Positions 1-48,403 of a stretch of DNA of 48,403 bases are shown in pieces. The position numbers and the translations under genes were made by a program. Origin of the DNA: Gammaproteobacteria bacterium. GTDB lineage: Bacteria; Pseudomonadota; Gammaproteobacteria; Thiohalomonadales; Thiohalomonadaceae. Under the pieces are notes generated by a model. That model was not told the origin of the DNA. It was given only the letters and a program-made list of their open reading frames with translations, and did not search any database. The number at the start of each line of letters is the position of its first letter. Position 1 is the first letter of the stretch. The stretch lies in assembly GCA_003252455.1 (NCBI GenBank), contig QKED01000054.1, positions 1 to 48,403 of the forward strand. Reading direction: 5' to 3'.

Positions 1-1014
1 ATGTGCAGCGCCCATGATGTGTCGAGCCTGGCCGGTCACGCCAAGCAGATCCACAAGCTGGTGGAGCAGATGATCGCCCAGGGTGCCTCCGTCGAGCAGA
101 TCACCCACATCATCACCGACCTCAACGACGCCATCACCCAGCGCGTCATCGAGCTGGTGCTGGAGCAGAGCCCGGTTCGCTACCCCTTCACCTGGCTCTC
201 GTTCGGCAGCGAGGGGCGCGGCGAGCAGACACTGAAGACGGACCAGGACAACGGCATCCTCTTTGTCCCACCCAAGGGCGTCAGCACCGACCAGGTGCGC
301 GAGGAGCTGCTGCCGATGGCCCGGCGTATCAACGAGGCCCTCGACCAGTGCGGCTTCCCGCTCTGCCCCGGCAACATCATGGCGAGCAACCCCGACTGCT
401 GCCTCTCGCTCGAAGAGTGGCGCGCGCGCTTCAGCCGCTGGGTCGACCAAGGCACGCCGGAGCACCTGCTCTACGCCACCATCTATTTCGACTATCGCGT
501 GCTCTACGGCGACGAACAGCCGGGCATCGAGCTGCGCGATTGGCTCACCGAGAAGGTGCGCGGTAACAGCCGCTTCCGTCGGCAGATGGCCGCCAACGCC
601 ATGCGTATGCGCCCGCCGCTCGGTCTGTTGCGCGACTTCGTACTCACCAGCGGTGGCGAGCATCCGCACAGCCTCGACCTGAAGACCAACGGCGTCACCC
701 CCTTCGTCGACGCCGCACGCATCTACGCCTTCGCCTGCGGCATCGGTGAGAGCAATACCCTGGCACGGCTGCGCGGCGCGGTGCACTGCAAGGGCGGTCT
801 GCGCGAGGCCGACGTGGAGGCGTGGGCCGAGGCCTACAACTACATCCAGTTGCTACGCCTGCGTAACCACCGGCGCCAGCAGGAGGAGGGTAAGACCCTC
901 TCCAACCACGTCGACCCGGACACCCTCAACGAACTCGACCGCCGCATCCTCAAGGAGGCGTTCCGTCAGGCGCGCAAGCTGCAGTCCAAGGTGACCCTGG
1001 AGTACCAGCTCTAG
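1..1014 (+). CDS. DUF294 nucleotidyltransferase-like signalling protein (5' partial)
   Basis: The visible 337 residues cover the putative nucleotidyltransferase domain (DUF294) and its C-terminal substrate-binding helical domain. The nucleotidyltransferase motif reads FGSEGRGEQ followed by TDQDN at about residues 68-84, matching the G-S...D-x-D pattern. The second copy in this window (3383-5245) carries a cyclic-nucleotide-binding domain and two CBS domains before this same region, so the reading frame here very likely begins upstream of the window and the ATG at base 1 is internal. Members of this family are thought to sense nucleotides and are found beside acetate-type symporters. The symporter pair follows after 164 bp. 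The biochemical reaction is unproven for the family. Confidence 0.8.
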   Translation: MCSAHDVSSLAGHAKQIHKLVEQMIAQGASVEQITHIITDLNDAITQRVIELVLEQSPVRYPFTWLSFGSEGRGEQTLKTDQDNGILFVPPKGVSTDQVREELLPMARRINEALDQCGFPLCPGNIMASNPDCCLSLEEWRARFSRWVDQGTPEHLLYATIYFDYRVLYGDEQPGIELRDWLTEKVRGNSRFRRQMAANAMRMRPPLGLLRDFVLTSGGEHPHSLDLKTNGVTPFVDAARIYAFACGIGESNTLARLRGAVHCKGGLREADVEAWAEAYNYIQLLRLRNHRRQQEEGKTLSNHVDPDTLNELDRRILKEAFRQARKLQSKVTLEYQL

Positions 1015-1026
1015 CGAATGTTCCCC

Positions 1027-1071
1027 GTCGTGGCAGAGAGCGCCACGACACAACCCACCAAGGGGGTGGGT
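1027..1071. terminator. Two consecutive hairpins after the first DUF294 gene
   Basis: An 8-bp perfect stem (1027-1034 with 1042-1049, 7-nt loop) is followed by a 7-bp perfect stem (1053-1059 with 1065-1071, 5-nt loop). Neither has a T-tract. Their place just after the stop codon suggests transcript-end protection or weak termination. Confidence 0.4.
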
Positions 1072-1101
1072 GCGACACGCAGGAGCGACCCGCACTGCCG
1101 C

Positions 1102-1141
1102 GCCATTTCAGCGTACAGAGCGCTCCGTACGGTGAAATGGC
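1102..1141 (+). promoter_or_regulatory. Long hairpin in the leader of the symporter operon
   Basis: A 9-bp arm (1102-1110 with 1133-1141) continues, after one G-G mismatch, into a 5-bp inner stem with a 10-nt loop. It ends 37 bp before the DUF4212 start codon. The ribosome-binding site (AGGAG, 7 nt before the ATG) lies outside the stem, so simple occlusion of translation is not obvious. An mRNA-stability or binding-site role is possible. Confidence 0.4.
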
Positions 1142-1178
1142 AAAGCAATAAAATTTTGGCAAACCTAGGAGAAACGAC

Positions 1179-1436
1179 ATGTCCAACAAAAGCATGGCCG
1201 AGTACTGGAAGGCGAACCTGCGCCTTCTGACCCTCTGCCTGGTCATCTGGTTCGTGGCCTCGTTCGGCTTCGGCATCCTGCTGGCCGAGCCCCTCAACAG
1301 CATCATGCTCGGCGGCTACCCGCTCGGGTTCTGGTTCGCCCAGCAGGGCTCTATCTACGTCTTCCTCGTGCTGATCTTTTTCTATGCCTGGCGCATGGGC
1401 AAGATCGACCGCGAATACGACGTCCACGAAGATTAA
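1179..1436 (+). CDS. DUF4212 small subunit of a sodium:solute symporter
   Basis: This 85-residue protein has two hydrophobic membrane segments (about residues 15-35 and 52-72) and charged ends. It matches the small-subunit family (DUF4212, TIGR03647-type) that almost always precedes a VC_2705-type large symporter, which is the case here, with only 21 bp between them. AGGAG lies 7 nt before the ATG. It probably assists assembly or activity of the large subunit in the inner membrane. The biochemical role of the small subunit is not established. Confidence 0.9.
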   Translation: MSNKSMAEYWKANLRLLTLCLVIWFVASFGFGILLAEPLNSIMLGGYPLGFWFAQQGSIYVFLVLIFFYAWRMGKIDREYDVHED

Positions 1437-1457
1437 TTCCACCGGAGCAGACGACAC

Positions 1458-3239
1458 ATGGATCTGACTACCCTTACTTACATCGTAGTGGGCGCCACCT
1501 TCGCCCTCTATCTCGGTATCGCCGTATGGGCCCGCGCCGGCTCCACCGGTGAGTTCTACGTCGCCGGTGGCGGCGTGCACCCTGTCGCCAACGGTATGGC
1601 CACCGGCGCCGACTGGATGTCCGCCGCCTCCTTCATCTCCATGGCCGGCCTCATCGCCTACAACGGCTACGGTGCCTCCGTGTTCCTCATGGGCTGGACC
1701 GGCGGCTACGTGCTGCTCGCCATGCTGCTCGCCCCTTACCTGCGTAAGTTCGGCAAGTTCACCGTGCCCGAGTTCATCGGTGACCGCTACTACTCCCAGA
1801 CCGCCCGCATCGTGGCCGTGGTGTGCCTGATCCTGGCCTCCATCACCTACGTCATCGGCCAGATGAAGGGTATCGGCGTGGCCTTCTCCCGCTTCCTGGA
1901 GACCGACTACGACACCGGCCTGTTCATCGGCATGGGCATCGTCTTCTTCTACTCCGTGCTCGGCGGCATGAAGGGCATCACCTACACCCAGATCGCCCAG
2001 TACGTGGTGCTGATCTTCGCCTACACCGTGCCCGCCGTGTTCATCTCCCTGAACATCACCGGCAACCCCTTCCCGCAGCTGGGTCTGGGCAGCACCGTCA
2101 CCGGCACCGAGCTGACCGTGCTCGAAAAGCTGAACATGGTCATCACCGACCTGGGCTTCAACGACTACACCACCAGCACCATGTCCGGCAAGCTGGACAT
2201 GTTCGTCTACACCCTGACCCTGATGATCGGTACCGCCGGTCTGCCCCACGTGATCGTGCGCTTCTTCACCGTGCCGAAGGTCGCCGATGCACGTAAGTCC
2301 GCCGGTTGGGCCCTGGTCTTCATCGCCGCCCTCTACACCACCGCCCCGGCCGTGGGCGCCATGGCCCGCCTGAACCTGATGCAGACCATCCAGATCGGTG
2401 AAGTCGGCAGCGCCGAAGGCAACGTCAAGTACGACGAGGCCCCGCAGTGGTTCCGCAACTGGGAGAAGACCGGCCTGCTGAAGTTCGAGGATAAGAACGG
2501 CGACGGTCGCATCCAGTACTACAACGAGAAGAACCCCGAGATGGTCAAAAAGGCCGCCGAGTACGGCTGGGCCGGTAACGAGATGACCAAGGTCGACCTG
2601 GACATCATGGTGCTCGCCAACCCCGAGATCGCCCAGCTGCCCAACTGGGTCATCGCCCTGGTGGTCGCCGGTGGTCTGGCCGCGGCCCTCTCCACCGCTG
2701 CCGGTCTGCTGCTGGCCATCGCCTCCGCCATCTCTCACGACCTGCTCAAGGGCGTCTTCATGCCCAGCATCTCTGAGAAGGCCGAGCTGAATGCCGGTCG
2801 TGTGGCCATGATCGGTGCCATCCTGATGGCCGGTTACTTCGGTCTGCACCCGCCCGGCTTCGCCGCCGGTACCGTGGCTATCGCCTTCGGTCTGGCCGCT
2901 GCCTCCATCTTCCCGGCCCTGATGATGGGTATCTTCGCCAAGAAGGTCGGCTCCACCGCCGCCATCGCCGGTATGGTCTCCGGTATCGGTGTGACCATGC
3001 TCTATGTGTTCCAGCACAAGGGCATCATGTTCATCCCCGGTACCGAGTTCCTGGGTGACATGGGCGCCAACTGGTTCTTCGGCATCTCCCCGAACGCCTT
3101 CGGTGCCGTAGGCGCGCTGGTCAACTTCGTGGTGGCCTTCGCCATCGCCAAGGTGACCGCCGAGCCGCCGGAGCACATCCAGCACCTGGTCGAAGAGATC
3201 CGCATCCCCAAGGGTGCCGGTGCCGCCACGGGTCACTAA
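1458..3239 (+). CDS. Sodium:solute symporter large subunit, VC_2705 subfamily (ActP-like)
   Basis: The 593-residue protein is a multi-pass membrane protein of the solute:sodium symporter superfamily, related to the acetate permease ActP. The N-terminal region carries a typical early motif (GGVHPVANGMATGADWMSAA) in the first transmembrane helices. A hydrophilic insertion at about residues 315-375 is characteristic of this subfamily and contains an EF-hand-like loop, DKNGDGRIQ, at residues 345-353. The upstream DUF4212 gene and the acetyl-CoA synthetase downstream suggest uptake of acetate or another short organic acid driven by sodium. Substrate is inferred from context only. Codon use is strongly biased towards C-ending codons, consistent with high expression. 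Confidence 0.9.
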   Translation: MDLTTLTYIVVGATFALYLGIAVWARAGSTGEFYVAGGGVHPVANGMATGADWMSAASFISMAGLIAYNGYGASVFLMGWTGGYVLLAMLLAPYLRKFGKFTVPEFIGDRYYSQTARIVAVVCLILASITYVIGQMKGIGVAFSRFLETDYDTGLFIGMGIVFFYSVLGGMKGITYTQIAQYVVLIFAYTVPAVFISLNITGNPFPQLGLGSTVTGTELTVLEKLNMVITDLGFNDYTTSTMSGKLDMFVYTLTLMIGTAGLPHVIVRFFTVPKVADARKSAGWALVFIAALYTTAPAVGAMARLNLMQTIQIGEVGSAEGNVKYDEAPQWFRNWEKTGLLKFEDKNGDGRIQYYNEKNPEMVKKAAEYGWAGNEMTKVDLDIMVLANPEIAQLPNWVIALVVAGGLAAALSTAAGLLLAIASAISHDLLKGVFMPSISEKAELNAGRVAMIGAILMAGYFGLHPPGFAAGTVAIAFGLAAASIFPALMMGIFAKKVGSTAAIAGMVSGIGVTMLYVFQHKGIMFIPGTEFLGDMGANWFFGISPNAFGAVGALVNFVVAFAIAKVTAEPPEHIQHLVEEIRIPKGAGAATGH

Positions 3240-3258
3240 GACCCACCTTGGTCCGCCG

Positions 3259-3330
3259 CCTCCCGCCTTCGGGCGGGGGCCGCGAGCCACCTGCCAAGGG
3301 CGCCCATCGGGCGCCTTTGTCAGGTGACTC
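3259..3330 (+). terminator. Two strong hairpins after the symporter gene
   Basis: The first is a GC-rich stem with a TTCG loop (3259-3280). The second is a long stem: GGCGCCC/GGGCGCC extended by A-T and G-T pairs (3296-3318), then CACCTG/CAGGTG at 3288-3293 and 3321-3326, and GAG/CTC outside. There is no clear T-tract after either. They probably terminate or process the symporter transcript and lower read-through into the second DUF294 gene. Confidence 0.6.
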
Positions 3331-3382
3331 ACCCACCCAGCTCACCCACACAGGTCGAGCACGCAGCCCAAAAGGCCCAGAG

Positions 3383-5245
3383 ATGGAAGTCGAACTGCTC
3401 GAAATCCGCGACTTTCTCGCCGCACGTCCCCCCTTCGATGTGCTCCCTGAGAACCTCCTCAACGAACTGGTCGGCCAACTGGCCATCCGCTACCTGCGCC
3501 GCGGCTCGGTCTTCCCCCCGGCGGACGAGGGCCCCGCGCTCTATGTGGTGCGCAGTGGCGCCATCGAGCTGCGCAACGAGGCCGGCGACCTCATCGATAA
3601 GATCGGCGAGGGCGGGCTCTGTCCACACACCTGTATCGACGCGGGTGAACAGGAGCCCAAGCGCGTCGGTCACAGCGTCGAGGACACCCTGCTCTATCTC
3701 CTCCCCTGCGCCCAACTCGAACGGCTGCAGCAGCGCTCAGAGGCGTTCGATCACCACTTCAACGACTCCATTCGCCTGCGCCTGCAGAGTGCCCTGCGGC
3801 GCATGCAAGAGGGACATATGGGGCAGAACCGCCTCATGCGCATCGAACTCGGCAGTCTGATCAACCGGGCGCCGATCCACGTAGGCCCGGAGGCGACCAT
3901 CCGGCAGGCGGCGCAGCGCATGACCGAGGAGCGGGTCTCCTCGCTGCTGGTGATGCAGGAGCGCAAACTGCTCGGCCTCATCACCGACCGCGACCTGCGC
4001 TCGCGCGTGCTCGCTGCTGGCCTCGACCCGTCGCTGCCGGTGACCGAGATCATGACCACCCGCCTGCACAAGGCGACACGCAACACCCCGGCGCTGGAGG
4101 CGCTGCTCGACATGTCGCGCCTGGGCATCCACCACCTGCCGGTGGTCGATCGCCAGGAGGTGTGCGGCATCATCACCACCAGCGACCTGATCCGCCAAGA
4201 GAGCGCCAACGCCATCTACCTGCTCAGCGACATCCGCCGTGCCGAGAGCCCGGAGGAGCTGGTCGAGCTGGCCCAGCGCATCCCCGAGCTGCACATGCAG
4301 TTGGTAGCGGCAGGGACCACGGCGCACCATCTGGGCGAGGTGATAAGCTCAGTGAGCGACGCCCTCAGCGTGCGCCTCCTGCAGCTCGCCGAGGCCAAGT
4401 TCGGCCCGGCCCCGGTACCCTACTGCTGGCTGGCGGTGGGCTCCCAGGCCCGGCGTGAGCAGTGCAACATGAACGACCAGGACAACGCCCTCCTGCTCGA
4501 CGACAGTTATGCCGAGGCGGCGCACGGGGCCTACTTCACCCAGCTCGCCGAGTTTGTCTGCAGCGGGCTCGATGCCTGCGGACTGGTCTTCTGCCCTGGC
4601 GGCATCATGGCCAAGACCCCGGAGTGGCGCCAGCCACTATCGGTGTGGCAGGGGCACTTTTCGCGCTGGGTCAAGGCGCCCGAGCCCAAGGCGATGATGC
4701 TGTTCAACAACTTCATCGACGCGCGCCCGCTCTACGGCCAGACCAGCCTCTACGACCAGTTGCACCACACCGTGGTGAAGATGGTCGGTGAGAATCGTAT
4801 CTTCCTCGCCCACCTCACCGCACACGTGCTCAAGTACCGCCCGCCGCTCGGCTTCTTCCGCCAGTTCGTGCTAATCCACGACGGTGAACACGACAACCAC
4901 CTCGACATCAAGAAGAGCGGCCTCATCCCGATCATCGACCTGGCACGCATCCACGCCCTGGCTGGCTCGCTGCCCGAGGTCAACAGCCGCGACCGCCTAC
5001 TGGCCGCCGCCGATGCACGCATCATCAGCCACGACGCCGCCGAGGAGCTGTGTGACGCCCTGGAGCTGATCAGCACCCTGCGCGCGCGCCACCACGCCGA
5101 GCTGCACAAACAGGGGCGGCCGAGCGACAACTACCTCGACCCGGACCGGCTCAGCAGCCACGAGCGGGGCCACCTGAAGGAGGCGTTCAAGGCCGTGCGC
5201 CTGATGCAGGATGCCCTCGCCGCCCGTGTCGGTACCCTGAGATAG
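3383..5245 (+). CDS. cNMP-binding/CBS/DUF294 nucleotidyltransferase-like protein
   Basis: The 620-residue protein has a cyclic-nucleotide-binding-like domain (about 10-130), a pair of CBS domains (about 155-270), a DUF294 nucleotidyltransferase domain with VGSQARREQ then NDQDN (about 355-375), and a C-terminal helical substrate-binding domain. I chose ATG 3383 because the frame upstream to 3248 runs through the terminator hairpins and its residues look non-coding. This is a full-length paralogue of the gene at the window start, so the symporter is flanked by two copies. CBS and cNMP domains suggest control by adenine nucleotides or cyclic nucleotides. The exonuclease gene follows after 4 bp, so the two are probably co-translated. 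Confidence 0.85.
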   Translation: MEVELLEIRDFLAARPPFDVLPENLLNELVGQLAIRYLRRGSVFPPADEGPALYVVRSGAIELRNEAGDLIDKIGEGGLCPHTCIDAGEQEPKRVGHSVEDTLLYLLPCAQLERLQQRSEAFDHHFNDSIRLRLQSALRRMQEGHMGQNRLMRIELGSLINRAPIHVGPEATIRQAAQRMTEERVSSLLVMQERKLLGLITDRDLRSRVLAAGLDPSLPVTEIMTTRLHKATRNTPALEALLDMSRLGIHHLPVVDRQEVCGIITTSDLIRQESANAIYLLSDIRRAESPEELVELAQRIPELHMQLVAAGTTAHHLGEVISSVSDALSVRLLQLAEAKFGPAPVPYCWLAVGSQARREQCNMNDQDNALLLDDSYAEAAHGAYFTQLAEFVCSGLDACGLVFCPGGIMAKTPEWRQPLSVWQGHFSRWVKAPEPKAMMLFNNFIDARPLYGQTSLYDQLHHTVVKMVGENRIFLAHLTAHVLKYRPPLGFFRQFVLIHDGEHDNHLDIKKSGLIPIIDLARIHALAGSLPEVNSRDRLLAAADARIISHDAAEELCDALELISTLRARHHAELHKQGRPSDNYLDPDRLSSHERGHLKEAFKAVRLMQDALAARVGTLR

Positions 5246-5249
5246 GCGC

Positions 5250-5942
5250 ATGTTGGAGCGCCTACTACCCATGGAGATGCGCCGCAAGCGGCGCCTGGCG
5301 CGCTGCGCAGCGGGGCCTCTGCACGACTACCTCGCGACCCCGTTCGTCGACCCGGCCCGGGAGTGTCGCGAGGTCGAGTACATCGCCCTCGACCTGGAGA
5401 CTACCGGCCTCGACCCGCAAAAGGACCAGATCATTAGCTTCGGTTACCTGCTGGTACGCGGGGTACGCATCGAGCTGGGTTCGGCGCGCCATCGGGTGAT
5501 CCGTCAGGCCTGCGCCATCCCGGCGGAGAGCGCGGTGATCCACGGTATCACCGACGACCAGGCGGCCGAGGGGCACGACCTCGAAGAGGTGCTCACCGAG
5601 CTGCTCCAGGCCCTCACCGGGCGGGTGCTCATCGCCCACCATGCGATGATCGAGTTGGGCTTCATCGGCGCCGCCTGCCAGCGCCTCTACGGCGGCGAAC
5701 TGCTGCTGCCGGCGGTGGACACTCTGGGGCAGGCGCGCGCCGCCATGTTGCGCGCCAATCTGCCTATTCGGGGTGGAGAATTGCGCCTCGCGGCACTGCG
5801 TGACAGGTACAATCTGCCGCGTTATCCAGCCCACAATGCGTTGAGCGACGCCTTGGCCGCCGCCGAGCTGTTCGCCGCGCAGATCGAGGAGCGCGCGGGG
5901 AAACATAAACTCCCCCTCAAGGCGCTTCTCATGAAACAATAG
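5250..5942 (+). CDS. DnaQ-like 3'-5' exonuclease (DEDDh superfamily)
   Basis: This 230-residue protein has the exonuclease fold. Exo I reads ALDLETTGLD (D48, E50). Exo II reads IAHHAMIELGF, where the usual aspartate is glutamate (E135). Exo III reads HNALSDALAAAEL (H195, D200). It resembles the epsilon proofreading-subunit family but is not DnaQ itself: it has an N-terminal basic extension of about 40 residues and sits in an operon with a DUF294 protein, an association often seen beside this symporter type. Its substrate is unknown; turnover of a nucleotide or short oligonucleotide linked to the DUF294 proteins is only a guess. Confidence 0.8.
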   Translation: MLERLLPMEMRRKRRLARCAAGPLHDYLATPFVDPARECREVEYIALDLETTGLDPQKDQIISFGYLLVRGVRIELGSARHRVIRQACAIPAESAVIHGITDDQAAEGHDLEEVLTELLQALTGRVLIAHHAMIELGFIGAACQRLYGGELLLPAVDTLGQARAAMLRANLPIRGGELRLAALRDRYNLPRYPAHNALSDALAAAELFAAQIEERAGKHKLPLKALLMKQ

Positions 5943-5961
5943 ACCGATAAATAGACCGATA
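5938..5961 (+). repeat. Tandem 12-bp direct repeat at the exonuclease stop codon
   Basis: AATAGACCGATA occurs twice back to back (5938-5949 and 5950-5961). The first copy includes the exonuclease stop codon. The following segment to 6049 is A-rich and leads to the acs gene. It looks like a small slippage duplication; no function is evident. Confidence 0.7.
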
Positions 5962-6049
5962 AAAAAACGACGACAGCCGCATCGGCAAACGAGACGACGA
6001 ACCCACTTTTTAACCCAAATAGAAAATCGCCAGACACAGGAGTGATTCC

Positions 6050-7996
<1,947 letters not shown>

Positions 7997-8019
7997 GGCA
8001 CGCGCTCCACAGGGCCCGC

Positions 8020-8054
8020 AGGGCCGCCCGAGCCATCGGGCGGCCCTTTTTTTT
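8020..8054 (+). terminator. Strong intrinsic terminator after acs
   Basis: An 11-bp perfect GC-rich stem (8021-8031 with 8036-8046) with a 4-nt loop is followed by eight T residues. It is a textbook Rho-independent terminator. Confidence 0.95.
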
Positions 8055-8301
8055 GTCACTACGGGAGCGGACCAGGACAGCCCAAGCCACCGCACTGTCC
8101 GAGCGAGCCACCCTCGCCGCACCCCGGGTCGCGCAGAGGCCTGCCGACCACCCAGGCCCCAGCGGTGCGTGTCCGATGCACACCGGGCCCCTCCCCGGCG
8201 TCGTGCGAGCGCATGCTACCCGCCCGGGGTCCCGATTGAGTACACTAAGCCCCCCACCGGCACACCAGCCACCCATTACGCTTCAGCCCGAGGAAGGGTG
8301 C
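8055..8301 (+). other. Gene-free segment upstream of alr
   Basis: An open frame runs through this region into alr, but its residues are low-complexity and look non-coding. A TACACT (8241-8246) could be a -10 element, with no convincing -35 partner. The alr ribosome-binding site AGGAAGG is at 8291-8297. Confidence 0.4.
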
Positions 8302-9447
8302 ATGTACGAACCCTCCGCCGACTATCTGGTCGCCGAGATCTCCCAATCCGCCCTACGCCACAACCTGCAACAGGTGCGCGCGCGTATCCCCGCCACCACC
8401 CGTGTGTGCGCCGTGATCAAGGCCGACTGCTACGGCCACGGCTGGGACGCCTGTCTGCCGGTACTGGTCGAGGGTGCCGACTGGTTCGCCGTCTCCTCCC
8501 CGTTCGAGGCGCTGGCCCTGCGTGAGCGTGGCGTGCGACAGCCGGTGCTCGCCTTCCTGCCACCCTGTGGTGACGGTGAGGAGGGGGTCGCCCTGTGTCG
8601 AGCCATGATGCGCGCAGGGATCACCATCACGGTCAGCTCGCTGGAGAGCCTGGCGCTGGTGCGACACGCCTGTGGAGGCATGGAGGCAGAGGCGCAGGTG
8701 CACCTGAAGGTGGACACCGGCATGACCCGGGCCGGGGTCGGTGTCGAACAGGCCCCGACGCTGGTGGAGCAGATCCGCGCCACACCGGGCATGCGCCTCA
8801 CCGGTATCTACACACACATGGCCTGCGCCGACGCCGACGACCTCACCAGTGCCCGCGCTCAGCTGGCGCGTCTGCTGGCACTGGTGGAGCAGATCGGCGG
8901 GCGCGAGGGGTTGACCCTGCACGCGGCCAACTCTGCCGCGACTATCGCCCTGCCCGAGGCACACCTGGACATGGTGCGCCCCGGGCTGATGCTCTACGGC
9001 TATCAGCCGCAGCTGACTCCGAACCGGGCATTGGCACTACAGCCCTGTCTACGCCTGCGTGCCCGCGCCCTACAGGTGCGCGAGGCCCCGGCAGGGTCGC
9101 AGATCGGCTATGGACAGACCTATACCGCCCCCCAGGCGAGCCGCCTGGCACTCATCTCCATCGGGTATGCGGACGGCTACCGCCGGGCCCTCTCCAATCG
9201 TGCGCAGGTCGGGGTCGAGGGGGCACTGGCACCCGTACGCGGGCGCATCAGCATGGACCAGACCATCGTCGAGATCGGCGCCGAGAGTCGCCTCAAGGTG
9301 GGCGATTGGGTGGAGGTGTTGAGCCCGCGACCGAGCGACCCACACAGTGTGGAGCAGACCGCCACCATGCTGGAGACCATCTCCTACGAGGTGACGACCA
9401 CCCTGGGGCCGAGGGTGCGTCGCAAGGCGGTGGAGCAGTTCGTCTGA
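8302..9447 (+). CDS. alr: Alanine racemase
   Basis: This pyridoxal-phosphate enzyme of about 381 residues interconverts L- and D-alanine for peptidoglycan. The PLP lysine is K40 in VIKADCYGHG, a variant of the usual KANAYGHG. The second catalytic base is the tyrosine in GYGQTY (about 269), followed by the conserved SIGYADGYRRALSN and RISMDQT segments. ATG 8302 is chosen because AGGAAGG lies just upstream and the family begins close to this point; the frame extension to 8053 overlaps the acs terminator and is rejected. It is convergent with the DUF4124 gene, only 8 bp away. Confidence 0.93.
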   Translation: MYEPSADYLVAEISQSALRHNLQQVRARIPATTRVCAVIKADCYGHGWDACLPVLVEGADWFAVSSPFEALALRERGVRQPVLAFLPPCGDGEEGVALCRAMMRAGITITVSSLESLALVRHACGGMEAEAQVHLKVDTGMTRAGVGVEQAPTLVEQIRATPGMRLTGIYTHMACADADDLTSARAQLARLLALVEQIGGREGLTLHAANSAATIALPEAHLDMVRPGLMLYGYQPQLTPNRALALQPCLRLRARALQVREAPAGSQIGYGQTYTAPQASRLALISIGYADGYRRALSNRAQVGVEGALAPVRGRISMDQTIVEIGAESRLKVGDWVEVLSPRPSDPHSVEQTATMLETISYEVTTTLGPRVRRKAVEQFV

Positions 9448-9455
9448 GGCCTCGG

Positions 9456-9950
9456 TCAGTCGCAATATTCGGCGATATGGGCGTTGAGTTCCGCCTCGGC
9501 CTCGGCACGCTGCTGGTCGGTGAGGATGGTGGGACCCTCCCCCTTGGCCTTGCCCGGCAGATAGAGGTACTGGGAGTCGCGGTAGCCCTGTAGGCGCTTG
9601 CGCCAATCGGCGCAGCGCCCCTCCATCGCCTTACGCTCCGCCGACTTCGCGGCCTGCTCCTGCTCGCGCATCTGCCGCTCGCGGCGTAACCGCTCCGCAT
9701 AGCTGCTCGCCTTCTGCTGCTGTTCGAGCTGCTGGCGCTGCTCGGCCCCACTCGGGCGTGGGCGCTCGGGGAGGTCGATGTTCACCTGACGCCCCTCGAC
9801 CCCGGCAGGTTTCGATTCCGAGAAGTGCACCTGGCCATCGGCATCGGTCCAACGGTAGATCTCGGCCTTGGCACTGAACGGCATGAGGGCGACGAGGCTG
9901 GCGAGTAGCGTGACGACGGGCGGAGACAGCAGACGAGTATGACGGGCCAT
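9456..9950 (-). CDS. DUF4124 domain-containing exported protein
   Basis: A signal peptide (hydrophobic stretch about 10-26, cleavage probably after AKA) leads into the DUF4124 motif EIYRWTDADGQVHFSE. A charged, glutamine-rich, probably coiled-coil segment (about 60-105) and a C-terminal region ending in a cysteine follow. AAGGAG precedes ATG 9950. DUF4124 proteins are common small periplasmic proteins of gammaproteobacteria with unknown function. The longer frame up to 10100 has no start as good and is not used. Confidence 0.8.
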   Translation of the reverse strand: MARHTRLLSPPVVTLLASLVALMPFSAKAEIYRWTDADGQVHFSESKPAGVEGRQVNIDLPERPRPSGAEQRQQLEQQQKASSYAERLRRERQMREQEQAAKSAERKAMEGRCADWRKRLQGYRDSQYLYLPGKAKGEGPTILTDQQRAEAEAELNAHIAEYCD

Positions 9951-10051
9951 AAATGACTCCTTGTTTGGCAAAATCACATCCATGGGACGACGAGGACGCA
10001 GTAGGGTGACACAACGGCGGGCAATCGCCACCAGCCCATCGCCCCGCTGAA

Positions 10052-10081
10052 CTGTAATCAATTTCGGCCTGAGGATACAAT
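10052..10081 (+). promoter_or_regulatory. Candidate sigma-70 promoter for the CAAX-type protease gene
   Basis: TACAAT at 10076-10081 is a good -10. CTGTAA at 10052-10057 is a poor -35 at 18-bp spacing. It lies 33 bp before the start codon. Confidence 0.35.
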
Positions 10082-10114
10082 GCGACCATCCACGCACCAC
10101 AGCGGACCGTCATC

Positions 10115-10831
10115 GTGAACAATCTGAACCTGCTACCTGCGGAGAAGAGCTTCGAGCAGCTGCTGCTCCCCTACTTCGCCCCCTACTTCCTCTACACCTT
10201 CCTCACCACCTTTTGGCCGGAGCTGATGGATATGGAGTCGAGCCAGGCCACCAAGCTGGTGCTCGTCTCCCTGGCCATGCTCTACTTCGCCAAGCACTAC
10301 CGCCTGCCGGCCATCGAGCTGAAGGTGGTGGGCGTCGCGCTGCTGGCCACACCGGTAGCACTCGGCCTCTGGCTGGCCCCACTCTACCTCTTCGTCGACA
10401 CCACCCCAGGGGCGATCGACAAGCCGCTGACCGACACCTACTTCTACCTGCGTCTGTTCAACAGCGTGGTCCTGGTGGCCATCTTCGAGGAGCTGCTGAC
10501 GCGCGTCTACCTGGTAGAGTGGTTCTACGCCGCCGGACAGAGTATCAAGGAGAAGGGGCCCTTCGCCGCGCTGATGGACACCCTCGACGAACACCCCAAG
10601 GTGCGCGACACCCTCCCCCTGAGCGCCCTGAGCGTGGGGCTCGCCACCCTCATCTTCACCCTCGGTCACGCCAAGGTGGAGTACCTCTCCGCCGTGCTCT
10701 ACTTCGGCTTCACCTTCTGGATCTATCACCTCACGCGCTCCATCTGGAGCTGCATCCTGGTGCACGCCCTGACCAACTTGGCCATCGCCTTCATGGTCAA
10801 GGAGTTGGGGATGTACTTCCTCTGGTGGTAA
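10115..10831 (+). CDS. CPBP/CAAX-type intramembrane metalloprotease family protein
   Basis: The 238-residue protein has about seven hydrophobic segments and the three signatures of the Rce1/CPBP (ABI) family: FEELLTR (about 126-132), TLGH (about 185-188) and HALTN (about 214-218). These supply the catalytic glutamates and histidines in the membrane. The size and layout resemble the CAAX-protease-related subfamily seen in genomes with PEP-CTERM/exosortase systems (TIGR03008 type). A PEP-CTERM protein occurs later in this window, which fits, but I cannot confirm the subfamily. No peptidase substrate can be named. It starts with GTG and is transcribed divergently from the DUF4124 gene. Confidence 0.8.
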   Translation: MNNLNLLPAEKSFEQLLLPYFAPYFLYTFLTTFWPELMDMESSQATKLVLVSLAMLYFAKHYRLPAIELKVVGVALLATPVALGLWLAPLYLFVDTTPGAIDKPLTDTYFYLRLFNSVVLVAIFEELLTRVYLVEWFYAAGQSIKEKGPFAALMDTLDEHPKVRDTLPLSALSVGLATLIFTLGHAKVEYLSAVLYFGFTFWIYHLTRSIWSCILVHALTNLAIAFMVKELGMYFLWW

Positions 10832-10844
10832 GGGCCGTGGCGCC

Positions 10845-11387
10845 TCAGCGCGGCGCGCATACGCGCAGGCGGTTGTTGCGGTCGCGGTTGTGCGCCACCT
10901 CGACCCCGTCGGGGTGGGCCGGACCGCACTTGAGCAGGCGATCGTAGAGCAGCACATTGACCGAGGCGGCGAGGTTCATACAGCCGCGGGTGGGGACATA
11001 GACCACGTGGTCAGAGGCATCCACCAGCCCCTGGGGCAGAGACCCATCCTCGGGACCGAAGAGATAAAACGCGCGCGCGGGGTGGACGAACTCGGGCAGC
11101 GGCGTCGCCCCCACCACCAGCTCGACACTCACCAGCGCCATCCCCTGGTCACGCCCCTCCAGCAGCGACGCCACCCCCTGCAGGGCCACCTGCGCCCCCA
11201 CCGTGCGCTGCACGCGACGCGGGGCCGGGTTACGCGCCACCGCCAGGGGGTAGCGCTGACCACTGTAGAGCACCCCGTCGGCGGCGAAGTTGCCCGCGGC
11301 ACGCCGTACCGCGTCGACATTGATGGGCGATTTGGGGTCGTGCAGGCCGATGAGCACCCGCGCCGGGTCACGCAGTGTGGCCTCCAT
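10845..11387 (-). CDS. SPOUT-superfamily (TrmH/SpoU) RNA methyltransferase
   Basis: The 180-residue protein shows the three SpoU motifs: NVDAVRRAAGNF (motif 1, about 23-34), YLFGPEDGSLP (motif 2) and VPTRGCMNLAASVNVLLYD (motif 3) that forms the S-adenosylmethionine knot. It probably 2'-O-methylates a ribose in tRNA or rRNA. The ATG shares one base with the stop codon of the TPR gene upstream (TGATG), so translation is likely coupled. The open frame extends further upstream, but those residues overlap the TPR gene in another frame. The target nucleotide cannot be read from sequence. Confidence 0.85.
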   Translation of the reverse strand: MEATLRDPARVLIGLHDPKSPINVDAVRRAAGNFAADGVLYSGQRYPLAVARNPAPRRVQRTVGAQVALQGVASLLEGRDQGMALVSVELVVGATPLPEFVHPARAFYLFGPEDGSLPQGLVDASDHVVYVPTRGCMNLAASVNVLLYDRLLKCGPAHPDGVEVAHNRDRNNRLRVCAPR

Positions 11388-11761
11388 CAACGCTTCTGCT
11401 CGGCCAGTTGCAGACAGAGTTGTGCATACTGCGCCAGCGTCTCGCGTTCGCGCTGTGGGTCGGCCACGGCCATGAAGCGGCGCACCTCGGCCACCGCCGC
11501 GTCGCCGCTCCCCTGCTGCATCAGGGTGTTGAAGAGCCCGACGGAGATGACCCCTGAGTCGGGGCAGAGCTGCACCAGACGCTCGAAGACCCGCAGTGCA
11601 TCGGCATAGCGGGCGGCGGCATAGTAGTCGCCACTGAGCATCATCAGCGCCGCCACACTCTCGGGCTCGGCCTGCAAGAGACGCAACAGACGCAGACGCC
11701 CCTCCTCGTTGCGCCCCGCTTCGAACAGTGCCTTGGCCTCTTCTAACTCGCTCTGCTGCAT
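11387..11761 (-). CDS. Small TPR-like protein
   Basis: The 124-residue helical protein has two or three degenerate tetratricopeptide repeats (for example ALMMLSGDYYAAARYADALRVFERLV). There is no signal peptide. ATG 11761 has GGAG 8 nt upstream, whereas the GTG at 11770 would place GGAG one base away, so 11761 is preferred. Overlap with the SPOUT methyltransferase start suggests coupled expression, possibly as a partner. I do not recognise a named family. Confidence 0.7.
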   Translation of the reverse strand: MQQSELEEAKALFEAGRNEEGRLRLLRLLQAEPESVAALMMLSGDYYAAARYADALRVFERLVQLCPDSGVISVGLFNTLMQQGSGDAAVAEVRRFMAVADPQRERETLAQYAQLCLQLAEQKR

Positions 11762-11810
11762 CGGCCACACTCCGCTGATACACCACCCTCCCCCGTGGCG
11801 GGGCGAGGGT

Positions 11811-12281
11811 TCAGTAGTCCACCCGATCCCGCTTCTTCAGCCAGCGGCGAAACACCGCCTGAGCCTCGCTACGCAGCCCCTGGATCATCGGCAGGGTGCG
11901 CGCCTCGACCGGCTTGCACAGCTCCTCACCGATGAACACATCGTCGAACCCGGCCACCGCCGCGTCCTCCACCGAACCGGCATAGATCACCCCGTCGAGG
12001 CGCGCCCAATAGATGGCCGCCAGGCACATGGGGCAGGGCTCACTACTGGTATAGAGCAGTGCACCGCGCAGGTCGAACTGACCGAGCGCCCGGCAGGCGT
12101 TGCGGATGGCGACCATCTCCGCATGGGCGGTGGGGTCGTTGTCGGTGGTGACCCGATTCCACCCCTCACCGATGATCTCCCCTTGGCGCACCACCAGCGC
12201 CCCGAAGGGGCCGCCACCGGCGTCCATGCCGCGCTCGGCGAGCAGCAGGGCGCGCTGCAGAAAGTCATCGTGACGGTGCAA
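11811..12281 (-). CDS. guaD: Guanine deaminase (CDA-fold nucleoside deaminase)
   Basis: This zinc enzyme of the cytidine-deaminase fold would convert guanine to xanthine. The motif TAHAE (H53, E55) and EPCPMC (C83, C86) bind zinc and catalyse. NDPTAHAE, AIYWAR and AGFDD match small bacterial guanine deaminases of the Bacillus GuaD type rather than TadA. TTG 12281 is chosen because GGAGG lies 7 nt upstream and it gives 156 residues beginning MHRHDDFL, which aligns with the N-terminus of that family. A GTG at 12305 is the alternative and would overlap the glycosylase gene by 22 bp. With TTG the gap is 2 bp. Confidence 0.8.
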   Translation of the reverse strand: MHRHDDFLQRALLLAERGMDAGGGPFGALVVRQGEIIGEGWNRVTTDNDPTAHAEMVAIRNACRALGQFDLRGALLYTSSEPCPMCLAAIYWARLDGVIYAGSVEDAAVAGFDDVFIGEELCKPVEARTLPMIQGLRSEAQAVFRRWLKKRDRVDY

Positions 12282-12283
12282 GG

Positions 12284-12943
12284 TCAGCCCTCCCGGTTCA
12301 GACACCCGTGGTGCAAGGGGCAGCCGCTGCAGCGGGCCCGTTTGAGGCAGTGTACCTTGGCGTGGGCGACGATCAAGGCGTGGTATTCGTTATACAGCGG
12401 CACACGCGCCGGTGCGTCGCGCAGGGCTGCTTCCAGCTGCAGGCGAAGGGCTTCATAGCCGACCTGCGCCGCACAGTGCCCGAGACGGCTGAAGAGGCGC
12501 TTGGTATAGGCATCGACCACGAACACCTCGCGGTCGAAGGCGTAGAGCAGGATGTCGTCGGCGGTCTCGTAGCCGATGCCGTTGACCGCAAGCAGCGCCT
12601 CGCGCAGGGCGCTGGTCGGGCGCGCGGCCAGGGTCGTCTCGCCACCCACCTCGATGAGCCAGCGGCAGAGGTTGGCCAGCCGCTTGGCCTTGACGTTGAA
12701 GTAACCCGAGGGGCGGATCACCTCGGCCAAACGTACTGGGTCGGCGGCGACGATCGCCTCAGGGGTGAGCATCTGTGCCCCCTTGAGGTTATCGATGGCG
12801 CGTTCGACGTTGGACCAGGCCGTATTCTGGGTCAACACCGCACCGACCATCACCTCGAACGGGGTCTCTCCGGGCCACCAGTGTTGCGGCCCGTAGCGCT
12901 CGAAGAGCCGCCGATAGACCTCGTCGACACCGAGCATGGCCAT
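12284..12943 (-). CDS. Endonuclease III-like HhH-GPD DNA glycosylase (MagIII-like)
   Basis: The 219-residue protein has the helix-hairpin-helix (NGIGYETADD, about 121-130), the catalytic aspartate D144 in VVDAYTKR and an iron-sulfur cysteine set C199, C205, C208, C214. The lysine used by Nth for its lyase step is replaced by glutamate (E126). The N-terminal WWPGETPFEVMVGAVLTQNT and the PSGYFNVKAKRL segment resemble the MagIII 3-methyladenine glycosylase branch. It is therefore probably a monofunctional base-excision glycosylase rather than true Nth. It begins 4 bp after rluB. Confidence 0.85.
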   Translation of the reverse strand: MAMLGVDEVYRRLFERYGPQHWWPGETPFEVMVGAVLTQNTAWSNVERAIDNLKGAQMLTPEAIVAADPVRLAEVIRPSGYFNVKAKRLANLCRWLIEVGGETTLAARPTSALREALLAVNGIGYETADDILLYAFDREVFVVDAYTKRLFSRLGHCAAQVGYEALRLQLEAALRDAPARVPLYNEYHALIVAHAKVHCLKRARCSGCPLHHGCLNREG

Positions 12944-12947
12944 TCAC

Positions 12948-14063
12948 TCAGCGCCGGGTGCGCCGACGCGGTGGCTGACGTGCCTGGGAGTCGCCACGCC
13001 CCTCGCCACTGCGCCCGCGCCCCTCGCCACCATGCTCGCTGCGCTCACGCCCCTCTCCCCGACGCGTCTGACTCGCGCTGCTGTGGCGTGCCCGCCCCGA
13101 GCCACGTGCCTCTCCCGGGCGCGGGGGACCGGCACGCCCGCGCCGGGTGGGTGCCTCTTCGGTCGCTTCGCGCCCACGCGGCGCCTGCCCCTGACCACGC
13201 CCGGGGCGACGACCCGACTCGTCCGCCTGCCCCTCGCCCGCCCCCCGGCGTTGCCCCTTGACATGGCGACGCCCCTCACGGCTGTGTGGGTGGCGTGGGG
13301 CATCGCCCTGTGCCTCTCCCGGGGCGGGGGCCATGCCCACCATCTCCAGCAGCAGGGTCGACTCCTCCTCGGTCAGCTCCTCCCAGCGCCCGGGACGCAG
13401 GTGGCGTGGCAGGGCGAGGTGGCCAAAACGCACGCGGGTGAGGCGGCTCACCTGCACGCCGAGACTCTCCCACAGGCGTCGCACCTCGCGATTACGCCCC
13501 TCGTTGAGCACCACGTGGTACCAGTGGTTCATCCCCTCACCGCCAGCGTCGAGGATCTGCTCGAACTTGGCCGGGCCGTCCTCCAGCTCCACCCCCTTGA
13601 GCAGGGTCTCGATCTGCTCGACCGCCAACTGGCCGAAGACGCGCACGGCGTACTCACGCTCGATGGTGCTGGAGGGGTGCATCAATTTGTTGGCCAGCTC
13701 GCCATCGGTGGTAAAGAGCAGCAGGCCGCTGGTGTTGACGTCGAGACGCCCGACCATCACCCAGCGCCCACGCCCGGCACTCGGCAGGGCGTCGAACACC
13801 AGTGGACGTGCCTCGGCGTCCTCGCGGCTGCACACCTCACCTACCGGCTTGTGGTAGATGATGATGCGCCGCTTCACCTGCACCAGGCGGGTCTTGGGGA
13901 TGGGGTTTCCGTCGATACGGATCTGGTCGTTCTCACCGACGCGGGCACCGAGGGTGACGATCTGCCCGTTGACGCTGACGCGCCCGGCGGCGATCCACCC
14001 CTCCACCTCACGGCGTGAGCCATAACCGGCGCGGGCCAGCACCTTTTGTAATTTTTCGCTCAT
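12948..14063 (-). CDS. rluB: 23S rRNA pseudouridine synthase RluB with long basic tail
   Basis: An S4 RNA-binding domain (about 1-60, EKLQKVLARAGYGSRRE) is followed by the RsuA/RluB catalytic domain with the active-site aspartate D108 in GRLDVNTSGLLL. RluB isomerises a uridine in helix 89 of 23S rRNA. Residues about 245-371 form a low-complexity tail very rich in arginine, glycine and glutamate. RluB orthologues often have some basic tail, but this one is about a third of the protein. The start codon overlaps the scpB stop by 4 bp (ATGA). Confidence 0.92.
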   Translation of the reverse strand: MSEKLQKVLARAGYGSRREVEGWIAAGRVSVNGQIVTLGARVGENDQIRIDGNPIPKTRLVQVKRRIIIYHKPVGEVCSREDAEARPLVFDALPSAGRGRWVMVGRLDVNTSGLLLFTTDGELANKLMHPSSTIEREYAVRVFGQLAVEQIETLLKGVELEDGPAKFEQILDAGGEGMNHWYHVVLNEGRNREVRRLWESLGVQVSRLTRVRFGHLALPRHLRPGRWEELTEEESTLLLEMVGMAPAPGEAQGDAPRHPHSREGRRHVKGQRRGAGEGQADESGRRPGRGQGQAPRGREATEEAPTRRGRAGPPRPGEARGSGRARHSSASQTRRGEGRERSEHGGEGRGRSGEGRGDSQARQPPRRRTRR

Positions 14064-14929
14064 GGGCGCTCCTCGTCGCTTGGATCTCGGGGTTCACTCT
14101 CGTCTGGGGTCGGCCAACCAGGCTCTGGCGCCTGCCCGGTGCTCGGTTCGTTCTCAGTGGACGCTAGCGTGGCGTCAGGCGTAGGCGCAGCAGTGGGCTC
14201 AGCAGCTGCGGACGCGGCCTCCGGGGGCGCGTCGCGCGCCACGTCGTGTGCCACATCGCCATCCGTGTCGAGAGGGGCCTCGCCCTGCGCGTGGGTCGCG
14301 TCGAGTGCACCCTCGTCCACCGTCGGGGTCGCGTCACCGACCTCCTCGTCGTCGACGACCTCACCCTCGGCGCGCGCCAGGTCACGGGCGATCGCGTCCA
14401 GGTCGCGCAGCTCCGCCAGTGGCGGCAGGGCGTCGAGGGAGGCGAGGTTGAAGTAGTCGAGGAAGGCGCGTGTAGTGGCCAGCAGGGCCGGGCGGCCGGG
14501 CACCTCGCGGTGGCCGATCTCGCGGATCCAGCCACGCTCCATCAGCGTCTTGACGATGTTGCTGTTGACCGCCACGCCGCGGATCTCCTCGATCTCGGCG
14601 CGGGTGATGGGTTGGCGATAGGCGACCAGGGCGAGGGTTTCGAGCAGTGCGCGGCTGTAGCGCGCCGGGCGCTCCTCCCACAGGCGCCCGACCCAGGGGC
14701 CGAACTCGCCACGGACCTGATAGCGGTAGCCGCTCGCCACCTCCACCAGCTCGACACCGCGCCCTGCGCACTCCGCCTGGAGGGTGTCGAGGGCCTCGCG
14801 TAGGGCGGCACGACTCGGCTGTTCGTGCTCCATGAACAGGGTGAGCATGCGCTCCATGGAGAGCGGCTCGGCGAGGGCCATCAGCGCCCCCTCGATGATG
14901 CACTTGAGACGTTGCGCTTCCAGGCTCAC
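14060..14929 (-). CDS. scpB: SMC-Scp complex subunit ScpB with long acidic tail
   Basis: The N-terminal 175 residues form the tandem winged-helix ScpB fold (ALLETLALVAYRQPITRAEIEEIRG is the hallmark region). ScpB dimers bind the ScpA kleisin and regulate the SMC ATPase during chromosome segregation. The remaining 110 or so residues are an acidic, alanine/proline-rich, probably disordered tail. The gene overlaps scpA and rluB by 4 bp each, so all three are co-transcribed. Confidence 0.92.
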   Translation of the reverse strand: MSLEAQRLKCIIEGALMALAEPLSMERMLTLFMEHEQPSRAALREALDTLQAECAGRGVELVEVASGYRYQVRGEFGPWVGRLWEERPARYSRALLETLALVAYRQPITRAEIEEIRGVAVNSNIVKTLMERGWIREIGHREVPGRPALLATTRAFLDYFNLASLDALPPLAELRDLDAIARDLARAEGEVVDDEEVGDATPTVDEGALDATHAQGEAPLDTDGDVAHDVARDAPPEAASAAAEPTAAPTPDATLASTENEPSTGQAPEPGWPTPDESEPRDPSDEERP

Positions 14930-15798
14930 AGGTCGACCTCCGGCGCCACCGGGGCGCTCAGCGGGCCGCCCACCGCCTTGATGTAGATACGCCCGTAGAC
15001 CTCTGTCTGGATCAGCTCGATGAGCGACTGCTTGACCAGCTCCAAGATGGCGAGAAAGCTCACCACCACCCCACGCCGCCCCTCGTCCAGGGTGAACAGG
15101 CTGGTGAACTCGGTAAAGTGATCGGGCGAGATGCGCTCCAGTACGCGACTCATGCGCTCGCGCACCGAGAGCTGTTCACGCTTGATCTCGTGATGGGTGA
15201 AGAGGTCGGCACGATGCAGCACCTCGCGCAGGGCGTGGAGCAACTCCTCCAGATCGACCTTGGGCTGCGGCTTGGCCTTCTCGTACTGTGGCGGGGCCGC
15301 GTGCACCTCGAACAGGTCGCGCTCCAGACGCGGTAGCTGGTCCATATCCTCGGCGGCCTTCTTGATCCGCTCGTACTCCTGCAAGCGGCGGATCAGCTCG
15401 GCGCGCGGGTCGTTCTCGTCCTCCTCGGCAGAGGGGGGACGCGGCAGCAGCATGCGCGATTTGATCTCGGCCAACAGCGCGGCCATCACCAGGTATTCGG
15501 CGGCCAACTCGAAGTGCACCGCCTTCATCAGCTCCACGTACTCCATGTACTGGTGGGTGATCTCGGCGATGGGGATGTCGAGGATGTCGAGGTTCTGCTT
15601 ACGTATGAGATAGAGCAGCAGGTCGAGGGGCCCCTCGAAGGATTCGAGGAACACCTCCAGCGCCTCGGGCGGGATGTAGAGGTCGCGAGGTAGCTCGGTG
15701 ACCGGCTGACCGTGGACGCGGGCGATCGCCTCCACGGTGTCGCCCTCGGCACCGGGGGTCGCGGACGTCTTCACGACGGGCGCGCTGAGGGGGCTCAA
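14926..15798 (-). CDS. scpA: SMC-Scp complex kleisin subunit ScpA
   Basis: This kleisin bridges the SMC heads in the condensin-like complex. The N-terminal FEGPLDLLLYLIRKQNLDI and ITHQYMEY segments are diagnostic, and the C-terminal winged helix (about 230-280, VVSFLAILELVKQ) is present. The start is uncertain: TTG 15798 gives 290 residues but has no good ribosome-binding site. The conserved core only begins near residue 40, so a start up to about 30 codons later is possible. The gene lies 2 bp after trpS. Confidence 0.9.
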   Translation of the reverse strand: MSPLSAPVVKTSATPGAEGDTVEAIARVHGQPVTELPRDLYIPPEALEVFLESFEGPLDLLLYLIRKQNLDILDIPIAEITHQYMEYVELMKAVHFELAAEYLVMAALLAEIKSRMLLPRPPSAEEDENDPRAELIRRLQEYERIKKAAEDMDQLPRLERDLFEVHAAPPQYEKAKPQPKVDLEELLHALREVLHRADLFTHHEIKREQLSVRERMSRVLERISPDHFTEFTSLFTLDEGRRGVVVSFLAILELVKQSLIELIQTEVYGRIYIKAVGGPLSAPVAPEVDL

Positions 15799-15800
15799 GG

Positions 15801-17018
15801 TCAGGAGTACTCCAGGCCGATGGCGCGACGCACCTCGGCCAGGGTCTCGCGCGCCTGGGTACGCGCCGCCTCGTTGCCCTCGGCGATGATGCTGCGCACC
15901 TCACCGGGGTTGCGCTCGTACTCCAGGGCACGCTCACGGATCGGAGCCAGCTCGGCGAGCACCGCATCGACCACCGGCTGTTTGCAATCGAGGCAGCCGA
16001 TCCCGGCACTGGTGCACCCCTCCTGCACCCAGCCACGCACCTCCTCGTTGGTGTAGACCTCGTGCAGCTGCCACACGGGGCAGCGCTTGGGGTCACCCGG
16101 ATCGGTGCGACGCACACGATTAGTGTCGGTGGGCATGGTGCGCAGCTTCTTCTCCACCGCCTCGGGCTCGTCGCGCAGGGAGATGGTGTTGCCGTAGGAC
16201 TTGGACATCTTGTTGCCATCGAGCCCCGGCATCTTCGACGCCGGGGTGAGCAGCGCCTGCGGCTCGGGCAGGATGATGCGCCCGCCCCCTTCGAGGTAAC
16301 CGAACAGACGTTCGCGGTCGGCGAGGGTGAGGTTCTGCTGGTCTTCGAGCAGCGCACGGGCGGTCTCCAGCGCCTCGGTGTCACCCTGTTCCTGGTAGGC
16401 AGTACGCAGTTTCTGGTAGAGCTTGCCGGCCTTCTTGCCCATCTTGCGTGCGGCGGCCTCGGCCTTCTCCTCGAAGCCCGGCTCGGTGCCGTAGATGTGG
16501 TTGAAACGGCGTGCCACCTCGCGGGTCAGCTCGACGTGCACCACCTGGTCCTCGCCCACCGGCACGCCGGTGGCGCGGTAGATGAGGATATCGGCGCTCT
16601 GCAGCAGGGGATAGCCGAGGAAGCCGTAGGTGGCCAGGTCCTTCTCCTTGAGCTTCTCCTGCTGGTCCTTGTAGGTGGGCACGCGCTCCAGCCAGCTGAG
16701 CGGGGTGATCATGGAGAGCAGCAGGTGCAGCTCGGCGTGCTCCGGCACCTTGGACTGGATGAACATCCGTGCGCTGCCGGGGTTGATGCCGCAGGCGAGC
16801 CAGTCGACCACCATCTCGTGGACGTTGTTGGCGATGATCTGGCTGTTGTCGTACTCGGTGGTGAGGGCGTGCCAGTCGGCGACGAAGAAGAAGCACTCGT
16901 GGCGGTGCTGCAGCTCTACCCAGTTTTTCAGCACACCATGGTAGTGACCCAGATGCAGGCGGCCGGTGGGGCGCATCCCGGAGAGGATGCGTTGACTGGT
17001 TCCAGAGGCAGCGTTCAA
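15801..17018 (-). CDS. trpS: Tryptophanyl-tRNA synthetase
   Basis: This class I synthetase has the HIGH-type motif HLGH (22-25) and KMSKS (270-274). It charges tRNA-Trp. The 405-residue protein contains an insertion of about 65 residues (about 181-248) between the tryptophan pocket and KMSKS, which matches the longer form found in many gammaproteobacteria. The start is TTG 17018, supported by GGGAGA a few bases upstream; the next ATG would remove the start of the Rossmann fold. Confidence 0.95.
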   Translation of the reverse strand: MNAASGTSQRILSGMRPTGRLHLGHYHGVLKNWVELQHRHECFFFVADWHALTTEYDNSQIIANNVHEMVVDWLACGINPGSARMFIQSKVPEHAELHLLLSMITPLSWLERVPTYKDQQEKLKEKDLATYGFLGYPLLQSADILIYRATGVPVGEDQVVHVELTREVARRFNHIYGTEPGFEEKAEAAARKMGKKAGKLYQKLRTAYQEQGDTEALETARALLEDQQNLTLADRERLFGYLEGGGRIILPEPQALLTPASKMPGLDGNKMSKSYGNTISLRDEPEAVEKKLRTMPTDTNRVRRTDPGDPKRCPVWQLHEVYTNEEVRGWVQEGCTSAGIGCLDCKQPVVDAVLAELAPIRERALEYERNPGEVRSIIAEGNEAARTQARETLAEVRRAIGLEYS

Positions 17019-17028
17019 GTTTTTCTCC

Positions 17029-17724
17029 CTATCCCAAGAGGTTGCTCATGACGAGCATGAATTGGTTGTACGAGAGGCCCGAGAGCAGACTCAGGCCGTG
17101 CAGCGTCAGCGTCACCAGCGGCCACAGTACCTGACCGAGCAGGCCCGATACCAGCAACACCACGAGGATCACCAGCCCGTAGGGCTCCAGACGCGAGAAT
17201 TTGTACGACAGCGGCCCCGGCAGCACCCCGGTGAGCACGCGCCCGCCATCGAGCGGCGGGATCGGCATCAGGTTGAGCAGCATCAAGACGGTGTTGATGA
17301 AGACCCCGGCGACGCCGACATACAACAAAAAGAGGCTGACGAAGCTGAGCCCGGTACCGATGATGAGGGCGAGCTGCACCACCAGGGCCCAGAACAGCCC
17401 TTGCAACAGATTGGAAGCGGGACCGGCGAGGGCCACCAGGGCCATGTCGCGCTTGGGCTGCTTGAGGTTTTCGTAGGTGACCGGCACGGGTTTGGCCCAG
17501 CCGAAGAGCATACCGCCGGTGAAGTAGAGCAGCGCGGGGAGCAGGACGGTGCCGAACGGGTCGATATGGCGTAGCGGGTTGAGGGTCACACGCCCGAGCA
17601 TCTGCGCCGTGCGGTCACCGAGCAGCATGGCGACGAAGCCATGGGCCGCCTCGTGCAGGGTGATGGCGAAGAGTACCGGCAACAGCCAGATGGCGATCTT
17701 CTGGATCAGGTCGAGTTCTTGCAT
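17029..17724 (-). CDS. Site-2-protease-family (M50) membrane metallopeptidase
   Basis: The 231-residue protein has several transmembrane helices, the zinc motif HEAAH (H24, E25, H28) in the first and the third ligand region NLMPIPPLDGGRV in a later helix. It lacks the PDZ domains of RseP, so it belongs to the short S2P group. The substrate is unknown. It is the first gene of the operon that continues into trpS after 10 bp, an arrangement conserved in many proteobacteria. Confidence 0.9.
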   Translation of the reverse strand: MQELDLIQKIAIWLLPVLFAITLHEAAHGFVAMLLGDRTAQMLGRVTLNPLRHIDPFGTVLLPALLYFTGGMLFGWAKPVPVTYENLKQPKRDMALVALAGPASNLLQGLFWALVVQLALIIGTGLSFVSLFLLYVGVAGVFINTVLMLLNLMPIPPLDGGRVLTGVLPGPLSYKFSRLEPYGLVILVVLLVSGLLGQVLWPLVTLTLHGLSLLSGLSYNQFMLVMSNLLG

Positions 17725-17808
17725 CGGCGCATTATAGCCAAGTTGGCCGCCGCACGACCCTCCCGGGCGATGTGAGGCGGGGTGAAGGGGGTTGACCCCC
17801 TCTCTGAC

Positions 17809-18432
17809 TCAAGACTCCTCGAACAGTTCGCAGCTGCCGAGCCCGCGGCGCAACACCTGAGGGTAGCCCTCCTCGAAACTGACCACCGTGGTGGTCTCGG
17901 AGCCGCCGTAACCACCGTCGATGATCAGGTCCACCCGCCCTTGGAGCAGGTCGCGGATCTCGTAGGGGTCGGTCTCGGGGAGGCTCTGGCCGGGCATGAT
18001 CAGGGTGGTGCTCATCAGCGGGCCGCCCAGCTCGGCGAGGATCGCCTGGGCGATGGCATTGTCCGGGACACGCAGGCCGATGGTCTTACGCTTGGAGAGG
18101 AGGCGGCGCGGCACCTCGCGGGTGGCGGGGACGATGAAGGTGTAGGGCCCGGGGGTGAGCGCCTTGATGAGCCGGTAGACGGTGCTGTCGAACTTGCCGT
18201 AGATGCCCACGTCCGAGAGGTCGCGACAGACCAGGGTGAAGTTGTGGCGGTCGTCCAGGCGGCGCAGGGCGATGATACGATCCAGCGCCCCCTTGTTGCC
18301 GGGCAGGCAACCGAGGGCGTAGCCGGAGTCGGTGGGGTAGACGATCACCTCGCCGGCGTTGAGCCGCTCCACCACCTGCTTGACCAGACGCAGCTGGGGG
18401 TTCTCCTGATGGATCTGAAAGAACTGGCTCAT
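17809..18432 (-). CDS. yciO: YciO-type Sua5/YrdC-family protein
   Basis: The 207-residue YrdC-fold protein matches YciO from its first residues (MSQFFQIHQENPQLRL) through VIVYPTDSGYALGC, the nucleotide/tRNA-binding region KTIGLRVPD and the STTLIMPG segment. The fold is that of threonylcarbamoyl-AMP synthases, which make the precursor of t6A in tRNA. YciO proteins have related but weaker activity and their physiological role is less certain. It is next to rnm, as in enterobacteria. Confidence 0.92.
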   Translation of the reverse strand: MSQFFQIHQENPQLRLVKQVVERLNAGEVIVYPTDSGYALGCLPGNKGALDRIIALRRLDDRHNFTLVCRDLSDVGIYGKFDSTVYRLIKALTPGPYTFIVPATREVPRRLLSKRKTIGLRVPDNAIAQAILAELGGPLMSTTLIMPGQSLPETDPYEIRDLLQGRVDLIIDGGYGGSETTTVVSFEEGYPQVLRRGLGSCELFEES

Positions 18433-18700
18433 GTCGGCGCACCACGACGGGCAAAAGGGGCGTTATTCTGCCACGTAATGGGGACGAGAGGGTGAGGTTT
18501 CAGTCTCTTGTGCCGGGCAACCGACCACTTTTGCCCCTAGAGGGAGACAGGGCCCCTGTCGACGCCAGGGTGGCCCACCCTCGCCCCGTCAATTTGGCGG
18601 ACGCCAGCCTCTCTGCGCGCACGGCACACCCCTCCACGCCCTCTCCTTGTCGCGCTGCCCGACCCAGTGCGCTCCGCCCCAGTCGCGCTCCACCCCGCGC

Positions 18701-19549
18701 TCAGGCCGCATGGCGCCAGAGAGGGTGACACCAGATGGGCGCGAGGTCGTCGGGCAGCGGGACCGTACGTCCAAGCTGGGCCCAGGGCTGGTCGGGGGCG
18801 TGAAAGTCGGAGCCGATGGAGGCGTAGAGCCCGTAGTGACGGGCGAGGTGGGCGAAGCGCAGCAGGTCGTCGCGACTGTGGCTAGAGGAGGAGACCTCGA
18901 TCCCCGCCCCGCCGAGCCCCTTGAACTGCTCGATCAGCTCGCGCAGGCGGGTGGCGGTCACCTTGTAGCGACCGGGGTGGGCGATCACCGCCACGCCACC
19001 GGCGGCCTGGATCCAGCCCAGCGCCGCCTCCAGCGTCGCCCACTCCCCCGGTACATAGCCCGGCTTGCCCTGGGTGAGGAACTTCCTGAACACCGCGCGC
19101 ATCTCTGGGGCGTGCCCCTGCTCCACCAGAAAGCGGGCGAAATGGGTGCGGCTGATGATGCGCCCGGTCGCATGACGCCGTGCCACCGCCAGGGAACCGG
19201 GATAGCCCGCCTTATCGAGGCGCCGGGCGATCTCCTCGGCGCGCCAGCTCCGAAACTCACGCAGCTGCGCCAGCCCCGCATTGAGTCCAGCATGGTGAGG
19301 GTCGATACCCAGCCCGACGATATGCAGCGTTACCCCGCGCCAACTCACCGACACCTCGACCCCGTTGACCAAGGCGAGCCCGCTACGCCCCGCCGCCACG
19401 ACCGCCTCGGCAAGACCGGCGGTCTCGTCATGGTCAGTGAGGGCCAGTACCTGCACCCCGGCGGCGGCGGCACGGCTCACCACATCGGCCGGTGCGAGGG
19501 CCCCATCAGAGGCGAGAGAGTGGCAGTGGAGGTCGTGTAGCAGGCTCAT
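18701..19549 (-). CDS. rnm: PHP-domain phosphoesterase RNase AM (YciV)
   Basis: The 282-residue PHP-family enzyme has the metal-binding motifs HDLHCHSLASDG (about 5-16), LTDHDETAG (about 37-45), VIAHPGRY (about 194-201) and IGSDFHAP (about 252-259). The E. coli orthologue trims 5' ends of small structured RNAs and hydrolyses 3',5'-nucleoside bisphosphates. Similarity extends along the whole length. It lies upstream of yciO in the same direction with 268 bp between them; I see no gene or RNA in that gap. Confidence 0.9.
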   Translation of the reverse strand: MSLLHDLHCHSLASDGALAPADVVSRAAAAGVQVLALTDHDETAGLAEAVVAAGRSGLALVNGVEVSVSWRGVTLHIVGLGIDPHHAGLNAGLAQLREFRSWRAEEIARRLDKAGYPGSLAVARRHATGRIISRTHFARFLVEQGHAPEMRAVFRKFLTQGKPGYVPGEWATLEAALGWIQAAGGVAVIAHPGRYKVTATRLRELIEQFKGLGGAGIEVSSSSHSRDDLLRFAHLARHYGLYASIGSDFHAPDQPWAQLGRTVPLPDDLAPIWCHPLWRHAA

Positions 19550-19855
19550 GCGGGCTCCGGGTCAAGGGGGTGGATAGTCTACCCTAAACCTAGTGCAACT
19601 GTCGGGATAACAGCGCAGCGGCCCGGCAACCAGCGCCCCGCCAGATCGAGGCAATCACGTCACGACAGATGCAGAGTACAGAGAGGGGCGGCAGCGCCCA
19701 ACCGCGGGCCGTCGACCCGAAGCAGTACACGGGGGAGAAATTTTCTCGCCCCCAGGGCACTTTCTGCCCACCCACCCACCTAAGAGGGAGCGCGTTTGCA
19801 CACCTAGACGGGTGTGATAGATTGGCCCATTGCCCGAGGCGACCGACCCGAGACT
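19550..19855. other. Gene-free divergent region between rnm and yciB
   Basis: This 306-bp stretch separates two divergent genes. It contains an imperfect hairpin (about 19731-19753, GGGGG...CCCCC arms) and the yciB promoter and dyad listed separately. I see no small gene or RNA in it. Confidence 0.5.
19796..19823 (+). promoter_or_regulatory. Candidate promoter with internal operator-like dyad upstream of yciB
   Basis: TTGCAC (19796-19801) and TAGATT (19818-19823) are separated by 16 bp. The spacer overlaps a perfect 6-bp dyad, CACACC...GGTGTG, at 19799-19804 and 19811-19816. The start codon is 33 bp downstream. The dyad could be an operator or a hairpin. Confidence 0.45.
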
Positions 19856-20461
19856 ATGAAATTTCTCTTCGATTTCTTCCCCATCCTGCTCTTCTTCATC
19901 TTTTATAAGCTCTACGACATCTACGCCGCGACCCTGGTGATGATCATCGCCTCCGTGGTGCAGGTGGGGGCCTTCTGGCTCAAGCACCGCCGCTTCGAGA
20001 ACATGCACCTGGTGACCTTGGCGCTGGTGGTGCTCCTCGGCGGGGCGACCCTGCTGTTGCACGACGAGCGCTTCGTCATGTGGAAGCCCACGGCGGTCAA
20101 CTGGCTCTTCGCCGTGGCCTTCTTCGGCAGCGCCTTCATCGGCCAACGCCCCCTGATCGAGCGCATGATGACCGGTGCCATCGACCTCCCCGCCGAGGTG
20201 TGGCGCAAGCTCAACCACGCCTGGGCCGGCTTCTTCTTCCTCATGGGGGCGCTCAACATCTATGTCGCCTTCTACTACGGCCTCGACCTGGACGCCGACA
20301 CCCGACGCGAGATCTGGGTCAACTTCAAACTCTTCGGCATGATGGGGCTGACCATGCTCTTCGTCGTCGCCCAGGCCTTCTATCTGGCCAAGCACATGCC
20401 CGAAGAGGAGGCCCCCAGCGCCGCCAACAGCGATACCACCGACGCGAAAAAGGAGGAGTAG
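19856..20461 (+). CDS. yciB: Inner-membrane septation protein YciB
   Basis: The 201-residue protein has about five transmembrane helices and the family start MKFLFDFFPILLFFIFYK. The RPLIERMM and LNHAWAGFFFLMGALNIYV segments are diagnostic. YciB (septation protein A/IspZ) is linked to envelope integrity and cell division in the inner membrane. I chose ATG 19856 over the upstream start in the same frame because the family begins here. The stop overlaps the yciI start by one base. Confidence 0.95.
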   Translation: MKFLFDFFPILLFFIFYKLYDIYAATLVMIIASVVQVGAFWLKHRRFENMHLVTLALVVLLGGATLLLHDERFVMWKPTAVNWLFAVAFFGSAFIGQRPLIERMMTGAIDLPAEVWRKLNHAWAGFFFLMGALNIYVAFYYGLDLDADTRREIWVNFKLFGMMGLTMLFVVAQAFYLAKHMPEEEAPSAANSDTTDAKKEE

Positions 20462-20760
20462 TGCTCTACGCAATCATCAGTGAAGACGTGGAGGAGAGCC
20501 TGGCACTGCGCAAGCAGGCACGCCCCGCCCACCTCGCCCGCCTGGAACAACTCAAGGCGCAGGGGCGCCTGGTACTGGCGGGCCCACACCCGGCACTCGA
20601 CTGCGAAGATCCCGGTGAGGCCGGCTTCACCGGCTCGCTGGTGGTGGCCGAATTCCCCTCCCTGGAGGCCGCCGAGCTGTGGGCGGCGGACGACCCTTAC
20701 ATGCACGCCGGGGTCTACGCCGAGGTGATGGTGAAGCCCTTGCGCAAGGTGCTGCCATGA
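20461..20760 (+). CDS. yciI: YciI-like protein
   Basis: The 99-residue ferredoxin-like-fold protein matches the YciI family: YAIISEDVEESLALRKQARPAH at the start, the GPHPA loop and DDPYMHAGVYAEV near the end. The function is unknown, although some homologues are dehydrochlorinase-like. GTG 20461 is preceded by AAGGAGG. Order yciB-yciI-bolA is conserved in gammaproteobacteria. Confidence 0.92.
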   Translation: MLYAIISEDVEESLALRKQARPAHLARLEQLKAQGRLVLAGPHPALDCEDPGEAGFTGSLVVAEFPSLEAAELWAADDPYMHAGVYAEVMVKPLRKVLP

Positions 20761-21035
20761 GCGGCACGCGCATCGAGCAGATCCGCGCCACCCTGGAGGC
20801 GACCTTCGCCCCCAGCCACCTCGCGATCCAGGACGACAGCGCCCGACACGCCGGCCACGCCTCGGCCGGAGGCGGTGGCCACTTCCAAGTGGAGATCGTC
20901 TCCAACGCGTTCACCGGCCTTAGCCTGATCAAACGCCACCGCCTGGTCTACGACGCCCTCGGCGAGATGATGGCGAGCAACGCCATCCACGCCCTCAGTA
21001 TCAAGGCCCACACCCCGGACGAATACTCCGTCTAA
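20757..21035 (+). CDS. bolA: BolA family protein
   Basis: The 92-residue protein has the BolA fold: the conserved GGHFQVEIVS, the RHRLVYDAL helix and IHALSIKAHTPDE. BolA proteins partner monothiol glutaredoxins in iron-sulfur handling and affect cell shape and motility under stress. The ATG overlaps the yciI stop (ATGA), so the two are co-translated. Confidence 0.92.
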   Translation: MSGTRIEQIRATLEATFAPSHLAIQDDSARHAGHASAGGGGHFQVEIVSNAFTGLSLIKRHRLVYDALGEMMASNAIHALSIKAHTPDEYSV

Positions 21036-21056
21036 CGCCCCTGAAGGAACTGTTCC

Positions 21057-21851
21057 ATGCGACATACCCCCCCGCTGCTCGCCCTCTGCCTGGCCGCCCT
21101 CCTCGGCACCACCCCCGCCCTGGCCGAGGGTGACGACCCGCTCCTGGCCACGGTCAACGGCGTCGAACTGCACCAGAGCGACCGTGACCAGTTCTTCGCC
21201 AACCTCGCCCCCGAGCTCAAGGGCATCACCCCCGAACAGGCGCTCGAAGAGATGATCTCGCGCACCCTGATGCTGCAGTACGCCGAGGCGGAGAAACTCG
21301 ACCAAGAGTCGGAGATGGCCGACACCCTCAAGCGCTATCACGACAAACTCGTAGTCACCGCCGCCCTCGGCAAGGTGCTGCAGGAGAGTCCGCCCACCCA
21401 GGAGGAGATCGACGCCCTCTACGAGCAGTACAAGCCCAAGCTGGCCCAGGTCGAGTTCCTCGCCAGCCACATCCTGGTGAAGACCTACGACGAGGCCCAT
21501 GCCGTCGTCCAGGAGCTGCAGGGCGGGGCCGACTTCCACGAGGTGGCCAAGGCGAAGTCCATCGGACCTACGGCCAAGGAGGGCGGCAGCCTCGGCTGGT
21601 TCGACGCCAAACGTATGGTGCCCGAGTTCGCCCAGGCGCTCTCCACCCTCAACCGGGGCGAGTACACCGTCGACCCGCTGGAGACCAAGTTCGGTTGGCA
21701 CATCGTGCTGCTGGAAGACACCCGCTCCCACACCCCCTCGGTGGAGGAGGTGGCCGACAAACTGCGGCCCCTGGTAGAGCGTCAGCGCACGCAGGATTAC
21801 ATCGCCGGGCTGCGCAAGAAGGCGCGTGTCGTGATCAAGGCCGCCAACTAA
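21057..21851 (+). CDS. Periplasmic parvulin-type peptidylprolyl isomerase
   Basis: A signal peptide (cleavage after about residue 23, ALA|EG) is followed by a SurA/PpiD-like N-terminal helical region (about 25-125) and a rotamase domain (about 135-225; SHILVK, GGSLGWF, FGWHIV). It should assist folding of exported proteins. A paralogue follows 33 bp downstream; together with bolA these form one operon. Confidence 0.88.
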   Translation: MRHTPPLLALCLAALLGTTPALAEGDDPLLATVNGVELHQSDRDQFFANLAPELKGITPEQALEEMISRTLMLQYAEAEKLDQESEMADTLKRYHDKLVVTAALGKVLQESPPTQEEIDALYEQYKPKLAQVEFLASHILVKTYDEAHAVVQELQGGADFHEVAKAKSIGPTAKEGGSLGWFDAKRMVPEFAQALSTLNRGEYTVDPLETKFGWHIVLLEDTRSHTPSVEEVADKLRPLVERQRTQDYIAGLRKKARVVIKAAN

Positions 21852-21884
21852 CCGTCGCCCAGCGCACAACCACAGGATTGCCCC

Positions 21885-22742
21885 ATGACCTTTCAACGCA
21901 CCCTCATCGCCCTCACCCTAGGCTCGCTCCTGCTCGCCGGTTGCAGCAGCTCGGATGACGCGGCACAGGCCCCCGCCACGACCCCGGACACGGCGACCAC
22001 CCCCAGCGCCCCCCAACTCCCCAAGGACAGCGACATCGTCGCCGAGGTGAACGGCGAGAACATCACCGCCGGTGAGATCAACGCCATCGCCGTGCGCCAG
22101 GAGGGGGCCCCCGACAGCCCCGAGCTGCGCCGCCAGATCCTCAACGAGGTGATCAGCCACAAGCTGGTCTACCAAGATGCCGTTGCCCAGGGGCTCGACA
22201 AGCTCCCCGAGATCACCAACGACATGCAACTGGCCCGTGCCAACCTGCTGATCGCCGCCTCGACCCGTCACATCATCGCCCTCAACCCCATCACCGAGGA
22301 GGAGATCGGCGCCGCCTACACCGAGTACGCCGCCACCCCGCGTCCTACCGAGTACAAGGCGCGTCACATCCTCGTCGCCGAGCGCGACAAGGCACTGGAG
22401 GTGATCAAGAAGCTCGCCGATGGGGGCGACTTCGAGGCCCTGGCACGTGAATACTCCACCGGCCCCTCCGGTCCCAACGGCGGTGACCTGGGGTGGTTCT
22501 CCGCCAAGCAGATGGTCGCCCCGTTCACCGCGGCGCTGGAGACGTTGGAGCCCGGCAGCACGACCCAGGAGCCGGTGCAGACCCAGTACGGCTGGCACGT
22601 GATCAAGCTCGAAGAGCGCCGCCCGGGCGTGGTGCCACCGCTGGAGCAGGTGCGTGACGCCCTGGTCAAGCACCTGGAGCAGCAGCGCGTCAAAGGCTTC
22701 GTCGACAAGCTGCGCGCCGACGCCACCATCACCTTCCCCTGA
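21885..22742 (+). CDS. Parvulin-type peptidylprolyl isomerase lipoprotein
   Basis: The lipobox LLAGC places the lipidated cysteine at residue 20. An alanine/threonine/proline linker, a SurA-N-like helical domain and one rotamase domain follow (ARHILVAE, GGDLGWF, YGWHVIKLEE). It is similar in plan to the isomerase just upstream, so the two are probably a tandem duplication with one periplasmic and one membrane-anchored copy. There is no aspartate at +2 of the lipobox (serine instead), which suggests the outer membrane. Confidence 0.88.
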   Translation: MTFQRTLIALTLGSLLLAGCSSSDDAAQAPATTPDTATTPSAPQLPKDSDIVAEVNGENITAGEINAIAVRQEGAPDSPELRRQILNEVISHKLVYQDAVAQGLDKLPEITNDMQLARANLLIAASTRHIIALNPITEEEIGAAYTEYAATPRPTEYKARHILVAERDKALEVIKKLADGGDFEALAREYSTGPSGPNGGDLGWFSAKQMVAPFTAALETLEPGSTTQEPVQTQYGWHVIKLEERRPGVVPPLEQVRDALVKHLEQQRVKGFVDKLRADATITFP

Positions 22743-22749
22743 GCCGACA

Positions 22750-22777
22750 CGGCGGGGTGGCCTGAGCCGCCCCGTCG
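22750..22777. terminator. Hairpin between convergent parvulin and GNAT genes
   Basis: A 12-bp stem with two G-T pairs and a 4-nt loop. There is no T-tract. It is placed to serve both strands. Confidence 0.5.
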
Positions 22778-22811
22778 CCGCGTGACGGGCGACCTCGCCG
22801 CCCCCTGCGCC

Positions 22812-23327
22812 TCAGCGCGCCCGCGTGGCCAACCAGGCCATGAAGTGGGCGTTGAACAGCTCACCGGGGCGATCGGCGCGGCAGAAGTAGTCGTAGTGGG
22901 TCCCCTCGATCTCGAAGCCGAAGGATTTGAAGAAGGCGATCGCCTTGAGGTTGTCGCCCGCCACCTGGATCTCGATACGGCTGAAGCCATCCCCCTGCAG
23001 CAGGGTCATCAGATCGCGCAAAAACGCCCGCCCGACACCCCGCCCGCGCGCCTCCCAGTGCACCGCCAACGAGCCCAGGTAGACCACGTGGCGGCGTCGA
23101 CGCCCGTTGGGGATGATCTTCACCACCGACTCCACACGCCCATCGGCCCCCTCGCGCACCACCAGATGACCCTCGGCCATCTGCTCGGCGAAGATGGGTT
23201 GAAACGCCTCGGCATCGCACGGCTCGAAGCCCAGGTAGGGCGAGACACTCTGATGGGTGAAGATAGCGTGCAGGTCGGCGAAATCCCCCTGCGTGGCAGG
23301 GCGCATGGCATAGGCGGCGAGATCCAT
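22812..23327 (-). CDS. GNAT family N-acetyltransferase
   Basis: The 171-residue protein has the acetyl-CoA-binding signature with LAVHWEARGRGVGRAFLRDL (motif A, R/Q-x-x-G-x-G/A) and the GFEIEGTHYDYF C-terminal strand typical of small-molecule or N-terminal acetyltransferases. Substrate unknown. ATG 23327 is the first start giving the conserved YAMRPATQGDF opening; the open frame extends to 23525 but those residues look non-coding. It lies between the parvulin genes and the polyamine transporter and points towards the former. Confidence 0.85.
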   Translation of the reverse strand: MDLAAYAMRPATQGDFADLHAIFTHQSVSPYLGFEPCDAEAFQPIFAEQMAEGHLVVREGADGRVESVVKIIPNGRRRRHVVYLGSLAVHWEARGRGVGRAFLRDLMTLLQGDGFSRIEIQVAGDNLKAIAFFKSFGFEIEGTHYDYFCRADRPGELFNAHFMAWLATRAR

Positions 23328-23414
23328 CGAACGGGCCTTCGGCTGAGGTGTGGAGGCGCTAGCATAGCCAGAGTGACCCGCCCCTTCATAGGGTAACGAG
23401 ACCAGGGGTAAAAC

Positions 23415-23437
23415 GCGCCGTGCCGATGGCACGGCGC
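23415..23437 (-). terminator. Terminator-like hairpin upstream of the GNAT gene
   Basis: A perfect 10-bp GC stem with a 3-nt loop is followed on the minus strand by GTTTTA. It sits 88 bp upstream of the GNAT start codon in the gap between divergent genes, so it could attenuate a longer GNAT transcript or simply insulate. Confidence 0.4.
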
Positions 23438-23604
23438 CCCTCCCCGGGGGGCCCAACCCTGCGCGCGCGGCGTGACGCCCAGGCGCCGTTGTAGGCGCCC
23501 CGCGTGGGTGGGTGTAAGAGTACACGGACGTTTTCTGCCCAGAATGCCTTGGCCCCTCCCCCGGCGCCCACTAAGATAGCGGCCAAAAACGCACAGGGCG
23601 CACC

Positions 23605-24705
23605 ATGGCCGACCCCATTCTCACCCTCAGCGGCATCAGCAAACGCTTTGCCGACCAAGAGGTGCTGCACAGCTTCGATCTGACCATCCGTGATGGTGAG
23701 TTCTTCACCCTGCTCGGTCCCTCCGGCTGCGGTAAGACCACGGTGCTGCGCCTCATCGCCGGCTTCGAGCAGGCCCAGTCGGGCAGCATCCATCTGGCCG
23801 GTGAGGCGATCACCGCCCTGCCGGCGGAGCGCCGTCCCGTCAACACCGTGTTCCAGAGCTACGCCCTGTTCCCGCACATGAGTGTGTTCGACAATGTCGC
23901 CTTCGGCCTGCGCATGGCCAAGGTGCCGAGCGTCGAGCTGGCGCCACGGGTCTTCGAGGCGCTCAATGCGGTACAACTGGCCGACTTCGCCGAGCGTAGA
24001 CCGCATCAGCTCTCCGGTGGCCAGCAGCAGCGTGTGGCCATCGCCCGTGCAGTGGTCAACCGCCCCCGCGTGCTGCTGCTCGACGAGTCGCTCAGCGCCC
24101 TCGATTACAAACTGCGGCGGCAGATGCAGCTGGAGCTCAAGCAGTTGCAGCGGCGCCTCGGCATCACCTTCGTCTACGTCACCCACGACCAGGAGGAGGC
24201 GCTCTCCATGTCCGACCGGGTGCTGGTGATGGACCAGGGGCGGGCACAGCAGGTGGGCACCCCGCGCGAGATCTACGAATCCCCCGCCAACCTCTTCGTC
24301 GCGCGCTTCATCGGGGAGATTAACCAGTTCACTGGGCGCATCTTGCGGCCCCTCGGCGACTACCTCTACCTGGCCGAGGTGGAGGGGGTGGAGAAGACCC
24401 TGCGCTTCGAACAGTTGGCCGAGGTGGGCGACGAGGTGCATGTGCTACTGCGCCCCGAGGACCTGCGCATCGAGTACCTGGAGGATGCCCCCAGCGGGCG
24501 TAAGGGGTATGTCGGCGAGGTGCTGGAGCGCAACTACACCGGCCAGACCCTGGACTCGCTGATCCGTCTGGAGAACGGTCACGAGCTGCTCGCCAGCGAG
24601 TTCTTCAACGAGGACGACCCGGACTTCGACTACCGCGTCGGCCAGCGCGTCTGGGTCGACTGGGTCGAGGGGTGGGAGCACGTGCTGCCCAAGGAGAGCT
24701 GGTGA
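23605..24705 (+). CDS. potA: Spermidine/putrescine ABC transporter ATPase
   Basis: The 366-residue ATPase has Walker [10 protein letters not shown] (38-46), signature LSGGQQQR (136-143), Walker B LLLDES (157-162) and a C-terminal TOBE-like regulatory domain. It powers polyamine import through PotB and PotC at the inner membrane. Sequence in the Q-loop and D-loop is intact. The four pot genes follow in order, and the potB start overlaps the end of this gene. Confidence 0.95.
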
Positions 24706-25559
24706 ACTTCCGCCGCCTCGCCATCCAGCTGACCCTCACATGGCTCACCCTCTTCGTCCTGCTGCCGCATGCCCTGGTGCTGCTCACCAGCGTGCTCACC
24801 CCCGACCCCGGTCAGCTCGCCAGCTACCCCATGACGTTGCAGGCCTATGGGCGCCTGTGGGACCCGATCTACGCCCAGGCCTTCTGGCAGAGTCTGTGGC
24901 TCTCGGCCTGCACCACCCTGGTCTGCCTGCTCGTCGGTTACCCCTTCGCCTGGAGCCTGGCACGCACGCCGCGCGTGACCCGCGCCCTGCTGCTGTTTCT
25001 GATGATGGTGCCGTTCTGGACCAACAGCCTGATCCGAACCTATGCGATCAAGCTGATCCTCGGCAACAAGGGGCTGATCAACACCCTGTTACAGGGGCTC
25101 GGCCTCACCGACGCCCCGATCGACCTGCTCTACACCCCCTTCGCCGTGGTCTTCGGCCTGGTCTATATCCTCCTGCCGTTCATGGTGCTGCCGCTGGTCT
25201 CCGCCTTCGAGAAACTCGACCCTCGCCTGCTGGAGGCGGCACGCGACCTGGGGGCCGGCCCCTGGGCACGCTTCACCCTGGTGGTGCTGCCCCTCACCCT
25301 GCCGGGGGTGATCGCCGGCTCACTCATCGTCTTTCTCCCCGCCATGGGCATGTTCTACGTCGCCGACCTGCTCGGCGGGGCGAAGAACCTGCTGCTCGGC
25401 AACATCATCAAGAACCAGTTCCTGGTGGTGCGCGACTGGCCCTTCGGTAGCGCCCTGAGCCTCACCCTGGTGCTGCTCATGGGGTTGTTGCTGTGGCTCT
25501 ACGCCCGCGCCAACCGCCACATCAACCGGCGTGGGGGGCTCGATGACTCGGCTGCTTAA
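24702..25559 (+). CDS. potB: Spermidine/putrescine ABC transporter permease PotB
   Basis: This six-helix permease has the binding-protein-dependent transport loop [25 protein letters not shown], which contacts PotA. GTG 24702 overlaps the potA stop (GTGA) and is preceded by AAGGAG. It gives 285 residues, normal for PotB. Confidence 0.94.
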
Positions 25560-26316
25560 GTGGGGCCTGGTGGGAGGGGTGTTCCTCTACCTCTACCTGC
25601 CCATCGCCATCCTGGTGGTCAACTCGTTCAACAGCTCCAAGTACGGCCACGTATGGAAGGGCTTCTCACTCAAGTGGTACACCAAGCTGTGGGCCAACGA
25701 GGCGCTGATGCAGGCCTTCAGTAACTCCCTGCTCATCGCCACGCTCGCTGCCAGCGCCGCCACCCTCATCGGCACGCTGATGGCGATCGCCCTGTATCGC
25801 TATGCGTTTCGCGGCAAGGGGCTGGCCGGAGGTCTCCTGTTTGTGGTGATGATGTCGCCGGACATCGTCCTTGCCATCACCTTTCTGGTGATCTTCATCG
25901 CCCTCGGCATTGAGCTCGGCTTCTGGTCGCTGCTCATCTCGCACATCACCTTCTGCCTCCCCTTCGTGGTGGTCACCGTCTACGCCCAGCTCAAGGGCTT
26001 CGACCGCTACCTGCTGGAGGCGGCCCAGGACCTGGGCGCCGGTGAGTGGCAGGGGTTTCGCCATATCATCCTACCGTTGGTGCGCCCGGCGGTGATCTCC
26101 GGTTGGCTGCTCAGCTTCACCCTCTCGCTCGACGACGTGATCATCAGCACCTTTGTCACCGGCCCCGGTTTCGAGATCCTGCCGATCCGGGTCTACTCCA
26201 TGGTCAAGGTCGGGGTCTCGCCGGAGGTGAACGTACTCGCCACCCTGCTGCTCGGCCTTTCGCTCGCCCTGGTGGGCATCGCCGCGCTGATCCGCCGTAC
26301 CGATCGTCCGCGCTGA
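25543..26316 (+). CDS. potC: Spermidine/putrescine ABC transporter permease PotC
   Basis: This second permease has the EAA loop EAAQDLGAGEWQGFRHIILP. ATG 25543 overlaps the potB end by 17 bp; a GTG at 25531 in the same frame is an alternative. The protein of 257 residues has six predicted membrane segments and the conserved SLDDVIISTFVTGPG segment near its C-terminal end. Confidence 0.94.
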   Translation: MTRLLKWGLVGGVFLYLYLPIAILVVNSFNSSKYGHVWKGFSLKWYTKLWANEALMQAFSNSLLIATLAASAATLIGTLMAIALYRYAFRGKGLAGGLLFVVMMSPDIVLAITFLVIFIALGIELGFWSLLISHITFCLPFVVVTVYAQLKGFDRYLLEAAQDLGAGEWQGFRHIILPLVRPAVISGWLLSFTLSLDDVIISTFVTGPGFEILPIRVYSMVKVGVSPEVNVLATLLLGLSLALVGIAALIRRTDRPR

Positions 26317-26386
26317 TTGCCGATAAGGCAGGCAGTCACTACTATCAGTGCGACTTATCATTAATTCACCTACAAAGGAGATCGTC

Positions 26387-27421
26387 ATGCCCCTACGCAG
26401 CCTCCTCGCCACGCTCTGTCTCACCCTCGCCAGCCAGGGCTACGCCGCCGAAAAGGTGGTGGTCTACAACTGGGCCGAATACATCCCCGAGGGGGTGCTA
26501 GAGGCCTTCACCGCCGAGACCGGCATCGAGGTGGAGTACTCCACCTACGACAACAACGAGACCATGGTGGCCAAGCTGCAGCTACAGGGCGGCAAGGGGT
26601 ACGACGTGGTGGTGCCCTCCACCTATCTGGTCTCGCGCATGCGTAAAGAGGGGCTGATCCAGCCCATCGACAAGGCGCTATTGCCGCACTACAAGCACCT
26701 CGATCCGGCCCTGCTCGACAAGCCCTACGACCCGGGCAACCAGTACAGCGTCCCCTACCTCTGGGGCAGCACGGCCATCGGCGTGGATGGCAGCGTGGTG
26801 GACGCCAACAGCATCCACAGCTGGGCCGACCTGTGGGACCCGAAGTGGAAGGGGCAACTGCTGCTCATCGACGATGTGCGTGAGGTGTTCCACATGGCCT
26901 ACAAGATCAACGGCCACTCCACCAACACCCAAGACCCGGCCGAGATCGAGCAGGCCTACACCACCCTCAAACGGCTGATGCCCAACGTGCGCGTGTTCAA
27001 CGCCGACGCCCCGCGTGAGCCCTTCCTCGCCGGTGATGTGGCGCTCGGCATGCTCTGGAGCGGCGAGGCCTCCATGGCCCAGGCCGAAAACCCCAACATC
27101 GTCTACGTCTACCCCGACGAGGGCGCGGGTTTCTGGATCGACAACTTCGTCATCCCCGCCGGGGCCGAGCACGTCGCCAACGCACACAAGTTCATCGACT
27201 TCATGCTGCGCCCCGAGGTGGCCAAGCAGGCGGTCGAGGCGATCGGCTACGCCACCCCCAACCTCAGCGCCCGAGCCCTGCTCGACGCGAGCCTGCGCAA
27301 CGACCCGATCATCTTCCCCCCGAGCGAGGTGGTGCAGGCCGGCGAGTTCCAAGAAGACATCGGCGACGCCGCGATGACACTCATGAACGGCTACTGGGAG
27401 CAGCTCAAGAGCGGGCAGTGA
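26387..27421 (+). CDS. potD: Spermidine/putrescine-binding periplasmic protein
   Basis: A signal peptide (cleavage near GYA|AEK, about residue 20) precedes a PotD/PotF-type binding protein of 344 residues. Conserved regions include VVVYNWAEYIP, GYDVVVPSTYLVSRM, YLWGSTAIG and MLWSGEASMA; the aromatic and acidic residues around these line the polyamine pocket. AAAGGAG lies 7 nt before ATG 26387. A 70-bp gap after potC could hold a secondary promoter or processing site. Confidence 0.94.
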   Translation: MPLRSLLATLCLTLASQGYAAEKVVVYNWAEYIPEGVLEAFTAETGIEVEYSTYDNNETMVAKLQLQGGKGYDVVVPSTYLVSRMRKEGLIQPIDKALLPHYKHLDPALLDKPYDPGNQYSVPYLWGSTAIGVDGSVVDANSIHSWADLWDPKWKGQLLLIDDVREVFHMAYKINGHSTNTQDPAEIEQAYTTLKRLMPNVRVFNADAPREPFLAGDVALGMLWSGEASMAQAENPNIVYVYPDEGAGFWIDNFVIPAGAEHVANAHKFIDFMLRPEVAKQAVEAIGYATPNLSARALLDASLRNDPIIFPPSEVVQAGEFQEDIGDAAMTLMNGYWEQLKSGQ

Positions 27422-27424
27422 GCC

Positions 27425-27455
27425 CTTGACCCGACTACGGCTGCATAGTCCAAGC
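27425..27455 (+). promoter_or_regulatory. Candidate MerR-type promoter/operator upstream of the small effector-domain gene
   Basis: TTGACC (27425-27430) and CAAGCT (27451-27456 region) are 20 bp apart, the long spacing used by MerR-family promoters. The spacer holds a centred dyad, GACTA (27433-27437) and TAGTC (27446-27450). The -10 is weak. A MerR gene follows 300 bp downstream. A separate 7-bp hairpin lies at 27465-27483. Confidence 0.35.
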
Positions 27456-27510
27456 TCCCTCTCACCGCCACACCGGGTGGCGGCAATCCCAACGCTATGA
27501 GGAGACGCGC

Positions 27511-27693
27511 ATGTGTGAACAGACGATGGACAAGGCCGAGTGGGTGGCGCTGTTTCGCCACATTGGGCTGAGCGAGGCGCAGATGCAGGCCTGGCACCAG
27601 GCCTTCGAGGCACGCCACCCCGAGGCGCACCAGGCCTTCCTGGAGTGGCTCGGTATCCCCGCCGGGGAGATCGACGCGATCCGCCACCGCTAG
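27511..27693 (+). CDS. Stand-alone MerR effector-domain protein (60 residues)
   Basis: This small protein aligns with the C-terminal 55 or so residues of the MerR regulator encoded 43 bp downstream, with about 32 of 54 positions identical (shared DKA.WVA, WH..FE, PEAHQAF, LGI, AIR). It has no DNA-binding domain. GAGGAG precedes the ATG at good distance, which supports it as a real gene. It might compete for the regulator's ligand or form mixed dimers; the domain's ligand is unknown to me. Confidence 0.75.
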   Translation: MCEQTMDKAEWVALFRHIGLSEAQMQAWHQAFEARHPEAHQAFLEWLGIPAGEIDAIRHR

Positions 27694-27701
27694 CCCCTCC
27701 C

Positions 27702-27728
27702 CGGGTGGCCGTCTCGCACGGCCACCCG
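27702..27728 (+). promoter_or_regulatory. Hairpin immediately upstream of the MerR start codon
   Basis: A perfect 11-bp stem with a 5-nt loop ends 8 nt before the merR ATG. There is no T-tract and no purine-rich ribosome-binding site for merR, so the hairpin may limit merR translation relative to the small upstream gene. Confidence 0.5.
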
Positions 27729-27736
27729 CCCCCACC

Positions 27737-28279
27737 ATGCCGCACTACAGCATCAGCCGACTGGCCCGGCAATTCGGCCTCTCACGCAGCACCCTGCTCT
27801 ACTACGACCGCATCGGCCTGCTCACCCCGAGCCTGCGCGATGGCAACAACTACCGCGTCTACAGCGAGGCGGATCGGGCTCGTATGGCCAAGATCGACCT
27901 CTACCGCACCACCGGCCTCCCCCTGGACACCATCCGCCAACTGCTCGACCAGGAGCCGGACCAACTCCAACAGCTACTGGAGCAGCGCCTCGACGCCATC
28001 GGTCAGGAGATGCAGGCCCTGCGCGAACAACAACAGGTGATCCAGCAGCTCCTCACCCTGCCGCGCCCACCCACCCCGGCCATGGGGGTCGACAAGGCGC
28101 AGTGGGTGGCCATGCTGCGCGCAGCGGGCCTCGACGAGGCGGGTATGGCGCGCTGGCACCGCACCTTCGAGCGCACCGCGCCCGAGGCGCACCAGGCCTT
28201 CATGGAGTCACTGGGCATCGCCGCCGAGGCGATCGGCGCGATCCGCGCCGCCTCACGCGACCCGGTGGGTGCGGATTGA
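27737..28279 (+). CDS. MerR family transcriptional regulator
   Basis: The 180-residue protein has an N-terminal winged helix-turn-helix of the MerR type (YSISRLARQFGLSRSTLLYYDRIGLL), a long dimerisation helix (about 75-105) and a C-terminal domain (about 117-172) that also occurs as the free small protein upstream. There is no cysteine pattern for metal binding, so a small-molecule or protein signal is likely. It should control a promoter with a long spacer, possibly the one at 27425-27455. Start ATG 27737 gives the family's usual beginning. Confidence 0.88.
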   Translation: MPHYSISRLARQFGLSRSTLLYYDRIGLLTPSLRDGNNYRVYSEADRARMAKIDLYRTTGLPLDTIRQLLDQEPDQLQQLLEQRLDAIGQEMQALREQQQVIQQLLTLPRPPTPAMGVDKAQWVAMLRAAGLDEAGMARWHRTFERTAPEAHQAFMESLGIAAEAIGAIRAASRDPVGAD

Positions 28280-28291
28280 TCGGGAGCCCGG

Positions 28292-28999
28292 TCAGAGGTG
28301 GTGCAGGCGACACTCCGCCCCCTCGCACACCAGCACCCAGGCCCCTTCACGGCGCCAATCGCCCAACACATAGCGGCGGATCCCCCCCTCCAGGTGCACG
28401 CCAGGGCGATGGGTGTGGCCATGGATCACCCACTGCGCGCCACTCGCCCGACAGTGCTCCAGCAGCGTCGCGCGATGCACATCCATGATCGCATAGGCCT
28501 TGGTCGAGACCTCCTCACGGCTCTTCTCGCGCAGCGAGCGGGCAAAGGCGATGCGCTCGGCGGGGGGCTTGGCGAGAAAGGCGTCGATCCAGGTGGGGTT
28601 ACGCAGCATCAGGCGCATCTGCTGGTAAGGGATGTCGTCACTCACCAGGGTGTCACCGTGCAGCAGCAGGGTGCGCCGCCCGGCCAGTTCGAGGGTGTGA
28701 CGCTCTGCCAGTAGCTGGCAACCGCTGCGCGCGGCAAAACCCGCACCGAGCAGAAAATCGCGATTGCCGTGCTGCACGTAGCAGCGACCACCCGCGGCGC
28801 TAAAGGCACGCAGCGCCGCCAGCACCGGGAGATACTCGGGGGGGATCAGGTCGTCACCGAGCCACAGCTCGAACAGGTCACCGAGGATGTAGAGTTCATC
28901 GCAGCGCCCCTGCTCATGGGCCAGCAGGTCGAGGAGGCGACGGGTGAGGTCCGGGCGTGCGGCCTGCAGGTGCAGGTCGGCGATAAAGAGTCTGCGCAT
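28292..28999 (-). CDS. lpxH: UDP-2,3-diacylglucosamine diphosphatase
   Basis: This calcineurin-like phosphoesterase of 235 residues catalyses the fourth step of lipid A synthesis, making lipid X at the inner-membrane surface. Metal-binding motifs are FIADLHL (about 5-11), LGDLFELW, HGNRD, LLHGDTL and HGHTHRP. ATG 28999 is chosen because the family begins MR-x-LFIADLHL; the upstream in-frame start adds residues without similarity. Confidence 0.94.
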   Translation of the reverse strand: MRRLFIADLHLQAARPDLTRRLLDLLAHEQGRCDELYILGDLFELWLGDDLIPPEYLPVLAALRAFSAAGGRCYVQHGNRDFLLGAGFAARSGCQLLAERHTLELAGRRTLLLHGDTLVSDDIPYQQMRLMLRNPTWIDAFLAKPPAERIAFARSLREKSREEVSTKAYAIMDVHRATLLEHCRASGAQWVIHGHTHRPGVHLEGGIRRYVLGDWRREGAWVLVCEGAECRLHHL

Positions 29000-29155
29000 G
29001 GGCTGGGTCGTCGTCGGGCGGATGGGGCCTACCATCCAGTGACGGTAGCGGCGGGGTGACCTCGCCAGGGCAGAGCGCCGAGGTCGGTCCCATCCTACCG
29101 ACTCGACACGACGCGGAAAAGGCTCGGTCGGCGTACCCGTGTTACTGTCACCCGC

Positions 29156-29644
29156 TCACGGGGCCGCACCGCCACGCACCGCAGCGAGGGCCTGATCGAT
29201 CGCCTCGTCCAGATAGCCGCCGAACATCTCCGGGGTGTTGATGCCGACGATCTTCTCCGCCACAGGACGCCCCTGCCCATCCACGAACACCAGGGTCGGC
29301 GTCACATAGCTGCGATAGCGGCGCTGCAGCAGGCTCGGCTCGATCGCCTCACCGTTGAAATCGCGGATCAGGTCGAAGCCATCCACCATCAGCTTACGCA
29401 TCAGCACCTTCTTCCCCTCATAATCGCCATGGCGCAGCATCGGCTTGAGGAACTCCTCCTCCACCTGATGGCAGTAGTGACAGCCGGTGGCAGAGAAGAA
29501 GAGCAGCACCGGGAGGCGCGCCGCCTCTGCCTCACGGGCCGTCTGCTGCAGGTCACCGACCTCGTCGAGCGCGACGTCGTCGGCACAGGCGCAGAGGGGC
29601 AGGAGAAAGAGCAGCAGGGAGAGGAGACGACGCAGGGGCGGCAT
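29156..29644 (-). CDS. Exported thioredoxin-like protein
   Basis: A signal peptide (hydrophobic about 7-18, LCACADD) is either cut by signal peptidase I after ACA or processed as a lipoprotein at a cysteine. The thioredoxin fold follows with the active site ATGCHYC (C55, C58) and the cis-proline VTPTLVF. This resembles SoxW/thioredoxin-fold proteins with a CxxC disulphide reductant role in the periplasm. TTG 29650 is an alternative start. The next gene upstream (29669-30112) also encodes an exported protein. Confidence 0.82.
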   Translation of the reverse strand: MPPLRRLLSLLLFLLPLCACADDVALDEVGDLQQTAREAEAARLPVLLFFSATGCHYCHQVEEEFLKPMLRHGDYEGKKVLMRKLMVDGFDLIRDFNGEAIEPSLLQRRYRSYVTPTLVFVDGQGRPVAEKIVGINTPEMFGGYLDEAIDQALAAVRGGAAP

Positions 29645-29668
29645 GGGCAACTCGACACTGAAGGGGGT

Positions 29669-30112
29669 TCAGGGCCTCATTATGCTGTCGGCGGGCGCCG
29701 ATTCCATTTGGGGTAAACCCTCAAGCGCGCGCCAGAGACGCACCTCCTGCCCCTGCCACTGACCGCTTTGCGCCTCCTTGATAAACTGTCGCACCACGAG
29801 AAAGTCGTCGTGCAGAGCCACGACCTGCCCACTATCCTCCCCCACATAGTCATGCAGGTGCACCGGATAGAGGCGGCCCTGTTCGTCTCGAAGCAGGGCG
29901 AGATCCGCTTCACCTCGGCGCAGACGGCCCAAGTAGGTAAGACACTCCAGGGTCAAGGTCTCATGCAGGGGACCGAACGCACCACGACCATCAAAATCCG
30001 GCGGTTGATCGGGCGCACGCGGTGGGTCTTCCAGCCGCCAGCACTCGGCCGTCGCGCTGGCGCACCAGACCAGTGACACGGCCATCAGCGCCAAGGCGCG
30101 CACGCCACTCAC
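29669..30112 (-). CDS. Exported protein with PilP-like domain
   Basis: A signal peptide with probable cleavage near ATA|EC leads into a short proline-rich stretch and a domain (about 53-135) that resembles type IV pilus assembly protein PilP: LTYLGRLRRGEADLALLRDEQG, YPVHLHDYVGEDSGQVVAL, then a hydrophobic strand. PilP normally sits in the pilMNOPQ operon and links inner membrane to secretin; here there are no pilus genes. The similarity is read by eye and is moderate. The start could be GTG 30112 or GTG 30103, the latter having a better GAGGTGAG upstream. Confidence 0.6.
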   Translation of the reverse strand: MSGVRALALMAVSLVWCASATAECWRLEDPPRAPDQPPDFDGRGAFGPLHETLTLECLTYLGRLRRGEADLALLRDEQGRLYPVHLHDYVGEDSGQVVALHDDFLVVRQFIKEAQSGQWQGQEVRLWRALEGLPQMESAPADSIMRP

Positions 30113-30113
30113 C

Positions 30114-30503
30114 TCACTTCAGCTCGCCACGCGAGGCCCGCAGTGCCTCGATGTTCGCCTCCCAATTCTTGCCGTCGAACGGGGTGACGGTCATCCCCGT
30201 CACCGTCCCCTCGTCGAGGCAGCGGGCGTTGACGCTGAATCCGTCCGGGTGCGAGCGCGGCACGTAGAACGACTTGATGCCACAGTGCCTGCAGAAGAGG
30301 TGCTTCGCCTCCCCCGTATCGAAGGTATAGGTGGTGAGTGCATCGCTCCCCTGGAGTAGCTTGAAGCGTGCGGCGGGGACGATGAGGTGCAGGATAGCGG
30401 TCTTGGAGCAGATGGAGCAGTTGCACTCCGTCACCTCCAGGTGCGCGGGCGCCTCTACCTCGTAACGCACCGCGCCGCAGTGGCAGCCTCCGGTGTGGAT
30501 CAT
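30114..30503 (-). CDS. GFA-family (CENP-V/GFA) zinc protein
   Basis: The 129-residue protein has the GFA cysteine set: CHCGAVRYEV (C7, C9), CNCSIC and FCRHCG, which bind two zinc ions in the glutathione-dependent formaldehyde-activating enzyme family. Most members have unknown activity and the name should not be taken as proof of formaldehyde chemistry. The 232 bp upstream hold no gene; there is an 8-bp hairpin (ATCAAGCC/GGCTTGAT, 30565-30583). Confidence 0.85.
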   Translation of the reverse strand: MIHTGGCHCGAVRYEVEAPAHLEVTECNCSICSKTAILHLIVPAARFKLLQGSDALTTYTFDTGEAKHLFCRHCGIKSFYVPRSHPDGFSVNARCLDEGTVTGMTVTPFDGKNWEANIEALRASRGELK

Positions 30504-30735
30504 GGTTCTCTCCTGGATGAGGATTGGGTTGGAGACTGCATGCTAAAGCGCCCTCACCCGGGGCATCAAGCCAACGGCTTGATCGGACCAACCCAGGGCC
30601 CGCACCGGGGGCACGGCAGACACCGTTGCTTGTCGCACCGAACCCGCGTTACAGCAGGCGACGGGGCGCCTTTTGGGTCCACAGGACGACGAGGTTCACC
30701 ACTCACCAGCAAGCCAGTCGAATCAGCCAGACGCC

Positions 30736-31956
30736 TCAGCCAATGCGCCGCACCAACTCCGGCAGCTCCCCACTCAACCCTAGCGCATGGCGCATCAGCT
30801 GCTGCTTCAGCGGCGCGACGCTGTCGGCGAGGTTGAGGCCGAGGTTGCGCAGCAGTCGTACGGGGGTCGCCTCACTCCCGAAGAGGCGCTTGAAGCCGTC
30901 CATGGCATACATCATGGAGAGGTTGTCGCCCTTGCGCCCGCGCTCGTAGCGACGCAGCAGGCGCAGTTCACCGAGATCGCCACGGGCGGCATGGGCCTCT
31001 TGCAGCAGGTCGGCGAGCAGGGCGACGTCGAGCACGCCGAGGTTGAGCCCCTGCCCGGCGAGGGGGTGGATGCTGTGGGCGGCGTTGCCGACCAGGGCGA
31101 GGCGCTCTTCGACGTAGTGGTCGGCGTGACGCAGAATGAGCGGGTAGCCGCCGCGCTCACCGCACGACGCCATGCGCCCGAGTTTGTCGCCGAAGGTGCG
31201 CTGCAGTGCATCGAGGAAGGGGGCCTCTGCGAGGGCCAAGAGCTCGACCGCGTGCCCCGGGCTGGTGGACCAGACGATGGCGGAGAGGTGCGCGTCGAAC
31301 AGCGGCAGAAACGCGAGCGGGCCATCGGGCAGAAAGCGCTGGTAGGCGGTCTCGGCGTGGGGGCGGGAGTGGCGCACCACGGCCACTACGGCGGTCTGCT
31401 GGTAGGCCCAACCATGGCTGACGATACCCGCCTGCTCGCGCACCCAGGAGTTGGAGCCATCGGCGGCCACCACCAGCGGGGCGTCTAGGGTGCGTCCCCC
31501 TTCGAGATGCAGGTGGGCGGCATCGGCGTCGCGATGGCACTCGATGCAGCGCGCCGGGGCGATCAGCTCGATGTTATCGAACGCGGCCATGCGTGCGTGC
31601 AGCGCACTCAGAATGACGCGGTTCTCCAGGATGTGGCCGAGGTCGGGCTCACCGATCTCGGTGGCGTTGAAGTGGATGGCGCCGCTGCCGGTGGCGTCCC
31701 ACACGTGCATCGCACGGTAGGGGGCGACGCGCCGCTCGACCATCCCCGGCCAGGCGCCGATGTTACGAAACACCCGTTCGGTGGCACGGGTAATGGCGCT
31801 GGTGCGATTGTCGATGGGCTCGCCCTGCCACGCACCCGGCACCCGCCCTTCGACCACCGCCACACGCAGGTTACTCTCACCGAGGGCACAGGCGAGGGTG
31901 GCGCCGACCATGCCGCCGCCGACGATCACCAAGTCATGGCTGTATGCTCGCTTCAT
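30736..31956 (-). CDS. FAD-dependent aromatic hydroxylase, UbiH/UbiF/UbiI (VisC) family
   Basis: The 406-residue flavoprotein has the FAD-binding GxGxxG (VIVGGGMVGATLACAL, about 10-25), the internal PLVVAADGSNSWVRE (DG motif) and LALVGNAAHSIHPLAGQGLNLG (GD/FAD-ribityl motif with GNAAH). Family members hydroxylate the ubiquinone ring (C1, C5 or C6 position); which one this gene serves cannot be told from sequence alone. ATG 31956 gives the family's normal N-terminus; ATG 32013 is further upstream but adds non-conserved residues. It is divergent from the cobalamin adenosyltransferase gene. Confidence 0.88.
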   Translation of the reverse strand: MKRAYSHDLVIVGGGMVGATLACALGESNLRVAVVEGRVPGAWQGEPIDNRTSAITRATERVFRNIGAWPGMVERRVAPYRAMHVWDATGSGAIHFNATEIGEPDLGHILENRVILSALHARMAAFDNIELIAPARCIECHRDADAAHLHLEGGRTLDAPLVVAADGSNSWVREQAGIVSHGWAYQQTAVVAVVRHSRPHAETAYQRFLPDGPLAFLPLFDAHLSAIVWSTSPGHAVELLALAEAPFLDALQRTFGDKLGRMASCGERGGYPLILRHADHYVEERLALVGNAAHSIHPLAGQGLNLGVLDVALLADLLQEAHAARGDLGELRLLRRYERGRKGDNLSMMYAMDGFKRLFGSEATPVRLLRNLGLNLADSVAPLKQQLMRHALGLSGELPELVRRIG

Positions 31957-32071
31957 GAGTGCTGCCCCGCGCTGGTTGAAATCTGGCCCATTTTGCCACG
32001 CCGTGCGCGACATTGCTGCATACGGCGGTTACCCTATGGGGAGCCCCAGATGCAGCCAGGAGACCCCACCC

Positions 32072-32629
32072 ATGGGCCACCGCCTCTCGAAGATCTACAC
32101 CCGTACCGGCGACCGTGGCGAGACCGGCCTCGGTGACGGCAGCCGCCTGCCCAAGGACAGCCCGCACATCGAGGCCATCGGCACGGTGGACGAGCTCAAC
32201 AGCCACCTCGGCATGGTCCTCGCGCACCCCATGCCGGAGTCGCTGAAGCGGGCGCTGCAGCACATCCAAAACGACCTCTTCGACCTCGGTAGTGACCTCT
32301 CGGTACCCGGACGCAAGCGCATGAGCGCGACGCACGTGGAGCGGCTGGAGGGGCTGATCGACGCCTTCAACGCCGACCTGCCCTACCTCAAGGAGTTCAT
32401 CCTCCCCAGTGGTGGCGCAGCGGCCTCCGCCTGCCACGTAGCGCGCACCGTCTGCCGACGTGCCGAGCGGCGGGTCATCAGCCTCGACCGCGAGAGACCG
32501 GTGAACGGCCAGGACATCGCCTACCTGAACCGTCTCTCCGACCTGCTCTTCGTCGCCGCGCGCGTGCTCGCCCGCTTCGAGAGTGGGGCCGAGACACTGT
32601 GGCAACCTGGGCTCTCCGACAAGGCGTGA
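32072..32629 (+). CDS. Cob(I)alamin adenosyltransferase (PduO type)
   Basis: The 185-residue protein has the ATP-binding start KIYTRTGDRGETGLGDGSR and the helical core of PduO-type enzymes (VDELNSHLG, CRRAERRV, YLNRLSDLLFVAAR). It transfers the adenosyl group from ATP to reduced cobalamin to give coenzyme B12. AGGAG lies 8 nt before ATG 32072. No other cobalamin genes are next to it. Confidence 0.93.
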   Translation: MGHRLSKIYTRTGDRGETGLGDGSRLPKDSPHIEAIGTVDELNSHLGMVLAHPMPESLKRALQHIQNDLFDLGSDLSVPGRKRMSATHVERLEGLIDAFNADLPYLKEFILPSGGAAASACHVARTVCRRAERRVISLDRERPVNGQDIAYLNRLSDLLFVAARVLARFESGAETLWQPGLSDKA

Positions 32630-32671
32630 ACGGGGGAGAAAAAAGTGTCTGTCAAGACTTGCGCAACGTTT

Positions 32672-32884
32672 TTTTGCACAATGCCAGACGGGATACACAC
32701 CGCCGTTTCACGGCTAGACGATCTCCCCTGCACGTGTCAACAGACATTCGTAATCCATTGATTTATAAAGACATCATCTAGGTGACGTTTTTTTGACCAA
32801 ACTAAACCCAGGCGCATGGGAATGCGGGTCGAGGCCCCCAGTCCCATCTTCACTCACAGAGTTATCCACAGGATGTGTGGAAAA
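32672..32884. promoter_or_regulatory. Cluster of DnaA-box-like sites upstream of the WYL gene
   Basis: TTATCCACA (32862-32870), identical to the strongest E. coli DnaA box, is followed after 5 bp by TGTGGAAAA (32876-32884), the reverse complement of TTTTCCACA. A third match to TTWTNCACA, TTTTGCACA, lies at 32672-32680. The segment between (about 32740-32800) is AT-rich relative to the neighbourhood. Confidence 0.5.
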
Positions 32885-32904
32885 GCGCCGCAACCCCTGA
32901 TGCC

Positions 32905-33885
32905 ATGCAGCAACTCGAACGCATCTACCAAATTCATCAACTTTTAAAGGTGAATCGCCGCGTCTCCATGCAGCGTCTGATGGAGGAGCTGGAGTCCTCG
33001 CGCGCAACGGTCAATCGCGACCTGGCACACATGCGCAACAGCCTCTTCGCCCCCATCGAATACGACAAGGACCGCAACGGCTACTACTACGACGCCAGCC
33101 AGGGCGACTACGAGCTACCGGGGATGTGGTTCAACGCCAGCGAACTCTACGCCCTGCTCGCCACCGAACAGTTGCTGGAAGGGGTGCAACCGGGCCTGCT
33201 CGCCGACCAGCTCGGCCCGCTGCGCGAGCGCATCACCGGCCTGCTGCAGCAGAGCGGACTCGACCCCGCCCGCGTCGGGCAGCGTATCCTACTGCGCACC
33301 GCCGCCCGGCGGCGCGTCGACAACGACCGCTTCGGCGTGGTGGCCGGGGCCCTGCTCGGCGACCAGCCACTGCAGATTCGCTATCAGGGGCGCGGGCGCG
33401 ACACCACCAGCGAGCGGTGCGTGCACCCCTACCGCCTGATCCACTATCGCGACAACTGGTACCTGGTGGCCTGGTGCGAACAGGCCCAGGCGCTGCGCAC
33501 CTTCGCCCTCGACCGCATCCGCACCGCCACGCCCCACCCCGGCCCCCTACACGCGTGCGACGACGCCACCCTGGCACAACACCTGGACAGCGGCTTCGGC
33601 ATCTTCGGTGGCGACGCCGGGGCCTGGGCCGAGCTGCGCTTCGACCCCCTCGCCGCACGCTGGGTGGCGGACGAGGAGTGGCACCCGGGGCAGCGTGGCG
33701 AGTGGCACGGTGACTACTACCACCTGCACCTCCCCTACGCCGACCCACGAGAGCTGTTGATGGATGTGCTGCGCCATGGGGCGCGCGTCGAGGTGCTCGC
33801 CCCCCCGGCCCTGCGTCAGGCGGTGGTCGCCGAGCTGCAGCGCGCCGCGACCCTCTACACCGAGGGCGACCATGCACCACGCTAA
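32905..33885 (+). CDS. WYL-domain transcriptional regulator
   Basis: The 326-residue protein has an N-terminal winged helix-turn-helix (about 1-55; RRVSMQRLMEELESSRATVNRDL), a WYL domain (about 130-215; HPYRLIHYRDNWYLVAWC) and a WCX C-terminal region. WYL domains bind nucleic acid or small ligands and often act in DNA-damage or stress control. I chose ATG 32905; GTG 32875 would extend it by 10 residues into the DnaA-box-like sequence. The HIRAN gene overlaps its 3' end by 14 bp. Confidence 0.88.
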   Translation: MQQLERIYQIHQLLKVNRRVSMQRLMEELESSRATVNRDLAHMRNSLFAPIEYDKDRNGYYYDASQGDYELPGMWFNASELYALLATEQLLEGVQPGLLADQLGPLRERITGLLQQSGLDPARVGQRILLRTAARRRVDNDRFGVVAGALLGDQPLQIRYQGRGRDTTSERCVHPYRLIHYRDNWYLVAWCEQAQALRTFALDRIRTATPHPGPLHACDDATLAQHLDSGFGIFGGDAGAWAELRFDPLAARWVADEEWHPGQRGEWHGDYYHLHLPYADPRELLMDVLRHGARVEVLAPPALRQAVVAELQRAATLYTEGDHAPR

Positions 33886-34246
33886 GCGCCGACTGCTGCG
33901 CGGTCTCTGCGGCCTACCGCTGGTCGGCCTCGCCACGGGTGCCGGGGCCTCGGCCCCGGTACGCCTGCAGCGTGCCCCGCTGGTGGCCCTCGACCTGACC
34001 CTAGCGGCCCAACTTCGCCCGGGGCAGGCACTGACGCTACGCCGTCGCCACGACCTACCGCACGACCCCCAAGCGGTGGAGCTCTACCACCAGGGGCAGC
34101 GCCTCGGCTCTCTCCCCCCGAGCCGCAACCACACCATCGCCCAACTGCTCGACGATGGGCAGCCGCTGCACGCCGAGGTGAGCCACATCGGCCCTGGGCC
34201 CGAGGCGTGGCAGCGCCTTGAAGTGACCCTCTACCTGTTGCGCTGA
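33872..34246 (+). CDS. Exported HIRAN-domain protein
   Basis: The 124-residue protein begins with a twin-arginine-like signal (KRRLLRG with a hydrophobic stretch, about 5-27). The HIRAN domain follows (about 44-115; RRRHDLPHDPQAVELY, LGSLPPSRNHTIAQLLDDG). HIRAN usually appears as a DNA-binding domain of helicase/ligase-like enzymes, so a possible exported form is unusual. It overlaps the WYL gene and is probably co-transcribed. Confidence 0.75.
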   Translation: MHHAKRRLLRGLCGLPLVGLATGAGASAPVRLQRAPLVALDLTLAAQLRPGQALTLRRRHDLPHDPQAVELYHQGQRLGSLPPSRNHTIAQLLDDGQPLHAEVSHIGPGPEAWQRLEVTLYLLR

Positions 34247-34478
34247 GGGGCATGGTCTAGCGGCACCCCCGCTGCGGTTTCCCGTCGCACTGCGAAGTGC
34301 CTCGGCTGCCCTTGAGAGGCCCGCTCATCACCCCTGAAATAATCCGAACAAGGGAGATTTCTTCCCTATAAATCAATCTCATACGGAAAATAAAAATTGG
34401 GACGGAGTCTGGGCAGAGGGCGACCGGCTGGAGTAGGATGGGCGCCACACGATGCGTCATCCAACAAGGAAGATCCCC

Positions 34479-35258
34479 ATGCCCGAGCACAACAACCTCG
34501 ATCAACGCCTCAGCGGCTACGCCCTCACAGCCGATGGTTATCTCGTCACCCGCGACAAACAGAACCACCACTGGGCGCGTTATGCCGCCGCCGCTGGCTC
34601 GGCCCTGGCCATGGTCGGACAGGCGGATGCCGCCATCCTCTACAGCGGCGCCAATCGCAACCTCACCATAGAGCGCAACTTCTCTGCCTCGACCGGCGGC
34701 TCCTTCGACGCCACCCGCACCATCATGTTCACCACGACCGCGGGTGTCGTGCCGATCGCGCGTATCCGCCTGTTCAACAACGCCTCCGGCAGCTTCGCCT
34801 CGGTCTCCAACCCGGGTCCGACGCCCTTCGTGCCGATCATCGCCACCCCGACCCTCGCCTCTACCGGGGAGCTGAAGCGCTTCTCCTGGGGACAGACCGT
34901 CGGGGCCGGGTTCGGCACCTACTCGGGCATGGCCCTGGGCGGTGCAGGCCTCTCCGCCGGTGCGAGCCACGTCAACGCCTGGACCCTGGGCGTCACCGGC
35001 TTCGCCGGTATCGGCAGCTTCCCGTTCCGCAACGGCTTTGGCTGGGTGCGTCTCAAGTTCGAGTCCGACCCCGGTCTCACCTCGGATGGGCGCATCAACC
35101 GCGTGACCGCCATCGATTGGGCCTTCGAGACCAACGGCACCATCCGTGTCGGCGAGGTACCCGAACCCGAGACCCCGGCCCTGGCACTCCTCGCCCTCGG
35201 TGCCGCCGGTGTCGGCGCCCTGCGTCGACGCAAGCGCCAGCTCAGCGCAGAGGCCTGA
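34479..35258 (+). CDS. PEP-CTERM sorting-signal protein
   Basis: The 259-residue protein has an N-terminal signal peptide with a long polar lead (hydrophobic about 34-49, cleavage near QADA), a beta-rich, serine/threonine/glycine-rich body, and a C-terminal VPEPETPALALLALGAAGVGALRRRKR-type tail. P228-E229-P230 begins the PEP-CTERM signal, followed by a transmembrane helix and a basic end. Exosortase is expected to cut this tail and the protein to be exported, often in biofilm/EPS systems. AAGGAAG precedes ATG 34479. The gene is 11 bp from the fusion gene downstream. No exosortase is in the window. Confidence 0.85.
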   Translation: MPEHNNLDQRLSGYALTADGYLVTRDKQNHHWARYAAAAGSALAMVGQADAAILYSGANRNLTIERNFSASTGGSFDATRTIMFTTTAGVVPIARIRLFNNASGSFASVSNPGPTPFVPIIATPTLASTGELKRFSWGQTVGAGFGTYSGMALGGAGLSAGASHVNAWTLGVTGFAGIGSFPFRNGFGWVRLKFESDPGLTSDGRINRVTAIDWAFETNGTIRVGEVPEPETPALALLALGAAGVGALRRRKRQLSAEA

Positions 35259-35269
35259 TCCCCCCTACC

Positions 35270-38086
35270 ATGCACAAGACCCTGCTCATCGGCTGGGACG
35301 CCGCCGATTGGAAGGTGATCCACCCTCTCATCGAGGCGGGCAAGATGCCCCACCTCGCCGCCCTCATCGAGCGCGGCGTGATGGGCAACCTGAGCACCCT
35401 GCAGCCGGTGCTCTCGCCCATGCTCTGGACCTCCATCGCCACCGGCAAGCGCCCGTTCAAACACGGCGTGCTCGGCTTTACCGAGCCGACCCCGGACGGC
35501 GCCGGGGTGCAACCTGTCAGTCACCAATCGCGGACCTGTCGCGCCCTGTGGAACATCCTCCACCAGCAGGGCCATGCCAGCCAGGTGGTCGGCTGGTGGC
35601 CCTCGCACCCCGCCGAACCGATCCACGGCGCCATGGTCTCCAACCACTTTCAGAGCGCCATCGGCCCGCCCGACCAGCCTTGGCCCCTGCCCCCCGGCAC
35701 GATCTATCCGCCAGCGCTGGCCGAGACCCTCGCCGAGCTGCGCATCAACCCCAACGAGCTGCCCCCCGACGCCATCCTCCCCTTCATCCCACGCGCTGCG
35801 GAGATCGACCAGGAGAGCGACCAGCGCCTCGGTGCGGCGGCCAAGATCGTCGCCGAATGCGCCAGCGTGCACGCCGCCGCCACCTGGCTGCTGCAACACC
35901 GCGAGTGGGACCTAGCGGCCATCTACTACGACGCCATCGACCACTTCTGCCACGGCTTCATGCGCTACCACCCGCCGCGCCGTGAGCATGTCGACGAACG
36001 CGACTTCGCGCTCTACTCCGGTGTGGTCGAGGCGGCCTACCGCTTCCACGACATGCTCCTCGGCGGCCTCCTAGCCTTGGTACCCGACGACACCACGGTG
36101 GTGATCTGCTCCGACCACGGCTTCCACTCCGACCACCTGCGCCCACACGGCATCCCCAACGAGCCGGCAGGCCCGGCCATCGAGCACCGCGACTTCGGCA
36201 TCTTCGTCATGGCCGGTCCCGGTATCCGCAAGGACGCCCTGGTGCACGGCGCCGGACTGCTCGACATCACCCCCACCCTGCTGGTGCATTGGGGCCTGCC
36301 GGTGGGCGAAGACATGGACGGTAAGCCCCTGCTGGAGGTGTTCGAGAACCCTCCCGAGGTGCAGCACATCCCCAGCTGGGACAGTGTGGAGGGCCCCGAC
36401 GGGCGCCTCGACCAGACGCTGCAGGTCGCCCCACTCGCCGCCAAGGAGGCGCTCGATCAGCTCATCGCCCTCGGCTACATCGAACCCCTGGGCGAAGACC
36501 ATCGCGCCGCCGTGGAGAACACCACGCGCGAACTCAAGTACAACCTGGCGCGCAGCTACATGGACGCCGACCGCCACCTGGACGCCATCCCCCTGCTCGC
36601 CGAGCTGCTGGAGGCGGAACCCGAACAGTCGCGTTTCGGCATCCAGCTCGCACAGTGCTATCGCAGTACCGGCGAGACCCAGGCCCTGCGCCAACTGGTC
36701 GAACAGCTCACCGAGCGACGCCTACAGAGCGCCGCGCAGGCGCGCGAGCAACTCAACGCCCTGCGTGAGGCCTACCAGGCCGCACACCCGGAGCGGGTCG
36801 GCGACGGCCCCCTCGACCTCTCCGAGCTCGACGAGACAGAGCGCCGCGAGTGGGAGCGTCAGCGCCAGCTCGCCCACATCACCCACTACGACCTCGACTA
36901 CCTTATGGGCTGTGTGCTGGTCGACGAGGGGCGTTTCGAGGAGGCCCTGGCCCTCTTCCGGCGGGCCGCCAAGGCCGACCCGAGCCGTCCCGGCCTGCAC
37001 CTACAGCTCGGCGAGGCGCTACTGCGCCTGCATCGCCACACCGAGGCCGAGGCCGCCTACCGCAAGGCACTGGCCATCGACCCGCTCAACGCCCATGCCC
37101 ACCTCGGTCTGGCACGCGCCCTCCTGCCCCAGCGACGCCCGGAACCGGCGGCCGAGCACGCCCTGGAGACGGTGCGCCTGCACCACCACTACCCCCTGGC
37201 ACACTATGTTCTCGGCCTCGCCCTACTGCGCCTTGGCAAGGTGACCGAGGCGGAGCGCGCACTGCGCGTGGCGGTGACGCAGAACCCCAACTTCCTACGC
37301 GCCCACCGCGTGCTGGCGCGCCTCTACCACCGCCACATCCCCAACCAGGGGGTGCGCATGCTCGAACACCTGCGCCTGTGCCGCGAGATCCGCCGCCGCC
37401 AGTTGCACACGCCGCCGCCCGGTGTCACCCCCGAGACCCCGGCGATCCCCGAGCCGCAACGGCTGCTGGGCGAGCGCCTGCCCGACGCCGAGAGCCGCGC
37501 CGACTTCATCGCCGTGGTCTCCGGCCTACCGCGCAGTGGCACCTCCATGCTGATGCAGATGGTACATGCGGGTGGTCGCCCAGCGCTCACCGACGGCGAG
37601 CGCAGCGCCGACCAGGACAACCCGCGCGGTTACTACGAACACGCCGGGGCCACCCGCCTGTTTCGTGACAGCGCCTGGCTCGACGGTGCCGAGGGGCAGG
37701 TGGTGAAGGTGGTGGCGCAACTGCTCCCCGCCCTCCCCCGCGACCACGCCTATCGGGTGATCTTCATCGAGCGAGAGCTCGACCAGGTGCTGCGCTCCCA
37801 GCGTGCCATGCTGCACAACCTCGGCCGCGATGCCGCGCGTCTGGAAGCGGATGAGCTCAAGCGCACCTATGCCGCTCAGTTGCGTCGGGTCAAGGTCTGG
37901 CTGGCACAGCAGCCACACATCCACACCCTCTATCTGCCCCACGCCGAGGTGATCGCCGACCCCAGCGCCAGTGCGGAACGCATCGCCCGCTTCCTCGGCG
38001 GCGGGCTGGACGTGGCGCGCATGGCCGCCTGTGTCGCCCCCGATCTGGTCCGTCAACAGCCCAGCGCACGCGTCGTCGAGGCCTGA
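35270..38086 (+). CDS. Alkaline-phosphatase-family / TPR / sulfotransferase fusion protein
   Basis: The 938-residue protein joins three modules. Residues about 1-400 form a type I phosphodiesterase/alkaline-phosphatase domain: metal aspartate D10 in GWDAADW, predicted nucleophile T54 in MLWTSIATG, D221/H225, and D282-H283 in CSDHGFHSD. Residues about 415-700 are tetratricopeptide repeats. Residues about 745-930 are a sulfotransferase domain with the PAPS-binding loop GLPRSGTSM (752-760) and DNPRGYYE. There is no signal peptide, so it is probably cytoplasmic. It likely acts on surface polymer or protein precursors with the PEP-CTERM protein. The long upstream open frame overlaps the PEP-CTERM gene and is not used. 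Confidence 0.85.
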   Translation: MHKTLLIGWDAADWKVIHPLIEAGKMPHLAALIERGVMGNLSTLQPVLSPMLWTSIATGKRPFKHGVLGFTEPTPDGAGVQPVSHQSRTCRALWNILHQQGHASQVVGWWPSHPAEPIHGAMVSNHFQSAIGPPDQPWPLPPGTIYPPALAETLAELRINPNELPPDAILPFIPRAAEIDQESDQRLGAAAKIVAECASVHAAATWLLQHREWDLAAIYYDAIDHFCHGFMRYHPPRREHVDERDFALYSGVVEAAYRFHDMLLGGLLALVPDDTTVVICSDHGFHSDHLRPHGIPNEPAGPAIEHRDFGIFVMAGPGIRKDALVHGAGLLDITPTLLVHWGLPVGEDMDGKPLLEVFENPPEVQHIPSWDSVEGPDGRLDQTLQVAPLAAKEALDQLIALGYIEPLGEDHRAAVENTTRELKYNLARSYMDADRHLDAIPLLAELLEAEPEQSRFGIQLAQCYRSTGETQALRQLVEQLTERRLQSAAQAREQLNALREAYQAAHPERVGDGPLDLSELDETERREWERQRQLAHITHYDLDYLMGCVLVDEGRFEEALALFRRAAKADPSRPGLHLQLGEALLRLHRHTEAEAAYRKALAIDPLNAHAHLGLARALLPQRRPEPAAEHALETVRLHHHYPLAHYVLGLALLRLGKVTEAERALRVAVTQNPNFLRAHRVLARLYHRHIPNQGVRMLEHLRLCREIRRRQLHTPPPGVTPETPAIPEPQRLLGERLPDAESRADFIAVVSGLPRSGTSMLMQMVHAGGRPALTDGERSADQDNPRGYYEHAGATRLFRDSAWLDGAEGQVVKVVAQLLPALPRDHAYRVIFIERELDQVLRSQRAMLHNLGRDAARLEADELKRTYAAQLRRVKVWLAQQPHIHTLYLPHAEVIADPSASAERIARFLGGGLDVARMAACVAPDLVRQQPSARVVEA

Positions 38087-38087
38087 A

Positions 38088-38153
38088 CCGCCACCCTAAA
38101 CGCCAACGCCCGTGGCCGTCTCCGACCACGGGCGTTGGCGTTTAGGGTGGCGG
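38088..38153. terminator. 28-bp perfect inverted repeat between convergent genes
   Basis: Arms of 28 bp (38088-38115 and 38126-38153) pair without mismatch around a 10-nt loop. It lies between the fusion gene (+) and nirD (-) with 1-3 bp on either side and works as a bidirectional terminator. There is no T-tract; the stem holds a few T-A pairs. Confidence 0.8.
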
Positions 38154-38156
38154 GCC

Positions 38157-38465
38157 TCAGGCGCTGAGCAGCACCATGCCGTCCACCACCTTCACCTCAC
38201 GGGTGCGCACGCAGCCCACGTCGGGGGCGATCGCCTCGCCACTGGAGAGGTCGATGCTCCAGTTGTGCAGCGGGCAGGCGACCGCGTTGCCGTAGACGAT
38301 CCCTTGAGAGAGCGGCCCGCCCTTGTGCGGGCAGCGATCGCGCAGGGCGAAGAGGCGATCGTCGGAGGTGCGGAAGATGGCGAACTCGCCCGCCTCGGTG
38401 ATGACGGTGCGGGCGCCCAGGCGCGGAATATCGTCCAGTTTGCCTACAGTGATCCAGTCGGACAT
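38157..38465 (-). CDS. nirD: Nitrite reductase small subunit (Rieske type)
   Basis: The 102-residue Rieske-fold protein carries the CPH and CPLH ligands of the [2Fe-2S] cluster in CPHKGGPLSQG and ACPLHNW. NirD partners NirB in NADH-dependent reduction of nitrite to ammonium in the cytoplasm. ATG 38465 is chosen; the frame upstream to 38546 lies in the intergenic region. It follows nirB after 92 bp. Confidence 0.94.
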   Translation of the reverse strand: MSDWITVGKLDDIPRLGARTVITEAGEFAIFRTSDDRLFALRDRCPHKGGPLSQGIVYGNAVACPLHNWSIDLSSGEAIAPDVGCVRTREVKVVDGMVLLSA

Positions 38466-38493
38466 GGTGTGATACCTCGATTCTGCATGAGGG

Positions 38494-38532
38494 CCGCAAG
38501 GGCGCGGGCGCTGCCGCAGACCGCCCTTGCGG
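38494..38532 (-). promoter_or_regulatory. Intergenic hairpin between nirB and nirD
   Basis: An 11-bp perfect stem (CCGCAAGGGCG with CGCCCTTGCGG) encloses a 17-nt loop. It may set the nirB:nirD mRNA ratio through processing or stability. Confidence 0.5.
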
Positions 38533-38557
38533 GGGCGTGGTGACACGGGCGTGGCGA

Positions 38558-40993
38558 TCAGGCCTCGGCCTTCATCGGCACGAACTCCAGACGGTGCTCG
38601 GGCTTGGTGTGCTCGGCCCAGGGGTCCTTCTGCCCGATACGCTGTGACTCCAGGAAGCGTGCGTAGAGCGCCTGACGCCCCGCCGCATCCTCGACGATGT
38701 GCTGCTTGACGTAGGGTAGACCGACACGCTCGACCCAGGGGGCGGTGCGTTCCAGATAGCGGGCGTTCTCGCGGTAGAGCTGCATGAAGGCCCCGGCGTA
38801 CTCCAGCACCTCGGCGTCGCTGGTGACGCGGCAGAGCATGTCGGTGACGCGCACCTTGAGGCCGCCGTTGCCGCCCACGTGCAGCTCCCAGGCACCATCG
38901 ATGCCGACCACGCCGAAGTCCTTGATGGTCGCCTCGGCACAGTTACGCGGGCAGCCGGAGACCGCCATCTTGTACTTGTGCGGGGTCCAGGAGGCCCAGG
39001 TCATCTTTTCGAGGTCTATGCCCATCTGGATCGCGTCCTGCGTGCCGAAGCGGCAGAACTGCGAGCCGATGCAGGTCTTCACCGTGCGCAGCGCCTTGCC
39101 GTAGGCGTGGCCGGAGACCAGGCCTGCGGCGTTGAGGTCGGCCCACATCTCGGGCAGTTGCTCCTTCTTCACGCCCACCAGGTCGATGCGCTGACCGCCG
39201 GTGATCTTCACCATCGGCACGTCGTACTTCTCGGCGGCGTCGGCGATGGCGCGCAGCTCGGCGGGGGTGGTGACGCCGCCCCAGATGCGCGGCACCACGG
39301 TGTAGGAGCGGTCCTTCTGGATGTTGGCGTGGGTGCGCTCGTTGATGAAGCGCGACGAGGGGTCATCGACCGCCTCGGCGGGCCAGCTGGCGAGCATGTA
39401 GTAGTTGAGCGCCGGGCGGCAGGTGGGGCAGCCATCGGGGGTGTGCCAGTCGAGGGCGCTCATGGCCTGCTCGCGGTTGGTCAGGCGCTGCTCCTTGACC
39501 GCCTTGATCACCTCGTCATGGGTGTAGTCGGTGCAGGCGCAGAGCGGCTTCTTGTCCGGGGCGACGTACTCGCCACCGACGGTGGCGGCGAGGATCTGCT
39601 CAACCAGGCCGGTACAGCCGCCGCAGGAGGCGCCCGCCTTGGTGTGCTTCTTCACCTCGTCGAGGGTGAAGAGGCCCTTCTCGCGCACGGCGTTGACGAT
39701 GTCACCCTTGCACACGCCGTTGCAGTCGCACACCTGGGCGCTGTCGGCCATGTGGTCGGCGGTGTTCTCGCCGCCGTGACCGGCGTCGGAGAGATGGGTG
39801 CGACCGAACATCAGCTGGTCGCGGTGGGCGGAGATGTCGGAGCCGTTGCGCAGCAGCTCGAAATACCAGGCGCCGTCGACGGTGTCGCCGTAGAGCACGC
39901 AGCCCTCGATCTTCTCGTCGCGGATCACCAGCTTTTTGTAGACGCCGCGCGCTGGGTCCTTCATGACGATGGACTCGGTCCCCTCACCGCCGGTGAAGTT
40001 ACCGGCGGAGAAGAGTTCGATACCGGTCACCTTGAGGCGGGTGGCGAGGGTGGTGCCCTCGTAGTGGCCGATGCCGTGGCGCGCCAGGTGGTTGGCGCAC
40101 ACCTTGCCCTGCTCGAACAGCGGTGCCACCAGGCCGTAGACATTGCCACGGTGCTGCACGCACTCGCCGACGGCGTAGATGGCCGGGTCGTAGGTGAGCA
40201 GGGTGTCGTCGACCACGATGCCGCGCTCGCAGTGCAGGCCGGACTCCTTGGCCAGCTGGATGTTGGGGCGGATGCCCACGGCCATCACCACCAGGTCGGC
40301 GGGGATCTCGCGGCCATCCTTGAGGCGCAGCGCCTGCACGCGCCCCTCGCCCACCAGGCACTCGGTGTTGGCGCCGGTGATGATGTTGAGGCCACGCCCC
40401 TCCAGCTCGCTCTGGAGCATCTTGGCCGACTCCTCGTCGAGCTGGCGCTCCATCAGCACGTCGGGCAGGTGGATGACGGTGACCGCCATGCCCTGGTTGA
40501 GCAGACCCACGGCGGCCTCTAGGCCGAGCAGGCCACCGCCGATGACCACGGCGTTCTTATGGCTGCCCGCGGCGGCGAGCATGGCGTCCACGTCGGCGAT
40601 GGTGCGAAAGCCGATGACGCCGTCGAGGTCGTGACCCGGCACGGGCAGGATGAAGGAGCTGGAGCCGGTGGCCAGCAGCAGGCGGTCGTACTCCGCCTCG
40701 GTGCCGTCGGCGGTGATCACCTTGCGCGCCTGACGGTCGATGCTCACCACCGGGGAGCCGGTATGCAGGGTGATGTTGTGCTCGGCATACCACTCGGGGC
40801 TGTTGAGGATGATGTCGTCGAACGACTTCTCGCCGGCCAGCACCGGGGAGAGCATGATGCGGTTGTAGTTGGGGTGCGGCTCGTCACCGAAGACGGTGAT
40901 CGCGTACATCTCCGGCTCTAGCTTGAGCAGCTCTTCGAGGGTGCGCACCCCGGCCATGCCGTTACCGATGAGGACCAGTTTCTCTCTCTGCAT
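38558..40993 (-). CDS. nirB: NADH-dependent nitrite reductase large subunit
   Basis: The 811-residue subunit reduces nitrite to ammonium. It has an FAD/NADH oxidoreductase domain (N-terminal LVLIGNGMAGVRTLEEL and the internal NAD motif VVIGGGLLGLEAAVGL), two BFD-like [2Fe-2S] cysteine regions (CDCNGVCKGDI and CACTDYTHDEV), and the siroheme/[4Fe-4S] domain with TCIGSQFC and GCPRNCAEA. The length is normal. GGAGC lies 9 nt before the ATG, right after a terminator in the leader. The promoter region suggests nitrogen control, which would fit an assimilatory role. Confidence 0.96.
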   Translation of the reverse strand: MQREKLVLIGNGMAGVRTLEELLKLEPEMYAITVFGDEPHPNYNRIMLSPVLAGEKSFDDIILNSPEWYAEHNITLHTGSPVVSIDRQARKVITADGTEAEYDRLLLATGSSSFILPVPGHDLDGVIGFRTIADVDAMLAAAGSHKNAVVIGGGLLGLEAAVGLLNQGMAVTVIHLPDVLMERQLDEESAKMLQSELEGRGLNIITGANTECLVGEGRVQALRLKDGREIPADLVVMAVGIRPNIQLAKESGLHCERGIVVDDTLLTYDPAIYAVGECVQHRGNVYGLVAPLFEQGKVCANHLARHGIGHYEGTTLATRLKVTGIELFSAGNFTGGEGTESIVMKDPARGVYKKLVIRDEKIEGCVLYGDTVDGAWYFELLRNGSDISAHRDQLMFGRTHLSDAGHGGENTADHMADSAQVCDCNGVCKGDIVNAVREKGLFTLDEVKKHTKAGASCGGCTGLVEQILAATVGGEYVAPDKKPLCACTDYTHDEVIKAVKEQRLTNREQAMSALDWHTPDGCPTCRPALNYYMLASWPAEAVDDPSSRFINERTHANIQKDRSYTVVPRIWGGVTTPAELRAIADAAEKYDVPMVKITGGQRIDLVGVKKEQLPEMWADLNAAGLVSGHAYGKALRTVKTCIGSQFCRFGTQDAIQMGIDLEKMTWASWTPHKYKMAVSGCPRNCAEATIKDFGVVGIDGAWELHVGGNGGLKVRVTDMLCRVTSDAEVLEYAGAFMQLYRENARYLERTAPWVERVGLPYVKQHIVEDAAGRQALYARFLESQRIGQKDPWAEHTKPEHRLEFVPMKAEA

Positions 40994-41007
40994 GGGATTT
41001 TTGCTCC

Positions 41008-41057
41008 AAAAAAAAAGCCCTAAGCGCAGGGACCATCTGGTCTTGCGCTTAGGGCTT
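41008..41057 (-). terminator. Intrinsic terminator in the nirB leader (attenuator)
   Basis: A 14-bp perfect stem (41015-41028 with 41044-41057) is followed on the minus strand by a run of about nine T residues, then at once by the nirB ribosome-binding site GGAGC. Its place inside the nirB leader, downstream of the promoter, means transcription into nirB must read through it. Confidence 0.85.
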
Positions 41058-41187
41058 CGTTACCCGAGTCAGCCGACGCGACTGACGTGTTGTAAGGTCT
41101 CTCAATCACCCCTCGGGCGGTACTCCCGAGGCGGCACCTTTACCCCCTCGGTCGCTCACCGACCCAGTGCGGGGCAGGATTGAACTG
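41058..41187 (-). ncRNA. Structured nirB leader with mutually exclusive stems
   Basis: On the minus strand, GTAAAGGT (41136-41143) pairs with ACCTTAC (41092-41098) and encloses a 7-bp hairpin (41125-41131 with 41111-41117). The same 41125-41131 segment can instead pair with 41146-41151, so two folds exclude each other. A further 7-bp hairpin is at 41068-41086, directly before the terminator. The layout is like antitermination leaders of nitrate-assimilation operons, but no hexaloop with the ANTAR A1/G4 pattern was found, so the signal is unknown. Confidence 0.55.
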
Positions 41188-41197
41188 CTCAGTCAAA

Positions 41198-41213
41198 TGC
41201 AGATTACGTGCCA
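41198..41213 (-). promoter_or_regulatory. Sigma-54 promoter for nirBD
   Basis: TGGCACG-N4-CTGCA on the minus strand matches the -24/-12 consensus TGGCACG-N4-TTGCA with one change, and the invariant GG and GC are correctly spaced. The start site would be near 41187, giving a leader of about 195 nt. Confidence 0.75.
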
Positions 41214-41279
41214 CAATCATTAAATGTATAAAATACATTGAGTTACGGCGATACATAGGGTGACACGGGGATGGTGGCA

Positions 41280-41296
41280 TGCACTACTTGTGTGCA
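41280..41296 (-). promoter_or_regulatory. NtrC-like enhancer site upstream of nirBD
   Basis: TGCACT-N5-TGTGCA differs from the NtrC consensus TGCACY-N5-GGTGCA by one base and is centred about 100 bp upstream of the predicted start. It sits in a 12-bp perfect inverted repeat (41273-41284 with 41292-41303). A weaker match, TGCACC-N5-GGGACA, lies at 41323-41339, four helical turns away. Confidence 0.6.
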
Positions 41297-41376
41297 TGCC
41301 ACCCTGCATGCGACGCCACCGCTGCACCGGGATGGGACAGAGAGAGGCGTCAAGTGGGGTGGATAGCGGGGTTGGG

Positions 41377-42147
41377 CTAAAGGTGTAGGGCCTGGGGGGT
41401 GACGCTGCCGACGGCCTCCTCGACCCACTGCATCAGGCGGCGCCACGCCTTGCGGTCGTGGTAGACGGCTCGCCCTTTCATCTCGACCACGCCGACGCCA
41501 TCCTCGGCGGCCTGCACATAGACCTGGGCGTCGCGCAGACGCGCCACCACGGGGATACCGGTCTCTTCGAGGAAGCTGTCGAGTAGGTGGTAGGCCTTGG
41601 TGTTCTCGCGCACGCGGTTGGCGATCACCCCGACGCGCACCTGCCCCGAGCGCACCCGGGGCAGCTTGTTGAGCTCGTTGAGGAAGATGCGCGCCGCATC
41701 GATGTCGATCACCGAGGCGAGCACCGGGATGAGCACCACGTCGACCTCACGCAACATATCGGCGAGGGGGAAGCCACCGACACCCGCTGGGGCATCGAGC
41801 ACCACGCGCTGGGCGTCGGGGGGCAGGCGGGTGGCGAAGGAGCGGGTCACCCCCCCAAGGGCGCGGTGAGGCGAGATGCCATAGATGCTCGGGGCGAGGT
41901 TGCTGCGGGTATCGAGCCAGCGGGAGCTGGAGCCCTGCGGGTCGTGGTCGATGAGTACGGTACGCAGCTCACTCCCGGCATAGAGCGAGGCGAGATTGAT
42001 GGCGACCGTGGTCTTACCACAGCCCCCCTTGGTGTTGGCGATCAGGATACGTAACGGCTTGTCCACAGGCTGGCCGCTCCCGAGGCCACGATGCTGCGCG
42101 CGGGCACCCTCCTTATCGCCACGACTGACGCCTCTGCTTCCCCACAT
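41377..42147 (-). CDS. Orphan ParA-family ATPase
   Basis: The ParA/MinD-type protein has a deviant Walker A, NTKGGCGKTT, Walker A' LIDHDPQGSSSRW and Walker B VVLDAPAG. A charged N-terminal stretch of about 32 residues precedes the fold. There is no partner parB beside it. ATG 42147 has GAGG 7 nt upstream; ATG 42153 and GTG 42165 are alternatives. It is divergent from the unrecognised helical protein at 42401 with an AT-rich 253-bp gap between. It may partition a cytoplasmic cargo other than the chromosome. Confidence 0.85.
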   Translation of the reverse strand: MWGSRGVSRGDKEGARAQHRGLGSGQPVDKPLRILIANTKGGCGKTTVAINLASLYAGSELRTVLIDHDPQGSSSRWLDTRSNLAPSIYGISPHRALGGVTRSFATRLPPDAQRVVLDAPAGVGGFPLADMLREVDVVLIPVLASVIDIDAARIFLNELNKLPRVRSGQVRVGVIANRVRENTKAYHLLDSFLEETGIPVVARLRDAQVYVQAAEDGVGVVEMKGRAVYHDRKAWRRLMQWVEEAVGSVTPQALHL

Positions 42148-42400
42148 GGTCATACCTCGATCCACGGTCTCTGCATCTCATTTCCCTCAGAAGGAGGATA
42201 GAGAGTGTAGGGCCACTAATGCAAGCGCTCAGCGGCCCAATCGCACAATATTATTCAATATCTTTCTTCTTATATTTCAGATTTATAGGACAACTTCTTC
42301 AGGTAATCTTTCTACTCCTTCACAGTGCGGGCTATTGTGACACCTGTAGGGCAGACGTTAGCATTGGCCCTCCCCTCCCCCGCTTGACCCGCCCTCGGCC
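42148..42400. promoter_or_regulatory. AT-rich divergent promoter region between parA-like and helical-protein genes
   Basis: The middle of this gap (about 42245-42320) is strikingly AT-rich for this genome, with TATTATTC and TTATATTTC stretches. It presumably holds back-to-back promoters; no single pair of elements stands out. Confidence 0.45.
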
Positions 42401-43636
42401 ATGATCGAACCCAAACGCGTCCTCAACCACCTGGCCCGCCATTGGGAGCTGATCGATCGCCTGTTCGAGCAGGTGGGTGACGGCACCATCACCCTGCAGG
42501 GGCTTCGCGGCCTGCTCGCACTCGCCCGTCCGCACTGGGATGCTGGCGATATCAGCTTGCAGATCAACACCTTACTCGGGCTAGAACTGCTCATCCCGGT
42601 GGCCAAGTCGCACAACCGCTTCGAACTCAACCCCACCATCATGGAGTTCGTCGGCTACCTCAAGCATGAGCACCGCCTGGGGTTGAGCATGGAGATCCAG
42701 GCCTATGTGGAGCACCTGCGCGCCCTCACCGAGCGCATCGGCAAGGCCACCGAGGAGGGCGACCGTGCCGACCTCTCGCGTTTCACCCGCCTGCTCGACC
42801 AGCGCATCCGCGAGGTGATCAAGAAACTGCGCAACGACGAGCTGGCGCTGGAGGGGATCGCCGAGCGTGCGCGCACCCGGGGGCGCGACATCCCGCTCAA
42901 GGAGCGCTACGCCGAGGTGCTGTCGAGCTGGGACGAGTATGTGGAGCCGATGATCGAGCTGGTGCGCCATGACGGCCTGTTCGATCAGACCGTGCGCCAC
43001 ATCGAGCGCCAACTACAGCGGCTCGCGCGCGGCCTCGACCTGCGCGGCGGCCTACTCGACGACTCGGAGCTGCTCGGCCGCCTGCAGGCGCGGCTGATGG
43101 ACATGGAGGCGGTGGCACACCACACCCTCAAGCGCGCCACCGAGATCCTGCTGCCGCTGCGCGAAGAGATCCGCCGCAACGACGCCCTCAGCCGGGGTGC
43201 CTCACTGGCCCTCGCCACCCTACGCAAGAAGGGGCCATTGGCCCTCGACCTGCAGCGCCGGGTGCCGCTGTTCGCCCGCCCGGCGATCAACTTCTTCGGC
43301 TCGCATGGTGCGGTACAGGGCTATCTGTACGCCATCAGCCGCTTCCAACCGAGCGCCAACCCCTTCCCCGAGCGCAATGCCCGCCCCGCCACCGCCGATC
43401 GCCCCATCATCGGCTACCCCGAGGTGCGCGCCCGCTTCATTGGTGAGCGCCCGGTGGCCGACGCCATGGCCTGGCTCATCACGCACTACCCCGAGGTGGG
43501 GAGCGACGAGCTGCTCTACTGGTTCTCTCTCCTCGCACGCGACAGTGAGCTGCCCAAGCGCCGTCTGGAGCGTGCCGCCTATGCCACCCCGGGCCATCGG
43601 CTGCGCCTCACCTCCTACCACTTCCCCGCCCGCTGA
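42401..43636 (+). CDS. Unrecognised helical protein with possible N-terminal winged helix
   Basis: I do not recognise this 411-residue protein. Residues 1-90 look like a winged-helix domain (HWELIDRLFEQVGDG, HWDAGDISLQINTLLGLELL). Residues about 95-290 are charged and mostly helical with coiled-coil character (RLLDQRIREVIKKLR, HIERQLQRLARGL). The C-terminal part (about 300-411) is mixed and has GYPEVRARFIGE and ELLYWFSLLARD. The plan loosely recalls kleisin-like partners of SMC proteins such as MukF/MksF, but that is only a resemblance. It is divergent from ParA and convergent, 5 bp away, with the response-regulator gene. Confidence 0.75.
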   Translation: MIEPKRVLNHLARHWELIDRLFEQVGDGTITLQGLRGLLALARPHWDAGDISLQINTLLGLELLIPVAKSHNRFELNPTIMEFVGYLKHEHRLGLSMEIQAYVEHLRALTERIGKATEEGDRADLSRFTRLLDQRIREVIKKLRNDELALEGIAERARTRGRDIPLKERYAEVLSSWDEYVEPMIELVRHDGLFDQTVRHIERQLQRLARGLDLRGGLLDDSELLGRLQARLMDMEAVAHHTLKRATEILLPLREEIRRNDALSRGASLALATLRKKGPLALDLQRRVPLFARPAINFFGSHGAVQGYLYAISRFQPSANPFPERNARPATADRPIIGYPEVRARFIGERPVADAMAWLITHYPEVGSDELLYWFSLLARDSELPKRRLERAAYATPGHRLRLTSYHFPAR

Positions 43637-43641
43637 GGCGC

Positions 43642-45048
43642 TCAAGCGGCGCCCCACGCCTGCTTCTTGCGATAGAGGGTCGAGGGGCTCACCTCCAGGA
43701 GCGCCGCCGCGCGAGGGATGTTGCCGTCACAATAGGCGATGGCCGCCTCGATCGCCTCCCGCTCGACCTGCGCCAGTGGTTTGATCACCGTGGCGGCGCC
43801 CGCGAGCGGGCTCTGCGCCACTGGCGGTACGCTGGCCGTGGCCGACATCGGCGGCACGCTGGCGGGGCTGCCCGGGGTGTGTCGGTCGAGTGGCGGTGGT
43901 AGGTGCGCCACCTCCACCCGTTCGGCGTTGTGCAGCACGACGATATTGCGCACCACGTTCTGTAGCTGGCGCACATTGCCCGGCCAGGGGTAGTCGAGCA
44001 GCACTGCCTCCACCTCTGGGGCGAAGGTGCCGAAGCGCTTGTTCTCCTCGCCGGCATATTGGCCCAGTAGGTGGCGGGCGATGAGTAGGATGTCGGCGCC
44101 ACGCTCGCGCAGCGGCGGCATCTGTAAGGGGATCACGTGCAGGCGGTAGTAGAGGTCTTCGCGCAGGCGACCGGCGGCCACCTCCTCCAGCGGTACGCGG
44201 TTGGTGGCGCAGATGATGCGCACGTCGACCTTCTCCTCCTTACTGCCGCCCACGCGCAGGAAGCTGCCGGTCTGCAGGAAGCGCAGCAGCTTGGTCTGCA
44301 ACTCCAACTCCATCTCGCCCAGTTCGTCGAGGAACAGGGTGCCGCCGTCGGCGCGGCTCACCGCCCCCTTGCGCTCGCTCACCGCGCCGGTGAAGGCTCC
44401 TTTGACATGCCCGAACAGCTCGCTCTCGACCAGGTCCTTGGGGATGGCGCCGCAGTTGATGGCGACGAAGGGGCCCTTGGCGCGTAGCCCCTGACGGTGG
44501 ATGGCATCGGCGCACACCTCCTTGCCGGTGCCACTCTCGCCGGTGATGAACACGGTGGCGTTGCTGGAGGCGGCCGCCTCGATGGTGCGATAGACCGCCT
44601 GCATGGGGGGGCTGGCGCCGATGAAGCCGTGATACTGCTCGCGCTCATAGGTGGCGCGGTAATCGGCCACCAGGTGCTTCAGGCGGTTGCGCTCCAGTAC
44701 GTTGTTGAGGGTAACGCGCAGGCGCTTGGCGTCGAAGGGCTTCTCGATAAAGTCGGCGGCGCCGTTGCGCAACGCCTCGACGGCGATATCCACCGAGCCA
44801 TGGGCAGTGACGATGATGGTGTCGCACGGCAGCTCCTGCGCATGCATCCAGGCGAGGATCGCCATACCATCCATATCCGGCAGCTTGAGGTCGAGCAGCA
44901 CCAGATGCGGCAACTGCTCACGGATGTGCGCCAGCGCCTCGGCGCCGGTCGCCACCAGACTCAGATCGATATCCTCCTCCTTGAGGTAGCTGGCGTAGAG
45001 CTTGGCGAGGGAGGGGCTGTCTTCGACCAGTAGCACCTTGGCGGTCAT
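43642..45048 (-). CDS. LuxO-like sigma-54-dependent response regulator
   Basis: The 468-residue protein has a receiver domain (about 1-120, phospho-acceptor D53 in [11 protein letters not shown]), a sigma-54 AAA+ domain (Walker A GESGTGKE, sigma-54 contact GAFTGA, Walker B-like [12 protein letters not shown]) and a Fis-type helix-turn-helix at the C-terminus ([19 protein letters not shown]). Sequence in the AAA+ region is close to LuxO of vibrios. It would activate sigma-54 promoters when phosphorylated by the hybrid kinase two genes upstream. ATG 45048 is 1 bp after the preceding gene. Confidence 0.93.
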
Positions 45049-45049
45049 C

Positions 45050-46606
45050 TCAGGCTCCAGGTTCGGTATCGGGCTCCAGCAACAGGAGCAGGGTGTCATC
45101 CAGTGGCGGTACACCGGCGAGGGTGTCGAAACACTCCATCACCTGACGCAGGGCCGCGTGTAGCGGTGCCCGGCGCCCGTGGCAGAGCGCCTCCTCGACC
45201 CCCTCGGCCAGTGTGGATCGAGTGGCGCTGTCGATGGCGGCGTCGAACAGCCCGTCGGTGTAGAGGGCGAGGCGCTGACCCGCACCCAGGTGCAGGCGTA
45301 GCGGGTGATATTGGGGCTCCGGCAGCAGCCCGGGGAGCACCCCCTCCACCGGTAGGTAGGTGAGGCGCTCACCATCGAGCAACAGCGGTTTGGGGTGACC
45401 CGCTGCGGCCAGTTCTAACATACCGTCGGGGTAGAGGGCCAGTACCAGGCAGGTGAGCGTAGCCGCGTCGAGCAGCTGATCGGCATAGGCGGCCTGGGCC
45501 AAGGCAGCGAGCAGTTGTGCGGGACCCGCCTCGGGACCAAGGGCGTGCAGCAGGCCACGCAGGTAACCGCCATAGGCATGGGCGAAGAACTTGGCGCTCT
45601 CGTCGTGCCCCATCACATCGGCGAGGATCAGCAGGGTACGCCCCGGTTGGCTCTGATAGAGCAGCAGGTCACCCCCACCGCTGCCCGGGTGGCGCTGATC
45701 GTGCACACAGCGCCACCCGGGGAGGTGCTCAGGCAGCTGCGGGTAGAGGCTGCGGGCGATGCGCCGCTCGATGCGCTCGCTGAGCAGGCGTTTGAGCTGG
45801 CGCGTGCGCCCGAGCACCCGCTCGACGCAGTGCAGCAGGCGCTCACGGGTGATGGGTTTGACTAGATAGTCGTCGATACCGAGCGCGGCGGCCCGGCGCA
45901 GTGTCGCCTCACTGTCGTGGGCACTGAGAAAGACAAAGGGGATGAGCGCGTCGCCACAGCGTTCGAGCAGCGCCGCGCGCAGGGCGAAGCCGTCCATCCG
46001 CGGCATCTGAATGTCGGAGATGACCAGCTCCACCGGGCTCTCGGCCAGCGCGGCGAGGGCCTCGCCGGGGTCGCGATAGGCACTGACCCGATAGCTCGGC
46101 TCCAGGTGGGCACGATAGAGACGCAGCAGGGCCGCGTCGTCCTCCACCAGGGCGATGTGCACGCGCCGTTCGCGCGCCGGGTGGTACCAACCGAGCAGCA
46201 GGCGGTTGGGGGCCCCCGGGGTGTAGCTCACCGTATCGCACAGACTCCCGACCAGGGCCAGACCACGACCGCTCTCGGCGCCACTGAGGATCGTCTCCGG
46301 GGTCTGCGCGAAGGGGGAGAACTCTCCCGGCTGCCAGGGGCCACCGTCGTCCTCCAGGCAGAGCCACCAGGCCTGGGCGTCCTGACCGAAGGTGAGGGTC
46401 AGTGCGCTCGCCTTGGGGCTGGCGTGCTCCACCAGGTTGGTGCCCAGCTCGCTCAGGCAGAGGAGCATGGCGTGCTGTTCGCGCCTCGGCACCGCCAGGG
46501 CCAGCAGCACCTTCTCCAGCAGGTGACGCAGGGCGCGCACCTCCTCCAGCGAGGGGTTACGCCGACTCTGCAGTAAGGGGGTGAAGGGCATCTCGCTACA
46601 ACTCAT
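45050..46606 (-). CDS. HATPase-REC-PP2C signalling protein
   Basis: The 518-residue protein starts with an RsbW-like ATPase domain (about 25-150; SELGTNLVEHA, EDDGGPW, ESGRGLALV), then a receiver domain (about 150-270; LVISDIQMPRMDG), then a PP2C/RsbU-like phosphatase domain (about 290-515; GGGDLLLY, LILADVMGHDESA, YTDGLFD). It probably dephosphorylates or partner-switches an anti-sigma factor antagonist in response to phosphorylation. The ATG overlaps the stop of the kinase gene (ATGA). Most related proteins place the ATPase domain at the C-terminus. Confidence 0.9.
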   Translation of the reverse strand: MSCSEMPFTPLLQSRRNPSLEEVRALRHLLEKVLLALAVPRREQHAMLLCLSELGTNLVEHASPKASALTLTFGQDAQAWWLCLEDDGGPWQPGEFSPFAQTPETILSGAESGRGLALVGSLCDTVSYTPGAPNRLLLGWYHPARERRVHIALVEDDAALLRLYRAHLEPSYRVSAYRDPGEALAALAESPVELVISDIQMPRMDGFALRAALLERCGDALIPFVFLSAHDSEATLRRAAALGIDDYLVKPITRERLLHCVERVLGRTRQLKRLLSERIERRIARSLYPQLPEHLPGWRCVHDQRHPGSGGGDLLLYQSQPGRTLLILADVMGHDESAKFFAHAYGGYLRGLLHALGPEAGPAQLLAALAQAAYADQLLDAATLTCLVLALYPDGMLELAAAGHPKPLLLDGERLTYLPVEGVLPGLLPEPQYHPLRLHLGAGQRLALYTDGLFDAAIDSATRSTLAEGVEEALCHGRRAPLHAALRQVMECFDTLAGVPPLDDTLLLLLEPDTEPGA

Positions 46607-48403
46607 CGCGGCGCCTGCTGTGGGTCGTGTGCCAGGAGGGCCAGGGTCTCTTCGCAGAGCCCTGGGAGGGTCGCGATCGCCTCGGCCAGGGCCGTGGTGT
46701 CGGCCTCGCGGGCAGCCCCCTCCAGTACGAGGGCGAGCGCCTGTAGACGCCGACAACCGAAGGATCCGCTGGCCCCCTTGAGGGTGTGCGCCTCATCCAT
46801 CAGCGCGGATAGCTGCCCGTCGCGATGCTGCTCGACCATGCGCTCGACGCGCTTGCGCGTCTCCTGGGTGAAGATCTCCAGGATCTCGGCGACGATCTCC
46901 ACCGAAGTCTCCTCTTCAAGCTGCTTTAGCACGGCCCGTTCGACCAGCGGTGCGGCCTCGTCCACCGGGGTGTTGGCGGTGTGCGCCGGGGCATCACGCG
47001 CGCCCCCACCGAGCCAATGGGCCACCTCGTCGCGCAATTGGGGGATGGAGAAGGGCTTGCTGATGAAGTGATTCATGCCGGCGTCGTAACAGGCCTGTAC
47101 ATCCTCGGCCAGTGGGGTCGCGGAGAGGGCGATGATGAGACTCTGCGCATTCGGTCCCGCCCCGGCGCGGATGGCTCGACACGCCTCGATACCACCCATG
47201 CGTGGCATGGTGAGGTCGAGCAGGATCAGGTCATAGTGTGCCGCCTGGGCCTGCTCCACCGCCGCCGCACCATTCTCGACCAGGGTCACGCCGTAGCCCT
47301 GCTTACTCAGCACGGCGGTGATCACCGCCTGATTCTCCGGGCTATCCTCTGCCACCAAGATCCGCCGCTCAGCGAGACCTGTCACGGTGTCGAATGGCGC
47401 AGGTTTGCGTGTAGAGGGTGCCGGCAGCGTGGGCAAGGGGCTCTCGGCGCAGAGGTGGCGCGCCGTGGCGAGTGCAGCACGCCCTGGGAGCGGAAGGCTG
47501 AGGATAAAGGTGGTGCCCTGCCCCAGCTGACTACGTACTCGGATCGCCCCCCCCATCAGGTCGACCAGACTCTTGACGATGGCCAGGCCGAGTCCGGTGC
47601 CCCGGGCGTGGGCACTGCGTTCACCCACCTGCACGAACTCGTCGAAGATGGCGGACTGGTCGCTGGGGCTCATGCCGGGGCCGCTATCCTCTACCTGCAA
47701 CCGAAGGGCGTCGGGGATGTGCTGCAGCAGCACACGCACCCGCCCCTCGCGGGTGAACTTGATGGCGTTGGCGATGAGATTGACCAGGATCTGCCGCAGG
47801 CGCAGCGCGTCACCCAGGCACTCCCCGGCCACCCCGGCCTCGAAGTGTGCCTCCAGATTCACCCCCTTGCGCTCCGCCTCTGCCGCATAGAGGCTCACCG
47901 TCCCCTCTACCAGCTCTATCAGGTCGAACCAATCAGGGTGCAGCTCCAGCTTGCCCGCCTCGATCTTGGCCATGTCGAGCACCCCGTTGACCAGGCCGAG
48001 CAGGGTCTGACCACCGTGGGCGGAGATGTGGGCCAGGTGACGTTGGTGCGGGTCGAGGTCGCTCTCCAGCAGCAGGTCGTTGGTGCTGATCACCGCGTTC
48101 AGGGTCGAGCGGATCTCGTGGCTCAGGGTGGCGAAGAAGCGACTCTTCTGTTTGTTGGCACGCTCGGCGTCGGCCCGCGCCTGACGCAACCCCTCCTCCT
48201 GGCGCTTCTGTTCCGTGATATCGATGAAGTGGGCCACGTAGTGAGTGACCTGGCCGTTGTCGTCGAGCACCGCGGTGATGCTCAGCCACTCGGGGAAGAT
48301 CTCCCCCCCCTTGCGCCGGTTGTAGATCTCCCCCTCCCACTGCTGGTCGCGCTGGAGCTGACGCCACATCTGGCGATAGAAGGTAGGGTCGTGACGCCCC
48401 GAG
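46603..48403 (-). CDS. Hybrid sensor histidine kinase with REC and Hpt domains (5' partial)
   Basis: The gene runs off the window edge. In order it has the end of a PAS/PAC domain (WEGEIYNRRKGGEIFPEWLSI), a HisKA dimerisation domain (FFATLSHEIRSTLNAV with the phospho-histidine), HATPase (NLIANAIKFT, DSGPGMS, GTGLGLAIVKSLV), a receiver domain (LVAEDSPENQ, LLDLTMPRMGG) and a C-terminal Hpt domain (AHTLKGASGSFG with the relay histidine). This forms a complete His-Asp-His relay whose final targets are probably the two receiver-containing proteins encoded next. Confidence 0.93.
   Translation of the reverse strand, partial: SGRHDPTFYRQMWRQLQRDQQWEGEIYNRRKGGEIFPEWLSITAVLDDNGQVTHYVAHFIDITEQKRQEEGLRQARADAERANKQKSRFFATLSHEIRSTLNAVISTNDLLLESDLDPHQRHLAHISAHGGQTLLGLVNGVLDMAKIEAGKLELHPDWFDLIELVEGTVSLYAAEAERKGVNLEAHFEAGVAGECLGDALRLRQILVNLIANAIKFTREGRVRVLLQHIPDALRLQVEDSGPGMSPSDQSAIFDEFVQVGERSAHARGTGLGLAIVKSLVDLMGGAIRVRSQLGQGTTFILSLPLPGRAALATARHLCAESPLPTLPAPSTRKPAPFDTVTGLAERRILVAEDSPENQAVITAVLSKQGYGVTLVENGAAAVEQAQAAHYDLILLDLTMPRMGGIEACRAIRAGAGPNAQSLIIALSATPLAEDVQACYDAGMNHFISKPFSIPQLRDEVAHWLGGGARDAPAHTANTPVDEAAPLVERAVLKQLEEETSVEIVAEILEIFTQETRKRVERMVEQHRDGQLSALMDEAHTLKGASGSFGCRRLQALALVLEGAAREADTTALAEAIATLPGLCEETLALLAHDPQQAPR

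Follow-up and report, generated by a model that had tools for sequence, protein, structure and literature searches.

The nitrite reductase gene nirB of this gammaproteobacterium is preceded by a long leader ending in an intrinsic terminator, which raises the question of what the terminator is for and what might relieve it. In the window, by which we mean the whole stretch of 48,403 nucleotides that was analysed, nirB (nitrite reductase large subunit, 811 aa) occupies 38558-40993 on the minus strand, with its ATG at 40993, and is followed by a gene for a nirD-like Rieske protein of 129 aa (38157-38546, minus strand) that is probably the second gene of the nirB operon. The 194-nt minus-strand leader folds with a predicted energy of -94.5 kcal/mol, compared with a mean of -68.2 kcal/mol for shuffled sequences (z -5.9; 0/200 shuffles equal), bearing out the original prediction of a folded leader of about 195 nt before nirB. 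The terminator (41008-41058, minus strand; -31.1 kcal/mol), which had been described as a 14-bp stem with about nine T residues, proves to have a 15-bp stem (41058-41014) and nine T residues (41016-41008), and ends 14 bases before the ATG; the probable ribosome-binding site, judged by its sequence, is GGAG at 41004-41007 on the minus strand. A simple terminator scan of a 4-kb region, taken alone, is at chance level (2 found, 1.7 expected). We regard the leader and its terminator as real, and we assign a probability of roughly 85% to the reading that this is a NasR-type ANTAR antitermination leader. It is an unusual version of the ANTAR switch, with recognition hairpins (P1 and P2) that lie far apart and a third hairpin (H3) between them. 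The features read directly from sequence are both predicted hexaloop hairpins, the exclusion of P2 by the terminator, conservation and covariation among relatives, a second leader, and ANTAR genes.

Upstream of the leader, TGGCACGTAATCTGCA at 41198-41213 (minus strand; GG-N10-GC) is a putative sigma-54-type promoter. The predicted RNA start lies near 41187, and the start originally assumed there is compatible with this site. TGGCACNNNNNYTGCW has a single mismatch-free match in the window, which is the promoter site, and eight matches with at most one mismatch, compared with 4.5 expected. Among the seven leaders of the class described below, six have an upstream site that departs from TGGCACNNNNNTTGCW at one position at most; the seventh, L029, has three mismatches. 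The Klebsiella nasF leader also has a sigma-54-type promoter, like the putative one at nirB here; this leader and NasR of Klebsiella oxytoca were reportedly studied by Chai and Stewart in 1998 and 1999. Some 100 bp ahead of the predicted nirB start lies a perfect inverted repeat of 12 bp around a 7-nt centre (41273-41303, no strand assigned). Its core, TGCAC-N7-GTGCA at 41280-41296, resembles an NtrC site. The core matches once in the window, compared with 0.12 matches expected, and at least once in 12/100 shuffles; in the six other leaders of the class its best match has 1-2 mismatches, which is weak evidence alone. The minus-strand order is thus inverted repeat (41303-41273), promoter (41213-41198), P1, H3, P2, terminator, GGAG and ATG. 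An AT-rich palindrome, aatgtat aaa atacatt, lies at ~41222-41240, flanked by the NtrC-like repeat and the promoter, and a gene for a ParA/MinD-like ATPase (41377-42165, minus strand) lies directly upstream of the promoter region.

ANTAR targets have been defined as two hairpins, each with a stem of 3 bp or more, separated by a linker of variable length, with A in the first and G in the fourth position of both hexaloops (PMC3369931). The nirB leader has two hairpins of this kind. P1 (41126-41151, minus strand) has 9 bp and one G-G mismatch below the hexaloop AAAGGU (41141-41136), and P2, GGGU[AACGAA]GCCC (41052-41065, minus strand), has 4 bp and its hexaloop at 41061-41056; each loop is closed by a U.G pair. 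Both loops have A1 and G4, contradicting the original statement that the hexaloop ANTAR signature was not to be found, and the leader, going by its predicted fold, carries that signature twice. A scan of the window for two hexaloops with an overlapping terminator gave one match in the real sequence and no match in the reversed sequence or in any of 20 shuffled sequences. The predicted probability of P1 is 0.80-1.00 across six transcript lengths; the energy model also permits an A1-U6 pair inside the P1 loop of the window, giving a tetraloop, which counts against the ANTAR reading. Both A1 and G4 are present in both hexaloops of 6/7 leaders of the class, the exception being the transporter leader of this same genome, in which the P2 loop is GAAGAA, without A1. 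P2 and the terminator are predicted to be mutually exclusive because the terminator's 5' arm includes the 3' arm of P2; the GCCC common to both arms is found in 7/7 leaders, as expected of an ANTAR target of the terminator type. P2 alone has an energy of ~ -5.6 kcal/mol, compared with -31.1 kcal/mol for the terminator, and the RNA would therefore be expected to terminate by default, with P2 dependent on a protein that holds it.

Two ANTAR proteins were found in the genome, a NIT-ANTAR protein encoded on contig C41 and a receiver-ANTAR protein encoded on contig C87. NIT domains sense nitrate and nitrite. The NIT-ANTAR protein, whose gene lies outside the window at C41 5346-6752 (L006), matches Klebsiella NasR (4AKK) with an E value of 1.8e-37. 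When 20 genomes of the order were searched by blastn with the nirB leader, only its own genome gave matches, and these included a second ANTAR leader with U.G closing pairs (C41 10170-10010, minus strand), before a transporter-kinase-cyanase gene set. This set, at C41 6776-10170 on the minus strand, consists of formate/nitrite transporter, PP2C-kinase fusion and cyanase genes and is convergent with the NIT-ANTAR gene. An RNA model run over the same genome, with 150/1560 first-look candidates scored, returned the two known leaders, which are built into the model, and weak plus-strand matches to their terminators. From this neighbourhood, and from the occurrence of U.G-closed leaders with NIT-ANTAR genes, we infer that the NIT-ANTAR protein is the one that acts on nirB.

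The receiver-ANTAR gene lies directly before genes for an NMT1-type binding protein (called nrtA-like here), a permease and an ATPase, and a canonical ANTAR leader is present between them (C87 6490-6660, minus strand; L007). This leader shares with that of nirB its genome and a dual hexaloop overlapping a terminator, but differs from it in having loops 21 nt apart, C:G closing pairs, the loop AAAGGC in both hairpins, and a receiver-ANTAR gene as neighbour. With a second ANTAR protein encoded in the genome, directly before the nrtA-like operon, the nirB leader could be a target of this NasT-like receiver-ANTAR protein, or of both ANTAR proteins. We consider this unlikely, since the leader beside the receiver-ANTAR gene itself is canonical, since canonical leaders were found in 3/6 short-ANTAR loci scanned (L007, L117 and L118; not L119, L121 or L142) and U.G-closed ones in none of the six, and since a Ctena-symbiont genome with a nirB leader has one ANTAR protein, of the NIT type.

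Leaders with U.G closing pairs recur outside this genome. The pattern GGTANNGNNGCC-N50-80-GGGTNANGAAGCCC occurred twice in the genome itself and in 0/368 other class genomes searched. A wider pattern was found in 2/40 genomes from the order to which a Competibacteraceae genome belongs and in 3/195 from that of the Ctena symbiont, and its backward control gave none among the matches listed. Together these make a U.G class of seven leaders, distributed over six genomes; nirB follows four of them and a transporter gene the other three. A NIT-ANTAR protein was detected in four of the five other leader-bearing genomes, so that 5/6 genomes of the class encode one, as in NasR systems. Conversely, NIT-ANTAR proteins were found in 3/195 genomes of the Ctena-symbiont order, two of which carry a leader; in the third, G488, the contig stops within nirB, hiding any leader there. 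The remaining genome, G471, has a nirB leader of the class (L132, C2 6297-6404, minus strand) and no detected ANTAR match, which could reflect an incomplete assembly, a lost regulator or another regulator. Within the family of the window genome, nirB was present in 13/20 genomes (own included), and a two-strand scan of 12 loci (L009-L020) found no leader of the class. In genome G447 (L134, 3672-12624), one leader precedes nirB, followed by transporter and kinase genes, with the NIT-ANTAR gene convergent; in the window genome, unlike G447, the nirB and transporter gene sets lie apart, each with its own leader.

In an alignment of the seven leaders, 97.3% of cells in P1 and the terminator were paired. 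Both sides changed in 8/21 pairs (P1, 5/9; terminator, 3/12), a level that 0/500 shuffles reached on any of five measures; sliding the partners lowered all five. The original prediction had proposed a covariation check of nirB leaders; in these seven leaders the pairs of P1 and the terminator covary. Little variation is seen in the inner P1 pairs (GGU with GCY) or in the four pairs of P2, as would be expected of a recognition site. The fifth pair of P2 varies jointly with the terminator (A-U to G-C) but is broken in the window and in L128. These data also bear on whether the structure is a plain, unregulated terminator, acting for example against upstream read-through or for the plus strand. 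Terminators are common, the simple terminator scan does no better than chance, and the stem is near-palindromic, with a weak plus-strand match to the RNA model (E 2.3e-4). However, in 7/7 leaders the terminator is flanked by a promoter-like site on one side and the nirB or transporter start codon on the other, with a covarying P1 and an H3 upstream of it, and we regard a plain terminator as very unlikely.

The original prediction had also described alternating stems, in which 41131-41125 pairs with 41117-41111 and so takes the 3' arm of P1. The complementarity exists; the mean predicted probability of the stem, however, is 0.00-0.03 in the six transcript lengths in which P1 reaches 0.80-1.00. 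In the other six leaders pairing of the 3' region of P1 with the linker is possible over 5-7 bp, at a site that differs among them; because the position varies, no equivalent of the alternative stem is kept in place. P2 and the terminator, rather than the alternating stems, form the conserved exclusive pair. For a riboswitch or a protein-free attenuator working through these stems, the low probability, the absence of an equivalent stem kept in place in the other leaders and the lack of any Rfam match at gathering score in the window make such a switch extremely unlikely, real as the complementarity is. Seven lax Rfam matches near the leader (E 0.57-8.2) appear to be chance hits, and the best of them, NsiR1, fits the terminator shape only. 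The original proposal of a terminator leader of the Klebsiella nas type before nirB thus stands, while its fallback of a different RNA switch does not, given that hexaloops are present, a NIT-ANTAR protein is encoded and the element recurs in five other genomes.

Where the nirB leader departs from known ANTAR targets, on sequence grounds, is in its U.G closing pairs, its linker and the position of H3, and the whole class shares these departures. The linker between P1 and P2 is 60 nt in the window and 34-71 nt in the class. H3 (41068-41086, minus strand; -9.8 kcal/mol) ends 2 nt before P2, and 2/100 shuffled linkers were as stable. In 7/7 leaders a corresponding hairpin ends 0-2 nt before P2, and in each leader at most 2/100 shuffled linkers were equally stable; MAFFT did not align H3 across leader groups, and these values come from leader-by-leader assessment. 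The three closest nirB leaders have a linker of 15 nt, H3 and 2 nt. In the window leader alone, the minimum-energy fold has an outer helix that encloses P1 (41184-41170 with 41112-41101, within 41101-41184, minus strand) and absorbs the extra length, leaving 14 nt, H3 and 2 nt before P2. H3 was considered as a third ANTAR hexaloop and rejected; its loop is not conserved.

The closest described system is the nasF leader of Klebsiella oxytoca with its regulator NasR, which has two A1/G4 hexaloops, a P2 exclusive with the terminator, a NIT-ANTAR protein and genes of nitrate/nitrite assimilation (PMC7496416). The same source gives C:G closing pairs for both hexaloops from in vitro selection (SELEX) with Klebsiella NasR (PMC7496416). 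By contrast, U.G pairs close P1 and P2 in 7/7 leaders of the class, and the window leader has a 60-nt linker with H3. The eut leaders of Enterococcus faecalis, bound by EutV, are likewise dual-hexaloop antiterminators with P2 overlapping the terminator, but EutV has a receiver domain, the pathway is that of ethanolamine, and the linkers are 5-12 nt (PMC3369931, PMC8934654). According to the same sources, a eut linker of 14 nt or one lengthened by 20 nt lowers or abolishes activity (PMC3369931, PMC8934654), and a curated set of ANTAR targets applied a linker rule of 2-25 nt (PMC8164766). The 60 nt of the window and the 34-71 nt of the class lie outside both ranges.

From the elements described we infer a course of events in which promoter use, protein binding, the ligand, the sign of the effect and the part played by H3 are all proposals. 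Under nitrogen limitation, the sigma-54 promoter, probably with NtrC, would start nirBD transcription near 41187. The strong terminator would fold by default and the RNA would stop before the ribosome-binding site. Nitrate or nitrite would bind the NIT domain of the C41 protein, whose ANTAR dimer would then bind the hexaloop of P1 and next that of P2. Held in this way, the weak P2 would take the GCCC of the terminator 5' arm, and polymerase would read into nirBD. H3, beside P2, would probably serve to compact the long linker or to allow time for binding.

The spacing matters for how ANTAR dimers use two hairpins. The EutV structure paper argues against the dimer holding both hairpins simultaneously, and reports that lengthening the linker stops antitermination (PMC8934654). 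Linkers of 34-71 nt with a hairpin kept beside P2 are natural exceptions, and make the use of two hairpins by a dimer testable. Since EutV loses activity on linker lengthening, these leaders either restore the distance by a folded linker or serve a protein, NasR, that needs no such distance. The class also falls outside the 2-25-nt curation rule (PMC8164766), and such regulons may therefore be missed. A tentative extension, which we think possible but would not favour, is that the NIT-ANTAR regulators of one clade have RNA targets of their own, with U.G-closed hexaloops (P1 AANGGY, P2 NANGAA) and a long linker with a needed H3 beside P2, insulated from the canonical C:G short-linker target of the second ANTAR protein in the same cell. 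If this were true, a fixed short spacing of P1 and P2 would not be a requirement for an ANTAR dimer. With its two ANTAR proteins and two kinds of target, the window genome offers a ready test of target discrimination.

We also compared the class with leaders at 86 loci (L022-L107), mostly of betaproteobacteria, chosen for a match to a NasR-like protein. A scan for dual hexaloops with a terminator matched 67, compared with 2 when reversed and 2 when shuffled; with a stricter P1 loop the figures were 65, 0 and 0. These leaders share with the class the order of P1, linker and P2/terminator. In a set of 74 leader rows, with one P1 chosen per leader by rule so that a few may hold the wrong P1, both closing pairs were C:G in 62/74, in line with the in vitro selection by Klebsiella NasR, the commonest loops were AACGGC, AATGGC and AAAGGC, and the linker exceeded 25 nt in 29/74, indicating that long linkers are not rare there. 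A second set of 67 leaders from 65/86 loci, kept by the P1 loop AA[ACT]GG[CT], was used for linker structure. The loops lay more than 31 nt apart in 39/67, and every such linker was predicted to contain at least one helix, often weak. Of 19 kept leaders whose loops are separated by more than 48 nt, seven (three of them of the present class) have a hairpin of -5 kcal/mol or lower abutting P2, and nine have none; a stable hairpin beside P2 is not general among NasR-like leaders. Our literature search found no account of long structured linkers in NasR leaders; it covered subscription journals thinly and so proves nothing. The residue before the conserved ANTAR Met is S in seven and A in three proteins with a U.G-closed P1, compared with 3 S, 48 A and 4 unreadable for C:G/C:G leaders (among the NIT-ANTAR proteins of L028-L040, S tends to accompany a U.G-closed P1). 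Serine as a determinant of the U.G preference was rejected, the NasR of the window genome having alanine and the proteins being related by descent, and is a lead only. Two of the NasR-like loci, L033 and L034 (Zoogloeaceae), have U.G pairs closing both hexaloops, as in the class.
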